Origin: Vibrio gazogenes
Lineage (GTDB): Bacteria > Pseudomonadota > Gammaproteobacteria > Enterobacterales > Vibrionaceae
Length of the DNA: 64,000 nt
Direction of reading: 5' to 3'
Assembly: GCF_023920225.1 (NCBI RefSeq)
Contig: NZ_CP092587.1
Location: forward strand, 2,542,001 to 2,606,000
The notes below the pieces were generated by a model, which was given only the letters and a program-made list of their open reading frames with translations, was not told where the DNA came from and did no database searches. Made by a program: the position numbers and the translations under genes. Positions within the stretch are counted from its first letter, which is position 1. Each line of letters opens with the position of its first letter. Shown in pieces: positions 1 through 64,000 of the stretch.

Positions 1-8
1 ATCGAGAC

Positions 9-35
9 AAAAAAGCCGCAACATCTATTGCGGCT
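9..35 (-). terminator. Intrinsic terminator of gltX
   Basis: Read on the minus strand, an 8-bp stem (AGCCGCAA / TTGCGGCT) with a 6-nt loop is followed by a run of U. It lies about 35 bases after the gltX stop codon. Confidence 0.85.
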
Positions 36-70
36 TCTCAACTATCTTCAGTTATCTTGTTCTTGTGGCC

Positions 71-1498
71 TTAGCCCGCATTCGCTTCACGCTGCTCAAT
101 AAATTCAAGTGCCATCTGGATCCGCTTCATCACCCGCGCTTTACCGATCAGCTGCATTGTGGCATCGACAGATGGAGACTGCCCCCCGCCGGTCACTGCA
201 ACACGTAACGGCATTCCCACTTTACCCATACCGAGCTCCAGCGTCTCACATACATCAGTAATGACCTGATGCAAACTCTCAGTGGTCCATGTCTCCAGCG
301 CTGTTATTTTTTCCAAAGCCAGAGCGAGAGGCGCTTTTGCTACCGGACGCAGATGTTTCTTCGCGGCAGCCTCATCAAACGCATCAAAGTCTTCATAGAA
401 ATAACGCGCCTGCTGCGCCAGTTCAACCAAGGTGTGTACCCGATCAGCCAGCAGTTGGATAACTTCCGTTACCGCAGGGCCATTTTCCGGGTTGATTCCC
501 TGATGATCCAAATGCCATTGCAGATGTCCGGCAACGTATTCTGGATCCGAGTTTTTGATATAGTGATGGTTTAGCCATAACAGTTTATCAGTATTAAACG
601 CAGAAGCTGATTTGCTAATCGCATTCAGACTAAAGTGCTCAATCATTTCATCACGAGAGAAAATTTCCTGATCACCATGAGACCAACCAAGCCGTACTAA
701 ATAGTTATTTAATGCTTCAGGCAGGTAGCCGTCATCCCGATATTGCATCACCGAAACAGCGCCATGACGTTTCGAAAGTTTGGCGCCATCATCCCCTAAG
801 ATCATGGCACAATGAGCAAACGTTGGTACCGTCGCGCCCAGCGCTTCATAGATATTGATTTGACGTGCGGTGTTGTTGATATGATCTTCTCCCCGCACAA
901 CATGAGTGATGCCCATATCCCAGTCATCAACAACCACACAGAAATTATATGTGGGAGAACCGTCCGTCCGGCGGATGATTAAATCATCGAGTTGATCATT
1001 ACGAATTTCGATCCGTCCACGAATTTGATCGTCAAAAACAACACTTCCCTCTTTCGGGTTGCGGAAGCGCACGACAAAAGCATCGCCATCTTTTGCCGCA
1101 TCATTCACTGCTTTGATCTTCGGATGATTCGCGTCATAGCGAGGATTCTCTTTGTTGGCTTCCTGCTCTGCGCGAACGTCATCCAACAGCGCTTTGGGGG
1201 CGTAACACTTATACGCGTTTCCTGCTGCAAGTAACTGTTCAACCACTTCATCATAACGATCAAAACGTTTCGTCTGATAATAAGGACCTTCATCCCAATC
1301 CAATCCTAACCAGCTCATGCCTTCCAGAATTGCATCGACCGCTTCCTGCGTTGAACGCTCTAAATCGGTATCTTCAATTCTTAATACAAATTCACCGCCC
1401 TGATGTTTTGCATAGAGCCAAGAATACAATGCCGTACGGGCACCACCGACATGAAGAAACCCTGTAGGGCTTGGAGCAAAACGCGTTTTAACCGTCAT
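71..1498 (-). CDS. gltX: Glutamyl-tRNA synthetase
   Basis: This enzyme charges tRNA-Glu with glutamate in the cytoplasm (class I synthetase, catalytic core plus C-terminal anticodon-binding domain). The N-terminus [19 protein letters not shown] carries the HIGH-type motif as HVGG, and KLSKRHG in the middle of the protein is the KMSKS equivalent. At 475 aa it has the normal bacterial length. I place the start at 1498 because AAAGGT lies 8-10 bases upstream and the family begins here; an upstream in-frame codon at 1531 would add 11 residues unlike the family. The gene stands alone, divergent from copA and closed by its own terminator. Confidence 0.97.
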
Positions 1499-1680
1499 GA
1501 GATTTACCTTTATTCTGATCGAGTTTAACAACTTCGGATCTAGATGTATCAGCCAAAATTTGGCCAGTATTCTAGCACCTGAGTATCAATCACGACAATG
1601 ACCCTTTGTCCTGAATTTTCAGTCATGTCAGTGGATAGCGCGTCACGCTCAGCAGAAAAAACCAGAAATAGCGAAATGCC

Positions 1681-1711
1681 TTGACCTTCCCCTTGCGTCA
1701 AGGTTTATTTT
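1681..1711 (+). promoter_or_regulatory. CueR-type copA promoter/operator
   Basis: The -35 box TTGACC (1681-1686) and the -10 box TATTTT (1706-1711) are 19 bp apart, the over-long spacer typical of MerR-family promoters. Between them lies the imperfect dyad ACCTT...AAGGT around CCCCTTGCG, closely resembling the E. coli copA CueR site. The expected transcript start is near 1718, which excludes the in-frame start codons at 1710 and 1713. No cueR gene lies in this window, so the regulator would act from elsewhere. Confidence 0.85.
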
Positions 1712-1742
1712 GATGCGAAATGGGATAGAGAAAGAGACGAAC

Positions 1743-4493
1743 ATGTATCATTTAAAACTACCGTTATCAGGCTTGCATTGTATGGGCTGCGCTCGGAAAG
1801 TAGAACGTCAGCTCAAAGCGAATTTGAATGTCGAAATCTGCAATCTCTCCCCGTCTCTCATTGAGATGGATACCGATGCATCCATCGATGAAATCGTCGA
1901 AAATATCGAATCTCTCGGCTATCAGGTGGGTAAAAAACAACATTACACATTACAGGGTTTACACTGTGGCAAGTGTGTTCAAAAACTCACCGACCTTCTG
2001 AGTAAAAGTGAACAGATTCAAGATTTGAATGTGACCAAAGAGTCGCTCTCACTGGTCACAACTTTACCGAAACAGGACATTCTCGATCAAGTTGCATCAC
2101 TTGGCTATCAAGCCTTTACAGAGGCATCATCCCCAAACAGCAATCCTACGCCCCAAACCCCTGAAACAGATACAGATATAGAAAAACCAACAGAATCAAC
2201 ATCAGTGACACCACCATCTCGTCAACCACATCAAATGGACGTCACGACCAATTTACTCGTCAAAGGAATGACTTGTGCCAGTTGCGTCGCTTCCGTAGAA
2301 AAAGCGCTGTTATCCGTCTCTGGTATTGAAGACGCCCAAATTAATTTATCAGAACAAAGTGCTGCAACATTTTCCGCACGACAGCCGGATCAACAACAGC
2401 TAATTGCAGCGATACGCGCTGCCGGATACGACGCTGAAATTATCGATGACCCGGCACAGCAACAGGAAAAACAGCAAGCCCATTTAACGACGATACTCAA
2501 ATACCATCGCCGTCACGCTGTCATGGGGCTATTACTGGGGATTCCGATTATGGCATGGGGCGTTTTCGGTGGCAGTATGCTGATCCAAACACAGCAACAA
2601 CAGTTGAGCTGGGGGATCGTCGGTCTCTTATGTTTAGGGCTACTGTGTACTGCGGGTCGAGGTTTCTATCAAAGTGCATGGCAGGCACTTCGGCACAAAA
2701 GAGCCACCATGGATACACTGGTCGCATTAGGAACGGGCGTTGCGTGGCTTTACTCAATCATAGTGGTCATCGCACCACACTGGTTTCCCATCCAAGCCCG
2801 TCATGTCTATTTCGAAGCCAGTGCCATGATCATCGGTCTTATTTCTTTGGGACATGCCATTGAATCAAAAGCCAAAGCGAAAACAACACAATCGCTACAA
2901 GCTTTGATTCAGCTCCAGCCCCAACAAGCAACACTTATCACCGAGAGTGACGATCAGAGTATTCCTGTCGCACAGATTGAGAAAGGGATGCATCTGAGAA
3001 TTAAACCCGGCGATAAACTGCCTGTTGACGGGGTTGTGATGCAAGGAGAATCCTATCTGGATGAATCCATGTTAACCGGAGAACCGATTCCCACACTGAA
3101 ACGTTCCGGAGATACCGTCTCCGCAGGGACCATCAATCATGACGGTAGTCTGGTGATTGAAGCAACCGGTGTCGGCAGTGAAACCATGCTTTCCCGCATT
3201 ATTCAGATGGTCAGAAGAGCACAAAGCAGTAAACCGCCCATTGCAAAACTCGCCGATCAGATTTCTGCTGTGTTTGTCCCTGTCGTCGTCGCTATCGCTA
3301 TCGTGGCTGCATTGGTCTGGTTCTGGTTCGGACCCGAGCCCAAAGTCAGCTATATGCTTGTCGTAGCGACCACAGTGCTGATTATTGCCTGCCCCTGTGC
3401 ATTGGGACTCGCGACGCCGCTATCGGTGACGGTTGGTGTCGGCAAGGCCGCTGAAATGGGTATTCTAATCCGTGATGCCGAGGTGCTTCAAACCACCAGC
3501 CATATTGATACGGTTGTCTTTGACAAGACCGGTACATTGACGGAAGGCAGACCACAGGTGCAATCGGTTGAAAGCTGCCATCGGGAACAACACGAGTTGT
3601 TATCCATCGCCTATGCACTGGAGCAACAATCAGAACACCCATTAGCCAAAGCGGTGTGTGAATACGCACGTTCAAAACAAATCTCAGCAGCTCAGATTTC
3701 ATCCTTTCAAAATCTGCGCGGACGCGGGGTTAAAGCGTCTTACAACGGTCACGCTGTTCATATCGGTTCAGTGCATTACATGACCTCTTTGGGGGTCTCA
3801 TTCAGCCAAATACAAACCACACTTGATCATGTCCTTGAACAGGCATGGACACCGATTCTGATTGCTATTGATCAAAACATTCAAGGCGTGATCGCTGTAG
3901 CCGATCCGATTAAAGCCGATGCAGCAGAAGCTATTCAAACACTCAATACGTTGGGCATCAAAACCGTGATGTTAACCGGAGATCACCATACTGTCGCCCA
4001 AGGTATTGCCAACCAGTTAGGCATTCAAGAGGTCATCGCTCAGGTTCTTCCCGATCAAAAAGCAGCACACATTATTGAATACCAGCAAGCGGGACATAAA
4101 GTCGCCATGGTCGGTGATGGCATTAATGATGCGCCAGCGCTAGCACAAGCTGATCTCGGCATTGCCATGGGGAGTGGCAGTGATGTGGCCATCGAAAGTG
4201 CTCAGATGACATTTCTCAACAGCTCACCTCTGTCGATTCTTAATGCAATTTCGCTCTCAAAAGCAACGGTAAAAAATATCAGGCAGAACCTGCTCGGGGC
4301 TTTTATTTACAATACCCTCGGCATTCCGATCGCAGCCGGCGTATTGTATCCATGGTTTGGCTTTCTACTCAGCCCCGTCATTGCCGGAGCAGCGATGGCT
4401 TTATCGTCGATTACCGTTGTCACAAACGCCAATCGGTTACGGCTATTCCGGCCTCAGCATCAGTTGCATGAGTCAGAACATAAGGCTCAATGA
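1743..4493 (+). CDS. copA: Copper-exporting P1B-type ATPase CopA
   Basis: This inner-membrane pump uses ATP to export Cu(I) from the cytoplasm. With the start at 1743 (916 aa) there are three N-terminal metal-binding HMA modules with CxxC pairs at residues 13/16 (HCMGC), 75/78 (HCGKC) and 178/181 (GMTCASC). A Pro/Thr-rich linker separates modules 2 and 3. Then come the membrane helices, the actuator motif LTGEP, the transport-site CPC at 550-552, the phosphorylated Asp594 in DKTGT, and GDGIND in the ATP-binding domain. The start follows from the promoter, because upstream codons at 1710/1713 lie within or before the -10 region. A TraB-like gene follows after 85 bp and may be co-transcribed. 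Confidence 0.95.
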   Translation: MYHLKLPLSGLHCMGCARKVERQLKANLNVEICNLSPSLIEMDTDASIDEIVENIESLGYQVGKKQHYTLQGLHCGKCVQKLTDLLSKSEQIQDLNVTKESLSLVTTLPKQDILDQVASLGYQAFTEASSPNSNPTPQTPETDTDIEKPTESTSVTPPSRQPHQMDVTTNLLVKGMTCASCVASVEKALLSVSGIEDAQINLSEQSAATFSARQPDQQQLIAAIRAAGYDAEIIDDPAQQQEKQQAHLTTILKYHRRHAVMGLLLGIPIMAWGVFGGSMLIQTQQQQLSWGIVGLLCLGLLCTAGRGFYQSAWQALRHKRATMDTLVALGTGVAWLYSIIVVIAPHWFPIQARHVYFEASAMIIGLISLGHAIESKAKAKTTQSLQALIQLQPQQATLITESDDQSIPVAQIEKGMHLRIKPGDKLPVDGVVMQGESYLDESMLTGEPIPTLKRSGDTVSAGTINHDGSLVIEATGVGSETMLSRIIQMVRRAQSSKPPIAKLADQISAVFVPVVVAIAIVAALVWFWFGPEPKVSYMLVVATTVLIIACPCALGLATPLSVTVGVGKAAEMGILIRDAEVLQTTSHIDTVVFDKTGTLTEGRPQVQSVESCHREQHELLSIAYALEQQSEHPLAKAVCEYARSKQISAAQISSFQNLRGRGVKASYNGHAVHIGSVHYMTSLGVSFSQIQTTLDHVLEQAWTPILIAIDQNIQGVIAVADPIKADAAEAIQTLNTLGIKTVMLTGDHHTVAQGIANQLGIQEVIAQVLPDQKAAHIIEYQQAGHKVAMVGDGINDAPALAQADLGIAMGSGSDVAIESAQMTFLNSSPLSILNAISLSKATVKNIRQNLLGAFIYNTLGIPIAAGVLYPWFGFLLSPVIAGAAMALSSITVVTNANRLRLFRPQHQLHESEHKAQ

Positions 4494-4578
4494 TTTTGAG
4501 TGATGAACAGTTGCCTATCAGTCATGACCCAATCTATGCTAGCGTTCAGATGAATGCCACAAGATAGGAAATTAACTT

Positions 4579-5457
4579 ATGCAACTCACCCGTCTGCTTT
4601 CAGTCGGCGCTATCATCCTCAGCTTCTATACCAATGCCGAGCCATTATATTGGCTTGCCAGTAAGAATCAGACGCAACTGATGCTGTTGGGCTCGATTCA
4701 TGTCGGGCACCCGGATATGTACCCGTTACCCAAACCGGTGATGGACTTTCTTCGCGACAGTGATGGATTAATTGTCGAAGCCGATATCCGTCAGGCAAAC
4801 AAGTTGCAATATCCACCCGTCAAGTGGACCTCACAACAAGTGCTCTCTGCTTCGGAGCTGGAAAAATTAGATCGTATCGCTGAAGAGTTAAATCTCAATG
4901 TGCAACGTCTGAAAACATCGCCACCATGGCAAACGGCTATCGGTTTACAAATGCAGGCAATCAATCGCTTGGGGTACCGTGCTGATCTCGGTGTTGATCA
5001 ATATATGATTCAAAAAGCAGAATCTGCATCGATTCCGATTATTGGCCTCGAATCACTCCAGTCTCAAATCGATTTACTGGCAGGTATGAAGCAAAATGGT
5101 AAAGCGTTGCTAACGACCACGCTGCAAGATTGGGGAGATGATTCGCACGAAACTGAATGTTTGGTGACAGGCTGGCATCTGGGCGATCCAGAGCAATTAA
5201 AACAGTTGATTGATCATCATGACATGTCCCAAGAAATGTCTGAGCAACTTGAAGTCAAAAGAAATCATCGCTGGTTAAAGCAACTAACGACCGCACCGAT
5301 ATTGACTGAACACCCTTCGAAATATCTCGTCGTTGTGGGTGCCTTACACTTAATCGGCCATGAAAATTTAATTCAATTGCTGACCAAGCAAGGATTCACC
5401 GTCACCCGGCAAAATACCATTGAGAAAGGGACGAACCTGATGGATCAATGCCGATAA
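4579..5457 (+). CDS. Secreted TraB/GumN-family protein
   Basis: This 292-aa protein has a Sec signal peptide (residues 1 to about 20, ending near TNA) and the features of the TraB/PrgY/GumN family: an N-terminal LLGSIHVGHPDMYPLP block with the first conserved GxxH, and a C-terminal VVVGALHLIGHENL block with the second. Related TIKI proteins are metalloproteases, but the bacterial members are largely uncharacterised, so only a possible periplasmic or surface metal-dependent hydrolase role can be inferred. Two cysteines (ETECL and the terminal DQCR) could form a disulfide after export. It follows copA by 85 bp in the same direction; a copper link is only a neighbourhood inference. Confidence 0.8.
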   Translation: MQLTRLLSVGAIILSFYTNAEPLYWLASKNQTQLMLLGSIHVGHPDMYPLPKPVMDFLRDSDGLIVEADIRQANKLQYPPVKWTSQQVLSASELEKLDRIAEELNLNVQRLKTSPPWQTAIGLQMQAINRLGYRADLGVDQYMIQKAESASIPIIGLESLQSQIDLLAGMKQNGKALLTTTLQDWGDDSHETECLVTGWHLGDPEQLKQLIDHHDMSQEMSEQLEVKRNHRWLKQLTTAPILTEHPSKYLVVVGALHLIGHENLIQLLTKQGFTVTRQNTIEKGTNLMDQCR

Positions 5458-5463
5458 ACAATC

Positions 5464-5486
5464 ACCACCGCCCAAGGCGGTGGTTT
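5464..5486 (+). terminator. Hairpin after the TraB/GumN gene
   Basis: ACCACCGCC and GGCGGTGGT form a 9-bp stem with a CAA loop just after the stop codon. Only a short TT follows, so it is a weak terminator or an mRNA 3'-end protecting hairpin. Confidence 0.5.
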
Positions 5487-5499
5487 AGAGCTGACAACG

Positions 5500-5525
5500 A
5501 AAAAAGCCCCAGCATATGCTGAGGC
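5500..5525 (-). terminator. Terminator of tRNA-Pro
   Basis: On the minus strand the stem GCCTCAGC-ATAT-GCTGGGGC is followed by six U, directly downstream of the tRNA 3' end. Confidence 0.85.
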
Positions 5526-5534
5526 TTCTTAATA

Positions 5535-5611
<77 letters not shown>

Positions 5612-5654
5612 AGTCTTGGTTGGGCGACTGTTAATAGCGCCTCAACGGGGGGCT

Positions 5655-5682
5655 ATAATACGGATTCTTGTTATAGACGCAA
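5655..5682 (-). promoter_or_regulatory. Promoter of tRNA-Pro
   Basis: On the minus strand, -35 TTGCGT (5682-5677) and -10 TATTAT (5660-5655) are 16 bp apart. A C-rich discriminator (AGCCCCCC) follows, as in stringently controlled stable-RNA promoters. Confidence 0.7.
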
Positions 5683-5800
5683 CTCATTTTCGCTAATTTT
5701 TCAAAAAAAATAATCAAGTGCTCAAAAGACATCCATCTCTGACTATAAATGTGACGATGGACACATGAATTTCAACAAATAAGTAACTTCATCAATACAC

Positions 5801-5814
5801 TTGATCCAGATCAT
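5801..5814 (+). promoter_or_regulatory. FNR-type binding site
   Basis: TTGATCCAGATCAT matches the FNR consensus TTGAT-N4-ATCAA at 9 of 10 defined positions. A plausible -10 (TATGTT, 5837-5842) places transcription start near 5849, so the box would be centred close to -41.5, the usual position for class II activation by FNR. No coding gene starts downstream before smrA at 6316. Confidence 0.6.
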
Positions 5815-5916
5815 CACTTGATTGATTCACTCACTTTATGTTTAGTACGTCTTCGCAACTTTGAGGAAACATCGCTTAAAACTGAACATCAGGGTTTTGC
5901 TTTGGCAGGTAGCTTG

Positions 5917-5952
5917 TTTTTACAGATCGAATGTTTTTTACAGGTCGAGTGT
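5917..5952 (+). repeat. Two-copy 18-bp tandem repeat
   Basis: TTTTTACAGATCGAATGT (5917-5934) is followed directly by TTTTTACAGGTCGAGTGT (5935-5952); 16 of 18 bases agree. It lies inside the sRNA candidate. Confidence 0.85.
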
Positions 5953-6083
5953 TTTAACGAACAAATTGTCACTGCGTAAACACGGTTTGGCCACAGTGTG
6001 CAGTTTCTTATCGACAAAGTCATGAATGACAAATCTCCTCACTAGATCGCTTAGCTCCTGTAAAAAACAGTTATAAGCTATGC

Positions 6084-6117
6084 ACCGGAGCGGACTCTTT
6101 TCCACTCCGGTTTTTTA
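6084..6117 (+). terminator. Strong terminator upstream of smrA
   Basis: ACCGGAG (6084-6090) pairs with CTCCGGT (6105-6111), followed by a T6 run. Oriented on the plus strand with no coding gene before it, it is best explained as the 3' end of a small RNA. Confidence 0.85.
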
Positions 6118-6315
6118 TTTCTGTCTGCCATATATTTTCCCCATAATCACTCAGCACAATGCTTCAAGCTTCCCCAATTTAACAGCAACACTATTTTTTA
6201 TCCTCCCACCTTTGGTAAACGAATGTTGCGAGAGTCTTGCATCTCAAAGTCACTTCGGTATATATACAAAAATGACCTCAAGGTACGTGATTGACAACAA
6301 TTCGGAGGAATGCGC

Positions 6316-6897
6316 ATGTCTCAGAAAGATTTCGAGTTATTTCAGCAAATGATGGAAGATGTCAAACCTCTGAAGCACGATACAGCCGAACTGAAGAAAA
6401 ATTTACAGATTACTGAGGCGCATCTTGCCCGGCAAGAAGCAGCGATGAAACTAGAACAGCATGAGTCTGATTACCTGTCTCTGGAACATGCACCGCCAGT
6501 CAAGCCTCATGATCTGATCGAATTTAAGAAAAGCGGGGTTCAGGACGGTGTTTACCGGAAGCTCAGATTAGGCAAATATCCCATTCAAGCACGTTTAGAT
6601 CTTCATCGAAAAACACTGGAACAGGCCCGTGACGAGGTTGTGAAATTTTTACGCCAGTGTATGCGAATGGATATTCGAACCGTCCTCATCATTCACGGAA
6701 AAGGCGAACATTCGAACCCACCGGCACTGATGAAAAGCTATGTTTCATACTGGCTTCCTCAGATTGAAGAAGTCCAGTGTATTCACAGTGCACAGCGGTT
6801 TCACGGAGGGAGTGGTGCACTTTATGTTCTTTTGCGTAAAAGTCAGGTACAAAAACTGGAAAATCGTGAGCGTCACCAGAAAAAACGGCCTCACTAA
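6316..6897 (+). CDS. smrA: Smr-domain nuclease, SmrA (YdaL)-like
   Basis: The 193-aa protein has an N-terminal MSQKDFELFQQMMEDVKPLK block typical of YdaL/SmrA, a charged linker, and a C-terminal Smr domain beginning at LDLHRKTLEQARDEV with the conserved IHGKG and a final GGSGALYVLL strand. Smr domains act on nucleic acid: E. coli YdaL shows endonuclease activity in vitro and SmrB acts on collided ribosomes, but the cellular role of SmrA is unclear. I start at 6316 because GGAGG ends 7 bases before it; the in-frame ATG at 6310 touches the ribosome-binding site. It appears monocistronic. Confidence 0.88.
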   Translation: MSQKDFELFQQMMEDVKPLKHDTAELKKNLQITEAHLARQEAAMKLEQHESDYLSLEHAPPVKPHDLIEFKKSGVQDGVYRKLRLGKYPIQARLDLHRKTLEQARDEVVKFLRQCMRMDIRTVLIIHGKGEHSNPPALMKSYVSYWLPQIEEVQCIHSAQRFHGGSGALYVLLRKSQVQKLENRERHQKKRPH

Positions 6898-6968
6898 CCG
6901 GAAAAGTAACAACTAATAGCGTTTATTTATCTATACACGCATGCACTTTGGATAAACAAACCGAAAAT

Positions 6969-7007
6969 AAAAAAACAGCCAGACTATACAAGACTGACTG
7001 TTTTTTT
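6969..7007. terminator. Bidirectional terminator between smrA and upp
   Basis: An ACAG-CAG/CTG-CTGT hairpin (about 6975-7001) is flanked by A7 on the left and T7 on the right. Pairing is slightly better on the minus strand, so it serves upp and probably also smrA. Confidence 0.75.
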
Positions 7008-7023
7008 ATCTGATGCATGCAAC

Positions 7024-7650
7024 TTACTTGGTACCGAAGATTTTATCTCCCGCATCACCAAGACCGGGAACAATATAGCCTTGTTGATTCAGATGGTCAT
7101 CGATTGCAGCAGTGTACAATTCAACATCCGGATGCGCTTTTTCTAAAGCCCGAATCCCTTCAGGTGCAGCCACCAGAACCAAGATTTTAAATTGAGTACA
7201 TCCCTGCGCTTTTAGCAAATCAATCGTCGCGATCATCGAACCACCAGTTGCCAGCATGGGGTCAACCACCAAAGCAATTCGCTCTTCGATATTTGAAGCA
7301 ATTTTATTAAAATAGGGAACGGGCTCAAGTGTTTCTTCATCCCGATAAATACCCACCACGCTAATACGGGCACTCGGTATATGCTCAAGCACACCATCCA
7401 TCATGCCTAATCCCGCACGAAGGATCGGAACAACCGTCACTTTCTTACCTTTGAGTCGGTCAATTTCAACCGGGCCATTCCACCCTTCAATTGTCACTTT
7501 CTCGGTTTCAAAATCTGCTGTTGCTTCATAAGTAAGTAAGCTGCCGACTTCAGTGGCTAACTCGCGAAAACGCTTGGTACTAATATCAACCTCTCTCATC
7601 AAACCCAATTTGTGTTTGACAAGCGGGTGCTTAACTTCGACAACTTTCAT
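7024..7650 (-). CDS. upp: Uracil phosphoribosyltransferase
   Basis: This enzyme converts uracil and PRPP to UMP in pyrimidine salvage. The 208-aa product is near-identical in layout to E. coli Upp: [16 protein letters not shown] at the start, the PRPP loop [11 protein letters not shown] in the middle, and the uracil-binding end [18 protein letters not shown]. The start at 7650 has GGAG about 9 bases upstream; an upstream ATG at 7665 would add MSEMQ. It is divergent from purM. No uraA permease follows it. Confidence 0.97.
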
Positions 7651-7804
7651 CTGCATCTCCGACATTCAATCAAATAAACTTTTCGATTATACATACTTTC
7701 TATCGTTAATTTTATCCTTAACATCAGGAAATATCATGATTTAGCACATAGAGAAGTCATGACTACCAAGAATTTTCAGCCAATCTCGCCAGATAAAAAA
7801 ATCA

Positions 7805-7820
7805 GCGCAAACGTTTTCCT
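7805..7820 (+). promoter_or_regulatory. PurR operator upstream of purM
   Basis: GCGCAAACGTTTTCCT matches the PurR box ANGCAANCGNTTNCNT at all but the first defined position. It lies 65 bp before the purM start, as in enterobacterial purMN. Confidence 0.85.
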
Positions 7821-7884
7821 TTTACTTTTTTCCCCTGTAGAATAACGCCGTTTTCATATCCAACCAAAGAACGAGGATGACCCC

Positions 7885-8925
7885 GTGAGTGGCAAGAACA
7901 CATCTCTGAGCTATAAAGATGCAGGCGTTGATATTGATGCAGGCAACGCGCTTGTAGAGCGAATTAAAGGTGCAGTAAAGAAAACGCGTCGCCCAGAAGT
8001 AATGGGTGGTATCGGTGGTTTTGGTGCCCTGTGTGAATTACCAACCAAATATAAGCACCCAGTGCTTGTCTCAGGAACGGACGGTGTCGGCACGAAATTA
8101 CGTCTGGCACTGGATATGAAAAAGCACGACACCATCGGGATCGATTTAGTCGCAATGTGCGTCAACGATTTGATTGTACAAGGTGCGGAACCACTGTTTT
8201 TCCTTGACTATTATGCCACCGGAAAACTTGATGTTGATACCGCAGCAGACGTTGTTTCAGGGATTGCCGAAGGCTGTCTTCAGGCTGGTTGTGCGCTGAT
8301 CGGCGGAGAGACCGCAGAAATGCCCGGCATGTATGAAGGTGAAGACTATGATGTCGCTGGATTCTGTGTCGGTGTCGTCGAAAAAGAAGCCATTATCGAC
8401 GGTTCCAAAGTTGGCGCCGGTAACAGCTTAATTGCTGTAGGCTCGAGTGGCCCTCACTCAAATGGTTATTCACTGATCCGTAAAATTCTGGAAGTATCAA
8501 ATGCAGATAGCTCAGAATTGCTGGACGGAAAAGCCGTTGGTGAACATTTGCTCGAACCGACCAAAATTTATATCAAGTCAGCACTCAAACTCGTCGCTGA
8601 ACACGATATTCACGCCATTTCTCATATTACGGGTGGTGGATTCTGGGAGAATATTCCTCGCGTTCTACCACAAGGTACCAAAGCCGTTATCGATGGTAGC
8701 AGTTGGGAATGGCCAGCGATTTTCAAATGGCTGCAAGAAAAAGGTCACGTCGATACTTACGAAATGTATCGGACTTTCAACTGCGGCGTCGGTTTGATTA
8801 TCGCACTACCAGAAGCACAAGCTCAGGCTGCGGTCGAACTTCTCCAATCAGAAGGAGAAAATGCTTGGATTATCGGGCATATTGCAGAAGCACAAGCTAA
8901 CGAACCGCAAGTAGAGATTAAATAG
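7885..8925 (+). CDS. purM: Phosphoribosylformylglycinamidine cyclo-ligase
   Basis: PurM performs the ATP-dependent ring closure to AIR in de novo purine synthesis. The 346-aa protein begins [18 protein letters not shown] and contains the conserved [10 protein letters not shown] and [11 protein letters not shown] blocks and the [13 protein letters not shown] segment of the PurM/SelD/ThiL fold. It uses a GTG start with GAGGA 7 bases upstream. purN follows after only 3 bp, forming a classical purMN operon under a PurR box. Confidence 0.97.
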
Positions 8926-8928
8926 TTC

Positions 8929-9576
8929 ATGAAAAGTATTGTCGTTTTAGTTTCGGGAAACGGGACCAACTTACAAGCAATCATTGATGCTTGTGATTCT
9001 AAAATGCCCAATGGCAGGGTGACTGCTGTTTTTTCAAACAAAGCAGATGCTTATGCGCTGGAAAGAGCCAAAAAAGCAGATGCCGCGGCAATCTTTGTCG
9101 ATCCGAAAGCCTTTGACACGCGTGATGCATTTGACCGTTCATTGATGGAACAGATTGATGAATATGCACCAGACCTGATTATTTTGGCTGGTTATATGCG
9201 TATTCTGAGTGCAGAATTTGTTCGTCATTACATGGGAAAAATGATTAACATTCACCCTTCTCTATTGCCGAAGTATCCCGGCCTGAACACTTATCAGAGA
9301 GCGATTCTCGCTGGAGATGAAGAACATGGCACCAGTGTTCACTTCGTCACTGAGCAACTTGATGGCGGCCCAGTCATTCTACAAGCCCGGGTTCCAATCG
9401 ATGATGATGATACCATTGAATCTCTGACCCGTAAGATTCAGGAGCAAGAACACCAAATCTACCCTCTGGTCACTCAATGGTTTGTTGAAGAGCGTGTTGA
9501 AATGCGTGACGGCAAAGCCTATCTTGATGGCGAGCCACTGGGAATTTATGGCTATAAAGGCCACTCAGCACGTTAA
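8929..9576 (+). CDS. purN: Phosphoribosylglycinamide formyltransferase
   Basis: PurN transfers a formyl group from 10-formyl-THF to GAR in purine synthesis. The 215-aa product shows the N-terminal VLVSGNGTNLQAII phosphate loop, the catalytic Asn-His in INIHPSLLPKYPG, and the HFVTEQLDGGPVI segment carrying the catalytic Asp. It is translationally coupled to purM by a 3-bp gap and followed by a terminator. Confidence 0.97.
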   Translation: MKSIVVLVSGNGTNLQAIIDACDSKMPNGRVTAVFSNKADAYALERAKKADAAAIFVDPKAFDTRDAFDRSLMEQIDEYAPDLIILAGYMRILSAEFVRHYMGKMINIHPSLLPKYPGLNTYQRAILAGDEEHGTSVHFVTEQLDGGPVILQARVPIDDDDTIESLTRKIQEQEHQIYPLVTQWFVEERVEMRDGKAYLDGEPLGIYGYKGHSAR

Positions 9577-9611
9577 TCACCAACGTTCTCAGCGCTTTCA
9601 ATGTTGAACAG

Positions 9612-9634
9612 GCGGCTCCATGGGGCCGCTTTTT
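9612..9634 (+). terminator. Terminator of purMN
   Basis: GCGGC-CC pairs with GG-GCCGC around a short loop, followed by T5. The remaining DNA up to nudI at 9881 is AT-rich and shows no further feature. Confidence 0.8.
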
Positions 9635-9880
9635 ACTTTTCTCTCATCCTCAATTTATGCTTCACGCCAGTCCGTCTATCCACCACACCTCTTTTAATAT
9701 TATTATTATATTGAAACGCTCTCATATTAAGGATTATATATTTGCAATATTTTATGCATAAGTAAGAATATATCCGGAGAACGACATCAAACATATATGA
9801 CTTTATGCCATGAACTCATGAATATAGTCCCCGATCCCCAATGTAATTATCAATAAAATTCAGAATAAACAGGAGCCTTT

Positions 9881-10309
9881 ATGCGACAGCGAACCATTGT
9901 TTGCCCCTTGATCACCAACAACGGGGATTACTTACTTTGTAAAATGGCAAATGATCGTGGTGTATTTCCCGGTCAATGGGCGCTTCCCGGCGGAGGTATG
10001 GAACCGGGAGAAACAATGGAAGAGGCATTAAGACGTGAAATCAGAGAAGAGCTGGGCCCTGAGTTAGAACTCACGCGGATCTCTCCTTGGAAATTCAGAG
10101 ACGACACTCGGATCAAAACTTACCCGAACGGAACTCAAGAAGAAATCTATATGATTTATCTGATATTCGACTGTGAAAGTGCCAATCGTCGTATTGCAAT
10201 TAACGACGAATTTCAGGAATTTAAATGGGCGAATCCTGAAGAACTTCTGACGCTGGATCTGAATGACGCAACAAAAGTGACCTTTGCACAAAAAGGTTTG
10301 CTGAAATAA
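9881..10309 (+). CDS. nudI: Nucleoside triphosphatase NudI
   Basis: This 142-aa protein is a Nudix hydrolase very close to E. coli NudI (141 aa), which hydrolyses pyrimidine (d)NTPs to monophosphates. The Nudix box is visible as [20 protein letters not shown] followed by ELG, with the full G-x5-E-x7-REUxEExGU pattern. [10 protein letters not shown] at the start and [12 protein letters not shown] are also NudI-typical. The start has GGAG 8 bases upstream. It stands alone, convergent with yafJ, and its absence from the equivalent E. coli neighbourhood suggests an independently placed gene. Confidence 0.92.
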
Positions 10310-10331
10310 AAAGATCTGCCAAAAGGAATGC

Positions 10332-10366
10332 CAGAGGCTTGCAACAAGGCAAGCCTCTGTTCTTTT
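10332..10366. terminator. Terminator between nudI and yafJ
   Basis: An 11-bp perfect stem (CAGAGGCTTGC / GCAAGCCTCTG) with a 6-nt loop is followed by TTCTTTT on the plus strand. It ends nudI and may also stop convergent yafJ transcription. Confidence 0.8.
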
Positions 10367-11210
10367 AGTCGAGTGGCTCCGTCGGAGCCTGAGAGCCGGG
10401 TTTGTCTTCCGCAAACGGAACATCTGCTAACTGATACTGATTGGTATCAATCAACTCGCCTTGATGAAAAATATTGTACTCTCCGGGCTTCATTCGGTGC
10501 CACTGCTCATTCAGTGTCAGTGGCTGAGTTGCAATCACCGTAACAATGTCATTGGGTGTCGTCTCTTCCTGAAAATTGACTTCGACTTCCTCATCAATCA
10601 AGGTTGCCTTACCAAAAGGTGACCGACGTGTAATTGAATAGAGATGATTGGTACAGTAAGTCATCACATGCTCACCATCCGTCAACAGCATATTAAAAAC
10701 CCCCAGCTGCCGAAGCTGGTCACACTGTGAAGCAATAAAACGACAGACTTCTATGGCATCGTCCGGAGGGGTCGGATATTGATCTTCCAAACGTTTTAAC
10801 AACCAACAGAATGCAAGTTCACTATCTGTTTCCCCCACTGGCCGATGGTTGGCTGTATCGAGAGCCTCATAACCACTCAATTGTCCATTATGAGCAAACG
10901 TCCAGAAACGGCCCCAAAGCTCTCGCGTAAACGGATGGGTGTTTTCCAAACTGACCCCGCCACGATTTGCCTGACGAATATGACTAATCACAGCCCGACT
11001 TTTGATTGGGTATTTCTGAACCAGTTCAGCAATCGTGGATTGATAGCCAGGCTTTGGGTCCTTGAATGTGCGAAACCCCTTCCCTTCATAAAACGTAATC
11101 CCCCAGCCGTCACGATGCGGGCCTGTTTTGCCACTGCGCTGAATCCAGCCAGTAAAACTAAAACAGATATCGGTCGGAACATTAGCGCTCATGCCGAGCA
11201 ATTCACACAT
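10365..11210 (-). CDS. yafJ: Class II glutamine amidotransferase, YafJ-like
   Basis: The 281-aa protein begins MCELLGMSANVPTD; after Met removal Cys2 would be the N-terminal nucleophile of a class II glutaminase. Other conserved pieces are HRDGWGITFY, SHIRQANRGG and FAHNGQL. It corresponds to E. coli YafJ, a stand-alone glutaminase-like domain of unknown substrate. It lies 29 bp after gmhA, as in E. coli, so it is probably co-transcribed with it. Confidence 0.88.
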   Translation of the reverse strand: MCELLGMSANVPTDICFSFTGWIQRSGKTGPHRDGWGITFYEGKGFRTFKDPKPGYQSTIAELVQKYPIKSRAVISHIRQANRGGVSLENTHPFTRELWGRFWTFAHNGQLSGYEALDTANHRPVGETDSELAFCWLLKRLEDQYPTPPDDAIEVCRFIASQCDQLRQLGVFNMLLTDGEHVMTYCTNHLYSITRRSPFGKATLIDEEVEVNFQEETTPNDIVTVIATQPLTLNEQWHRMKPGEYNIFHQGELIDTNQYQLADVPFAEDKPGSQAPTEPLD

Positions 11211-11239
11211 AACCTACACTCCCCTTATTGAACCGATGA

Positions 11240-11815
11240 TTAAGCCATTTCTTTCTCAATCAACATAATCAAAATATGGATGATCTTGATATGAATTTCC
11301 TGAATACGATCAGCATAACCGAAATGAGGAACTCGGATCTCAACATCAGCAATACCAGCCATTTTGCCACCGTCTTTACCGGTTAAAGCAATACTTTTCA
11401 TACCTTTGGCTTTCGCCGCTTCGATCGCTTTCAGGATATTACCGGAATTCCCTGAGGTCGACAGCCCGAACAATACATCACCTTTGGCACCGACAGCCTC
11501 GACATAACGAGAAAATACAAATTCATAACCAAAATCATTACTGACGCACGACAGATGGCTGGGATCTGAAATGGCAATGCCCGGATAGCCCGGCCGATTA
11601 TCACGGTAACGTCCAGTCAGTTCTTCAGCAAAATGCATCGCATCACAATGGGAGCCACCGTTCCCACAAGAAAGCACTTTTCCACCCTGTTTAAAAGAAT
11701 CAGCAATTAGCTTGGCAGCCGCCTCAATCTGAGCAATGTTGTGCTCATCACTTAAAAACTTGTTTAGTACGTCGGCAGCTTCGTTCAGCTCGTTCTTAAT
11801 TAAATCGTGGTACAT
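11240..11815 (-). CDS. gmhA: Sedoheptulose 7-phosphate isomerase
   Basis: GmhA (LpcA) converts sedoheptulose 7-phosphate to D-glycero-D-manno-heptose 7-phosphate, the first step of the ADP-heptose pathway for LPS inner core. The 191-aa SIS-domain protein shows [20 protein letters not shown] and [11 protein letters not shown], with the C-terminal [11 protein letters not shown] segment of the active site. Length and sequence match E. coli GmhA. It is divergent from fadE and followed by yafJ. Confidence 0.97.
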
Positions 11816-12063
11816 AACTCAATTCTCTTTGATGTATGCTGAAATGGCACTCTTACGACAAGAGCGGTACATGTTTACCCGGCTCACTCAGAAGATACTG
11901 GTGAAATGTTCCGGAGATAATCATGAGTTTACCCCAACAATTCATTCTGTCGAGCCTTGCCCTGTAAGAATGTTATTCCTTCCCTCAGATCCAGTGCATC
12001 ATCGCTCCAAATCACCAGAAAGTGACTCACAACCCGATCTCCTTAACACTTTTGCAACATTAC

Positions 12064-12080
12064 AACTGGTAAGACCTCTT
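12064..12080 (+). promoter_or_regulatory. FadR-type operator upstream of fadE
   Basis: AACTGGTAAGACCTCTT closely resembles FadR sites (AGCTGGTCCGACCTGTT; 13 of 17 identical, with both CTGGT and GACCT halves kept). It sits 52 bp before the fadE start, consistent with repression relieved by long-chain acyl-CoA. The rest of the 316-bp gmhA-fadE interval shows no other gene. Confidence 0.7.
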
Positions 12081-12131
12081 CGATGGTTCTACGATAGAAA
12101 CATCTGAATCTCCCGATTAAGGAAAAGAAAT

Positions 12132-14618
12132 ATGAGTATTTTGCTCTCGATCGTCGTATTACTCGCGGTATGGGGAATCTGCGCCTATCATCGTCTCTCG
12201 ATGGCATTGGGAACAGGAATGCTTACTGCATCACTCATTGTGTTAACGCTGCTTGGCCAAGTCGGTTTCACATTCTGGGTCATTTACGCACTGGTCCTTG
12301 CCTGCGTGACTGTCCCATCGATTCGGCAGAATCTAGTGACCTCCCAAATTTTCAGTCTCTTTAAACGCCAACTCCCACAAATGTCCAAAACTGAGAAAGA
12401 GGCCTTAGATGCAGGAACCGTTTGGTGGGAAGCCGAACTATTTCGCGGCAAACCCGACTGGCAACAACTACATCGTTATCAAACACCCCATCTGACCGAA
12501 GAAGAACGCGCATTTTTAGACGGCCCAGTGAATCAGGTCTGTGAAATGGTCAATGATTATCAGGTCACTCATGAGCTGGCAGACTTACCGCCTGAAATCT
12601 GGGAATATCTCAAAGCGCAGAAATTCTTTGCCATGATTATCAAAAAACAATATGGCGGCTTGGAATTTTCGGCCTACACACAATCACTGGTGCTGCAAAA
12701 ACTGGCAGGTGTCTCTGGTATTCTCGCCATCACGGTCGGTGTGCCAAACTCCTTAGGTCCCGGAGAATTATTGCAACATTACGGCACCGAAGATCAAAAA
12801 GACTATTATCTGCCTCGGCTGGCAACGGGTCAGGAGATTCCCTGTTTTGCCCTCACCAGCCCTGAAGCGGGTTCCGATGCCGGTTCGATTCCTGATTTTG
12901 GTGTGGTTTGTAAAGGAACATGGGAAGGAAAAGAAGTCATCGGGATGCGTCTGACTTGGAATAAACGCTATATCACACTAGCCCCCGTAGCAACCGTATT
13001 AGGGTTAGCATTTAAATTACAAGACCCGGATCATTTACTCGGTGAAGAAGAAAATATCGGCATCACCTGTGCGTTAATTCCAACCGATATGGCCGGTGTC
13101 GAGATCGGTCGTCGTCACTTCCCACTGAATATTCCGTTTCAAAATGGCCCGACTCAAGGAAAAGACGTTTTTGTCCCGCTCGACTTCATCATCGGTGGAC
13201 CCGGTATGGCCGGTAACGGATGGCGAATGCTGGTTGAATGCCTGTCGGTTGGCCGCGGTATCACCCTGCCATCGAACTCAACCGGTGTCACCAAAACGAC
13301 CGCAGTGACAACCGGCGCCTATGCGAGAATCCGCCGTCAGTTCAAGCAACCAATAGGGAAAATGGAAGGGATTGAGGAGCCACTAGCACGCATAGGCGGG
13401 AACGCCTACCTCATGGATGCTGCCTGTCAGCTCACCGTGACGGGTATCATGAACGGCGAAAAACCCTCCGTTATTTCAGCAATCGTCAAATACCACTGTA
13501 CCCACCGGGCTCAACAGTGCCTCAAAGATGCCATGGATATCACCGGCGGGAAAGGGATCTGCCTTGGTCCGTCGAATTTCCTTGCCAAAAACTATCAGGG
13601 TGCCCCCATCGCAATTACGGTTGAAGGTGCGAATATTCTGACTCGTTCAATGATAATCTTTGGCCAAGGCGCAATTCGCTGTCACCCTTATATACTCAAA
13701 GAAATGGAACTGGCCCATTCTCAAAGTGACAACGCAATGGCGCAATTCGACCGGACACTCAGCGCACATATTGCTTACACCGTGAGTAATGCGGCGCGCA
13801 GTTTTTGGCTTGGTCTCACCAATGGGCTCGGGTCCGCAGCACCGCATCATGACGAAACCAAACGTTACTACCAAAGACTCAACCGTTACAGTGCCAATCT
13901 CGCACTCATGGCCGACCTAACTATGCTAACACTCGGCGGTAGCCTCAAACGCAAAGAACGTGTATCAGCCCGTTTGGGAGATTTGCTGAGTCAATTGTAT
14001 TTGTCTTCAGCAACATTGAAACGCTATGACGATGATGGCCGTCACACTGAAGATTTGGACTTGGTGCGTTGGGCTCTGGAGGATAGTCTGAAACAGATGG
14101 AGGTGGCATTGTCAGAATTGCTCGACAACTACCCGTCCCCAGTCTTGGGTTATCTGCTCAAACGGATCCTCATGCCTTATGGACGAGTTTGTCACGGCCC
14201 CGGTGATAAACTGGATCACCGAGTTGCGAAACTACTGCAATCTAACACCGCATCCAGAAACCGTCTGGGTCGTTATCAGTACTGGTATGCAAGCGAACAT
14301 AACCCAGCAGGTCGGATTCATCAGGCATTGGATACGATCATTCAGGCAGAACCGATTTTTGATAAGATCTGTCAGCTGAAAAATAAACATTACCCATTTA
14401 CCAATTTGGATCAACTGGCGAAAACAGCACTGGATGAACAGCTGATTTCAAGTGATGAATCGAATCTACTGATCAAGGCAGAACAAGAACGCCTCTATGT
14501 AATTAATGTCGATGACTTTGCACCGGAAACGTTAGCAGCCGGATCGTCTGACCGTCCGAAACAGGGAAAAACAAAGCGCAGCAATCGTAAAACTACCAGT
14601 TCGGTACAAGAATCCTAA
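12132..14618 (+). CDS. fadE: Acyl-CoA dehydrogenase FadE
   Basis: FadE catalyses the first oxidation of fatty-acid beta-oxidation, making trans-2-enoyl-CoA with FAD. The 828-aa protein has N-terminal hydrophobic segments (residues 1-65) that tether it to the membrane, then an acyl-CoA dehydrogenase core with [18 protein letters not shown] and the flavin-contacting [14 protein letters not shown] and [14 protein letters not shown] long C-terminal extension ends in a basic Ser/Lys tail. Length is close to E. coli FadE (814 aa). AAGGAAAAG precedes the start. A FadR-like site upstream points to control by fatty-acid availability. Confidence 0.95.
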
Positions 14619-14658
14619 GGTCAGGGATACAAGAAAAAGCGGTGTCCATAAATAAGCA

Positions 14659-14715
14659 TGTCAATATAAAAGAATGCCAGTCAGCACCACTGACTGGCAT
14701 TCTTTTATATTGACA
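14659..14715. terminator. Very long bidirectional terminator hairpin
   Basis: The arms 14659-14684 and 14690-14715 are perfect 26-bp inverted repeats around a CACCA loop. The inner GC-rich part (GAATGCCAGTCAG) is flanked by A- and T-rich arms, so each strand reads as a stem ending in TTCTTTTATATT. It separates convergent fadE and the TIGR03503-like gene. Confidence 0.85.
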
Positions 14716-14745
14716 GCGTTCCACAAATCACTCGGGACATCACGC

Positions 14746-15993
14746 TTATTTTTTCGGCATATCGAGCTGTAGTGATACTCCAGATTTTCTCGCTTTTATC
14801 TTGCGGACGACCATCCAGATGATGAGTCCCAAAATCAAAGCACCAATATTCCCTAGCGCAATGTAAATCAGTTTCCACTGTCTTGCAGACTCCCGCTGTT
14901 GCAGTATCTCTTCCTGCTGTTCCTGCTTAACTTTCTCTGCAAGGGCTTTCTCTTGCATGAGACGCGTCTGCTCGATATTCACATCTTCCACAACACTATA
15001 TGTATGTACAGGGATTGGGAAGACAAGCGGCCGTTGAGAGTTGGCTTCCGTCGCATAGACTCGGCCATTCCATTTAAAGTTACCCACTTCACCATCGTTA
15101 GGAATCGCCAGTTTAACGGTCAGCGATTCCCTACCGGATTGCCCTTCGGCAGTAAAATGGTTGTCATACCGATCCCAGTGATCGACATGAGCCACCAGCG
15201 ACCCTGGTTTGATCGTACCTTCTAGCCCGGAAAACACCACTTGATGAGGCTGATCATCAGCTCGGGACTGAATAAAAGACGTGGTAATCGGTGATGGATA
15301 AACCAGCACTTCTTGTTCCTGCGCGCGTAAAAAGACGCCATTCCCCGAGGTAATCCGTGCCCGGTATCTTCCCGGCTCAGAAAAAATGTTCAGTTTGACG
15401 GTAAATACACCATCGCCGGGTTTCTCATCGAGCCCCCGACCATCATCGGAAAACTCACCGATCACATCAGGTTTCGGGCGCGCTTCTTTGACCAGTTGTT
15501 CTTCATTCTCGATATATTTGGTAAAGGTCACTTTCAGTTTCACGCGATCCAAAAAATCACGGATCGTTAACGGCTTATCATCGGAAGTCAGTCTGGCGGT
15601 AAACTTAATATCTTCGCCCTGATATAACCGTAACGGGAGCTTATCGGTGGTCAACGCCAGATTAGAGATGAGTCTGATATTATTTTTGGGTGTCACTTTC
15701 CCTACCGCTTGCCAAGGACCGGGCATGGGCTTATCAATCGAGATAATATCCATTGAGGGTTCTTGATACCAACGGACATTTTCAGGATGCTGCCATGAAT
15801 AGTATTTAGTGCCATCTGGGCGAACTAACACCACAGGTTTCGAAGGTTTCTCACGGTAGATGACGAAAGTAATCTGACTGATTGTCGGATCCACCCGAAC
15901 GCGATTATCCAACAAAGACACCGGAGAATTTGTTGCAGCATAACTTCCCAGCGATACCCATAGCCCGATAAAGATCGTTAACACCCGCAACAT
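14746..15993 (-). CDS. TIGR03503-like envelope protein of unknown function
   Basis: I recognise this as resembling the TIGR03503 family of Vibrio, Shewanella and relatives, for which I know no assigned function. The 415-aa protein has a signal peptide (LTIFIGLWVSLGSYA), a periplasmic region of beta-rich segments, including DGRGLDEKPGDGVFTVKL which resembles a calcium-binding or Ig-like edge, then a Gln/Glu-rich coiled stretch (about 345-370). One C-terminal membrane helix (about residues 375-397) follows, with a short basic cytoplasmic tail. The topology is therefore type I: periplasmic body, inner-membrane anchor. It lies 14 bp after the dnaQ start in the same direction, but dnaQ is upstream, so both may share a transcript. 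Confidence 0.75.
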   Translation of the reverse strand: MLRVLTIFIGLWVSLGSYAATNSPVSLLDNRVRVDPTISQITFVIYREKPSKPVVLVRPDGTKYYSWQHPENVRWYQEPSMDIISIDKPMPGPWQAVGKVTPKNNIRLISNLALTTDKLPLRLYQGEDIKFTARLTSDDKPLTIRDFLDRVKLKVTFTKYIENEEQLVKEARPKPDVIGEFSDDGRGLDEKPGDGVFTVKLNIFSEPGRYRARITSGNGVFLRAQEQEVLVYPSPITTSFIQSRADDQPHQVVFSGLEGTIKPGSLVAHVDHWDRYDNHFTAEGQSGRESLTVKLAIPNDGEVGNFKWNGRVYATEANSQRPLVFPIPVHTYSVVEDVNIEQTRLMQEKALAEKVKQEQQEEILQQRESARQWKLIYIALGNIGALILGLIIWMVVRKIKARKSGVSLQLDMPKK

Positions 15994-16007
15994 ATATATT
16001 CACTCTC

Positions 16008-16745
16008 CTACTGACGCCAAAGACAGCTGCCATTTTTTTCAACTAAATCTAAACGATCTTGATGTGCTTGTATTTCATCGGCAGTTGCGCTTAAAACCTT
16101 TAGTGATTTTCGCCCGGTGGCAACTCTGCGAATGGCTTCACTGCCATCTCCGGAGCTTTGTCCTGCCGAAAACTGCAATGAGGTCTGCCCACCGGTCATG
16201 AACAGATAAACGTCAGCAAGAATCTCCGCATCGAGCAAAGCCCCGTGCAATGTTCGATGTGAATTATCGATCCCATAACGTTCACACAACACATCCAGAT
16301 TGTTCCGCTTACCGGGGAAAATCCGTTTGGCCATTGCCAACGTATCGGTCACCTTACAGTACTGTTCTGTTTTACCGATGTCGGCATTGAGCTTAGCAAA
16401 TTCATAATCCATGAAGCCGACGTCAAACGGTGCGTTGTGAGCGACCAGTTCAGCCCCGCGAATAAATTCCAAAAAAGCCGAATGGACATCTTTGTATTCC
16501 GGTTTATCGACGAGAAATTCATCGGTAATGCCGTGAACTTCAATTGCTTCTGGCTGTATTTGGCGATCCGGTTTGAGATAAACATGAAAATGTCTGCCGG
16601 TCAGTTTACGATTGATGATTTCAACCGCACCGATCTCAACGATTCGATGTCCCTCATAGTGTGGACCACCATCTTGGTTCATACCTGTGGTTTCCGTATC
16701 GAGAACCACGATACGATGTATTTCAGAATTGTTGCTAGTATTCAT
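16008..16745 (-). CDS. dnaQ: DNA polymerase III epsilon subunit (proofreading)
   Basis: DnaQ is the 3'-5' exonuclease of the replicative polymerase core and binds DnaE. The 245-aa protein shows the DEDDh exonuclease motifs: VVLDTETTGM (Exo I), HNAPFDVGFMDYE (Exo II) and HRTLHGALLDAEILADVY (Exo III with the catalytic His). A C-terminal alpha-binding tail follows after a Gln/Ser-rich linker. It is divergent from rnhA over 57 bp, the same arrangement as in E. coli. Confidence 0.97.
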   Translation of the reverse strand: MNTSNNSEIHRIVVLDTETTGMNQDGGPHYEGHRIVEIGAVEIINRKLTGRHFHVYLKPDRQIQPEAIEVHGITDEFLVDKPEYKDVHSAFLEFIRGAELVAHNAPFDVGFMDYEFAKLNADIGKTEQYCKVTDTLAMAKRIFPGKRNNLDVLCERYGIDNSHRTLHGALLDAEILADVYLFMTGGQTSLQFSAGQSSGDGSEAIRRVATGRKSLKVLSATADEIQAHQDRLDLVEKNGSCLWRQ

Positions 16746-16802
16746 TGGGATAACTGTGTCAGACTATATTGATTCAATCACTGTGGCTTATAGTATCAAA
16801 TC

Positions 16803-17264
16803 ATGGCGAAACAGGTGGAAATTTTCACAGATGGTTCTTGTCTCGGCAATCCGGGACCGGGTGGATATGGCATTGTTCTGCGTTATAAAAGCACTGAAAA
16901 AAATCTGTCTCAAGGCTTTCGGTTAACCACAAATAATCGGATGGAAATGATGGCGGCAGTTGTCGCACTGAAAAGTCTCAAAGAACCCTGCCAAGTCATT
17001 TTGACAACAGACAGTCAGTACGTCCGACAAGGGATTACCCAGTGGATTCATAACTGGAAGAAGAAAGGCTGGAGAACCGCAGATAAAAAACCCGTTAAAA
17101 ATGCAGACCTATGGCAAGCACTGGACAAAGAAACTCAGCGACATAGCGTTGAATGGCGTTGGGTCAAAGGCCATGCCGGTCACCGGGAAAATGAAATTTG
17201 CGATGAACTGGCTCGTACAGCGGCTGAGTCACCAACCGCTGATGATGAGGGATATCAACCGTAA
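16803..17264 (+). CDS. rnhA: Ribonuclease HI
   Basis: RNase HI cleaves RNA in RNA-DNA hybrids. The 153-aa protein keeps the catalytic residues: [14 protein letters not shown] (Asp10), NRMEMMAAV (Glu), [10 protein letters not shown] (Asp) and the C-terminal [15 protein letters not shown] (His and Asp). Length matches E. coli (155 aa). No ribosome-binding site is visible ahead of the start. The stop codon lies 4 bp from the stop of the convergent methyltransferase gene. Confidence 0.97.
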
Positions 17265-17268
17265 CCGC

Positions 17269-17997
17269 TCACTCAGAATGGGTACGGTAATTGATCCGAA
17301 CCGGGCTGAGCGGGCGTTTGAAACGCCAGTGCGGTTTAATCAGCTTCAACGGATAGGTTCTTTTTCTGGCAACGATAAAGTACAGGCTACCGAAAGTACG
17401 ACAGCTATCACTGATATTATTTTCCAGCCAAGTCCAGAGTGGACGGTAATTCTGAACCGGAAACAACGCATACCGTTCGCATTCAAGCACTTGATAGTTC
17501 AAAACGCCCAGCCAGTCACTGATACGGCTGGGCGTGAACATCCGCCCGCTCCACGGCAAATATTTCTTGCGCCACGGTAAGATACTCGCACATCCGGTCA
17601 GACTCATCGGATTAAATCCGGTCACAATCAGATAACCGTCATCAACCATCACCCGATCAACTTCTCTGAGCATGCGGTGCGGATCGTTACAATAATCGAG
17701 CTGATGCGCCAAAATCACCACATCAATACTTTTTTCCAGAAAAGGTAAGTCATACTCATCTGCAATGAGTGTATGTAATGGGTTTTCTATATCCAAATGG
17801 ACTTGATGTTGAATATTTGAAAGACTACTGGCAAGCTCACAACTTAAACCGCCCAATTTCAGCATATGATAACCAAATAATTTCGGCCACCACTCATCTA
17901 ACCGGGTTTGGATCGACTCACTGACCCATTGACCATTCTTCAACTGGTTCCAAGAGTGTGGCTTATCGATTTTTTTTTCACTGCGTGCCGGTTCCAT
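17269..17997 (-). CDS. Class I SAM-dependent methyltransferase (YafS-like)
   Basis: The 242-aa protein sits where E. coli has yafS, between rnhA and gloB. The central part has a methyltransf_11-like layout: DEYDLPFLEKSIDVVILAHQLDY corresponds to motifs II-IV, and LREVDRVMVDDGYLIVTGFNP to the post-IV strand. The first SAM motif (LKLGGLSCELAS) is weak. The substrate is unknown. It is divergent from gloB. Confidence 0.8.
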   Translation of the reverse strand: MEPARSEKKIDKPHSWNQLKNGQWVSESIQTRLDEWWPKLFGYHMLKLGGLSCELASSLSNIQHQVHLDIENPLHTLIADEYDLPFLEKSIDVVILAHQLDYCNDPHRMLREVDRVMVDDGYLIVTGFNPMSLTGCASILPWRKKYLPWSGRMFTPSRISDWLGVLNYQVLECERYALFPVQNYRPLWTWLENNISDSCRTFGSLYFIVARKRTYPLKLIKPHWRFKRPLSPVRINYRTHSE

Positions 17998-18049
17998 GAC
18001 TGCCCCGCTACAATAAGCTCAATAAAAAGAAGGTGAATGGAGATAACTC

Positions 18050-18808
18050 ATGTTAAACATCAAAAGCATACCTGCATTTCGCGATAATTACATCTGGCTC
18101 ATCCAAAATAGAGATCAACACTGTGTCGTTGTTGACCCCGGTGATGCTGGCGTTGTCATTGACTACCTGACATCCAATCATCTGACTTTAGATGCAATCC
18201 TCATTACACACCATCATGCCGATCATGTAGGTGGCATCAGTGAACTTGTCCGTCACTATCCTCATATTCATGTTGTCGGTCCGGCCAATGAAGCAATCCC
18301 CGGTATCACTCATCCCGTCTCCGGTGGTGATCAGATTGAAGTATTCGACCATATATTTCATATCATCGATTTAAAAGGGCATACACTGGGACATATTGGC
18401 TATTTGGGTGAATCCGAAGTTTTCTGTGGTGACACGTTGTTTTCTGCCGGATGTGGCCGCCTGTTTGAAGGGACTGCGGAAGAGATGTGGCAGTCATTAC
18501 AGAAATTGAGAGCTTTGCCAGAAGAAACCAAGGTTTACTGCGCCCATGAATATACAGCCAGCAATATTGCCTTTGCATTAGCCGTCGAGCCGGAAAACCC
18601 AGCCTTACAGGCATATCGCGATACCGTCAATCGCTTGCGCGCCCATCATCAGCCCACCTTACCAACAACCATAGGGCTAGAGAAACAAATTAATCCTTTT
18701 CTACGCCCGGAACAGGCTGAAATTATTAAATCCGTCTCAGATAGGAACTCTGCCCTTGATCCACTCTCTGTTTTTACAGTATTACGTGAGTGGAAAAACG
18801 AATTTTAA
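18050..18808 (+). CDS. gloB: Hydroxyacylglutathione hydrolase (glyoxalase II)
   Basis: GloB hydrolyses S-D-lactoylglutathione to lactate and glutathione in methylglyoxal detoxification. The 252-aa metallo-beta-lactamase-fold protein shows the dinuclear metal site [10 protein letters not shown], further ligands in [11 protein letters not shown] and [18 protein letters not shown], and the CAHEYTASN His. Arg/Lys residues near PFLRPEQ bind glutathione in the family. GGAG lies 8 bases before the start. It is divergent from the yafS-like gene and precedes mltD as in E. coli. Confidence 0.96.
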
Positions 18809-18882
18809 CACTTCCGCTCTTGTCATCGTTATCCTGAGACAAGTATCATTACGGGCTGCGAAAAAAGGGCTGCTATTAATTT

Positions 18883-20457
18883 ATGAGAATACATATCAGT
18901 TGGGTGCTAATGTTGTTAGTCACCGGATGTCAAACCACCCAACCGTTTGAACAAACGAATGCTTCCGATCCGACCAACACACAGTCGCCTGAGCATTCAG
19001 AAAACGCAGCCGCAAAGCCGCCTGCAACGTTCCAGACGGCTGTCAAAGAACAGAAGAAAATACCCACACCACAGGAACAAACGGACTTGTGGCAACGTAT
19101 TATTATGCAGTTCCGTCTGTCAGTGCCGGATCAAGCATCGGTAAAACGGTATCGGGCTTGGTATCTCAGACATCCCGGACATATAGAAACCGTCGCCCAA
19201 AGAGCAACTCCATTTCTCTATCTGATCACTGAAAAGATTGAACAACGTCATCTCCCACTTGAACTCGCTCTGCTCCCCGTCGTCGAAAGCTCATTTGACG
19301 CCTTTGCCTACTCTTATGGCAGAGCCGCCGGCTTATGGCAGTTTGTGCCTTCAACCGGGAAAATATATGGTCTGAAACAAAACTTTTGGTATGACGGACG
19401 GAGAGATGTTGATGCAGCAACCGACGCAGCGTTAGATTACCTTTCCTACCTGAACAAGAAATTCAATGGCAATTGGAATCATGCCATTGCTGCCTACAAT
19501 AGTGGCAGCGGCCGAGTCTCCTCCGCGATTCGAAGAAACAAAAGAAAAGGGCTGCCAACCGACTTTTTCTCATTAGATTTACCCAAAGAGACCAGTAGTT
19601 ATGTCCCTAAACTGCTGGCATTGGTCGATGTCATTGCCCATCATCAACAATACGGTATTGAACTTCCACCGATTACAAACCAACCCGTACTGGCTCGCGT
19701 CGATCCTCAGAAGCAGCTCGATCTTGCCGTTGCAGCAAAGTATGCCGGCATCAGTGTCAGAGAACTGCAGAGCTATAATCCAGCGTTCAATCAATGGGCG
19801 ACATCACCGAATGGTCCATATAACTTACTGATTCCTGTTGATAAAGTCAGTGTATTTGAACAGGCCATCGAGGCCGATGACGGAAAAGGAATGAAACTGA
19901 TCCGTTATCAGGTTAAGTCCGGTGATGTGTTGAGTACCATTGCTCAAAAATACAATACGACCACAAAAGTCATTCAAACAGTGAATCATCTTGATGGAAT
20001 GCTGATTCGTGTCGGACAGTATCTGATGATTCCAACCTCAGTCAAAGACGAAAAAGCCTATACACTCAGTATGAGTAATCGACTGGCGAAGATTCAGTCC
20101 AGAGTCAGAGGGCAATATAAGATGACCCATCGTGTTCGCTCAGGAGAGAGTTTATGGACGATTGCCAAACACTACCATGTCTCCCATCGGTCTCTGGCTA
20201 AATGGAATGGGATGAGCCCGAAAGATCCGCTCAAGATTGGCAAATCTCTGGTGATCTGGAAAAAAGCCAGCGATGGCGCAATCATCCGGACCTTATTTTA
20301 CAAGGTTCGCAATGGTGATACCCTCAGTGGCATTGCCAATAAATTCAGAATTAAAACATCCGATATCATCAAGTGGAATAGCCTGATGGGAAAAAAATAC
20401 CTCCAACCCGGCCAGCAGTTGAAGTTATATGTCGATGTAACCAAAGTCAGCGTTTAA
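18883..20457 (+). CDS. mltD: Membrane-bound lytic murein transglycosylase D
   Basis: MltD cleaves peptidoglycan glycan strands to 1,6-anhydro ends. The 524-aa protein begins with a lipoprotein signal (MRIHISWVLMLLVTGC, lipobox Cys16), then a Ser/Pro-rich linker, then an SLT domain with the catalytic Glu in LLPVVESSFDAFAYS and the AGLWQFVPSTG and AAYNSGSGRV motifs. Three LysM modules follow (starting near YQVKSGDVLSTIA, HRVRSGESLWTIA and YKVRNGDTLSGIA). E. coli MltD has two LysM modules and is shorter (452 aa). It lies 74 bp after gloB. Confidence 0.95.
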   Translation: MRIHISWVLMLLVTGCQTTQPFEQTNASDPTNTQSPEHSENAAAKPPATFQTAVKEQKKIPTPQEQTDLWQRIIMQFRLSVPDQASVKRYRAWYLRHPGHIETVAQRATPFLYLITEKIEQRHLPLELALLPVVESSFDAFAYSYGRAAGLWQFVPSTGKIYGLKQNFWYDGRRDVDAATDAALDYLSYLNKKFNGNWNHAIAAYNSGSGRVSSAIRRNKRKGLPTDFFSLDLPKETSSYVPKLLALVDVIAHHQQYGIELPPITNQPVLARVDPQKQLDLAVAAKYAGISVRELQSYNPAFNQWATSPNGPYNLLIPVDKVSVFEQAIEADDGKGMKLIRYQVKSGDVLSTIAQKYNTTTKVIQTVNHLDGMLIRVGQYLMIPTSVKDEKAYTLSMSNRLAKIQSRVRGQYKMTHRVRSGESLWTIAKHYHVSHRSLAKWNGMSPKDPLKIGKSLVIWKKASDGAIIRTLFYKVRNGDTLSGIANKFRIKTSDIIKWNSLMGKKYLQPGQQLKLYVDVTKVSV

Positions 20458-20467
20458 GCACAACAAT

Positions 20468-20507
20468 CGCTTTACCGGAAATTCCACCACTCCGGTAAAG
20501 CGCTTTT
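20468..20507 (+). terminator. Terminator of mltD
   Basis: A 12-bp perfect stem (CGCTTTACCGGA / TCCGGTAAAGCG) is followed by CTTTT, 10 bases after the mltD stop. Confidence 0.8.
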
Positions 20508-20555
20508 CATTGATTCTCATTGAATAAGAACAAACACTCGCTTCAAGAAAATACA

Positions 20556-21416
20556 CTAGTGCGGTAAAGAGAAAGAGACCTCAATCGGATTATGATCCGA
20601 TGCGGTTGTCTGTATCACACTGGCCTGATTCAGAATCAGCCCTCGGTAAAAGACATGATCCAGCGGATGAGAAAGGAACTGTTTACGCTGGTCATGCGTA
20701 TATTTCACTTCCTGCATCGATAATGAGGCCATCATCTGATTGACCAGCTGAATCCTCGCATCACTCCAGCTATTAAAATCACCGGCAAACAAGATCGGCC
20801 CTTGATGAGAGGCCAACGTTCGCGTCAATTGTTGCAACTGCTCCTGAAATGCATCGATCCCAAGAGAAAAGTTAATGGCATGGACATTCACCACCGCCAG
20901 CGTCTGTGCCTGAGGTTCACTTAACTGATAATAGGCAACCAAAGCCGATTTAGGCAGACGAATCAATGGCTCATCAGCAGTATAAGCACAAGCGGAAATA
21001 GGGAGTCGCCTTGCAATATTCATCACGCCAGCAGACTTGTTGAAAACAGAGAAAGCCCGAACCTGCAATGCCGACAAATCTTGTTGCATCAGCCATTGAT
21101 ACAATGGCGAACCAAAACTAGATTCCTGAAGCAAGATCAATTGTTTGTGTTGACTATATTGAGTCAGTGCCGGCTCCCAATCGGAGCGGTTCTCTTTATA
21201 GATATTCCAGACCAAAACATTCAACGACCCTTGAGCGTCAATCGCAGCAGCCGTGTGACGATTCTGATAACATTGCCCATCAACAGCCGGAGCGGATGAC
21301 GTTGAAGGCACTAATGCCATCAGTTGTGGTGAGTCAGGGACTTGAAAAACAATCGTCGCGCCTAATCCAGAGAGGAATAGTAAGACAGCAAAGATGATCG
21401 CCAATCTTTTTTTCAT
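20556..21416 (-). CDS. yafD: Endonuclease/exonuclease/phosphatase family protein, YafD-like
   Basis: The 286-aa protein corresponds to E. coli YafD, located in the same mltD neighbourhood. EEP-family catalytic features are LVWNIYKEN (metal-binding Asn), LLQESSFG (Glu), NVHAINFSLG, AGDFNSWSD (Asp-x-Asn) and ASDHNPIEV (terminal Asp-His). The N-terminus has a hydrophobic segment (residues 5-24), so it may be exported or anchored. The substrate is unknown; the fold covers nucleases, phosphatases and sphingomyelinases. Confidence 0.87.
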   Translation of the reverse strand: MKKRLAIIFAVLLFLSGLGATIVFQVPDSPQLMALVPSTSSAPAVDGQCYQNRHTAAAIDAQGSLNVLVWNIYKENRSDWEPALTQYSQHKQLILLQESSFGSPLYQWLMQQDLSALQVRAFSVFNKSAGVMNIARRLPISACAYTADEPLIRLPKSALVAYYQLSEPQAQTLAVVNVHAINFSLGIDAFQEQLQQLTRTLASHQGPILFAGDFNSWSDARIQLVNQMMASLSMQEVKYTHDQRKQFLSHPLDHVFYRGLILNQASVIQTTASDHNPIEVSFSLPH

Positions 21417-21490
21417 GGTGTATTTTCCGGAAAATAATCAAAGAATAAAATGGCAGGAATAAAACAGTCGTTGATGACATCGTTCATAAA

Positions 21491-21515
21491 CTAAAGAAGG
21501 AGCCATCGGCTCCTT
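21491..21515 (-). terminator. Terminator of glnB
   Basis: On the minus strand AAGGAGCC-GAT-GGCTCCTT is followed by CTTTAG, 13 bases after the glnB stop. Confidence 0.75.
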
Positions 21516-21527
21516 GCTTTCATTCGG

Positions 21528-21875
<348 letters not shown>

Positions 21876-22143
21876 TTAAACTTTATGGGTTACAGGCATT
21901 ATCAATTACCAGAAGAAAACATTCAACAATCCCTCAACTGATAAGCAATCATCGCGCCAGTATGAAACGAATAGATTAATCATATACTCTTGACATCATC
22001 CTCGCCCTGCACCTGAGATTCGATTCATCCGAATCAACCTCAAACTAGCACAATCAGGGACCTGTGCAATACCATCAAATCGCATGACCTCATCAATGAC
22101 ACATCTTCCGGTCACTCTGGTTTTGGCAGTGATGTGACAGTGT

Positions 22144-23532
22144 TTACGTGTCAGTGCTCCAAATCAGCTCATAGTCTGAACCAGAAAAGTGCTCATCAAC
22201 AAACAAACCCGCCACGGCTACCACCTGTTGCCCGCTGATTAAAATCGGCATTCTTCGCCGTCGCCAACTCGGAATTCGGTATTCTTGAAACAGTTTCTTC
22301 AATTTGTGTCGCCCCTTTCGCCCAACGGGAGATGCGACCAGCCCTTCAGGATTAAAGCTCACCCAAAGCGGCGTAGACAGACAACGTTTATCCAGCCCGA
22401 ATTCAACTGGTTTCTCCGTCGTGCGCTCAGTCAATAGAGTGCTTTCGGTTAAGGTTAAGGTTAAGGTTAAGGTTAAGGTTAATAAAGTACCATCGGTTAA
22501 TGTTAGTGTGCCCAGCCCGTCAGGAAGTTCAACCGGATGATTAAATTTTATCTGACATTGCCAATCCCTGATATCCGCATAAACAGGAACATAATGGAGA
22601 TAACCGTCAAAGCGACGCACTTCATGATTGCCGATACGACAACACGGATTGGCATCTGATTTAGCCAGCAACACCTGATGACAGATCTGTTCCAACTGCA
22701 CCCGACTCGGCATCTGATGTTCAAACTGATGGAACCACATCCGTAATATCTGTGCCCGCACCGCGTCTCCACAATCTAATAAGCAACGGACCGACAAACG
22801 ATTGTCCGGCTGCAGCGCGGCTTGAAAGCGCTCTTGGAGTAACTCATCCAGTAAGGCTTCTTGACTGGCACATAGCTCGGCACTGCGTTGTACTGCTTGC
22901 GGGAAATGAGGCCAGCGCGCCACCAACAAGGGCATCACCTCATGGCGAATAAAATTCCGGTCAAAGCGAATATCCTGATTACTCTCATCTTCAACCCAGC
23001 TTAATTGATGCGTATTGGCATACGCCTCAATCTCTGCTCTGGAGCAATGCAATAACGGACGAATTAACCGTCCTTGATGAAATGGCATTGATGCCGCCAT
23101 CCCCGATAAGCCTTTCGGGCCACTTCCTCGCTTGAGAGCCAACAGAAACGTTTCCAGTTGATCATCACGATGTTGTCCGGTCAGCAGCAGATCACCTTTG
23201 TCGATATAACGCTCTAATGCCTGATATCTTGCTTGACGAGCCGCCGCTTCCAAACCTTTACCTTGAGTATCGAACTGAATATATGCCACCTGAAAAGGCA
23301 ATGCTTCTTCTGTACACCACTGCCGGCAACGTTCAACCCACTGGTCAGCAGACGAGCTCAGTCCGTGATGGACATGCACCGCCATTGCCGGACATTGATT
23401 GTCCCGCACATAACGAGCCAACAGGTGGAGCAAGACACGCGAATCAATACCACCACTCAATGCCAGAACACATCGAGCCTGTGGTGATTGAATATGGGTG
23501 GTCATAAACCGAGAAAAATCGTGATAAAGCAT
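22144..23532 (-). CDS. tilS: tRNA(Ile)-lysidine synthase
   Basis: TilS ligates lysine to C34 of tRNA-Ile(CAU), making it read AUA. The 462-aa protein has the N-terminal PP-loop (LALSGGIDSRVLLHLL), VHVHHGLSSSADQW, GQHRDDQLETFLLALKRGSG and the acceptor-binding C-terminal domain ending with PSWRRRRMPILI. Between the central and C-terminal domains a low-complexity Leu-Thr run (about residues 351-362) is encoded by six GGTTAA units, making the protein longer than E. coli TilS (432 aa). The ATG at 23532 is preferred over TTG at 23535; no clear Shine-Dalgarno is seen. It is downstream of accA, separated by a terminator. Confidence 0.95.
   Translation of the reverse strand: MLYHDFSRFMTTHIQSPQARCVLALSGGIDSRVLLHLLARYVRDNQCPAMAVHVHHGLSSSADQWVERCRQWCTEEALPFQVAYIQFDTQGKGLEAAARQARYQALERYIDKGDLLLTGQHRDDQLETFLLALKRGSGPKGLSGMAASMPFHQGRLIRPLLHCSRAEIEAYANTHQLSWVEDESNQDIRFDRNFIRHEVMPLLVARWPHFPQAVQRSAELCASQEALLDELLQERFQAALQPDNRLSVRCLLDCGDAVRAQILRMWFHQFEHQMPSRVQLEQICHQVLLAKSDANPCCRIGNHEVRRFDGYLHYVPVYADIRDWQCQIKFNHPVELPDGLGTLTLTDGTLLTLTLTLTLTLTESTLLTERTTEKPVEFGLDKRCLSTPLWVSFNPEGLVASPVGRKGRHKLKKLFQEYRIPSWRRRRMPILISGQQVVAVAGLFVDEHFSGSDYELIWSTDT
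22447..22482 (+). repeat. Hexanucleotide microsatellite in tilS (GGTTAA x6)
   Basis: Six perfect tandem copies of GGTTAA lie inside tilS, coding for alternating Leu-Thr on the minus strand. The neighbouring codons encode more LT-rich sequence, and one more GGTTAA lies near 22495. The unit is a multiple of three, so copy changes would alter length without a frameshift. Confidence 0.97.
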
Positions 23533-23626
23533 CAAAATCGCATTTCAAAAAATCGCTGGAGGATGTCAGTGTACCTTGGGCCTTTGCTGGTGAAAACCTG
23601 AATTGACCTCAAGATAACGACGAGTA

Positions 23627-23659
23627 AACAAAAGGGAGATCCAATTCGGATCTCCCTTT
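23627..23659 (-). terminator. Terminator of the accA end of the operon
   Basis: A 12-bp perfect stem (AAAGGGAGATCC / GGATCTCCCTTT) with a 5-nt loop is followed by TTGTTT on the minus strand, between accA and tilS. Confidence 0.8.
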
Positions 23660-23713
23660 CAATCGTAATCAAATATTCGGTACAACAAAGCGCATTCGTA
23701 CCATCAATTGAGC

Positions 23714-24673
23714 TTAACAATAACCGTAATTCATGAGTCGCTGATAGCGGCGATCTAATAAAACATCCTGCTCAAATTGACCCAGTTCCTGAAGCTGTCG
23801 TTGCAACGTCTCTTTCATTCGTTGTGCAATTTGCTGGGGATTGCTATGCGCCCCACCCAAAGGTTCTTCGATAACCTCATCAATCAGTCCCAGCTCTTTT
23901 AATCGTGGTGCAGTGAGTCCCATAGCTTCAGCCGCTTGAGGCGCTTTATCTGAATCACGCCACAAAATAGAAGCACAGCCTTCAGGAGAGATAACCGCAT
24001 AAGTTGAATACTGCAACATGTTGACATAATCACCAACACCGATAGCTAAAGCGCCACCGGAGCCCCCTTCACCAACCACATTACAAATAACCGGCACTTT
24101 TAAACTGGACATCACTTTCAGATTGGTCGCGATCGCTTCTGATTGCCCGCGCTCTTCAGCACCGACACCGGGATAAGCACCAGCCGTATCGATAAACGTA
24201 ATAATCGGCAGGTTAAAACGCTCCGCCATTTTCATCAAACGCAGCGATTTACGATAACCTTCAGGTTTTGGCATTCCAAAGTTACGCTTCACCTTCTCTC
24301 GGGTTTCACGGCCTTTCTGATGACCAATCACCATCACAGGTTGACCATCCAGACGCGCCATGCCACCAACAATTGCTTTATCGTCAGCATAAGCACGATC
24401 ACCGGCCAGTTCATCAAAATCAGTAAAGACATGTTTGATGTAGTCCAAAGTATACGGACGCTGAGGGTGGCGAGCTAATTGAGCAACTTGCCACGCACCT
24501 AAATCATTAAAGATTTTTTTCTTCAGCTCGATGCTTTTATTTTCTAGCTGTTCAATCTCTTTATCGAGATCGACTGAGGTACTCCCACCATGACGAGAGA
24601 CATCTCGCAACGCTTCAATTTTCGCTTCAAGTTCTGCAATTGGTTTTTCAAATTCTAGAAAATTCAGGCTCAT
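23714..24673 (-). CDS. accA: Acetyl-CoA carboxylase carboxyltransferase subunit alpha
   Basis: AccA with AccD transfers the carboxyl group from biotin to acetyl-CoA, giving malonyl-CoA for fatty-acid synthesis. The 319-aa protein starts [20 protein letters not shown] and carries [40 protein letters not shown] and [15 protein letters not shown], all characteristic. It is the last gene before a strong terminator and lies 44 bp downstream of dnaE, as in E. coli. Confidence 0.98.
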
Positions 24674-24717
24674 CTACCGATCCTTTTTGACTCAGCTTTC
24701 TTTATTTTCAGCTGAAT

Positions 24718-27700
24718 TTAGTTAAATTCGAGTTCAACTTGGCCGGGGCCAAGCAGTTGTTTCAGTTCATCCAGCAATGTATCGTTCGGCGTCACTCGCC
24801 ATTCTGTACCCAAGGTCAATTTCGCTCTGGCATCAACCCGTTGATAATAAATATGTATCGGTACACTGCCGGAACGGTGAGGTTCCAGAATACGGCTGAA
24901 ACGCTCAAAAAATGGTTCATCAATCTGTGTTTGAGTGATTGATAAAGACAGACTCTTTGCATATTTTTCTCGTGATGAATCTAAATCCATCACTTCGCGG
25001 ACGGTCATTTTAAGCCCACCATTGAAGTCATCAAAGCTGACCTGTCCATTTAGGACCAGAATTTTATCTTTTTCCAGCAATTCTGCATACTGTTCCAGCG
25101 CATCAGAGAACAACATCGCTTCTAACCGACCGGAACGATCATCCAATGTTAATATCCCGATTCGCGAGCCTCGCTTCGTCGTCATCACCCGTGCGGCAAT
25201 CACCAATCCCGCCACTTTTAATGATTGATCGCGTCGCGTTGGCGTCACATCCTTTAATCGACAATCAGTATAATGAGTGAGTTCCTTCAGATACGCATTG
25301 ACAGGGTGTCCGGTCAAATACAGTCCTAACGTATCTCTTTCACCTTCAAGCCAGACTTTTTCCGGCCATGGTGTCACTTGGGTATACCGTTGTTCTACCG
25401 CTTCCGGTGCATCGGTCAATACACCAAACATATCTGTTTGGCCAAATGATTCAGCCTGACGATGCTGGCTGGCCGCTTTGACCGCATCATCCAGAGAGGC
25501 CATCATTGCGGCGCGATGTGGTCCAAGACGATCAAGCGCACCGGCATAGATCAGTTTCTCAATAACACGCTTATTCACCCGTTTGAGATCTACACGTGCA
25601 CAGAAATCAAACAAATCTTTAAAATGTCCGTCAGCGTTACGGGCTTCGAGAATAGCATCAATCGGGCCTTCACCGACACCTTTTATCGCCCCGATACCGT
25701 ACACGATAGCGCCCTGATCATCGACATTAAACCGATAAAGCCCCGAATTAATATCTGGTGGTAGCACCGCTAGGTTCATACGAATACATTCATCGACCAA
25801 ACCGACCACTTTTTCGGTATTGTCCATATCCGCAGTCATCACTGCAGCCATAAACTCCGCCGGATAGTGCGTTTTCAACCATAACGTCTGATATGATACA
25901 AGAGCATACGCTGCTGAATGCGACTTGTTAAACCCATAACCGGCAAATTTCTCTACCAAGTCAAAGATTTTCATCGCAAGTTCGCCATCAATACCGTTAT
26001 TGATCGCACCTTGCTCGAATACCGCCCGCTGCTTCGCCATTTCCTCCGGCTTCTTTTTCCCCATTGCGCGGCGCAACATATCTGCACCACCCAGAGTATA
26101 GCCAGCCAGGACCTGAGCGATTTGCATGACCTGTTCCTGATAAAGAATGATGCCATACGTTGGCTCAAGAATTTCTTTGAGCGATTCGTGCTGCCATTTT
26201 TCATCAGGATAAGAGAGCGGTTCACGCCCATGCTTCCGGTCAATAAAGTTATCAACCATTCCTGACTGCAAAGGACCGGGACGGAACAGCGCCACCAATG
26301 CGATAATATCTTCGAAACAGTCCGGCTGAAGTCGTTTAATCAGATCTTTCATCCCGCGTGATTCGAGCTGGAACACCGCGGTTGTTTCTGAGTTTTGCAG
26401 ATTCCGAAATGATTGGGGGTCAACAAGCGGAATCGCTTCGATACGAACCGGTGGCTCTCCTCGTTTTTCTAACCGTGGATTGATCAGACCAAGCGCCCAG
26501 TCGATAATCGTCAGTGTACGCAGCCCCAAAAAGTCAAACTTCACCAGCCCCGCAGTCTCGACATCATTTTTATCGAACTGAGTCACCGGATAGTGACCTT
26601 CCGGATCACAATAAATAGGGGAAAAATCGGTAATCGTGGTCGGTGAGATCACTACCCCACCCGCATGCTTACCCGCATTTCGGGTACATCCTTCCAGAAT
26701 GCGACACTTGTCGATCAGCTCTTTGACTTCTTCATCGACATCATAGAGTTCTTGCAGCGCCGGCTCAGCTTTAAACGCTTTTTCCAGAGTCATCCCCGGA
26801 TCGGGCGGCACCAGTTTGGAAATTCGGTCCACGAATCCAAATGGATGTCCTAAAACCCGTCCCACATCACGAATAACCGCTTTTGCAGCCATGGTACCGA
26901 AAGTAATGATCTGAGAAACGGCATCTCTTCCGTACATCTCAGCAACGTGTTCGATCACCCGGTCACGTTTATCCATACAGAAATCGACATCAAAGTCGGG
27001 CATCGAGACCCGTTCCGGGTTAAGAAAACGTTCGAAAAGCAGGTCATATTCCAGCGGATCCAAATCGGTAATTTTCAGAGCATAAGCCACCAAAGAACCG
27101 GCACCAGACCCCCGACCGGGTCCCACCGGAATATCATTATCTTTCGACCATTGGATAAACTCCATGACGATCAAGAAATAACCGGGGAAGCCCATTTGGT
27201 TGATCACATCAAGTTCAATCTGCAAACGCTCATCATAGGCAGGTCGTTGCTGCTCTCTAACTTGTGGATCAGGAAAGAGGAATTCGAGTCGTTTTTCCAG
27301 CCCTTCCTGTGACTTTTTCACTAAAAAGTCATCAATATTCATCCCTTCCGTGGGGAAGTTCGGTAAGAAATACTCGCCTAACCGTACCGTCACATTACAG
27401 CGTTTAGCGATTTCAACGGTATTTTCCAGTGCTTCGGGGATGTCTTTGAACAGCTCACACATCTCATCTTCGCTACGAAGATATTGCTGTTCACTATAAT
27501 GTTTGGGTCTGCGAGGATCTTCGAGCGTATAGCCATCATGAATCGCTACTCGAATTTCATGCGCATCAAATAGATCCCGACTTAAAAAGACAACTTCATT
27601 GGTCGCCACAACCGGTAAGTCATATTGTTCTGCCAGTTCGATGGCAAAATGCAGGTAGGTTTCTTCGTCAAGACGCCCAGTTCGGAGCAATTCAAGATAA

Positions 27701-28197
27701 AAACGGTCGGGGAAATGAGTCTGATAAAAATCGACATACTGCTCAACCAGTTTCTGGTTGCCTTTGAGTAAAGCCTGTCCGATATCACCATTTTTACCAC
27801 CAGACAGAACGATTAAACCTTCCGAATGTTCAGCCAACCATTCCTGATCGATCACTGGCTGATGCTGAATATGCCCACGAAGATAGGCTTGTGAGATGAG
27901 CCACGTCAGATTCTTGTAGCCAGTATTATTTGCTGCCAACAACGTCAGACGAGTCAGATCATCACCGAATGCTTGCGAACGGACTGAAAAATCAGCACCG
28001 ATAATCGGCTTCACGCCAGAATTATGGGCCGTACTGTAAAATTTCACTAACCCGCATAGGTTGGTAAAATCGGTTAACGCCATCGCCGGCATTCCCATCT
28101 CTGCAACCTTCTTGACTAAAGGAGGCACTTTCGACAGCCCATCAATCATAGAAAAATCACTATGAATTCTGAGATGGATAAATTTAGGGTCAGACAT
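24718..28197 (-). CDS. dnaE: DNA polymerase III alpha subunit
   Basis: DnaE is the replicative polymerase. The 1159-aa protein has the N-terminal PHP domain ([19 protein letters not shown]), the polymerase core with the catalytic Asp pair in [14 protein letters not shown], the [14 protein letters not shown] block, the fingers and helix-hairpin-helix region (around [12 protein letters not shown]), an OB-fold ([18 protein letters not shown]) and the C-terminal tau-binding region. E. coli DnaE is 1160 aa. The gene is intact and follows rnhB by 81 bp. Confidence 0.98.
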
Positions 28198-28278
28198 GTT
28201 GATAAATATCCTGTTCAGACACGGTAAAAAACCACCGTATCCGTCTGTAAAAACGCGATAACCAAATATTGTACGTGA

Positions 28279-28893
28279 TTATCTATCTAAGTCCAAAATA
28301 CGTCGTACAGGCTTGAAACTTCTGCGATGCACATCAATCACCCCATAACGTTCAATCGCTTCCAGATGCGCTTTGGTGGGGTAGCCTTTATGCTGTGCAA
28401 ATCCATAGTTTGGATATTGCTGATCTAACAGAATCATTTCCTGATCCCGGGTGACTTTCGCCAAAATCGAAGCGGCACTAATTTCAGCCACTCGCAGATC
28501 GCCTTTGACAATAGCCGCTGCCGGAACAGATAAGGACGGAATCCGATTACCATCGACCAAAACAAATTCAGCCGCAACCGGCAGCGCACGAACAGCTCGC
28601 TGCATTGCGACCATCGTTGCCTGTAAAATATTTATCTGATCGATTTCTTGTGCAGAGCAACGCCCAATCGCCCACGCAACTGCTTTTTCCTGAATTTCAG
28701 GAAAGAGTGCCAATCGTTTCTTTTCAGATAATTTCTTCGAGTCGGTTAAACCCGAGATCGGTCGGGCCGGATCTAAAATAACTGCGGCTGTCACGACATC
28801 GCCAACGAGCGGCCCACGACCAACTTCATCCACACCGGCAAAACGCTGATAACCGAGCGGGTATTCAAAAGGAGGGAATTCGACGTTAGCCAT
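28279..28893 (-). CDS. rnhB: Ribonuclease HII
   Basis: RNase HII removes single ribonucleotides and RNA from DNA. The 204-aa protein shows the catalytic set: [16 protein letters not shown] (Asp-Glu), VLVDGNRIP (Asp) and [11 protein letters not shown] (Asp), with [14 protein letters not shown] near the end. The start codon directly abuts the lpxB stop, so translation is probably coupled. Confidence 0.97.
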
Positions 28894-30045
28894 TTACAAT
28901 CGCTCTATCAAGTTTAAAACTGAGTTAGCTGCCTGTTTGTCTGCATCTTTGCGGATTAACTGGTGAATTTCTGTGAACTTACGCTGCATCAAAGAATTAT
29001 CACCATCAAATAAAACACAGACTTCTCGGTATAAATTCTCCACCGTACATTCATCCAACAATAATTCTTTCACGATCTCTTCATCGGCAAGGATATTCGG
29101 CAACGAGACATATTTGGTTTTGACCAAACGCTTCGCTAAGAAATTCGTCACCGCATTAAATCGATAACCGACGACCATAGGACGATTCACCAGCATACAT
29201 TCTAACGCGACGGTCCCGGAAGCAAGCAGCACAGCATCCGCAGCAGTAATGACGGTTCTCGCCGTACCGTTCACCAGCACAAAATCTAATTCAGGGGCAA
29301 TTTCCTGCCACACCGCTTCAAATTGTTCACGTCGTTTATCGTTCACCAATGCCACAACAAATCCTAAATCGGGATAGCGCTGACGAAGTTTCCGACAAGT
29401 TTCAATAAAAGGGCGACATAGCATTTTCAGTTCGCTGCCCCGACTACCGGGCAGTACGGCTAACCAACGTTTTTCAGGATCCAGCCCCAATGTTGCCCGA
29501 GCTTCGTTTTTATCCGAAGCCAGAGGAATCGCATCCGCTAATGTATGGCCGATAAATTCACACGGTACGTTAAACCTATCATAGAAAGCTTTCTCAAACG
29601 GAAGAAATGCCAAGACCAAATTTGTTGCCTGAGCAATTTTATAAATACGCTTTTGGCGCCATGCCCAAACAGAAGGACTCACATAATGAACGGTGGTAAT
29701 ACCGGCATCTTTCAAATTACGCTCCAGACGCAAATTGAAATCCGGTGCATCAATCCCGATAAAAACGTCAAGGTCAGCGTCTTTAAAGTAACGAACAAGG
29801 TGTGATTTAATCTTAAAAAGACGAGGCAGCCGTCCTAAGACCTCGGCTAATCCCATGACGGCAAGTTCTTCCATATCAAATAGAGATTCACAACCTAATG
29901 CTTTCATTTTCGGGCCAGCAATCCCCACAAAATGAGCATCAGGATACTGTTCTCGAATCGCTTTGATCAGTCCTTCACCCAGCGTATCGCCTGATAACTC
30001 ACCGACCACGATACCAACCTTGAGCGGCTTACTTTTATCCAACAT
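28894..30045 (-). CDS. lpxB: Lipid-A-disaccharide synthase
   Basis: LpxB is a GT19 glycosyltransferase joining UDP-2,3-diacylglucosamine and lipid X into the lipid A disaccharide at the inner membrane. The 383-aa protein has GIVVGELSGDTLGEGLI near the N-terminus, GIDAPDFNLRLE, YVSPSVWAWR, and LLPGSR-type LAVLPGSRGSELKM. It abuts rnhB, but a terminator-like hairpin lies between it and the upstream lpxA. Confidence 0.97.
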   Translation of the reverse strand: MLDKSKPLKVGIVVGELSGDTLGEGLIKAIREQYPDAHFVGIAGPKMKALGCESLFDMEELAVMGLAEVLGRLPRLFKIKSHLVRYFKDADLDVFIGIDAPDFNLRLERNLKDAGITTVHYVSPSVWAWRQKRIYKIAQATNLVLAFLPFEKAFYDRFNVPCEFIGHTLADAIPLASDKNEARATLGLDPEKRWLAVLPGSRGSELKMLCRPFIETCRKLRQRYPDLGFVVALVNDKRREQFEAVWQEIAPELDFVLVNGTARTVITAADAVLLASGTVALECMLVNRPMVVGYRFNAVTNFLAKRLVKTKYVSLPNILADEEIVKELLLDECTVENLYREVCVLFDGDNSLMQRKFTEIHQLIRKDADKQAANSVLNLIERL

Positions 30046-30087
30046 TATCGACTTTGAATCCCTAATAGACTGTATTGATGAACCAAT

Positions 30088-30121
30088 AAAAAAAGATCGC
30101 TCAATTCAAAGCGATCTTTTT
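30088..30121 (-). terminator. Intrinsic terminator between lpxA and lpxB
   Basis: On the minus strand AAAAGATCGCT and AGCGATCTTTT form an 11-bp stem with an 8-nt loop followed by seven U. It lies 17 bp after the lpxA stop and 43 bp before the lpxB start, inside what is usually one operon. Confidence 0.8.
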
Positions 30122-30137
30122 GCTAATTGTGTACCAA

Positions 30138-30926
30138 TCAACGGATAATACCGCGTACAGACTGAACCAGAAAATCCAGAAAGACCTGAACAGCGGGACT
30201 TAATTGTGCTTCTTTTGCAATTTCCGTTTTTGCTTCATCCAGCTTGAGACCGCTGCGGTACAATAATTTATATGCACGGCGAATTGCATGAATATCAGAT
30301 TTTTCAAATCCGCGGCGTTTCAAACCTTCAATATTAACACCGAATGGAGAACAGTGGTTTCCCTGAGCTGTAACATAAGGCGGCACATCCTGAACAACAA
30401 TTGAACCACCACCCAACATTACATGTTCACCAATATGGCAAAACTGGTGAATCGCACACATCCCGCCCACAATCGCGTAATCACCAACTTTTACATGTCC
30501 GGCAAGTGTTGCATTATTAGCAAAAATACACCGATCACCAACGATACAATCGTGTGCCACATGCGCATTGATCATGAACAGATTATCACTTCCGACTTGC
30601 GTGATCCCCTGATCCTGTACAGTTCCCCGGTGCATTGTGACACTCTCACGAATCGTGTTGCGATCACCAATCACCAGTTGTGTTTCTTCACCTTTGTATT
30701 TTAAATCCTGGCAATCTTCACCTATTGAAGCGAACTGAAAAATACGATTATCCTGACCGATTTTCGTCGTGCCTTTGACAACGACATGGGACAGTAACTC
30801 GGTTCCATCACCGATTTCCACATTGCCTTCGACATAACAAAATGGACCGATTTTTACATTCGCACCGATCAGAGCACCATCTTCAATGACTGCTGTAGGG
30901 TGTATCTGAGCTGTTTCATGAATCAT
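30138..30926 (-). CDS. lpxA: UDP-N-acetylglucosamine acyltransferase
   Basis: LpxA puts the first 3-hydroxyacyl chain on UDP-GlcNAc in lipid A synthesis. The 262-aa protein is a left-handed beta-helix of hexapeptide repeats ([20 protein letters not shown] and on), with the catalytic His in [12 protein letters not shown] and a C-terminal helical domain. The start at 30926 gives the family N-terminus [12 protein letters not shown] and E. coli length (262 aa). It begins one base after the fabZ stop. Confidence 0.97.
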
Positions 30927-30927
30927 A

Positions 30928-31386
30928 CTAAAACTCTCTGCGAGCACATTTTAGCTCCGCCGAACAAACGACTTCACCATCAACTTTTGCCACTCCGGTG
31001 AATAGTGCAATTCCCCGACGATCTTTCAGGAACTCCACTTCAACGATTAATTGATCTCCCGGAGTAACCGGTTTGCGAAACTTCGCATTATCAATACTAG
31101 CAAAATAATAAAGCTCATTCTCTTTAGGCGCACCAAAACTTTTAAATGCAAGTAAGCCGGTCGCCTGAGCCATCGCTTCAAGAATCATGACTCCCGGAAA
31201 CACCGGTAATTGAGGAAAATGTCCGGTGAACTGAGGCTCATTGAATGAAACATTTTTCAAGCCGACTAAATATTTCCCTTCCTCATAATCCATCACGCGA
31301 TCAATCAGCAAAAATGGGTAACGATGTGGAAGGAGTGTCTGAATCTCAGTGATATTCATCGTCTTATTTTCAGTAGTCAAAGTCAT
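30928..31386 (-). CDS. fabZ: (3R)-hydroxyacyl-ACP dehydratase FabZ
   Basis: FabZ dehydrates 3-hydroxyacyl-ACP in fatty-acid elongation and competes with LpxA/LpxD for the same hydroxyacyl-ACP pool. The hot-dog fold protein contains [14 protein letters not shown], the catalytic His in [13 protein letters not shown] and Glu in [12 protein letters not shown] start at 31386 (152 aa), where AGGA lies 4 bases upstream; longer in-frame extension to 31479 runs through an intergenic hairpin and is unlike the family. Confidence 0.95.
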
Positions 31387-31429
31387 ATTCCTATATAAAT
31401 CAATAAAAACTAAAATGGGTATTGCCAAC

Positions 31430-31457
31430 AAAAAAGGCTCACACGATGCGAGCCTTT
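31430..31457 (-). terminator. Intrinsic terminator-like hairpin between lpxD and fabZ
   Basis: On the minus strand AAAGGCTCGCA and TGTGAGCCTTT pair (one mismatch) around a TCG loop, followed by six U. It is about 50 bp after the lpxD stop. Confidence 0.75.
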
Positions 31458-31508
31458 CTCTATATCCTTCCCCGCTCAATCAAATTCGGCTCAGGATACA
31501 TCGCAGAA

Positions 31509-32543
31509 TTAAGATTCCACTTGTTGCTCCAACTGTTGTTCAACGGCTTTCAACCGTTTATGCATATCTTCAATCCGAAGAACCCGGGCTGTCGTTTTAC
31601 GCCACTCTTTATTCGGTTGAAGAGGAATCCCTGAAGAATAGACACCTTTCTCAGGCAGACTCCGCATGACCATCGCCATGCCGGTAATCGTGACACCGTC
31701 TGCAATCTCAATATGCCCATTGATAACTGAAGCACCACCAACGACACAATATTTTCCTATCGTTGTACTTCCGGCAATAATCGTACCACCAGCCATTGCC
31801 GTACCATATCCGATGTGCACGTTATGTGCGATCTGCATCTGATTATCAAGGATAACATTTCCTTCAATAACCGTATCATCGAGTGTTCCCCGATCAATTG
31901 TCGTAGACGCACCGATTTCAACACGATCACCAATTCTGACGGTCCCCAACTGAGGAATTTTAATCCATTCCCCTTTTTCGTTGGCATAACCAAAACCATC
32001 AGAACCGATAACGGAACCCGATTGAATCAGACAATCAGAGCCGATCACCACCCGATGATAAATACTAACATTCGCCCATAGACGGGTATTGTTACCAATC
32101 TCTGCATATTGCCCAATAAAACAGCCGGCACCAATAACAACATTATCACCCAAAACGACACCGGATTCGATGACGGAATTGGCGCCAATCGAGACATTAC
32201 TTCCCAGAACAACATCTTCAGCAATGACAGCAGATGCAGCAATACCTGATGCAGGTGGCGGTGTGGTATCCAAAGCTTGGGCCACTTTTGCAAAAGCAAC
32301 ATATGGATCACTCACGACCAATACATTCTTTGGGCATTGCGACTGATGAGAAGCCTTGACCATGATTACCGATGCCTGACAGCCACCTAAATGCTGTGCA
32401 TATTTCGGATTCGATAAGAAAGTAATATCACCCTCTTTTGCGGTATTCATCGGGGCGACGGCCTCCACCGTAACGGTTGGGTCGCCAATTATTTCACCAT
32501 TGGTGATATCTGCCAGCTCGGCTAATGTCAGTTTTACCATCAT
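31509..32543 (-). CDS. lpxD: UDP-3-O-(3-hydroxymyristoyl)glucosamine N-acyltransferase
   Basis: LpxD adds the N-linked 3-hydroxyacyl chain in the third step of lipid A synthesis. The 344-aa protein has an N-terminal uridine-binding domain ([18 protein letters not shown]), a left-handed beta-helix of hexapeptide repeats ([20 protein letters not shown] and on) with the catalytic His region [17 protein letters not shown], and a C-terminal coiled helix. It lies 4 bp after skp with no clear ribosome-binding site, so coupling to skp is likely. Confidence 0.97.
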
Positions 32544-32547
32544 ATAA

Positions 32548-33060
32548 TTATTTCAACGCTTTAATAACCTTGTCTGATAGATCATATTCGGGTTTACCAT
32601 ATTGCATAACCTGAGTATCAATGACCATATCAAAATCTTCTTTCTTAGCAATTTTTTCTACCGCATCATGAATGATTTTCAGTAGTTTGCCCTTTTCTTC
32701 TGCTTCTCTCTTAGAAGAGGCTTGTTCTAATGCTTGCGATTTAATTTTAAACTTACTATCAAGCTGTCCAATTTCGATGCGAAGTTTCTCGACATCACTT
32801 TCACTCATTAATGAACTGTCTCTTTTTAGTTTTTCAACTTTCTTTTTGGCTTCATTCCGAATGCTTTGTAACTCAGCAGCTTTATCCTGAAACTCCTGCT
32901 TCATTTTTTGCAGAACAACCTCTCTTTGAGGAAGCTGTTGGAACACTTTGGCAGTGTTGATATAGCCAATTTTCTGCGCAGCTTCGGCTGCCAGACTAAA
33001 ACATGACATGCTCAAAACAGCTAAACCAACACTGATCGCTTTGATATGATTCCTCACCAT
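32548..33060 (-). CDS. skp: Periplasmic chaperone Skp (OmpH)
   Basis: Skp holds unfolded outer-membrane proteins in the periplasm and passes them to the BAM complex. The 170-aa precursor has a signal peptide ([17 protein letters not shown]), then [17 protein letters not shown] and a long Lys/Glu/Gln-rich coiled coil that forms the trimer's tentacles. Start 33060 is set by AGGA 6 bases upstream. It sits between bamA and lpxD as in E. coli. Confidence 0.95.
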
Positions 33061-33073
33061 TAATATCCTCATT

Positions 33074-35494
33074 TTAGAAAGTTTTACCTATCGTGAAGGA
33101 GAAGAATTCTTCATCATCTCCTTCATATTTCTTAATCGGCTTAGCAATTGCAAACACAAGTGGCCCCATTGGAGACATCCACTGCAATGCAGCCCCATAC
33201 GACGAGCGGTACTTCGTCGGATCAGAATAATCATAATAGTATGCGTTACCATAATCTGAACCACGATCATGATAATTAAATTCAGTATCCCAAACACTCG
33301 CCATATCATAGAAAACGCTGGTCCGTACCTGATTCTGAGCCTCTTCTGACACAAACGGTGTCGGCACAATCAACTCGGCACTGGCTTGCATCATCGCATT
33401 ACCACCAACCGATTTATCCGTTGCTGTTAATGTACCGTTGTTGCTATCGGCAAAGCTTTTAAAGACAGCTCTTGGGCCAGCCGAGTTTGAACTAAATCCT
33501 CGCAAAGTGGAGAATCCACCAGCATAAAAGTTCTCATAAAATGGGTAAAGGTTATCATTATCACCACTTTTCCCATAACCATTTCCGTAACCCAGTCTTC
33601 CTCTGAGCAGCAAGGTAAAATCGTGCTGTTTCGTCAGTGGGAAGTATTGTCTGACATTATATTGAGCCTTGAAATACTGAGTATCAGACCCCGGAACCGT
33701 GATCTTATAAGAAGCACGTTGATAATTTCCTTCCGTCGGGAAATAACCTTTATCGAGGTTGTTGCGTGTCCAAGTAAAATCGAGATCAAAATCGTCAGTC
33801 ACAAAATTAACAGTTGACCCCGTATTTGCATCGATTCCCTGAGACATCAAGAACTTTTCAATCTGTAAATAAGGAGACAGATTGCCAATCATGTTATGTG
33901 TATATCCGATACCAAACGCAAAACGGTTAAGTTCATCGTAAGGGAATCCCCATGTCAGACTGGTGCCATAGCTCTCATTGGTATAATCAACAATCCCGGC
34001 TTCCGACGCTTCAAATTCATTATAGAAAATCTTGCCTCCTAAGCTAACGCCATCCAAATTCCAATAAGGATCGTTATAGCTCAAAGTGACATTCTTCTGA
34101 TAATCATTAATTGTCGTTGTAATACCAACGCTGTTTCCGGTTCCCAGGAAGTTTTCTTGTTGTAGTCCGACCTGAAAACTCATACCTGATTCGGTACCAT
34201 AACCGATACCGAAATTGACACTACCTGAATTGGCTTCTTTGACGTTATAGACCAGATCGACCTGATCATCACTGCCGGGCACCCGAACGGTCTGTACATC
34301 AACCGTTTCAAAAAATCCCAGACGATTCAAACGTGTTTTACCGGCATCAATCGATTTAGAGTTCAGCCAACTACCTTCCATCTGACGCATTTCACGGCGA
34401 AGTACTTCATCTTTAGTGACGGTATTACCGACAAAACGAATGTCTCGAACATAAATCCGCTTTCCGGGAGATACTTGAACCACAAGAGAGACTTCTTGCT
34501 TGTCATCATCAAATTCAGGGATGGTTCGTACCGTCGGATAAGCATAGCCCGATTCACCAAGGATTTTCTTGATACTGCTTTCCATGGCTGTCACAGAAGA
34601 GCCTTTGTAGATATCTCCTTTTTCAAAAGGTACCAGCGTCTCGAACTCTTTTTCTTTGCCGATAAGGTTACCTCTAAAGGATACCTTTTTCACGGTATAA
34701 GGTCGGCCTTCATTTAAGTTCAGGGTAATATAAACACCCTTCTTATCAGGAGAGATTGAAACTTGAGTCGAATCAACCTGAAATTTCAGATACCCGCGAT
34801 CAAGATAAAACGACTTGAGTTTTTCCAAATCACCAGCAAGGATTTGCTTTTGATATTTATCTGAAGATAAGAAATTCCACCATGAGACATCGGCATTCAG
34901 ATCAAATCGTGCCAGTAACTCTTCATCACTGAACACATGATTACCAATAAAATTGATCTGCTGAATTTTGGCTGAAACACCTTCGGTAAACACAAATTTG
35001 AGGTCAGCCCGGTTACGCGGCAACGGTGTGACAACCGCCTTTACTGTGGCATTGTATTTTCCGACACTATAGTAGAAATCTTCCAGACCTTTTTCGATGT
35101 TACTCAGCGCAGTCCGATCAAGCGCTTCGCCAACCCGCACACCTGATGCTTTCAGGTTTTCGGTCAACTGTTCATCTTTAATGGCTTTGTTACCGGAGAA
35201 AGAGACACTAGAAATTGTTGGTCGCTCTTTGACTTCAACAACTAGCGTTCCCTTATCCCGAAAGACCCGAATATTTTCGAAGTTACCGGATGAATAGAGT
35301 GCCTTAATTAAATCGGCAATGTCCTGAGAGCCAACCGTGTCTCCGACACGAATAGGCATTTTCAATAATGCAGCACCAAGCGTAACACGTTGCAATCCAT
35401 CAACTTGAATGTCCTGAACAACAAACCGCTCGGCACCGTAAACAGACATACTGCTGACAAGCACTGTTGTCAGGATAAGCTTTTTTATCGCCAT
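33074..35494 (-). CDS. bamA: Outer membrane protein assembly factor BamA
   Basis: BamA is the central Omp85 insertase of the outer membrane. The 806-aa precursor has a signal peptide ([20 protein letters not shown]), five POTRA domains (first begins [15 protein letters not shown]), and a 16-strand barrel with the lid-lock motif in [16 protein letters not shown]. It ends in the C-terminal Phe of the beta-signal (FTIGKTF). I start at 35494; an upstream TTG at 35521 adds nine residues before the signal peptide. It follows rseP by about 50 bp. Confidence 0.97.
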
Positions 35495-35545
35495 CGTTAT
35501 TCTAATTATTCCTTTGTACAACCATGCCCAATCAATGCAGATTCA

Positions 35546-36904
35546 TCACAGGCGTGTAAAATCATTAAACATGGCGATTGCCATGAGTGAAAAAATAATT
35601 GCGCCACCGATTCGGTACCCAATCTCTTGTACCTTTTCCGGAACAGGATGTCTGGTAATCGCCTCAATTGCAAAAAACATCAGATGTCCTCCATCCAACA
35701 TCGGAAGCGGCACTAAATTGATGATTCCTAGGTTAATGCTAATTAATGCCAAAAATCCTAAGAAATAAACCAATCCATATTCTGCTGTTGTTCCTGCCCC
35801 TTTCGCGATAGAAATCGGCCCACTTAAATTATTCAGTCCGACATCACCAACCAACAGTTTTTTCAACATGCTGAGGGTCAGATTAATCACTTGCCCCGTT
35901 TTTTCAACGGCCTTCGGAACAGCCTCAAAAACACCGTACTGTAAATTATAGCGATAATTTTCCGGCCACTGCCCCACTGTCGGAGAGATTCCTGCAAAAC
36001 CGATGGTTCGCCCATCAGATAATGTTTTAGCGTTCGGAATCATTGTGATATCAAGATACTGTCCATCTCTTAATACCGACAGTTCCAGAGGCTTATTCGG
36101 ACTGCTTTGTACCGACTGAACCAACTGTTGCCACGAAGACACGTCTTTACCATCGATAGTGACAATCCTATCACCTTTTGTTAATCCGGCGACAGCGCCT
36201 GCACCTTCGTCAATCACCTGTTCCAAAACCGTTGAGACCTTCGGTGAATATGGCTTAAAACCAAGAGCCTTCATTGGAGACTCTTTTTCTGGATCAAAGT
36301 TCCATGTTGACAGGTCGAGATGCAAAATTTCTTGGTGACCGATAGCATCAGGTTCACGAACCGTGAGGGTCATCTGCGCATCACCAATATGAGAAATGAG
36401 AGCCATATTGACCGATTCCCAATTCCCTGTTTCAACGCCAGACACCGACTGAATTTCCATACCGGAACGTAATCCGGCATCCGCAACAATCGATGTCGGG
36501 GCGACTTCACCGACGACCGGTTTTACCGCAGGAATACCGATACAATAAACGGCCCAATAGGCGAAAACAGCAAACAGAAAATTAAAGACTGGTCCGGCGG
36601 CAACAATTGCGGTCCGTCTCCATAAATTTTTCCGGTCAAAAGCCAGATGTTGCAAGTGTTCAGGAACATCAGCCACCCGACTATCGAGCATCTTCACATA
36701 TCCCCCTAACGGGATCACTGAAATGCTATATTCAGTTCCATCTTTGGCGATCCGACGCCAAATCGAGCGTCCAAACCCAATTGAAAATTTCTCGACCTTG
36801 ACCCCGCAGCGCCGTGCAACCCAGAAATGACCAAATTCATGAACGGCAACCAGTATGCCTAATGCCAGAATGAATGAAATGAGGTTCCACAGAATACTGT
36901 TCAT
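35546..36904 (-). CDS. rseP: Site-2 intramembrane protease RseP
   Basis: RseP cuts RseA after DegS, freeing sigma-E, and clears remnant signal peptides. The 452-aa protein has the zinc motif HEFGH at residues 22-26 in the first membrane helix, two PDZ domains (around [20 protein letters not shown] and [19 protein letters not shown]), the LDG motif in [12 protein letters not shown] and a final helix. Its ATG overlaps the dxr stop by four bases, so the two are translationally coupled. Confidence 0.97.
36270..36303 (-). promoter_or_regulatory. Possible sigma-E promoter inside rseP
   Basis: On the minus strand GGAACTT (36303-36297), the sigma-E -35 consensus, is followed after 16 bases by TCTCC, a partial -10. 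It would read toward bamA, about 780 bp away. The bases also encode WNFDPEKES of RseP, so a chance match cannot be excluded. Confidence 0.25.
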
Positions 36905-38112
36905 AACGAATACTCTTTGACTAATTGCTGTGCCGATTGTCGCGCTATCTTATCGATCTCCAGTAAAGATTCCAAATTCATGACAGAAGATGCGCTTGCT
37001 GTTGCACATACCTTCGACAAAACGCGCTCATTAATCACAGCAATATCTGTAAAACGAATCCCACGATTTAAAAATGCATCAACAGCAATTTCATTCGCGG
37101 CATTCAGCGACGTCGTCGCGTGTTGCCCCTCGTAACAAGCATCAATCGCCAACTGTAAACAAGGATAGCGCGCCATATCAGCCTGCATGAACGTCAGCTC
37201 ACTCAACTGAGAAAAATCCAATGGCGCAACGCCCGACGAAAGCCGCTGTTCAGGATACCCCAGCACATGAGCAATCGGTGTTGCCATGTCTGGCTCTCCC
37301 ATCTGAGCAATCACACTCCCATCACGATACTGAACCATAGAATGAATCACAGACTGAGGATGAATCAGAACTTTAAGCTGATCGCGCGAAGTATTAAACA
37401 ACCATTTCGCTTCGATATACTCAAGCCCTTTATTCATCATTGTGGCTGAATCAACAGAAATTTTAGGCCCCATAGACCAATTAGGATGAGCGATGGCCTG
37501 TTCTGGCGTAACATCAGAAAGAGTATGGATCGGGGTATAACGAAATGGCCCGCCAGAACCGGTTAACAAGAGATGAGAGATGCCACTTTCGGCCAGATTG
37601 CACCGTCCTAAAACTTGTTGGCAATTCGAAGGAAGTGATTGAAAAATAGCATTGTGTTCACTGTCAACAGGAAGCAACTGAGCTCCGTACTCTTCGACAG
37701 CATTGATAAATAACTGACCGGACATCACTAAGGCTTCTTTATTTGCCAGTAACACCCGTTTTCCAGCTTTAATAGCAGACATTGTCGGTAGCAATCCGGC
37801 AGCACCAACAATCGCAGACATCACTGTATCGACCTCATTAAGCGCCGCAACGTCACACATTGCCTGTATACCGGACAAGACCTCCGTCTTCACGGCATCG
37901 GTCTGTAAACGCAACCGCAGTTGATGAGCGGCCTGCTCTGATGCCATCACAGCATATTGTGGTTGCCAACGACAGCACAGTTGATACATTTTCTCAACAT
38001 CACTGCCGGCAACTAAAGCGACGACAGAGAATCGTTCGGGATTTTCTTCCATGACCCGAAGCGTACTGGCACCAATGGAGCCTGTAGCGCCTAAAATAGT
38101 TAATTTACGCAT
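36901..38112 (-). CDS. dxr: 1-deoxy-D-xylulose 5-phosphate reductoisomerase
   Basis: Dxr (IspC) makes 2-C-methyl-D-erythritol 4-phosphate with NADPH in the MEP isoprenoid pathway. The 403-aa protein starts [17 protein letters not shown] (Rossmann loop) and carries [23 protein letters not shown] (metal-binding Asp/Glu) and [18 protein letters not shown] use 38112 because the family begins here; ATG codons at 38145/38142 would add 10-11 residues, and neither site has a convincing Shine-Dalgarno. Confidence 0.94.
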
Positions 38113-38179
38113 AAAAGAAATCGTATCACTCTTTTGGGACATCATTGCAAAATCCGAACAGCACCAGCGACCAACTCAA

Positions 38180-39022
38180 CTACACCTGAAAGTACAGGAA
38201 TGCAAATACAGGAAATGCGGCAGTCAAACTATCAATGCGATCTAAAATACCACCATGCCCGGGAATAATATGACTACTGTCTTTGATTCCTGCGACACGC
38301 TTAAACATACTCTCGACCAAGTCACCGAGTACAGAGAAAATAACTGTCAATAGAATTGTCACTAACATCATACTCGTACTTGAAAAGTGCAATTCAAACC
38401 ATTCCACCAATCCAAAAGCAACGAGACATGCAGCCACAACCCCACCAATTAAACCTTCGATGGTTTTATTCGGGCTCACTTCTGGTGCCATTTTATGCTT
38501 GCCAAAAAATCGGCCAGAAAAATAAGCAGCACTATCTGCCACCCAAACAATCAGACAAACAAAAAGAACCAGCTTTGCACCGTGGTACGGGTCAACGGAT
38601 AATCCTTCCGTTCTTAACAATAAAACACTCCAGAAGAATGGAATGAGTGTGAGTAACCCAAATAGATGTTTGAGTCCTTTCGAATGCTCCCAAAGTGGTC
38701 GGGATTTTGGATAAGAAACAGCAAGATAGCTTGCGATAAACCACCACAGAAAGCCACTCCATAACAGAGCTTGGTAAGGCAGCGGGAGAGCATGATTCAT
38801 CGAAAAGTTTTCAGGCAAACACCACAAACTAAAACCACCGATAAAAACGGCTGGCAGCAGCGAAATAAGACGAGCATCTAAACTAATAAATTGTGTCCAT
38901 TCCCAAAAACCAAGCAACGCTAACAGAGCCAATGCAGCGATGAAAATACTCAACGGTAATTTAAAAATCCCTAATATAACTAGGGGAGCCAACACCAAGG
39001 CGGTAATAATTCTCAGCTTCAA
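38180..39022 (-). CDS. cdsA: Phosphatidate cytidylyltransferase
   Basis: CdsA makes CDP-diacylglycerol, the precursor of all phospholipids, in the inner membrane. The 280-aa protein has about eight hydrophobic segments and the family signature near the end (ESMFKRVAGIKDSSHIIPGHGG, shown here as separate conserved parts KRVAGIKDSS and PGHGGILDRIDS). It lies 11 bp after uppS. Confidence 0.96.
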   Translation of the reverse strand: MKLRIITALVLAPLVILGIFKLPLSIFIAALALLALLGFWEWTQFISLDARLISLLPAVFIGGFSLWCLPENFSMNHALPLPYQALLWSGFLWWFIASYLAVSYPKSRPLWEHSKGLKHLFGLLTLIPFFWSVLLLRTEGLSVDPYHGAKLVLFVCLIVWVADSAAYFSGRFFGKHKMAPEVSPNKTIEGLIGGVVAACLVAFGLVEWFELHFSSTSMMLVTILLTVIFSVLGDLVESMFKRVAGIKDSSHIIPGHGGILDRIDSLTAAFPVFAFLYFQV

Positions 39023-39033
39023 ATCCTGAACCT

Positions 39034-39789
39034 TTATCTTTTATCCATCATTGCTTTAATTTGTTCACCGGTGCACCCGAAACGTCGTTCACGATTCACA
39101 AACCAAGTCATTGCTTCAATTAAGCTTTCTTCATTAAAATCAGGCCAAAAAGTCGGCGTAAAATACAACTCAGCGTAAGCAAGTTGCCACAACATAAAAT
39201 TACTGATCCGGCATTCACCACTCGTTCTAATCAACAAATCAACATTTGGCAAATCAGACATCGTCATATGTTGAGCCAGGATATTTTCGGTAATGTCAGA
39301 TGGCGTCAAAACGCCTGTCGCAACTTTTTCAGCGACTTGCCGCGCGGCTTGAGTTATATCCCATTGACCACCATAGTTGGCTGCGATATTCACAACCATT
39401 CCAGTATTCTGAGCCGTCAACATTTCTGTCTGAGCAATTTTATCCTGTAAGCGAGAATTAAAGCGAGAGGTATCACCAATGACCCGTAATCGGAGATTAT
39501 TTTTGTGAAGTTTCTTTGCTTCTGTAGACAACGCTGTAATAAATAACTCCATCAACACCCCGACTTCATCTTCAGGTCGTCGCCAATTTTCGCTACTAAA
39601 AGCAAATAAAGTGACCGCCTGAATGCCAAGTTGGGCTGCTGTCGTTATCGTTTTCCTTACCGCTTTGACACCATTTTTATGTCCAAAAACCCTCGGTTTT
39701 CCCCGAGCTTTAGCCCATCGTCCATTACCATCCATAATAATAGCAATATGTTGGGGAAGTGCTTCAGACGAGAGTTGTGATTTTTGCAT
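39034..39789 (-). CDS. uppS: Undecaprenyl diphosphate synthase
   Basis: UppS (IspU) condenses isopentenyl diphosphates onto farnesyl diphosphate to give the C55 carrier for peptidoglycan and O-antigen. The protein contains [16 protein letters not shown] with the catalytic Asp, [11 protein letters not shown] and the C-terminal [15 protein letters not shown] and [10 protein letters not shown]. The ATG at 39789 (251 aa) is preferred over an upstream TTG at 39810. A terminator separates it from frr upstream. Confidence 0.96.
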
Positions 39790-39825
39790 AAGAAACGAAT
39801 TGATTTTCAATAAAATATGTCAAAC

Positions 39826-39858
39826 AAAAAGGCGCTGTACTGGTTTTGCGCAGCGCCT
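39826..39858 (-). terminator. Terminator of frr
   Basis: On the minus strand AGGCGCTG and CAGCGCCT form an 8-bp GC-rich stem with a 12-13-nt loop, followed by TTTTTG. It lies between frr and uppS. Confidence 0.75.
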
Positions 39859-39880
39859 CAATTATATATGGAAAGACCAA

Positions 39881-40438
39881 TTAAACTTCCATCAACTCTT
39901 TTTCTTTCGCAGCAAGAACATCATCGATATTCTTCACCGCAACATCAGTCAATTTTTGGATGTCATCTTGGGCTTTACGTTCTTCATCTTCTGAAATTTC
40001 TTTATCTTTCAATAGATTTTTCAGCTCAGTGTTAGCATCACGACGAATATTACGTACCGCAACCCTACCACCTTCTGCTTCTCCGCGAACAATTTTAACC
40101 AAATCACGACGACGTTCTTCCGTCAACGCTGGCAGAGGAACGCGAATGACAGTACCGGCAGACATTGGGTTTAATCCCAGATCAGACATCATAATGGCTT
40201 TTTCTACCTTTGGTGCCAATTCTTTGTCAAAAACTGTAATCGCAAGTGTTCTTGAATCTTCGGCAATGACGTTCGCAACCTGATTCAATGGTGTCGATGC
40301 GCCATAGTATTCTACGGAAATGCCAGAAAGCAAACTGGGATGGGCTCGCCCTGTACGAACTTTAGATAGGTTATTTTTGAGCGCGTCTACACTCTTATCC
40401 ATTCTCTCTTGAGCGTCTTTTTTGATTTCATTAATCAC
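39881..40438 (-). CDS. frr: Ribosome recycling factor
   Basis: RRF with EF-G splits ribosomes after termination. The 185-aa protein starts [24 protein letters not shown] and includes [12 protein letters not shown], the hinge to domain II, and the C-terminal three-helix part [20 protein letters not shown]. Length equals E. coli RRF. It follows pyrH by 34 bp and ends in a terminator. Confidence 0.98.
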
Positions 40439-40472
40439 ATTATCACCTTAATTCTTACTCAACCTATAAAGA

Positions 40473-41210
40473 TTACAATGAAGCCTTGTTGTTTATGAGT
40501 GTCCCTTCAGCTTCACCCATCACAATACGACGCAGAGCTCCGGGTTTATTCATATTAAAGACTCGGATTGGCATTTGATGATCTCTGGCAAGCGTGAAGG
40601 CTGCCAAATCCATGACCCGTAGTTCCTTTTCAAGGACATCGTTATAAGTCAGCCTATCATACAGTTCTGCATCAGGGTTTGCTACCGGATCCGCACTATA
40701 AACACCATCAACTTTTGTGGCTTTGAGCACAACATCAGCTTCAATTTCAATACCACGTAAACATGCAGCAGAATCGGTTGTAAAGAAAGGGTTACCGGTT
40801 CCTGCTGAAAAGATCACCACGCGTCCCTGACGAAGCTGACTGATCGCATTGGCCCAATTATAATTATCACACACACCATTCAGTGGAATAGCAGACATGA
40901 CTCGGGCATTGACATAAGCGCGATGCAGTGCGTCACGCATCGCCAGCCCGTTCATGACGGTTGCCAGCATCCCCATATGATCACCAACAACACGATTCAT
41001 CCCTGCTTTGGCAAGTCCTTCGCCACGAAATAGGTTGCCACCACCAATCACAACACCGACCTGAACGCCTAACTCAACCAGTTCTTTCACTTCCTGAGCC
41101 ATCCGATCAAGCACGGTCGGGTCAATACCAAAGCCTTGCTCACCTTGCAGAGCTTCACCACTGAGTTTTAACAAAATACGTTGATATGCAGGTTTCGGAT
41201 TCGTTGTCAT
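40473..41210 (-). CDS. pyrH: UMP kinase
   Basis: PyrH phosphorylates UMP to UDP and is a hexameric amino-acid-kinase-fold enzyme. The 245-aa protein shows [47 protein letters not shown] and [13 protein letters not shown]. It sits between tsf and frr in the usual order. Confidence 0.98.
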
Positions 41211-41319
41211 GGTGTTTTACCTTCTCAAGAAAGTTATTCATCGATTAATGGTCATGAATAGATGCTTGCAGACAATTATAAACACATATTCATCACAATT
41301 AATGATGGTTTCATTCGTG

Positions 41320-41347
41320 AAAAGACCGTAGCAATAGCCACGGTCCT
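41320..41347 (-). terminator. Terminator of rpsB-tsf
   Basis: On the minus strand GACCGTGGC and GCTACGGTC pair (one mismatch) around a TATT loop and are followed by TTTTC, directly after the tsf stop. It precedes pyrH, which must therefore rely on readthrough or its own promoter. Confidence 0.75.
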
Positions 41348-41371
41348 TTTAATCGCTTCACGAATCAGAAA

Positions 41372-42214
41372 TTAACCTTTCTGAGCCAGTGCAACTTCTT
41401 CAGCAAAACTTAGGCTTTCTTTCTTTTCAATACCTTCACCGACTTCAAGACGGACAAACGCAGAAACAGAAGCACCTTTTTCTTTCAAAATTTCGCCGAC
41501 GGATTTCTTCGGTTCCATGACGAAAGCCTGACCGGTCAGAGAGATTTCGCCTGTGAATTTCTTCATCCGGCCTGTAACCATCTTCTCTGCGATTTCTTTT
41601 GGCTTACCTTCATTCATTGCGATTTCGACTTGAACGTCACGTTCTTTCGCAACAACATCAGCAGGTACATCGTCCGGTGTCACATACTCAGGGCTAGATG
41701 CAGCAACGTGCATTGCGATGTGCTTGAGTGTTTCAGCGTCACCTTCACCAGCAACAACAACACCAATTTTTTCACCGTGGCGATAAGACGCGATCGCTGA
41801 ACCTTCAATATACTCAACACGACGGATAGTGACGTTTTCACCAATTTTTGCAACCAGTGCAACACGCGTGTCTTCAAATTTAGCCTGTAGCTCTTCTACA
41901 GATGCTTTAGAAGCGAGGGCTTCAGCAGCCACTTCATGGGCAAATGCGCTAAAGTTTTCATCTTTCGCAACAAAGTCAGTTTGGCAGTTCACTTCAAGAA
42001 GAGCGGCAGAGCCTTCACCTTCTTTGATAATAATAGTACCTTCAGCTGCCAGATTACCTGCTTTTTTAGCAGCTTTAGCAGCACCACTTTTACGCATGTT
42101 TTCGATTGCAAGTTCAATGTCGCCGTCTGTTTCAACAAGCGCTTTCTTACATTCCATCATACCTGCGCCAGTACGCTCGCGCAGTTCTTTTACTAGAGCA
42201 GCAGTAACAGCCAT
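41372..42214 (-). CDS. tsf: Elongation factor Ts
   Basis: EF-Ts is the nucleotide exchange factor for EF-Tu. The 280-aa protein starts [20 protein letters not shown] with ECKKAL, has the EF-Tu contact [10 protein letters not shown], and a C-terminal coiled-coil and module ending EEVALAQKG. It is downstream of rpsB, from which it is separated by a hairpin. Confidence 0.98.
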
Positions 42215-42250
42215 TCTCTATTCCTCGATTGATTCTGGATATGGTAAAAA

Positions 42251-42273
42251 TTAGGGGCCAGTTTGCGGCCCCC
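42251..42273 (-). terminator. Attenuator-like hairpin between rpsB and tsf
   Basis: On the minus strand GGGGGCC and GGCCCCT form a stable stem followed by AATTTTTA. A partial terminator between rpsB and tsf is known in E. coli and lowers tsf relative to rpsB. Confidence 0.6.
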
Positions 42274-42344
42274 AATGTTAACTATAACCTAGTCGATATG
42301 TCACGGATGTTGCACATCAGACTAAGTGTGACTCAGAGCCGCAA

Positions 42345-43073
42345 TTATTCAGCTTCTACGAAACCATCTTTTTCAGCAACAGCAACAACGTCTTTGTTAC
42401 GGCCTTCGCTGATAGATGAAGCAGCAGCATTCAGATAAAGTTGAACTGCACGGATTGCATCATCATTACCTGGGACAATATAGTCAACACCATCTGGATT
42501 AGAGTTCGTATCAACGACTGCGAATACAGGGATACCCAGATTGTTCGCTTCTTTAACTGCGATGTGCTCGTGATCAGCATCGATGATGAACAGAGCGTCT
42601 GGTAAACCACCCATATCTTTGATACCACCAAGAGATTTCTCGAGCTTCTCCATTTCGCGAGTACGCATCAGAGCTTCTTTCTTGGTGAGCTTGTCGAAAG
42701 TACCGTCTGTTGATTGCGCTTCAAGCTCTTTCAGACGCTTGATTGACTGACGAACGGTTTTCCAGTTCGTTAACATACCACCTAACCAGCGATTGTTAAC
42801 ATAGTATTGGTTGCTTGCTAATGCAGCTTCTTTTACAGATTCAGATGCAGCGCGTTTTGTCCCTACAAACAGAACTTTTCCTTTTTTCTCACCGATTTTT
42901 GCCAGCTCAGCCAGCGCTTCGTTGAACATTGGAACAGTTTTTTCTAGGTTAATGATATGAACACGGTTACGAGCACCAAAAATGAAAGGCTTCATTTTTG
43001 GGTTCCAGTAACGAGTCTGGTGACCAAAGTGAACACCAGCTTTCAGCATATCGCGCATTGATACAGTTGCCAT
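42345..43073 (-). CDS. rpsB: 30S ribosomal protein S2
   Basis: S2 is a late-assembling 30S protein. With the start at 43073 (GAGGA 7 bases upstream) the product is 242 aa, beginning [20 protein letters not shown] and showing [25 protein letters not shown] and [19 protein letters not shown]. Further in-frame codons upstream lie in the untranslated leader. Confidence 0.98.
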
Positions 43074-43250
43074 ATTTTCATCCTCTATGGGGTTAGGCCT
43101 CCACATCCCCCATGCATCCGACCTTTGAACAATTTCAACAAAGGCACCCCGGAACACGTGTCGGAATGTGTGTGATTTAAAGAAGTAAATGGAAGGAATG
43201 CAATCTGACTCATACCTCTGTGCGAGATAGGAATCGACTCTGTCATTCCG
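43074..43250 (-). promoter_or_regulatory. rpsB mRNA leader, probable S2 autoregulatory element
   Basis: The leader between the predicted start (near 43250) and rpsB is about 177 nt. It contains a hairpin CCGACACGTGTTCCGG-like element and, near the ribosome-binding site, GGGGGATGTGGAGGCC followed by TAACCCC, which can pair as GGGG/CCCC. In E. coli, S2 represses rpsB-tsf through its leader; conservation here is inferred from length and structure only. Confidence 0.5.
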
Positions 43251-43256
43251 GCGCGC

Positions 43257-43286
43257 TTTATATCATATTTTACGGCTGACTGGCTA
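43257..43286 (-). promoter_or_regulatory. rpsB promoter
   Basis: A -10 box TATAAA (43262-43257) follows a weak -35 TAGCCA (43286-43281) at 18 bp. A GC-rich discriminator (GCGCGCC) follows, typical of growth-rate-controlled ribosomal promoters. An overlapping TATGAT is an alternative -10. Confidence 0.5.
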
Positions 43287-43358
43287 GAAAAAAATATCAT
43301 CTCCCACAGGTGCACCGCTTGATATTCAGGTTTATCATGTTACATCGATGTTGTCAGC

Positions 43359-43386
43359 TTGCGCTCCTGCCAGCGCTTGTTAAAAT
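43359..43386 (+). promoter_or_regulatory. Promoter of map
   Basis: TTGCGC (43359-43364) and TAAAAT (43381-43386) are separated by 16 bp, about 48 bp before the map start. The spacer carries a GCGCT...AGCGC dyad. Confidence 0.45.
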
Positions 43387-43433
43387 AAGCTATCAGTACA
43401 ATACAGTGCCCCCAAATAAAATAGAGATTACCG

Positions 43434-44276
43434 ATGTCTGTAAATATAAAAACCGCAGAAGAAATAGAGAAGATGCGTGTTGCCGGCCAGCTTGCGGCAG
43501 ATGTACTCGAAATGATTGAACCTCACGTCAAACCCGGTGTAACGACAGAAGAACTGGATCAAATCTGCCATCGGTACATCACAGAAACACAACAGGCCAT
43601 TCCGGCGCCACTTAATTATCATGGCTTTACAAAATCCATTTGTACGTCCATTAATCATGTGGTCTGTCATGGTATTCCGGCGACTGAAGATAGTACATAC
43701 GGTCAAATTCAGCGCCCGGCAGTGCTGAAGGATGGCGATATTATCAACCTCGATATCACCGTGATAAAAGACGGATACCACGGTGATACCTCCAGAATGT
43801 TTTTGGTTGGCGACGTCTCTCCGGCAGATAAGCGTTTGTGTATGGTGGCACAAGAAAGCCTTTATCTGGCAATGAAATTGGTGAAACCCGGCATCCAATT
43901 GGGTGAAATCGGTACCGCGATTGAAAAGTACATCAAAACGAACAATAAAAATAATCCACGAATGAAGTTTTCTATTGTGAAAGATTACTGTGGTCACGGT
44001 ATCGGGGCAGGATTCCATGAGGAGCCACAGGTTGTCCACTATAAAAACGGTGATAGAACAGTCCTGAAACCGGGGATGACATTTACTATCGAGCCGATGA
44101 TTAATGCGGGTAAGTTTAGCTGCCGCTTGGATGAAGAAGACGGTTGGACAGTCTATACCGCAGATTGCAAAAACTCAGCACAATGGGAACACACACTTCT
44201 CGTCACCGATACGGGTTGTGAGGTGCTCACCTTACGCAAAGACGAAACGATTTCCCGTCATTTACACAATATCTAA
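43434..44276 (+). CDS. map: Methionine aminopeptidase
   Basis: Map removes initiator Met from nascent proteins. The 280-aa protein has the metal ligands Asp/Asp in IINLDITVIKDGYHGDTS, His in YCGHGIGAGFHEEPQ, and Glu in FTIEPMINAG and the terminal WEHTLLVTDTG. E. coli Map is 264 aa; the extra residues are mainly the inserted DKRLCMVAQESLYL-region and tail. It is divergent from rpsB as in E. coli. Confidence 0.96.
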   Translation: MSVNIKTAEEIEKMRVAGQLAADVLEMIEPHVKPGVTTEELDQICHRYITETQQAIPAPLNYHGFTKSICTSINHVVCHGIPATEDSTYGQIQRPAVLKDGDIINLDITVIKDGYHGDTSRMFLVGDVSPADKRLCMVAQESLYLAMKLVKPGIQLGEIGTAIEKYIKTNNKNNPRMKFSIVKDYCGHGIGAGFHEEPQVVHYKNGDRTVLKPGMTFTIEPMINAGKFSCRLDEEDGWTVYTADCKNSAQWEHTLLVTDTGCEVLTLRKDETISRHLHNI

Positions 44277-44287
44277 ATCAGAAATCA

Positions 44288-44336
44288 GCCTGCATGTCAT
44301 GTCGTAATACCCTCTGACATTGCAGGCACCTTTCTC
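44288..44336 (+). terminator. Terminator of map
   Basis: GCCTGCATGTCA (44288-44299) pairs with TGACATTGCAGGC (44315-44327, one bulge), followed by ACCTTTCT. The T tract is weak. Confidence 0.55.
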
Positions 44337-44498
44337 CTGCTCAGAATTGATACGATTCACGACTCAAAAGACTATAAAGTTGCCTCATCATGACTGCTTT
44401 TTTCCAATTGGACGCAAAGGGAAAAGGTAGGCTTCTGAAGGTATCTTTGATAGATTCATATTTATAAACAAGATGTATACCGCACGGATGCTACTAAT

Positions 44499-47123
44499 AT
44501 GCATGTTCAATCCCCACTCACACTACAAGATGAACAACTGACACTCGCTTCGCTGAAAAATCAGCTGGAAATGTTTGCCGATGAGCAAAAACAACAGTTT
44601 CTGAATTCGCATTCAGTACTGGATCTGGTTTATGGCCGAGCAGAATACATGGATCAATTGCTACAACGTTTATGGCAGTCTTACAATTTTCATCAGATCG
44701 ATGAACTCACGCTGATTGCTGTGGGAGGTTATGGCAGAAAAGAACTTCATCCGTTGTCAGATATTGATATTTTAATTCTTTCCAAACAAAAACTTTCGCC
44801 CCACGTTCAGGCACAGATCAGCAAATTCATTACACTTCTCTGGGATTTAAAACTCGAAGTCGGTCATGCCGTCAGAACCATTGCAGAGTGCAGTCTGATT
44901 GGCCGTGAAGATTTAACCGTCGCCACAAATCTACAGGAAGCCAGAATGCTCACTGGTTGCGAAGAGATATTTCATCAACTCAAACTCATCATTCTGTCAG
45001 AGTCATTCTGGCCGACAGAGACGTTCTACCGAGCCAAAGTTGAGGAACAGAAAGCACGCCACGCACGCTATCACGATACGACTTATAATTTGGAACCCGA
45101 TATCAAATCAACGCCCGGTGGATTGAGAGATATTCACACGCTCAGTTGGATAGCCAGACGACATTTCGGAGCAACTTCATTATTCGAAATGAGCAGCCAC
45201 GGTTTCCTCACTGATGCTGAATATCGGGAGCTGGCCGAATGTCAGGAGTTTTTATGGCGGGTACGTTTTGCGCTGCACCTAGAGCTCAAACGTTATGATA
45301 ATCGCCTAACGTTTGCCCATCAGGCTCAAGTTGCCGAACATCTGGGGTTTCAGGGAGAAGGCAACCATGCTGTTGAGATGATGATGAAAGAGTTTTACCG
45401 CACGCTTAGACGAGTGGCTGAACTCAATAAAATGTTACTTAAACTCTTTGATCAGGCGATTCTGGATGAAGAAGATGCCTTCCTACCGACTATCATCAAT
45501 GACCATTTCCAAAAACGAGGCAATCTGATCGAACTTCGGACCGAAGGACTTTTCCAACAATCTCCGGAAACGATTCTGGATATGTTTATCCACATTGCGA
45601 ACGATTCTCAGATTGAAGGCGTTGCCCCGGCGACCATGAGACAGCTTAGAACAGCCCGACGCCGACTCAGCTACTTTTTACACACGCTGCCTTCAGCCCG
45701 AGAAAAATTCATGGAATTAGTCCGGCACCCGAATGCTCTGACCAAAGCTTTCAGCTTGATGCATCGTCATAGCGTCTTATCCGCGTATCTGCCGCAATGG
45801 AGTCATATTGTCGGACAAATGCAGTTCGACCTCTTCCATGTTTATACTGTCGATGAACACAGTATTCGTTTGCTCAAACATATTCGGATTTTCAGTGATC
45901 CCAAAAATCATGAACATCACCCGATCTGCTGTGAAGTTTACCCTCGCCTGCAAAAGAAAGAGCTACTGATTATCGCGGCAATTTTCCATGATATCGGTAA
46001 AGGACGTGGCGGTGACCATTCAGAAATTGGCGCGGTCGAAGCCTATGATTTCTGTATTGAACATGGTTTATCAAAACCCGAGGCAAAATTGGTATCATGG
46101 CTGGTGCAAAATCACTTACTGATGTCGGTGACGGCACAGCGACGCGATATCTATGATCCAGAAGTAATTATCGAGTTTGCGAAAACAGTGCGTGATGAAG
46201 AATATCTTGAATTTCTCGTCTGTCTGACCGTTGCGGACATCTGTGCAACAAACCCAGAATTGTGGAATAGTTGGAAAAGGACCTTACTGGCGGAACTGTT
46301 TTATTCGACCCAACGGGCACTCCGCAGAGGTCTGGAGAACCCGGTAGATGTCAGAGAGCGAATCCGACACAACCAGCAACTCTCTTCGGCTTTATTAAGA
46401 AAAGAAGGCTTTAGTCTGCAAGAAATTGATTCGTTATGGCAACGTTTCAAAGCAGACTATTTCTTACGCCATACGCATAAACAAATCGCCTGGCACTGTA
46501 CGCATATGTTACGCCACCAGATGCCAGATGAACCGCTGATCTTAATCAGTAAGAAAGCCACCCGTGGTGGCACTGAAATTTTTGTTTATACCAAAGATCA
46601 ACATGCACTGTTTGCCACAGTTGTTGCTGAGCTTGACCGCAAAGGCCTAAATGTTCATGACGCTCAGATCATGACCAGTAAAGATGGTTACGCACTGGAT
46701 ACATTTATGGTGCTGGACCAAAATGGAGATACCATTGATGCGGAGCGCCATCAAACACTGACATCTCATCTCCACCGAGCGATCGGACAGGGAACGCCAG
46801 CCCTGCATAAAACCCGTCGGACACCCAGTAATTTAAAACACTTCACGGTCAAAACGCAGGTTGATTTTCTGCCGACTAAAAGTAAAAAACGCACACTCGT
46901 TGAATTTGTAGCACTGGATATGCCTGGGTTACTTGCGACGGTCGGTGCAACGTTTTCTGAGCTGGGATTTGATATTCACGGTGCCAAAATCACGACCATT
47001 GGTGAAAGAGCTGAAGACTTATTTATCATTACCAGTGCCACACACGGCAAGCTAAGCATTGAAGAACAGGAAAATCTGAGACAGGTTTTAATCGGAAATG
47101 TGGATGCACTCATGCCCCACTAA
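44499..47123 (+). CDS. glnD: Bifunctional PII uridylyltransferase/uridylyl-removing enzyme
   Basis: GlnD is the glutamine sensor that uridylylates PII (glnB, 21.5 kb) when glutamine is low and removes UMP when it is high. The 874-aa protein shows the nucleotidyltransferase motif VGGYGRKELHPLSDIDIL (residues 75-92), a helical linker, the HD hydrolase motif FHDIGKGRGGDHSEIG (His-Asp 497-498), and two C-terminal ACT domains (ALFATVVAELDRKGLNVHDA and MPGLLATVGATFSELGFDIH). It follows map, as in E. coli. Confidence 0.97.
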   Translation: MHVQSPLTLQDEQLTLASLKNQLEMFADEQKQQFLNSHSVLDLVYGRAEYMDQLLQRLWQSYNFHQIDELTLIAVGGYGRKELHPLSDIDILILSKQKLSPHVQAQISKFITLLWDLKLEVGHAVRTIAECSLIGREDLTVATNLQEARMLTGCEEIFHQLKLIILSESFWPTETFYRAKVEEQKARHARYHDTTYNLEPDIKSTPGGLRDIHTLSWIARRHFGATSLFEMSSHGFLTDAEYRELAECQEFLWRVRFALHLELKRYDNRLTFAHQAQVAEHLGFQGEGNHAVEMMMKEFYRTLRRVAELNKMLLKLFDQAILDEEDAFLPTIINDHFQKRGNLIELRTEGLFQQSPETILDMFIHIANDSQIEGVAPATMRQLRTARRRLSYFLHTLPSAREKFMELVRHPNALTKAFSLMHRHSVLSAYLPQWSHIVGQMQFDLFHVYTVDEHSIRLLKHIRIFSDPKNHEHHPICCEVYPRLQKKELLIIAAIFHDIGKGRGGDHSEIGAVEAYDFCIEHGLSKPEAKLVSWLVQNHLLMSVTAQRRDIYDPEVIIEFAKTVRDEEYLEFLVCLTVADICATNPELWNSWKRTLLAELFYSTQRALRRGLENPVDVRERIRHNQQLSSALLRKEGFSLQEIDSLWQRFKADYFLRHTHKQIAWHCTHMLRHQMPDEPLILISKKATRGGTEIFVYTKDQHALFATVVAELDRKGLNVHDAQIMTSKDGYALDTFMVLDQNGDTIDAERHQTLTSHLHRAIGQGTPALHKTRRTPSNLKHFTVKTQVDFLPTKSKKRTLVEFVALDMPGLLATVGATFSELGFDIHGAKITTIGERAEDLFIITSATHGKLSIEEQENLRQVLIGNVDALMPH

Positions 47124-47263
47124 GTGGGGCTATCGCACCACAAACTGGGTATCAATAGAGCGATCTATACCACAACTTTCAATGCAAAATAGAAACATAC
47201 GCTATCTCAACCGAGAAGAGGCTGATACATTGATATTATCACTAGCCATCGGAGAGATAGCCT

Positions 47264-47647
47264 ATGTTCCCACACCTCAGTAATCTGGGAATCAATGATC
47301 CCACCCAAATAGAACGCTACACCGTCCGTCAGGAAGCCCTGAAAGATGTGCTGAAGATTTATTTTCGTAAACAAAAAGGAGAGCTGTTTGCGAAAAGTGT
47401 GAAGTTCAAATACCCGAGACAAGTGAAAAATGTACTGGTCGATGGGGGGAGCCATCAATACAAAGAAGTCACGGAAATCAGTCGTAATCTCACATTAGTC
47501 ATTGATGAACTCAACCACATCACAACGCCAGAGCAACTCTCCGAACAAGATCTGAAAGAGAAAATACTCAGTGATCTGCGCCATCTGGAAAAGGTCGTCA
47601 CCAGTAAGATCCACGAAATTGAAAATGATTTAATGAAATTAAAATGA
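47264..47647 (+). CDS. yaeH: DUF3461 family protein, YaeH-like
   Basis: The 127-aa cytoplasmic protein corresponds to E. coli YaeH (128 aa), including the conserved block [20 protein letters not shown] followed by YPRQ and the C-terminal [19 protein letters not shown] helix. Function is unknown to me. GGAG precedes the start by 9 bases. It lies 140 bp after glnD, in the same neighbourhood as in E. coli. Confidence 0.87.
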
Positions 47648-47653
47648 TGGGTG

Positions 47654-47679
47654 AGGTTCCCGGCTGGGAACCTTACTTT
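47654..47679. terminator. Terminator between yaeH and pgpA
   Basis: AGGTTCCC and GGGAACCT form an 8-bp stem around GGCT between the two convergent genes. The following TACTTT is a weak T tract. Confidence 0.6.
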
Positions 47680-47694
47680 CACGACGACCGTGTT

Positions 47695-48198
47695 TCAGCC
47701 AAACCACCCGATACCAAAACCGATCCCCGCAAGCACAATCCCGGCCATTACACCGGCGAGTACGTCATCAATCATGATGCCGAATCCCCCGGCAACATGC
47801 TGATCCAGCCAGCGAATCGGCCATGGTTTAACCATATCGAAAAAGCGAAATAATACAAAACCAAGAGCGATCCACGACCACTCGCCACTCCCCTGAACCA
47901 TATAGGGAACAACTAACATTGTGATCCAAAAACCAACAAATTCATCCCAGACGATCGAACCATGATCATGAACACGCATATCATCTGACGTCCGCTGACA
48001 AATTTTTATACCAATCAGCGCGGCAAAGAGAGTGATGGCTACATAGATCCCAAATGGCAGTTGAGACAACAATAGATAGAATGGAATTGCGGCCAGCGTC
48101 CCCATTGTGCCGGGAATCACCGGGGATAAACCACTGCCAAATCCTGTCGCCAGTAAATGCCAAATATTACCAAGGTGCAGCCGTTCTGTGGGTTTCAT
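47695..48198 (-). CDS. pgpA: Phosphatidylglycerophosphatase A
   Basis: PgpA dephosphorylates phosphatidylglycerol phosphate in the inner membrane. The 167-aa protein has GFGSGLSPVIPGTMGTLAAIP, DDMRVHDHGSIVWDEFVGFW (acidic active-site residues) and four membrane segments, with the terminal DDVLAGVMAG helix. ATG 48198 is chosen over TTG 48201, with AGGAG inside the end of thiL. It overlaps or abuts thiL, so the two are coupled. Confidence 0.95.
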   Translation of the reverse strand: MKPTERLHLGNIWHLLATGFGSGLSPVIPGTMGTLAAIPFYLLLSQLPFGIYVAITLFAALIGIKICQRTSDDMRVHDHGSIVWDEFVGFWITMLVVPYMVQGSGEWSWIALGFVLFRFFDMVKPWPIRWLDQHVAGGFGIMIDDVLAGVMAGIVLAGIGFGIGWFG

Positions 48199-48201
48199 CA
48201 A

Positions 48202-49179
48202 TTACTTCTCCTGCTGAAAATGATCATAACCGGCTAACTCCCACGACAAGGGATCACCTGCATGATGTAGTTCCCACTGTCCTTGAGACCGAATCTGTCC
48301 AATGCAAGTCAACGGTGTATCACAGTGAGAAAGCGCACTGACCAGTGAGCCTTGATTCTCCTTCGGAACGGTAAAGCAGAGTTCGTACTCTTCGCCACTT
48401 GTTAATGCATATTGCTGTGCTTTAACCATATCACCGCCCACGTACTGTAACAGCGCTTCAGAAACAGGAAGGCGACTCACGTCAATACTGGCTCCCACCT
48501 CTGACCCCGTCAGAATATGTCGGATGTCACTAATCAAGCCATCAGATATATCGATCGCGGCTGAAGCCTGTTTTAACAATGATTGTCCGGCAAGAATTCT
48601 GGGGGTTGCAAAGTAATGACGCTTTTCTAGCTCCCGACCCACATCATCAAGTATTTGCTCCGCAGATAAAATCAGTTCTAACCCAGCTTTACTATCTCCC
48701 AGCGTTCCAGTCACATAAATCCAGTCTCCGACCTTTGCGCCATTGCGAGTTAGCGCATGCGCTTCTGGCACGAAGCCATGTACTGTCAGCGTGATACTCA
48801 GCGGCCCTCTGGTGGTATCACCACCGATCAATTGAATATTGTAGTAACTTGCTAACTCAAAAAAGGCATCACAAAACCGACTCAACCACACTGAATCCAT
48901 TTCAGGTAGCGTCAAAGCCAGCGTACACCATGCTGGTGTAGCCCCCATCGCGGCCAAATCACTTAAATTAGACACTAGGGCTTTATGTGCGATCCAAGCC
49001 GGGTCAACGTCAGGAAGAAAATGAGTCCCGGAGACCATCGTATCTGTACTGATCGCAAGCCGGACTTGCTCGGGTACTTTTACAATCGCGCAATCATCGC
49101 CAATACCAAGCTGAACATCTTTACGCTGTGTTTGTCGTTGCTTAAAGAAACGATCAATTAAACGAAATTCACCAGTCAT
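48202..49179 (-). CDS. thiL: Thiamine-monophosphate kinase
   Basis: ThiL phosphorylates TMP to the cofactor thiamine diphosphate. The 325-aa protein contains GEFRLIDRFF, LGIGDDCAIV, STDTMVSGTHF, GGDTTRGPLSITLTVHG and the DISDGLISDI Asp of the PurM-like fold. It lies between nusB and pgpA in the conserved order, but a terminator separates it from nusB. Confidence 0.96.
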   Translation of the reverse strand: MTGEFRLIDRFFKQRQTQRKDVQLGIGDDCAIVKVPEQVRLAISTDTMVSGTHFLPDVDPAWIAHKALVSNLSDLAAMGATPAWCTLALTLPEMDSVWLSRFCDAFFELASYYNIQLIGGDTTRGPLSITLTVHGFVPEAHALTRNGAKVGDWIYVTGTLGDSKAGLELILSAEQILDDVGRELEKRHYFATPRILAGQSLLKQASAAIDISDGLISDIRHILTGSEVGASIDVSRLPVSEALLQYVGGDMVKAQQYALTSGEEYELCFTVPKENQGSLVSALSHCDTPLTCIGQIRSQGQWELHHAGDPLSWELAGYDHFQQEK

Positions 49180-49219
49180 AAATTTTTCCCGAATATGGAG
49201 AGATGTATATCATGCACAT

Positions 49220-49246
49220 AAAAAAGGTCAGCTCTCGCTGACCTTC
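49220..49246 (-). terminator. Terminator of nusB
   Basis: On the minus strand AAGGTCAGC and GCTGACCTT form a perfect 9-bp stem around GAGA, followed by six U. It separates nusB from thiL. Confidence 0.85.
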
Positions 49247-49279
49247 TTATTTTAATCGCTTTCTATGTCTTACGAACAC

Positions 49280-49747
49280 TTATTTCTTACGAACATGAGG
49301 TGCTGCTTTATCCAGCACACCATTGACAAATTTATGGCTATCTTCTGCTGCAAAAGATTTTGCTAATTCAATGGCTTCGTTTATTACGACTTTATAAGGC
49401 ACATCTCCGCGACGCGTCATCTCATACATCGCCAAACGGAGCAAAGCAAGTTCCATCATATCCAGATCTTGCATCGGACGAGAAGCATAAGGACGAATTT
49501 TGCTGTCCAGCTCAGTGTGGTTCTGCACGACACCGGTGAGCAAATCTCGAAAATACTCAACATCAGTTTCAGGCGCGCGAAGTGCCGGCTCCGTTGAGCG
49601 ATGCTCTTCATCATCATATTTATCACTAGAGAGAAACTGAGCCTCAATTGTTGAGACATTCTCACGGGTAATTTGCCAAGAATAAATAGCCTGTAAAGCA
49701 AACTGGCGTGCATTACGACGTGCGGCTGGTTTCACATGAGCCCCCAT
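49280..49747 (-). CDS. nusB: Transcription antitermination factor NusB
   Basis: NusB with S10 binds boxA of rRNA operons and supports antitermination. The 155-aa protein starts [20 protein letters not shown] and ends [20 protein letters not shown] with [11 protein letters not shown]. Its ATG shares bases with the ribH stop (TAATG), so translation is coupled. Confidence 0.97.
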
Positions 49748-50217
49748 TAGGAATCAATTGCAGAAAGAACATTAATCATTTCAAGTGCGCTCAGTGCAGC
49801 CTCTGCACCTTTATTACCAGCCTTGGTTCCTGCGCGTTCAATCGCTTGATCGATGGTATCAACAGTCAAGACACCAAAAGCGACAGGTAAGCTATACTCA
49901 AGAGAAACCTGAGCTAAGCCTTTATTACACTCATTACAAACATAGTCAAAGTGCGGCGTTCCGCCTCGGATCACTGTCCCAAGAGAGACGATCGCATCAA
50001 ACTGACCGGTTTTTGCAACTCGCTGCGCGACAAGCGGCAGTTCAACGGCACCCGGACAACGAACAACCGTAATATTCTCATCACTTACCTGACCGTGACG
50101 TTTCAACGTGTCAATTGCACCGGAAAGTAAACTTTCATTAATAAAACTATTAAACCGTGAAATGACAATCGCAATTTTCGCGTGAGGTGCCGGGAAACCT
50201 CCCTCAATCACTTTCAT
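49747..50217 (-). CDS. ribH: 6,7-dimethyl-8-ribityllumazine synthase
   Basis: RibH condenses the RibD product with dihydroxybutanone phosphate, made by the RibB domain encoded next door. The 156-aa protein has [51 protein letters not shown] and the C-terminal [20 protein letters not shown]. It forms the 60-mer in most bacteria. The 3' end overlaps nusB by one base. Confidence 0.97.
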
Positions 50218-50356
50218 AAACTTTCCTTAAAACTCTGTTGATCAGCGAGAATCGGCGGATTCTAGCATAGTTCCATGATTAATTTCTAATGGTATTTCTG
50301 AAGACGCAGGGAAACAGATTGCCTGTTTTCATCCGAGCCTCTCCCACTCAGATGAC

Positions 50357-51466
50357 TTACTGACTGATATATTCCACAACATTCAGTCCAAACCCACCCA
50401 ATGCATGATATTTTTTATTCGCGGATGAGAGCAACTTCATATCGGTGACGCCTAAGTCAGCAAGGATTTGCGAACCAACACCGACACGACGGGATGTCCC
50501 TTGTTTTTTTGCCATTGCAGGTGCTTCACCTTTATCCTGCAACTCAAACATCTTGACCCGATGAATAATCAGTTCCGAAGACTCTTCATTGCCGAGCAGA
50601 ACTAACACTCCGCCTTCAACACTAATACGTTTCATCGCATCTTCAATACTCCAGCTCCGATCGGTATTCCGATCACTATGAAGTACATCCGTGAACGTGT
50701 TAATCAGGTGAACCCGGACCAGAGGAACATCCTGACCCTCCTTCTCTTTGACTAATGCATAGTGAACCTGATTATCGATGACATCACGATAAGTGATTAA
50801 ATCGAATTCACCATGAGCGGTTGGCAACTGACAAGTCGCAACACGCTCAATGGTGGTTTCCGTGTTATTTCGGTATTCAATGAGGTCAGCAATCGTCCCT
50901 AGCTTAATTTGGTGTTTCTCTGCAAAGACTTCCAGATCTGGACGTCTTGCCATACTACCGTCTTCTTTAAGAATCTCGACAATTACCGAAGCAGGCTCCA
51001 AACCCGCTAATCTTGCCAAATCACATCCGGCTTCCGTGTGTCCGGCGCGAATCAATACGCCACCATCTTGAGCAGCAAGCGGGAAAATATGACCGGGTTG
51101 AACAAGATCAGAAGCCTTTGCATCAGATGCAACCGCAGCCTGAACCGTCCGGGCACGATCTCCGGCTGAAATCCCTGTGGTAACGCCTTCAGCAGCTTCA
51201 ATCGAAACCGTAAAATTGGTGGTAAACTGGGCGTTATTATCTTGAACCATCGGTGCCAGTCCCAAACGCTGACAACGCTCTTTAGTCATCGTCAGACAAA
51301 TCAGCCCCCGCCCATGCGTTGCCATAAAATTAATCGCTTCTGGTGTAATATGCTCTGCGGCAATAATCATATCACCTTCATTTTCACGATCTTCATCGTC
51401 CATCAGGATAACTATTTTACCCTGACGAATATCTTCGATAATTTCTTGGGGGGTGCTAATTGCCAT
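50357..51466 (-). CDS. ribB: DHBP synthase with degenerate GTP cyclohydrolase II-like domain (RibBX type)
   Basis: The N-terminal half (residues 1-200) is 3,4-dihydroxy-2-butanone 4-phosphate synthase: [32 protein letters not shown] and [19 protein letters not shown] are intact. The C-terminal half aligns with GTP cyclohydrolase II but lacks its zinc site: where active RibA has RVHSEC and CDC cysteines, this protein has [19 protein letters not shown]. It therefore matches the hybrid RibBX type, active as RibB only; a separate ribA should exist elsewhere in the genome. Automatic annotation as bifunctional RibBA would be misleading. It lies between ribE and ribH. Confidence 0.9.
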
Positions 51467-51547
51467 CGTTCTTATCCTCGGTACTGAATTTAGTCTATTG
51501 TGCTGTACGATGCTTCAATGCAACCGCAAGCAACAAATTGTTATCAT

Positions 51548-52207
51548 TCAAGCAAAACCATTCTGCTGCAAAAATTCTAAGGTCATGGAAGTGCTCTGCT
51601 CACCCTTATCGGGGGCTCCGGCACTCAGTAAGCGCTCCAAATAACGAGCCATGACATCGACCTCAAGATTTACCTGTCGGCCGACCCGAAATGCGTGAAT
51701 GGTGGTTTCTGACGATGTGTGGGGAATAATCGTCAGTTTAAAAGCGTTGTGGCGTAATGCATTGACGGTCAGACTGATCCCATCCACAGTGATAGACCCC
51801 TTTTCCGCCACGTAACGGCAAATGTCTTCCGGTAAAGCAATCCAAAATTCAATCGCTCGGCCAACCTGAGCGCGCTCAATAATCTCACCGACCCCATCAA
51901 CATGTCCGGAAACAATGTGTCCGCCAAACCGAGTTGTCGGTAACATGGCTTTTTCCAGATTGACTCGATCGCCCACTTGAGCATGGGCAAAACTCGATTT
52001 ATTGAGTGTTTCCAACGATAAATCAGCGGTATAACTTCTTTCCGTCAGCGCCACAACCGTCAGACACACGCCGTTGGTCGCAATGCTGTCGCCCAGTTTT
52101 ACGTCTGACATATCCAGAGAACCGACTTCGACCTGAATGGAAACATCTTCACCTTTCGGGGTAATCGCGGTGAGCGTCCCGATAGATTCAACAATACCAG
52201 TAAACAT
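51548..52207 (-). CDS. ribE: Riboflavin synthase alpha chain
   Basis: This enzyme dismutates two lumazine molecules into riboflavin. The 219-aa protein has two tandem lumazine-binding domains: MFTGIVESIGTLTAI with SIATNGVCLTV in the first, and FGGHIVSGHVDGVG with SITVDGISLTVN in the second. It lies 10 bp after ribD. E. coli places its counterpart ribC elsewhere. Confidence 0.96.
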   Translation of the reverse strand: MFTGIVESIGTLTAITPKGEDVSIQVEVGSLDMSDVKLGDSIATNGVCLTVVALTERSYTADLSLETLNKSSFAHAQVGDRVNLEKAMLPTTRFGGHIVSGHVDGVGEIIERAQVGRAIEFWIALPEDICRYVAEKGSITVDGISLTVNALRHNAFKLTIIPHTSSETTIHAFRVGRQVNLEVDVMARYLERLLSAGAPDKGEQSTSMTLEFLQQNGFA

Positions 52208-52217
52208 GGTGTTACTC

Positions 52218-53339
52218 TTATATTTGTACGTTGGGGGAATGATACTGCGGTATCACAGTCATACGAATGTCGGGGCCAACCCGAACCACATCAGCGATAT
52301 CGAGCTGAAATACATCTTGCATCGATTCAAAACCAAATTGACCAAACAACCCTCGTCCGTCACTGCCCATTAATTTGGGAGCCAGATAGAGAATAATTTC
52401 ATCGACTAACTGCTGCGACAACAATGCCTGCGAGAGTGTCGCCCCGGCTTCAACCCAAAGATGATTGATTTGGTGCTTGTCAGCTAATTGGCATAGCAGA
52501 GCACGGAGGTCGAGTTTTCCTGTTGAGTCAAGAGCGACACAAATATCTGCGTCATCCTGCCCCACGGTCAATACCGCCCCGTCACCATCATACAGTTTCA
52601 GCCCGGCATGTAAGCGGTGATGCTGATCTAAAATGATGCGTACCGGTTGACGAAGTTCAGCCAATGGATACCTCTGACCAACCGATTCAGGGAGCGCTTG
52701 ATGCCGAACCGTCAGGGCCGCATCATCTGCAATCACCGTTTGGCTGGTTGACAAAATTGCACTGGCTTTGGCCCGAAACTTTTGTACATCGGCCCGGGCT
52801 TCCACAGACGTGATCCATTGACTGACACCGTTTGCTAAAGCCGTCTGCCCGTCAAGGCTAGCTGCCATTTTCAACTGAACCCATGGCATTCCGGTTTTCA
52901 TGCGTTTGAGGAAAGCAGGATTGAGTGCGTTTGCATCGGCTTCCAGTAATCCAGTCAGGACTTCAATGCCTGCTGCTTGCAGCATTGCAATCCCTCGGCC
53001 GGCCACTTGTGGATTTGGATCTTGCATCGCACAAATGACTTTAACCACACCCGCCTGAATCAAGCCTTCAGCACAAGGAGGCGTTCGACCATAATGAGAA
53101 CAAGGTTCCAGCGTAACGTAAGCCGTTGCACCTTTCGCTTGCGCACCCGCTTGCCGTAGCGCGTGAACTTCCGCATGAGGCCCTCCAGCCTGCACATGAT
53201 ACCCTTCCCCGACAATCTGACCGGCTTTGGCGAGCACACAGCCTACATTAGGGTTGGGAGTCGTGGTGTAAACACCCCGCTTTGCTAATGCGATCGCTTT
53301 TGACATCATTTGATAATCAAACGCGCTAAAAACACTCAT
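52218..53339 (-). CDS. ribD: Bifunctional diaminohydroxyphosphoribosylaminopyrimidine deaminase/reductase
   Basis: RibD performs the deamination and ribose reduction steps of riboflavin synthesis. The 373-aa protein has a cytidine-deaminase-like domain with the zinc site HAEVHALRQAG and TLEPCSHYGRTPPC, then the reductase domain (MPWVQLKMAASLDGQTALA, residues about 150-370). The ATG at 53339 is preferred over TTG at 53342. It starts 12 bp after nrdR. No FMN riboswitch-like structure is seen upstream. Confidence 0.96.
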   Translation of the reverse strand: MSVFSAFDYQMMSKAIALAKRGVYTTTPNPNVGCVLAKAGQIVGEGYHVQAGGPHAEVHALRQAGAQAKGATAYVTLEPCSHYGRTPPCAEGLIQAGVVKVICAMQDPNPQVAGRGIAMLQAAGIEVLTGLLEADANALNPAFLKRMKTGMPWVQLKMAASLDGQTALANGVSQWITSVEARADVQKFRAKASAILSTSQTVIADDAALTVRHQALPESVGQRYPLAELRQPVRIILDQHHRLHAGLKLYDGDGAVLTVGQDDADICVALDSTGKLDLRALLCQLADKHQINHLWVEAGATLSQALLSQQLVDEIILYLAPKLMGSDGRGLFGQFGFESMQDVFQLDIADVVRVGPDIRMTVIPQYHSPNVQI

Positions 53340-53351
53340 CAATACAGCCTT

Positions 53352-53801
53352 CTAGTCTTCCAATCTGGCAATTTCTTCACCAAATTCCCGAATATCTTCG
53401 AAACTCCGGTAAACCGAGGCGAAACGAATGTAAGCAACTTTATCAAGCTCTTTCAGCTGTTCCATCACTAAGTTACCAATCAAGTCACTCGGAACTTCTC
53501 GCTCACCCGTCGCTCGCAGCCGCGACTTAATCGTGCTAATGGATAGATCAATAGAATCAGCACTGACGGGCCGCTTTTCCAACGCCCTCAGCATCCCATT
53601 GATCATTTTATCCTCATCAAATGGTTCACGGTTACCATTTGACTTAATCACTCTGGGCATGACCAACTCTGCGGTTTCAAATGTGGTAAACCGCTCATGG
53701 CAAGCCAGACACTGTCGGCGACGACGTACTTGGTGTCCATCGGCAACCAAACGCGAATCGATGACTTTCGTATCATTTTCCGAACAAAAAGGACAATGCA
53801 T
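53352..53801 (-). CDS. nrdR: Transcriptional repressor NrdR
   Basis: NrdR represses ribonucleotide reductase operons in response to dATP/ATP. The 149-aa protein has the N-terminal zinc ribbon [17 protein letters not shown] with [17 protein letters not shown], then the ATP-cone ([20 protein letters not shown]). It opens the rib-nusB operon, as in E. coli. No NrdR box is evident near it; its target genes are not in this window. Confidence 0.96.
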
Positions 53802-53855
53802 AACACCTCCACTCCAATGAGAGTGAGTTTAACGGAATTGCTAACCGGAGGGAAA

Positions 53856-53876
53856 GAAAAAGGGGCAAAAATGCCC
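53856..53876 (-). terminator. Terminator of proBA
   Basis: On the minus strand GGGCA-TTTT-TGCCC is followed by CTTTTTC, just after proA and before nrdR. Confidence 0.65.
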
Positions 53877-53912
53877 GCTTATCACACAATCCATTTGATT
53901 CATCTAAAAATA

Positions 53913-55163
53913 TCAACTTCTGGACAAATAATCGGCTCGACCGACCCACTTATAGCTGGTGAGTTCTTCGAGTCCCATCGGTCCTCGGGCATGTAATTTC
54001 TGCGTAGAAACAGCGACTTCAGCACCTAAACCAAACTGTGCACCGTCAGTAAAACGCGTTGAAGCATTGACATACACCGCAGCAGAATCAACAGCATTAA
54101 TAAATTGTTCAGCATGATCGAGTCGGTTGGTCAAAATCGCATCCGAGTGACTCGCATGATGCGCTCGCATATGTTGAATCGCTTGCTCGATATTCTCCAC
54201 AACTTTCACACCCAGCGTATAACTGAGCCATTCGGTATCAAAGTCACCGTCCTGAGCCGCTCTCAGAGATGCTGCGCCCGTCAGACCAGCCAGTGCTGAT
54301 GCATCGGCAACAAAAGTCACCTTATCACTCAAACGTTGCACCAATTGGGGTAAAAACTCAGCGGCAACCTGCTGATGAACTAATAATGTATCTAAGGCAT
54401 TACAGGCAGATGGACGCTGCACTTTGGCATTTTCAATCACATCCAGAGAGCGATTTAGGTCAGCACTAGCGTCGATAAACATATGGCTGATACCAAATCC
54501 ACCAATAATCACGGGGATTGTACTATTTTCCTGACACATTTTGTGTAGTCCGGCACCACCGCGTGGAATAATCATATCGACGTATTGATCCAGTTTCAGG
54601 AGCTCACTGACCAGAGCGCGGTCAGGATTTTCGATATATTGAACCGATGCGGCCGGTAACCCGGCTTTTTCCAATGACAATTGAATGACTTTGACCAGTG
54701 CCATATTTGAGTTGAACGTCTCTTTTCCGCCCCGCAATATACTCGCATTACCGGTTTTCAAACATAGCACGGCAATATCGATTGTTACATTGGGACGCGC
54801 TTCATAAATGACACCGACAACCCCCAACGGCACACGACGACGAGAAAGAGACATGCCATTTTCCAGAATACGACGATCCATTTCTTGACCCACCGGGTCC
54901 TGTAAACCAACCACATTCCGTACATCACTGGCAATGCCGGCTAAACGCTCAGTGTTGAGTAATAACCGATCCAACAAAGCCTCGCTTAATCCTGACTGAC
55001 GCCCTTGCTCAATATCTTGTGCATTCGCTGCCAAAATTGCATCACGGTTTGCTTCCAGCTCATCGGCAATAATGGTTAAAGCCCGGTTTTTCTGTGCCGT
55101 TGTTGCTGTTGATAATTGGAAAGCAGCTTCTTTCGCAGCTTTTCCCATCGATATTAGATCCAC
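53913..55163 (-). CDS. proA: Gamma-glutamyl phosphate reductase
   Basis: ProA reduces gamma-glutamyl phosphate to the semialdehyde in proline synthesis. The 416-aa aldehyde-dehydrogenase-fold protein shows [33 protein letters not shown] (catalytic Cys) and the C-terminal [20 protein letters not shown]. It uses a GTG start with AAGGAA upstream; ATG at 55148 is an alternative. It lies 14 bp after proB. Confidence 0.95.
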
Positions 55164-55177
55164 GCTATGCTTCCTTT

Positions 55178-56317
55178 TTATTCCTGAATCACGACCATAT
55201 CATCCCGATGTACAACTTCGGAACCATAATCATGCCCCAGCAGTTCATTAATTTCTTTACTATGTTTTCCCTGAATAATCTCTAGATCCTGACTGGAATA
55301 GGAAGAAATCCCTCGGGCGATCACCTGCCGTGACTGATTGAGAATAATGGCCACATCACCTCGGGAAAACACACCATAAATACCGATAATCCCTTTCGCC
55401 AGCAGGCTACTTCCCTGAAAAACAACTGCGTTCACGGCGCCATCATCAATCATAATTTCGCCAGATGCTGCCGGCCCGGCCAGAATCCAACGCTTGCGAT
55501 TCTCCAACGCTTCTTCCAATGGTAAGAAACGCGTCCCTTGAGGATGTTCGCTCAATGAATCCGAAATCACATTTGGTGCCCGCCCTGAAGCAATAATCAC
55601 TTCAATACCAGCCCGACGAGCAATATCTGCGGCTTGTAACTTAGTTGCCATGCCGCCAGTACCGAGTGTCGTACCGCTTCCCCCTGCAATTTTCCGCAGC
55701 GTATCATCAATTTTTTTGACTTCCCGAATCAACTCAGCATTTGGATCTTTACGCGGGTCTGCTGTAAAAAGTCCCGATTGATCGGTTAAAAGCAGAAGTT
55801 TATCTGCACCACATAATATACCGACTAACGCGGATAGGTTGTCATTATCACCCACTTTAATTTCAACGGTTGCGACAGCATCGTTTTCATTCACGATTGG
55901 AATAATGTCATGGGCGATTAACGAATTCACGGTATCTCGTGCATTTAAAAAACGTTCACGATCTTCTAAATCAGCACGAGTCAGTAACATCTGACCGATT
56001 TTGAGATCGTAAATCGAGAATAGAGATTCCCAGACCTGTATGAGCTGGCTTTGACCGACGGCTGCCAGCAATTGCTTACTTGCGATCGTATTCGGCAATG
56101 CCGGATAGTCAAGATGTTCCCTTCCGGCAGCGATTGCCCCCGAAGAGACTAAGACAACTGCATGCCCTTGCCGCTTCAGCTCAGCACACTGCCGGACAAG
56201 CTCTACCATTTGTGCCCGATCAAGCGCTAGCGTCCCGCCAGTCAGAACACTGGTTCCCAACTTGATAATAATTGTTTTTGATTGTCGTTCGTTTTCAGGT
56301 TGTTCTATCGCCATCAT
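55178..56317 (-). CDS. proB: Glutamate 5-kinase
   Basis: ProB phosphorylates glutamate, the feedback-controlled first step of proline synthesis. The 379-aa protein has an amino-acid-kinase domain ([62 protein letters not shown]) followed by a C-terminal PUA domain (about residues 290-370). ATG codons at 56317 and 56314 are both possible, with no good Shine-Dalgarno. It is followed by proA after 14 bp, and a terminator isolates it from crl. Confidence 0.94.
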
Positions 56318-56384
56318 CAATCATACGATCTAAGTAGAAAAGGAGAGATTCTTTTTAGCAATCAAAAGGGCAATTCACAAGTAG

Positions 56385-56408
56385 AAAAAGGTGCAACCGC
56401 ACCTTTTT
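56385..56408 (-). terminator. Terminator of crl
   Basis: On the minus strand AAAAAGGTGC and GCACCTTTTT form a perfect 10-bp stem around GGTT, ending in a U tract. It sits between crl and proB. Confidence 0.8.
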
Positions 56409-56435
56409 TAACAGAATGAGAAAATAAGAGGAGAA

Positions 56436-56828
56436 TTATTTATCGACTAACAGAGGATCGCAGGTGACTAGCGCATAGCCAAATTTATCATTGAGTAACG
56501 TTTCAAGCTTTTCGTGGAACGCTTTTTGAGTTCGATGAACTTCTGCTAATGCCTTAGGTTGAGGCTCTTCAAGGACCCAGTTTCCGACGTGATCATATCG
56601 CCCAATCGCATATTTTGCTTCAAACTGCTGTTCATCCGTGTGTGATAATGACATCCACCACCCCCAAAATTCCCTCACTTCCGGTGATTTTTTATCATCG
56701 ACGCAAACAGCCAAACAATCAAATTGATAAGTGCCACTCTGATACTGTTCTTCTCTCAAATATGGACCTAACAATTTAAAGGCTGCATTCAGTCGGTGGT
56801 AGGTTGGTTCCTTGCTCAATCCTGGCAT
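56436..56828 (-). CDS. crl: Sigma factor-binding protein Crl
   Basis: Crl binds sigma-S and helps assemble the stationary-phase RNA polymerase. The 130-aa product begins with TYHRLNAAFKLLGPYLRE and includes the highly conserved FDCLAVCVDDKKSPEVREFW and GWWMSL block and KYAIGRYDHVGNWV. Length is close to E. coli Crl (133 aa). In E. coli it is likewise beside frsA and proB. It is monocistronic. Confidence 0.92.
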   Translation of the reverse strand: MPGLSKEPTYHRLNAAFKLLGPYLREEQYQSGTYQFDCLAVCVDDKKSPEVREFWGWWMSLSHTDEQQFEAKYAIGRYDHVGNWVLEEPQPKALAEVHRTQKAFHEKLETLLNDKFGYALVTCDPLLVDK

Positions 56829-56911
56829 TTCAGCACTCCTTTTTTACAGAATTGCATGTCACTTTAAAACTCAACAAAGCGCATATCTTGTACATAAAAT
56901 AGCACAAAAAT

Positions 56912-58156
56912 TCACTGAATCAGTTCATCTTCTAGCCAGTTTATCGCCAAATCGAGGGCTTGCTCATATCCGTGAAATAATGTCTTTGACTTAATCTCTT
57001 TTGCCTGCCCGCCAACACTATAAGTTGCAACCAATCGATTATCTGAAGGCGGTGATACCGGATCGCCCTCTAATCCCAAAGCCAAGATAGGCGTTTTTGT
57101 TTTTCTACCGGAAAGAAACCCTTGCGCTTTCAGTGACCACGCTCGCAACTGCATGGATAGACTGTCAATATCGACCACATTTTTCCCTAATCGAGATGCC
57201 AGCACATCCAAATACATCTTCGGCATCCGTTTTAATTTTTCAGGAGAAGACAGAATATCATGCACGGGTGCTCCCAAAACGATACAGGCTTTGATTTTAT
57301 TGGATTCAATAAATGACAGTCGGACCATCGCGTTGCCGCCAAAACGAAAACCGATCAATCCGACACGATGGTGATCAACCCAGGGCAAACGAGCCAGTTG
57401 ATTCAGCACAGTTTGGTGGAGAACGGAGGTATCTTCGGTTAAAGGCCATTGCGAGTTGTATCCGATAGACGGCATGTCAATCGTCAACATCGCAATATCC
57501 CGATGTGCCAGATAATCTCGGAATAAGCGCCACATATCGGTTTGCAGACTATCAAGACCAGCCGTCACAATGACAACGGGCTGGGGACGCTCGGTATGTG
57601 ATAAATGCAGATGAGCAATAATGTTCTTGTTCTTATACGGAAATTCTAATTGTTTCACAATGTATCCGGAACGTTTCGCGGCTTCCGTATAAGCGGTATT
57701 TGCCAATGCCTGAGCCTGAATAGCAAGCGTGTCATTTTTCAGATGAGGATATCCGGCGATACTAAAACATAAGGACGCAGCAAACATTCGCTCAGCTGAG
57801 GCTTCGCCCTCAAGCCGAGCGGATTCATGTTGATAACGGGTACCTAATTTATTCCATTCATAAGCCCAGTTTCCTTGCCGATATCCCATCACTGTATCCA
57901 GCCATTCATCAACAGTTCTCGAATGTGATGAAGATGCGATCCGCGCTAAAACTTCTTCCTGATCAATCGAATCAATGCCCTGCCATGCCCATTGCATTCG
58001 CCTTAATGTCCGATACCAAGCGCCCTCAATTTTCTGAGTCACAAACCCTTGACTACTTGACATGTACTGGGTCAATGCAGAGGTTTCCTTCGCCTGTTTA
58101 TGGTTATCAAACAATCGCTCAGAAAGGTTGTCACTGTTCTTGTTACTCTTAAACAT
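56912..58156 (-). CDS. frsA: Alpha/beta hydrolase FrsA (YafA)
   Basis: The 414-aa protein equals E. coli FrsA in length and position, next to gpt and crl. It has an N-terminal helical domain (LSERLFDNHKQAKETSALTQ), then an alpha/beta hydrolase fold: VVIVTAGLDSLQTDMW, VGLIGFRFGGNAMVRLSF in place of the nucleophile elbow, and a C-terminal GHGYEQALDLAINW-like His region (here FHGYEQAL). The elbow reads GFRFGG rather than GxSxG, so the catalytic Ser is absent, as reported for FrsA family members of Vibrio. Its enzyme activity is disputed. The start at 58156 gives the family length; upstream in-frame sequence to 58228 runs into the gpt terminator. Confidence 0.9.
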   Translation of the reverse strand: MFKSNKNSDNLSERLFDNHKQAKETSALTQYMSSSQGFVTQKIEGAWYRTLRRMQWAWQGIDSIDQEEVLARIASSSHSRTVDEWLDTVMGYRQGNWAYEWNKLGTRYQHESARLEGEASAERMFAASLCFSIAGYPHLKNDTLAIQAQALANTAYTEAAKRSGYIVKQLEFPYKNKNIIAHLHLSHTERPQPVVIVTAGLDSLQTDMWRLFRDYLAHRDIAMLTIDMPSIGYNSQWPLTEDTSVLHQTVLNQLARLPWVDHHRVGLIGFRFGGNAMVRLSFIESNKIKACIVLGAPVHDILSSPEKLKRMPKMYLDVLASRLGKNVVDIDSLSMQLRAWSLKAQGFLSGRKTKTPILALGLEGDPVSPPSDNRLVATYSVGGQAKEIKSKTLFHGYEQALDLAINWLEDELIQ

Positions 58157-58192
58157 AAATTGGGACCACTTCGAAAAACGTTTAAATTCACC

Positions 58193-58224
58193 AAAAAAAA
58201 ATGGCCCATAACAGGACCATTTTC
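58193..58224 (-). terminator. Terminator of gpt
   Basis: On the minus strand AAAATGGTCC and GGGCCATTTT pair (one G-U) around a short loop, followed by at least six U, between gpt and frsA. Confidence 0.8.
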
Positions 58225-58254
58225 TCAAATTAGTATCAATTCATACGAAAAGAT

Positions 58255-58719
58255 CTATTTCAGCTTACGATTCACTGGCTCAACATAGGATAGTACAGTA
58301 TCCCAAGGTTGTTCAATCCATGTATCCTGAGCCACATCGACGATGTATTCATCAACTAAATCTTTACCGGCCGGTTTGGCGCACACGGTCACGAGTTTAG
58401 CTTTTGGGTACAACTCGCGAATTTTACGTGCGGTATCACCACTATCGACCAAGTCATCAATAATCAAGTACCCTTCACCATCATGCTCAGGGGCTTTCAG
58501 CACGCTCATATCACGCTGATGGTCATGGTCATAGCTGGAAATACAGATCGTATCAACGTACCGAATACCCAATTCTCGGGCAAGAATTGCTGCTGGCACA
58601 AGTCCACCGCGACTCACCCCAATCAGACCTTTCCACTGTTCTGCAGGCATTTGGCGCTCAGCAAGTTGACGACAATACATCTGCATATTATCCCAGGTAA
58701 TCAGGAATCTTTTGCTCAT
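58255..58719 (-). CDS. gpt: Xanthine-guanine phosphoribosyltransferase
   Basis: Gpt salvages xanthine, guanine and hypoxanthine to their nucleotides at the inner face of the membrane. The 154-aa protein shows [20 protein letters not shown], the flexible loop [12 protein letters not shown], the PRPP motif [14 protein letters not shown] and [13 protein letters not shown]. It lies 38 bp after the purine permease in the same direction, so import and phosphoribosylation appear co-expressed. Confidence 0.95.
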
Positions 58720-58757
58720 TGTTTTCTATCCAATTTTTTATCTAAAATCTAAATTCG

Positions 58758-60047
58758 TTAACCTGCGATATATTTTACAACAAAAATCGCAGCCATGAAC
58801 CACACGCTGAGTGAAACATGACGGGCTTTACCACTTAAAAGTTTAATCACCGCATATGAGATAAACCCTAAAGAGATACCTTCTGCAATTGAAGATGTAA
58901 GAGGCATCATTAAACAAGTCACAACAACGGGGGCAGCCTCTGTGAGATCACGCCAGTCAATACCAACCAACCCTGATAGCATCAGAATAGAAACATAAAG
59001 GAGTGCACCAGCGGTTGCATAGGCGGGAATCATCCCTGCAAGAGGCGCAAAGAATAAAGCAAACAGGAAGAGAATTCCAACAACAACAGCAGTCAATCCT
59101 GTTCGTCCACCTGTCGCAACACCAGCAGCACTTTCAATAAAAGAGGTCGTATTCGATGTTCCGAACAATGCACCCGTAACTGTTGCTGAAGAATCAGCCA
59201 ATAACGCCCGGTTCAGACGAGGAATTTTTCCATCTTCACCAATTAGATCTGCTTTTTGAGCGACACCGACTAATGTTCCGGCAGTATCAAACAGATCCAC
59301 GAACAAGAATGCAAATACAACCGAGATCATCCCAACATCTAATAACGCTGAGAAATCGAGCTGTAAAAATGTCGGAGCAATACTTGGTGGCATCGAAACC
59401 ACACCGGCCCAGTGAACATCACCAAGCATCAAGCCAATGGCACTGATCGCCAGAATAGAAATCATCACACCGCCTTTTACGTTGCGATAAACCAGAGCGA
59501 TAGTGAGAAAGAAACCGAGAGCACCTAAAACACAGTGAAGCGAGGTAATATTGCCAAGAGAAACCAGTGTGGCTGGATTATCAACGATGATACCTGCATT
59601 TTTTAATGCAATAAAAGCAAGAAATAAACCGATACCCGATGAAATGCCGGTCCTTAAAGACATCGGAATTGAATTGATAATCCATTCTCGAATCTTGAAT
59701 AAACTCAGTATGATGAACAATACGCCTGAAGCAAATACCGCAGCCAAAGCAACCTGCCACGTATACCCCATGCCAAGCACGACGGTATAGGTGAAAAAGG
59801 CATTCAGCCCCATCCCCGGCGCCAGCGCAATCGGATAATTCGCGATAAATCCCATGATGAAGCAACCAACAGCTGCCGCCAAACAGGTTGCAACAAAAAC
59901 GGCGCCACGATCCATTCCCGTATCGGCTAAGATCGCTGGATTAACAAAAATGATATAAGCCATGGTCAGAAAAGTCGTGATTCCCGCAATGACTTCTGTT
60001 CGCATGGTTGTGCCATGTTCACTCAGTTTAAATAGCTTCTCGAGCAT
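58758..60047 (-). CDS. NCS2 (AzgA-type) purine permease
   Basis: The 429-aa protein has about 13-14 hydrophobic segments and begins FKLSEHGTTMRTEVIAGITT, with the AzgA signature ALAPGMGLNAFFTY, then SLRTGISSGIGLFLAFIALK and FLFVDLFDTAGTLVGVAQ with GALFGTSNTTSFIESAAGV. It resembles E. coli GhxP/GhxQ and PurP-type importers of guanine, hypoxanthine or adenine; the exact base cannot be decided from sequence. A PurR box lies just upstream and gpt just downstream, which favours guanine/hypoxanthine/xanthine salvage. Confidence 0.88.
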   Translation of the reverse strand: MLEKLFKLSEHGTTMRTEVIAGITTFLTMAYIIFVNPAILADTGMDRGAVFVATCLAAAVGCFIMGFIANYPIALAPGMGLNAFFTYTVVLGMGYTWQVALAAVFASGVLFIILSLFKIREWIINSIPMSLRTGISSGIGLFLAFIALKNAGIIVDNPATLVSLGNITSLHCVLGALGFFLTIALVYRNVKGGVMISILAISAIGLMLGDVHWAGVVSMPPSIAPTFLQLDFSALLDVGMISVVFAFLFVDLFDTAGTLVGVAQKADLIGEDGKIPRLNRALLADSSATVTGALFGTSNTTSFIESAAGVATGGRTGLTAVVVGILFLFALFFAPLAGMIPAYATAGALLYVSILMLSGLVGIDWRDLTEAAPVVVTCLMMPLTSSIAEGISLGFISYAVIKLLSGKARHVSLSVWFMAAIFVVKYIAG

Positions 60048-60067
60048 GATAGTTCCTGTATAGATTC

Positions 60068-60083
60068 AAGTAAACGGTTGCGT
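60068..60083 (+). promoter_or_regulatory. PurR operator upstream of the purine permease
   Basis: AAGTAAACGGTTGCGT matches ANGCAANCGNTTNCNT at all defined positions except one (T for C). It lies 21-36 bp before the permease start, downstream of a TATAAT -10 (60105-60100, minus strand), where it would block transcription. Confidence 0.7.
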
Positions 60084-60099
60084 AAACGATTGGGAGGCG

Positions 60100-60105
60100 A
60101 TTATA
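60100..60105 (-). promoter_or_regulatory. -10 box of the permease-gpt promoter
   Basis: A perfect TATAAT lies on the minus strand, about 53 bp before the permease start. No good -35 at 16-18 bp is seen (TAGAAT at 60128-60123 is the best), so activation or a weak promoter is likely. Confidence 0.5.
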
Positions 60106-60271
60106 GAGAGTAAAGACGGCAAATTCTAGCGTAATTCATATAAAAACTGACCTAATAGTCAGTTTATGAAACCTTGCAAATATTCCGATTTACGTAACAA
60201 AAGTCATCAAAAATGCACTGGTCATCTTCATCACTGACAGCGTCAGGCCAGCCAATACCATGCGAAAGGAT

Positions 60272-60301
60272 AAAAAAACGCCACTTCACATGAAGTGGCG
60301 T
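60272..60301 (-). terminator. Strong orphan terminator upstream of the permease
   Basis: On the minus strand ACGCCACTTCA and TGAAGTGGCGT form a perfect 11-bp stem, followed by seven U. No coding gene on the minus strand lies before it in the 600 bp up to pepD. Confidence 0.85.
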
Positions 60302-60503
60302 TGGAAAGGGATTAAAATCTTCCAAAAAATTAGGGGTGAACAAAAATGTCCGAGCTGCAAGTTTCCATCGTGTCCAATTCTACAACAGACCATCAGAGCA
60401 AATTGGTCTAGTCTGAGTCCTGAATCTCCCCCCCATCAACTTCGCAGGGGAATGCTTCATTCAGGCAACTCAATAAATGGGTTAAATAGAAGCATCGCAA
60501 ACA
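60272..60503 (-). ncRNA. Candidate structured RNA between pepD and the purine permease
   Basis: A sigma-70 promoter (TTGTAA 60537-60532, 16-bp spacer, TATATT 60515-60510) predicts a minus-strand transcript from about 60503 to the terminator at 60272, roughly 230 nt. Inside, CCTGAAT (60465-60459) pairs with ATTCAGG (60425-60419) and encloses TCCCC/GGGGGGA; AGACCA pairs with TGGTCT further on. No credible ORF is present. I recognise no known sRNA or riboswitch. It is either a stand-alone sRNA or a terminated leader upstream of the permease-gpt operon. Confidence 0.45.
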
Positions 60504-60509
60504 CTGTTG

Positions 60510-60537
60510 AATATACCATAAAGAAAATTTATTACAA
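60510..60537 (-). promoter_or_regulatory. Promoter of the structured-RNA candidate
   Basis: TTGTAA and TATATT on the minus strand are separated by 16 bp in an AT-rich stretch. No gene other than the RNA candidate is downstream. Confidence 0.5.
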
Positions 60538-60769
60538 TAATAACGTAATCAAAACCAAATAAAGTGAATTGAGACACTTTTTATTGAGATTTGTGTAATT
60601 TAATTACCAAAAACAAACCAAACGATGAAAATTTATTCCTTAATCACAACAGTTATAGTCAATACAACTCATATCTGATTTTTTAAAAAAACATGTCTCA
60701 TGCTATCCCCTGCATGATGAGGGTGATATTCTCTTGCTATCGACTGGTGCGCATGGTCTTCAGTACTCT

Positions 60770-60823
60770 CGATTTCTTAAGTACAGACGATTTCTCAAGT
60801 ACAGACGAATTCTTAAATACAGA
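60770..60823 (+). repeat. 18-bp tandem repeat, three copies
   Basis: CGATTTCTTAAGTACAGA (60770-60787), CGATTTCTCAAGTACAGA (60788-60805) and CGAATTCTTAAATACAGA (60806-60823) follow each other without gaps. A decayed fourth copy (TGAAACATGAAG) may follow. Confidence 0.92.
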
Positions 60824-60861
60824 TGAAACATGAAGCACCAACTCAGTTTAATTTGATCCAC

Positions 60862-60919
60862 TTTTTATCAACCACATTGTTTTTCATCAACCATATTGTT
60901 TTTTCATCAACCATATTGT
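60862..60919 (+). repeat. 19-20-bp tandem repeat ending at the pepD start region
   Basis: Three copies of a TTTTTCATCAACCATATTGT-like unit occupy 60862-60880, 60881-60899 and 60900-60919; copies 2 and 3 are identical apart from one T. The array stops 4 bp before the pepD ribosome-binding site. Confidence 0.92.
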
Positions 60920-60935
60920 GGAACAGGAGTCTTCA

Positions 60936-62417
60936 GTGTCAGAATTCCAATCCGAAATTAGTCATCTCTCACCATCTCTCGTCTGGACGTTTTTCGATAA
61001 AATATGTTCTATCCCACACCCTTCATATCATGAAGAAAACTTAGCTCAATACATTATCGAGTGGGCCGAGGAACAGTCACTTGATGTCAGACGTGATCCG
61101 ACGGGTAATATCTTTATTAAGAAACCAGCAACATCAGGCATGGAAAACCGCAAGGGTGTCGTGCTACAAGCACACTTGGATATGGTGCCACAAAAAAATG
61201 AGGAGACCGTACATAACTTCGCACAGGATCCAATTCGTCCTTATATTGATGGTGACTGGGTCACCGCTCAAGGCACCACTCTCGGCGCAGACAATGGGAT
61301 CGGGATGGCAACTTGCCTTGCTGTTTTGGCTTCAGACAATATCCAACACGGTCCTTTAGAAGTACTGTTAACGATCAATGAAGAAGCTGGTATGACCGGT
61401 GCATTTGGTCTGGAGCCGGGTTATCTGGAAGGAGAAATCCTGCTGAATACCGACTCTGAACAGGAAGGTGAAGTTTACGTCGGATGTGCCGGAGGCATTA
61501 ACGGCTTGCTCGCTTTTGATATTGAACGCAGTCAAGTTCCGGCAAATCATGTGGTTCGCAAACTCCAGCTTAAAGGTCTCAAAGGCGGCCATTCTGGTTG
61601 CGATATCCATCTCGGCCGAGGCAATGCTAATAAACTATTTGCTCGTTTTTTGGCACAACATGCCGAGCCTCTGGCGTTACGATTGATTGATTTTCAAGGC
61701 GGCTCACTGAGAAATGCCATTCCTCGTGAAGGCACTGTGACCTTATGCCTCCCTGAAGAAAATGTCTCCAAACTGACTGAAGCATTCCAACATTTCACCG
61801 CAACGATTCGTCAGGAGCTGGAACAAACAGAAGGCAATATCATCACCGAATGCCATGACGTTGAATTGGTTCCGGAGCAGCATCAGGTAATGGATTTACC
61901 GACTCAGCAACGTTTCATTGCAACACTCAATGCAAGCCCCAATGGGGTGATCCGTATGAGTGATGATTTTCCTGGTGTGGTCGAAACGTCACTAAATCTG
62001 GGGGTCGTCAAAACTGATGCTTCAACTATTTCTATCCTCAGCTTGGTCCGTTCTTTAATCGACTCCGGTCGTCAACAGGTAGAAAGCAGTTTGAGATCAA
62101 TTGCCGAACTCGCAGATGCGACAGTCGATTTCTATGATGCTTATCCCGGTTGGAAGCCTGACACGAATTCCGCCATTATGGCTATCTTCAGAGAGCAGTA
62201 CGAAAACATCTATGGTCATAAACCGAATATCATGGTAATTCACGCAGGCCTCGAATGTGGCTTATTTAAGCGCCCATACCCAAATATGGATATGGTGTCG
62301 TTCGGTCCGACGATTAAGTTCCCACATTCCCCTGATGAAAAAGTGCAGATCAGCACGGTTCAGCAATTCTGGGAACAAATGATCGTTATGCTGAAAAGCA
62401 TCCCTGAAAAAGATTAA
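60936..62417 (+). CDS. pepD: Cytosolic beta-alanyl-histidine dipeptidase (peptidase D)
   Basis: PepD is an M20 zinc peptidase that hydrolyses Xaa-His and other dipeptides. The 493-aa protein shows ICSIPHPSYHEE, the metal site VLQAHLDMVPQ, TTLGADNGIGMA, LLTINEEAGMTGAFGL (catalytic Glu pair), NTDSEQEGEVYVGCAGG and the C-terminal IHAGLECGLF and PHSPDEKV. The GTG at 60936 is selected because CAGGAG ends 7 bases upstream and the protein then begins MSEF like E. coli PepD; a GTG at 60918 precedes that ribosome-binding site. Confidence 0.94.
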   Translation: MSEFQSEISHLSPSLVWTFFDKICSIPHPSYHEENLAQYIIEWAEEQSLDVRRDPTGNIFIKKPATSGMENRKGVVLQAHLDMVPQKNEETVHNFAQDPIRPYIDGDWVTAQGTTLGADNGIGMATCLAVLASDNIQHGPLEVLLTINEEAGMTGAFGLEPGYLEGEILLNTDSEQEGEVYVGCAGGINGLLAFDIERSQVPANHVVRKLQLKGLKGGHSGCDIHLGRGNANKLFARFLAQHAEPLALRLIDFQGGSLRNAIPREGTVTLCLPEENVSKLTEAFQHFTATIRQELEQTEGNIITECHDVELVPEQHQVMDLPTQQRFIATLNASPNGVIRMSDDFPGVVETSLNLGVVKTDASTISILSLVRSLIDSGRQQVESSLRSIAELADATVDFYDAYPGWKPDTNSAIMAIFREQYENIYGHKPNIMVIHAGLECGLFKRPYPNMDMVSFGPTIKFPHSPDEKVQISTVQQFWEQMIVMLKSIPEKD

Positions 62418-62427
62418 GTCCAATATG

Positions 62428-62457
62428 CCGTAGCGGAAAGAATCGTGTCCGCTACGG
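62428..62457 (+). terminator. Hairpin after pepD
   Basis: CCGTAGCGGA and TCCGCTACGG form a perfect 10-bp stem, but no T tract follows (TGACCC). The other DNA up to rimB at 62769 is AT-rich and shows nothing I can name. Confidence 0.45.
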
Positions 62458-62768
62458 TGACCCTATTTTATATGGCGTAAATTCAATCAACCTATCCCAT
62501 TGAAAACAAAAATTATTTGGTGGCAAGCTTCCATGTTTGGCATCTATCATGATTATTTATCGTCACGGATAATTTTTTTATTCGCTCAATACTGAAACTG
62601 CTGGTAGTGTTCCCTCAGGCAACGTTGCATCTGTTTAAAAATTAAGCGCATTTCTGTCTAAGGTTCACCCTAAGAGCTATGATTGTTGATGGGGGGTAGC
62701 CTTACAGGAATAAAATTGCCCAGCGCCTTTCCTATCGATTCACGTCTATTAATCGAAGAACACAAAAG

Positions 62769-63209
62769 ATGAATGAAAAAATTATGATTGGCTGGAGAGA
62801 GACTCTCAGTCTCCCAGACTTAGGAATTCCCGCGATCAATGCCAAGATCGATACTGGCGCAAAGACATCGTGTCTCCACGCATTTAAAGTGAAAGCCTTC
62901 AAAAAAGAAGGCGTACAATGGGTGCGATTCTGGTTACATCCCCGTCAAAAGGACGATTCGGAAATTGTCATTTGCGAAGCGCCAGTGATCGATCGACGTA
63001 TCGTTAGAAACTCCGGTGGCTATGAGGAAAAGCGTTATGTAATCCGCACAGAGATCAAGATTGGTACGGAGCAATGGCCGGTCGATATTACACTGACCAA
63101 TCGTGAAAATATGGCATTCCGAATGTTACTAGGCCGGACAGCGATGCGCCCAAAAATTATCGTTGATCCGGATGCATCATTTCTACTGACCTCTGGTGAT
63201 AACGTATGA
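62769..63209 (+). CDS. rimB: RimB-type retropepsin-like protease (RimK-associated)
   Basis: The 146-aa protein belongs to the family often annotated as ATP-dependent zinc protease (PF05618). It carries the aspartic-protease-like motif [17 protein letters not shown] and a second conserved block [18 protein letters not shown]. In Pseudomonas, RimB has been described as a protease acting with RimK in modifying ribosomal protein S6. The stop codon overlaps the rimK start (ATGA), supporting joint function. The symbol is given by homology and context. Confidence 0.8.
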
Positions 63210-64000
63210 AAATTGGCATTCTTTCGAGAAACAGCTCGCTTTATTCAACTCAGCGACTGATTGAAGCGTGTAAAGAGCGGGGACATGACTACAAAGTGAT
63301 CGATGCCTTACGCTGTTACATGAATATCAACTCAGAAAAACCAGAAATTCACTTTAAAGGAGAACAGTTGTCTGAGTTTAACGCCATCATTCCACGTATC
63401 GGTGCCTCTGTGACCTTTTACGGCACCGCAGTCTTACGTCAGTTTGAAATGATGGGGGTTTATCCGGTCAATGAATCTGTCGCAATCAGTCGTTCCAGAG
63501 ACAAACTTCGTTCCATGCAATTACTGTCCAGAAAAGGCATTGGTATGCCGATCACCGGATTTGCCAGCAAACCCGATGATATTAAGGACTTATTAAACAT
63601 GGTTGGCGGAGCGCCGGTTGTGATCAAACTTCTTGAAGGAACACAAGGAATTGGCGTCGTTTTAGCAGAAAACCGCAAAGCTGCGGAAAGTGTGATTGAA
63701 GCCTTTATGGGGCTCAAAGCAAACATTATGGTGCAAGAATACGTGAAGGAAGCCGGTGGTGCTGATATCCGCTGTTTTGTGATCGGTGATAAAGTCATTG
63801 CATCAATGAAGCGTCAAGGCGCTGAAGGCGAGTTTCGTTCAAATCTGCACCGTGGCGGGACAGCAACACTGATCAAGATTTCTCCTCAAGAAAGAAAAAC
63901 AGCCATTGATGCAGCAAAGATTATGGGACTCAATGTTGCCGGTGTTGACCTACTCCGCTCTGCTCGTGGCCCACTGGTGATGGAAGTCAATTCATCTCCC
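63206..64000 (+). CDS. rimK: Ribosomal protein S6 glutamate ligase RimK, 5' part
   Basis: RimK adds glutamates to the C-terminus of ribosomal protein S6. The first 265 residues are in the window and the gene runs past the edge; E. coli RimK is 300 aa. Visible ATP-grasp features are [58 protein letters not shown], the [20 protein letters not shown] lid and [20 protein letters not shown] with the metal-binding Glu-Asn. Its ATG overlaps the rimB stop. Confidence 0.93.

What the first reader, a model, noticed from the sequence alone, without database searches (positions are those of the whole stretch)
60272..60537. Unrecognised structured RNA or terminated leader upstream of the purine permease
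A minus-strand promoter, nested helices (CCTGAAT/ATTCAGG around CCCC/GGGG) and a very strong terminator form a complete RNA gene of about 230 nt with no ORF. It lies directly upstream of the permease-gpt operon, so a ligand-sensing attenuator is an alternative to a trans-acting sRNA. I know no family that matches.
Basis: partly seen in the sequence, partly recalled or inferred. Interest (0 to 1): 0.62.

Follow-up and report, generated by a model that had tools for sequence, protein, structure and literature searches.

The report
VcdR regulatory RNA without its peptide
The stretch encodes a small regulatory RNA of Vibrio bacteria that is known from the cholera bacterium as a two-in-one RNA (regulator plus tiny protein); here, and in some other Vibrio lineages, the tiny protein appears to have been lost while the regulator part has been kept.

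Summary
In detail: a minus-strand promoter, a terminator and about 230 nt between them without a conserved ORF. The RNA is the local descendant of vcdRP (Vcr082), the dual-function RNA described in V. cholerae (PMC8672173). It lies between pepD and the permease as vcdRP does and keeps promoter, CACCCC seed block and terminator. A covariance model built from 33 vcdP-bearing relatives, window clade excluded, finds it at E = 2.8e-9, once in its genome. Missing are the 27-30 aa ORF vcdP (no match in the genome at E <= 0.1), the known 5' half, and most of the CRP box. The published paper reports seed and ORF conserved in all seven species tested. Of 29 loci that I read because they had the tail but no strong VcdP hit, 25 lack an intact recognisable vcdP (one, G199, keeps a remnant); a two-gene tree needs four losses. 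Best reading: a base-pairing sRNA that represses ptsG and ptsHI and no longer makes the citrate-synthase activator. It is not a permease leader: the permease has its own TATAAT and PurR box. Covariation does not support the 5' helices. Function is inferred, not measured.

The parts
60272..60502 (-). VcdR-type small RNA, predicted 231 nt
   Evidence: promoter to terminator; start placed with the offset (7 nt after -10, one of four tried) that gives 306 nt, vcdP 104-193 and CCCC end 232 in L225, the published V. cholerae numbers
60510..60537 (-). sRNA promoter: TTGTAA, 16 nt, TATATT, TGG before -10
   Evidence: same type at the same place in vcdP-bearing loci
60544..60559 (-). decayed CRP box (TTTGGTTTTGATTACG) at the position of the CRP box of relatives
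   Evidence: 6 of 10 half-site bases match, counted by eye
60419..60465 (-). clade-specific helix CCTGAAT/ATTCAGG with inner CCCC/GGGG
   Evidence: no covariation support
60338..60351 (-). small hairpin GGACA-TTTT-TGTTC just before the seed (GAACA..TGTTC in many relatives)
60333..60338 (-). CACCCC seed; CCCC at 60336-60333 (nt 167-170 of the RNA)
   Evidence: R1 model match 60364-60272, E 2.8e-9
60301..60325 (-). TTGGAA/TTCCAA hairpin after the seed
60272..60302 (-). rho-independent terminator, 11-bp stem plus T run
60100..60105 (-). TATAAT of the permease's own promoter
60068..60083 (-). PurR box ACGCAACCGTTTACTT of the permease-gpt operon
   Evidence: 13 of 14 specified bases; consensus recalled
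58758..60047 (-). permease (orthologue of VC2278)
   Evidence: called purine permease in the finding and by recall; no family search made
60918..62417 (+). pepD (orthologue of VC2279), divergent neighbour
   Evidence: name by synteny and recall

Best explanation
The RNA at 60502-60272 (minus) is the descendant of the vcdRP gene in the V. ruber clade, reduced to its base-pairing half. Transcribed from its own promoter and ended by its own terminator, it presents CACCCC in a single-stranded stretch between two small hairpins, pairs (probably with Hfq) with GGGGT-type sequences in the 5' regions of ptsG and ptsHI mRNA, and lowers PTS sugar uptake. The VcdP peptide that activates citrate synthase in V. 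cholerae is gone and the CRP box has decayed, so uptake control is uncoupled from the citric acid cycle arm and probably from cAMP. Shown: descent, retained seed and terminator, missing ORF. Inferred: transcription, Hfq binding, targets, effect on uptake, loss of CRP control.
For: Same gene order pepD - RNA - permease in relatives; VC2278 and VC2279 (= pepD) flank vcdRP in V. cholerae. Model R1, built without the window clade, hits 60364-60272 with 61.7 bits, E 2.8e-9, and G000 only once, E 8.1e-8. L225 reproduces the published VcdRP geometry (306 nt, vcdP 104-193, CCCC end 232) with one start offset. vcdP is absent from G000 at E <= 0.1, while 175 of 213 R1-positive genomes of the window's genus have it at E <= 1.6e-6. 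In the clade the seed block (99% column identity, columns 161-180 of A3) and the terminator (96-100%) are the most conserved parts, against 83-95% in the first 120 columns. In G000 ptsG keeps GGGGTG about 60 nt before its start, duplex -17.2 kcal/mol, better than all 51 control starts; ptsH keeps TTGGGGTA over its Shine-Dalgarno sequence.
Against: No transcript data. treB shows no pairing site in G000 (-8.5 kcal/mol, 38 of 51 controls as good), nagE is weak (-12.7; 15 of 51), and ptsH by energy alone is not exceptional (-13.8; 11 of 51). The ptsG site may lie outside the mRNA. Part of the R1 score comes from the terminator: G271 was a false hit of that kind at E 2.9e-5. CRP-box decay is uneven in the clade (8 of 10 in G153, G285 and G168, 7 in G181).
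Confidence: 0.85

Rival explanations
1. The RNA is a purine-sensing leader (riboswitch or attenuator) of the permease-gpt operon that terminates early unless a ligand allows readthrough.
For: It lies upstream of the operon on the same strand and ends in a strong terminator.
Against: A separate TATAAT (45 of 46 regions) and a PurR box of 12/14 or better (41 of 46) lie between terminator and permease, and that gap varies from 127 to 463 nt among the Vibrionaceae rows; no Rfam riboswitch match; RNAalifold shows no covarying stem except the terminator in the family tails; in V. cholerae the orthologue is a separate 306-nt sRNA.
Confidence: 0.04
2. The 5' half, new in this clade, has given the RNA a different job (new targets or a protein-binding platform), so that it is no longer mainly a PTS regulator.
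For: The 5' half finds no blastn match (E <= 1) in vcdRP regions outside the clade, folds well and is kept in six genomes; the CRP box is degraded in G000, G151 and G174; two of four published targets have no clear site in G000.
Against: Seed block and terminator, not the 5' half, are the most conserved parts; covariation is nearly nil.
Confidence: 0.12
3. The RNA is a CsrB-type sponge that titrates CsrA through its GGA motifs.
For: Six GGA triplets in the 231 nt.
Against: Several of them change among clade members and there is no CsrB or CsrC match in Rfam.
Confidence: 0.02

Closest known systems
VcdRP (Vcr082) of Vibrio cholerae, PMC8672173
   Same: Locus between permease and pepD, promoter type, seed block with four C in the 3' part, terminator.
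   Different: No vcdP ORF, 231 instead of 306 nt, unrelated 5' half, decayed CRP box; treB site not found.
SgrS/SgrT of enterobacteria (as compared in the Discussion of PMC8672173)
   Same: A PTS-repressing sRNA whose peptide ORF is kept only in a subset of species.
   Different: Other gene, activator SgrR, and a peptide that acts on PtsG; no sequence relation was tested.
Spot 42
   Same: A CRP-linked carbon sRNA without a conserved peptide (recalled).
   Different: The Rfam Spot_42 model gives 16.3 bits here, gathering score 80.

Membership tests
VcdRP dual-function RNA | location between VC2278 and VC2279 (pepD) orthologues | tested here: met
VcdRP dual-function RNA | conserved 3' block with four consecutive C | tested here: met
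VcdRP dual-function RNA | rho-independent terminator | tested here: met
VcdRP dual-function RNA | vcdP ORF of about 29 codons | tested here: not met
   none at the locus, none in the genome at E <= 0.1
VcdRP dual-function RNA | CRP box upstream of -35 | tested here: not met
   6 of 10 at that position in the window (by eye); 7-8 in some clade members
VcdRP dual-function RNA | pairing with ptsG, ptsHI, nagE, treB | tested here: inconclusive
   ptsG good, ptsH plausible, nagE weak, treB none
VcdRP dual-function RNA | Hfq binding, RNase E processing | not testable with these tools
   wet work
Purine riboswitch or permease leader | aptamer match or shared transcript with the permease | tested here: not met
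   no aptamer match; separate promoter signals. Shared transcript itself not testable here
CsrB/CsrC | family model match and conserved GGA loops | tested here: not met

The most novel reading that the evidence does not exclude
Loss of the peptide from a dual-function RNA is a recurrent route in Vibrio: vcdP was dropped several times (four on the two-gene tree) while VcdR stayed, and in the window clade the freed 5' half became a new structured domain and the gene left CRP control, giving a carbon-uptake regulator with new inputs or targets.
Probability: 0.3. Interest if true: 0.65.

Novelty: new variant of a known kind. Interest (0 to 1): 0.5.

Why it matters
The published study took the joint conservation of seed and ORF in its seven species as a sign that VcdR and VcdP depend on each other. 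The survey here shows Vibrio genomes that keep the VcdR tail without an intact VcdP, some with relics of the ORF, so the two functions can be separated by evolution. That makes it testable, by comparing natural species, what the peptide contributes and when it can be dispensed with.

Tried and rejected
Rfam at E-value threshold gave only chance matches (lowest E 0.69). A CsrB-like reading was dropped because GGA motifs differ within the clade. A 15-codon frame from TTG (..ETCSSDIFVHP) is open in 5 of 6 clade members but broken by a one-base insertion in G181 and has no Shine-Dalgarno sequence; not taken as a gene. The regular expression for the seed missed it in many rows; the aligned tails were used instead. 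L044 (no CCCC in the tail) and L052 (an extra CCCC upstream) were left out of model R1, 33 of 35 tails used. R1 also gave weak matches to L040, L044, L070 (Shewanella) and L052, E 0.0015 to 0.036.

29 of the 38 genomes of the window's genus that were R1-positive but lacked a strong VcdP hit were read; the nine others (G226, G077, G230, G238, G304, G273, G232, G211, G221; R1 E 1.4e-4 to 0.0096) were not. Seven of the 25 called vcdP-less (G297, G262, G328, G268, G291, G074, G030) had a weak genome-wide VcdP match (E 0.001 to 0.09, places not in the capped list); a profile scan of the 25 loci themselves found no match of E <= 0.03 except in G199 (E 0.0031, an 18-residue stretch inside the RNA, counted as a remnant); the 0.04 match in G289, and the one in G132, lie outside the RNA. 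In one search the promoter pattern failed in 35 of 79 rows; the CRP statements cover only the 44 rows with a promoter. In one search the script took a wrong internal start for nagE in G025 and G112, and one common seed was used for G151, G153, G168, G181 and G285 although G153, G285 and G181 differ from it slightly; only the G000 energies are used in the report. The 51 controls are ORFs of 150 codons or more from the window, first ATG taken as start. On the tree only two losses (G132/G289, G149) sit inside well-supported vcdP-bearing groups (1.0 and 0.98); the other two could be one or more.

Full report
What is there. On the minus strand of 60537-60272 lies a complete transcription unit: TTGTAA - 16 nt - TATATT, a 231-nt RNA (predicted start 60502) and an 11-bp terminator followed by T7. 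The scanner found no more promoters or terminators than shuffles give; what makes them credible is that they recur at the same place in related loci. The sequence occurs once in its genome.

Identity. A DNA search of 197 Vibrionaceae genomes gave near-full-length relatives in G151, G181, G153 and G168 (78-93% identity) and short matches to the 3' part, or to the terminator alone, in others. Reading the pepD-permease intergenic regions of named and unnamed relatives showed an RNA with a conserved 5' block, an ORF of 27-30 codons, a block TTTTGTTCACCCCTATATTGGAA and the same terminator. This is VcdRP (formerly Vcr082) of V. cholerae: located between vc2278 and vc2279, 306 nt, VcdP of 29 aa at nt 104-193, seed within nt 223-232 with four C, repressed by CRP, pairing with ptsG, ptsHI, nagE and treB (PMC8672173: abstract, passages, the first parts of sections 10 and 15, and section 32 read). 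VC2279 is pepD (passage of PMC3136459), and a CRP site GGTGATTAAAATCACA lies between the two genes (passage of PMC6050953). Genomes with that box next to TTGTAAT (3 of 329) were read: in L225 a start 7 nt after the -10 gives vcdP 104-193, CCCC end 232 and length 306, the published numbers; four offsets were tried. Thus the comparison family is VcdRP.

Independent test. Model R1 was built from the 3' tails of 33 vcdP-bearing loci, without the window clade. It finds the window at 60364-60272 with 61.7 bits, E 2.8e-9; L003-L006, L013, L032 (the same sequence as L006, V. ruber) and L048 score 54-60 bits. In 329 Vibrionaceae genomes it has a match at E <= 0.01 in 286, a single one in the window genome. 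Its only base pairs are the terminator, where 5 of 9 pairs show double changes.

What is missing. A profile of 20 VcdP peptides matches 278 of 329 genomes at E <= 0.1 but not the window genome. Among the 213 R1-positive genomes of the window's genus, 175 have VcdP at E <= 1.6e-6 and 38 do not. I read 29 of these 38 loci: 3 (G136, G319, G302) have a diverged ORF; 1 (G271) is a false terminator hit without pepD or permease; 25 have the tail next to pepD, the permease or gpt and no intact recognisable vcdP. A profile scan of these 25 loci found one partial match inside the RNA, in G199 (E 0.0031, 18 residues), a remnant. By eye, G265 and G323 keep a relic TTG AAA GGT TTA CCC AGT GGT GTT TGA, G254 a similar one without start, and G297, G262 and G328 a stretch like the last codons. 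On a tree of pepD and permease pieces (87 loci, 79 distinct sequences) four losses suffice; two sit inside well-supported vcdP-bearing groups, while the nodes joining the other lineages have support 0.0 to 0.74, so the true number may be lower or higher. The paper says that ORF and seed were conserved in all species tested; seven are listed. Searches of the held library listed no title or abstract start that reports loss of vcdP; of those papers only PMC8672173 was opened.

How it works. In six clade genomes the CACCCC lies between a GGACA/TGTTC hairpin and a TTGGAA/TTCCAA hairpin, followed by the terminator (not in every single MFE fold: G151 folds otherwise after the seed). In the window genome ptsG has GGGGTG about 60 nt before its start (duplex -17.2, 0 of 51 control starts as good), ptsH has TTGGGGTA over its Shine-Dalgarno sequence (-13.8, 11 of 51 as good; GGGGT in 1 of 51 controls), nagE is weak (-12.7; 15 of 51) and treB has no site (-8.5; 38 of 51). 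I therefore infer repression of ptsG and ptsHI, with nagE uncertain and treB unlikely.

Control. Where the promoter pattern was found (44 of 79 rows), the 16 vcdP-bearing loci have a CRP box of 7-9 of 10 bases centred 14-15 nt before -35. Eight other vcdP-less loci (G254, G265, G323, G297, G262, G328, G157, G199) keep 9 of 10, G149 and L048 8. In the window the sequence at this position matches 6 of 10 (by eye); G151, G174 and G311 have no box there; G181 and G268 have 7; G153, G285 and G168 have 8. CRP control is thus doubtful in the window species.

Not a leader. Between terminator and permease lie TATAAT and a PurR box in nearly all regions examined (45 and 41 of 46).

Structure claim. The helix CCTGAAT/ATTCAGG is present in the clade consensus fold but varies by G-U changes; 1 of 70 pairs has a double change and the covariation term is +0.42. 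It is not seen in the sister genomes G174 and G268 (alignment, by eye).

Verdict. The gene is a vcdRP orthologue by descent but fails the dual-function membership test (no ORF); it most likely works as VcdR does. New variant of a known kind.

Noticed in passing
L018, L021, L034, L010, L059, L225 and other vcdP-bearing loci, 5' part of vcdRP: Two GGA motifs lie 5' of vcdP, the first in the loop of a 4-bp stem that changes on both sides (CTCA/TGAG, GCTC/GAGC, GTTC/GAAC); 43 of 44 distinct sequences that could be scored (of 48) form all four pairs, stem offset chosen for best fit. They look like CsrA sites; the main text of the VcdRP paper does not contain the word CsrA. Not seen in the window RNA.
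   Followed up: partly
L030, L031, L017, L049, L051 just before the permease start: The element CTCCAAGGAAC.GAG of the vcdRP 5' part recurs before the permease start codon in two named Photobacterium loci (L049, L051) and three unnamed ones.
   Followed up: no
L147, L149, L150 (G254, G265, G323): Relic of vcdP (TTG AAA GGT TTA CCC AGT GGT GTT TGA in G265 and G323, a similar stretch in G254), with seed, promoter and CRP box intact.
   Followed up: partly
L163 (G199): An 18-residue stretch inside the RNA still matches the VcdP profile at E 0.0031; decayed or strongly diverged ORF.
   Followed up: partly
L142, L143, L148 (G136, G319, G302): Diverged 31-aa VcdP with a changed middle part but a similar N-terminus (FW) and the C-terminal GFGY.
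   Followed up: no
L050 and L040: V. rumoiensis has a 384-nt pepD-permease gap in which no R1 match was found; V. hepatarius keeps only a decayed version (R1 E 0.0015).
   Followed up: no
window 60770-60823 and 60862-60919: Two arrays of three 18-nt and three 20-nt tandem repeats between the RNA promoter and pepD.
   Followed up: no
window 43092-43192 (-) and 51266-51369 (+): Rfam matches t44 (80.2 bits) and Vibrio antisense RNA AS9 (69.7 bits).
   Followed up: no
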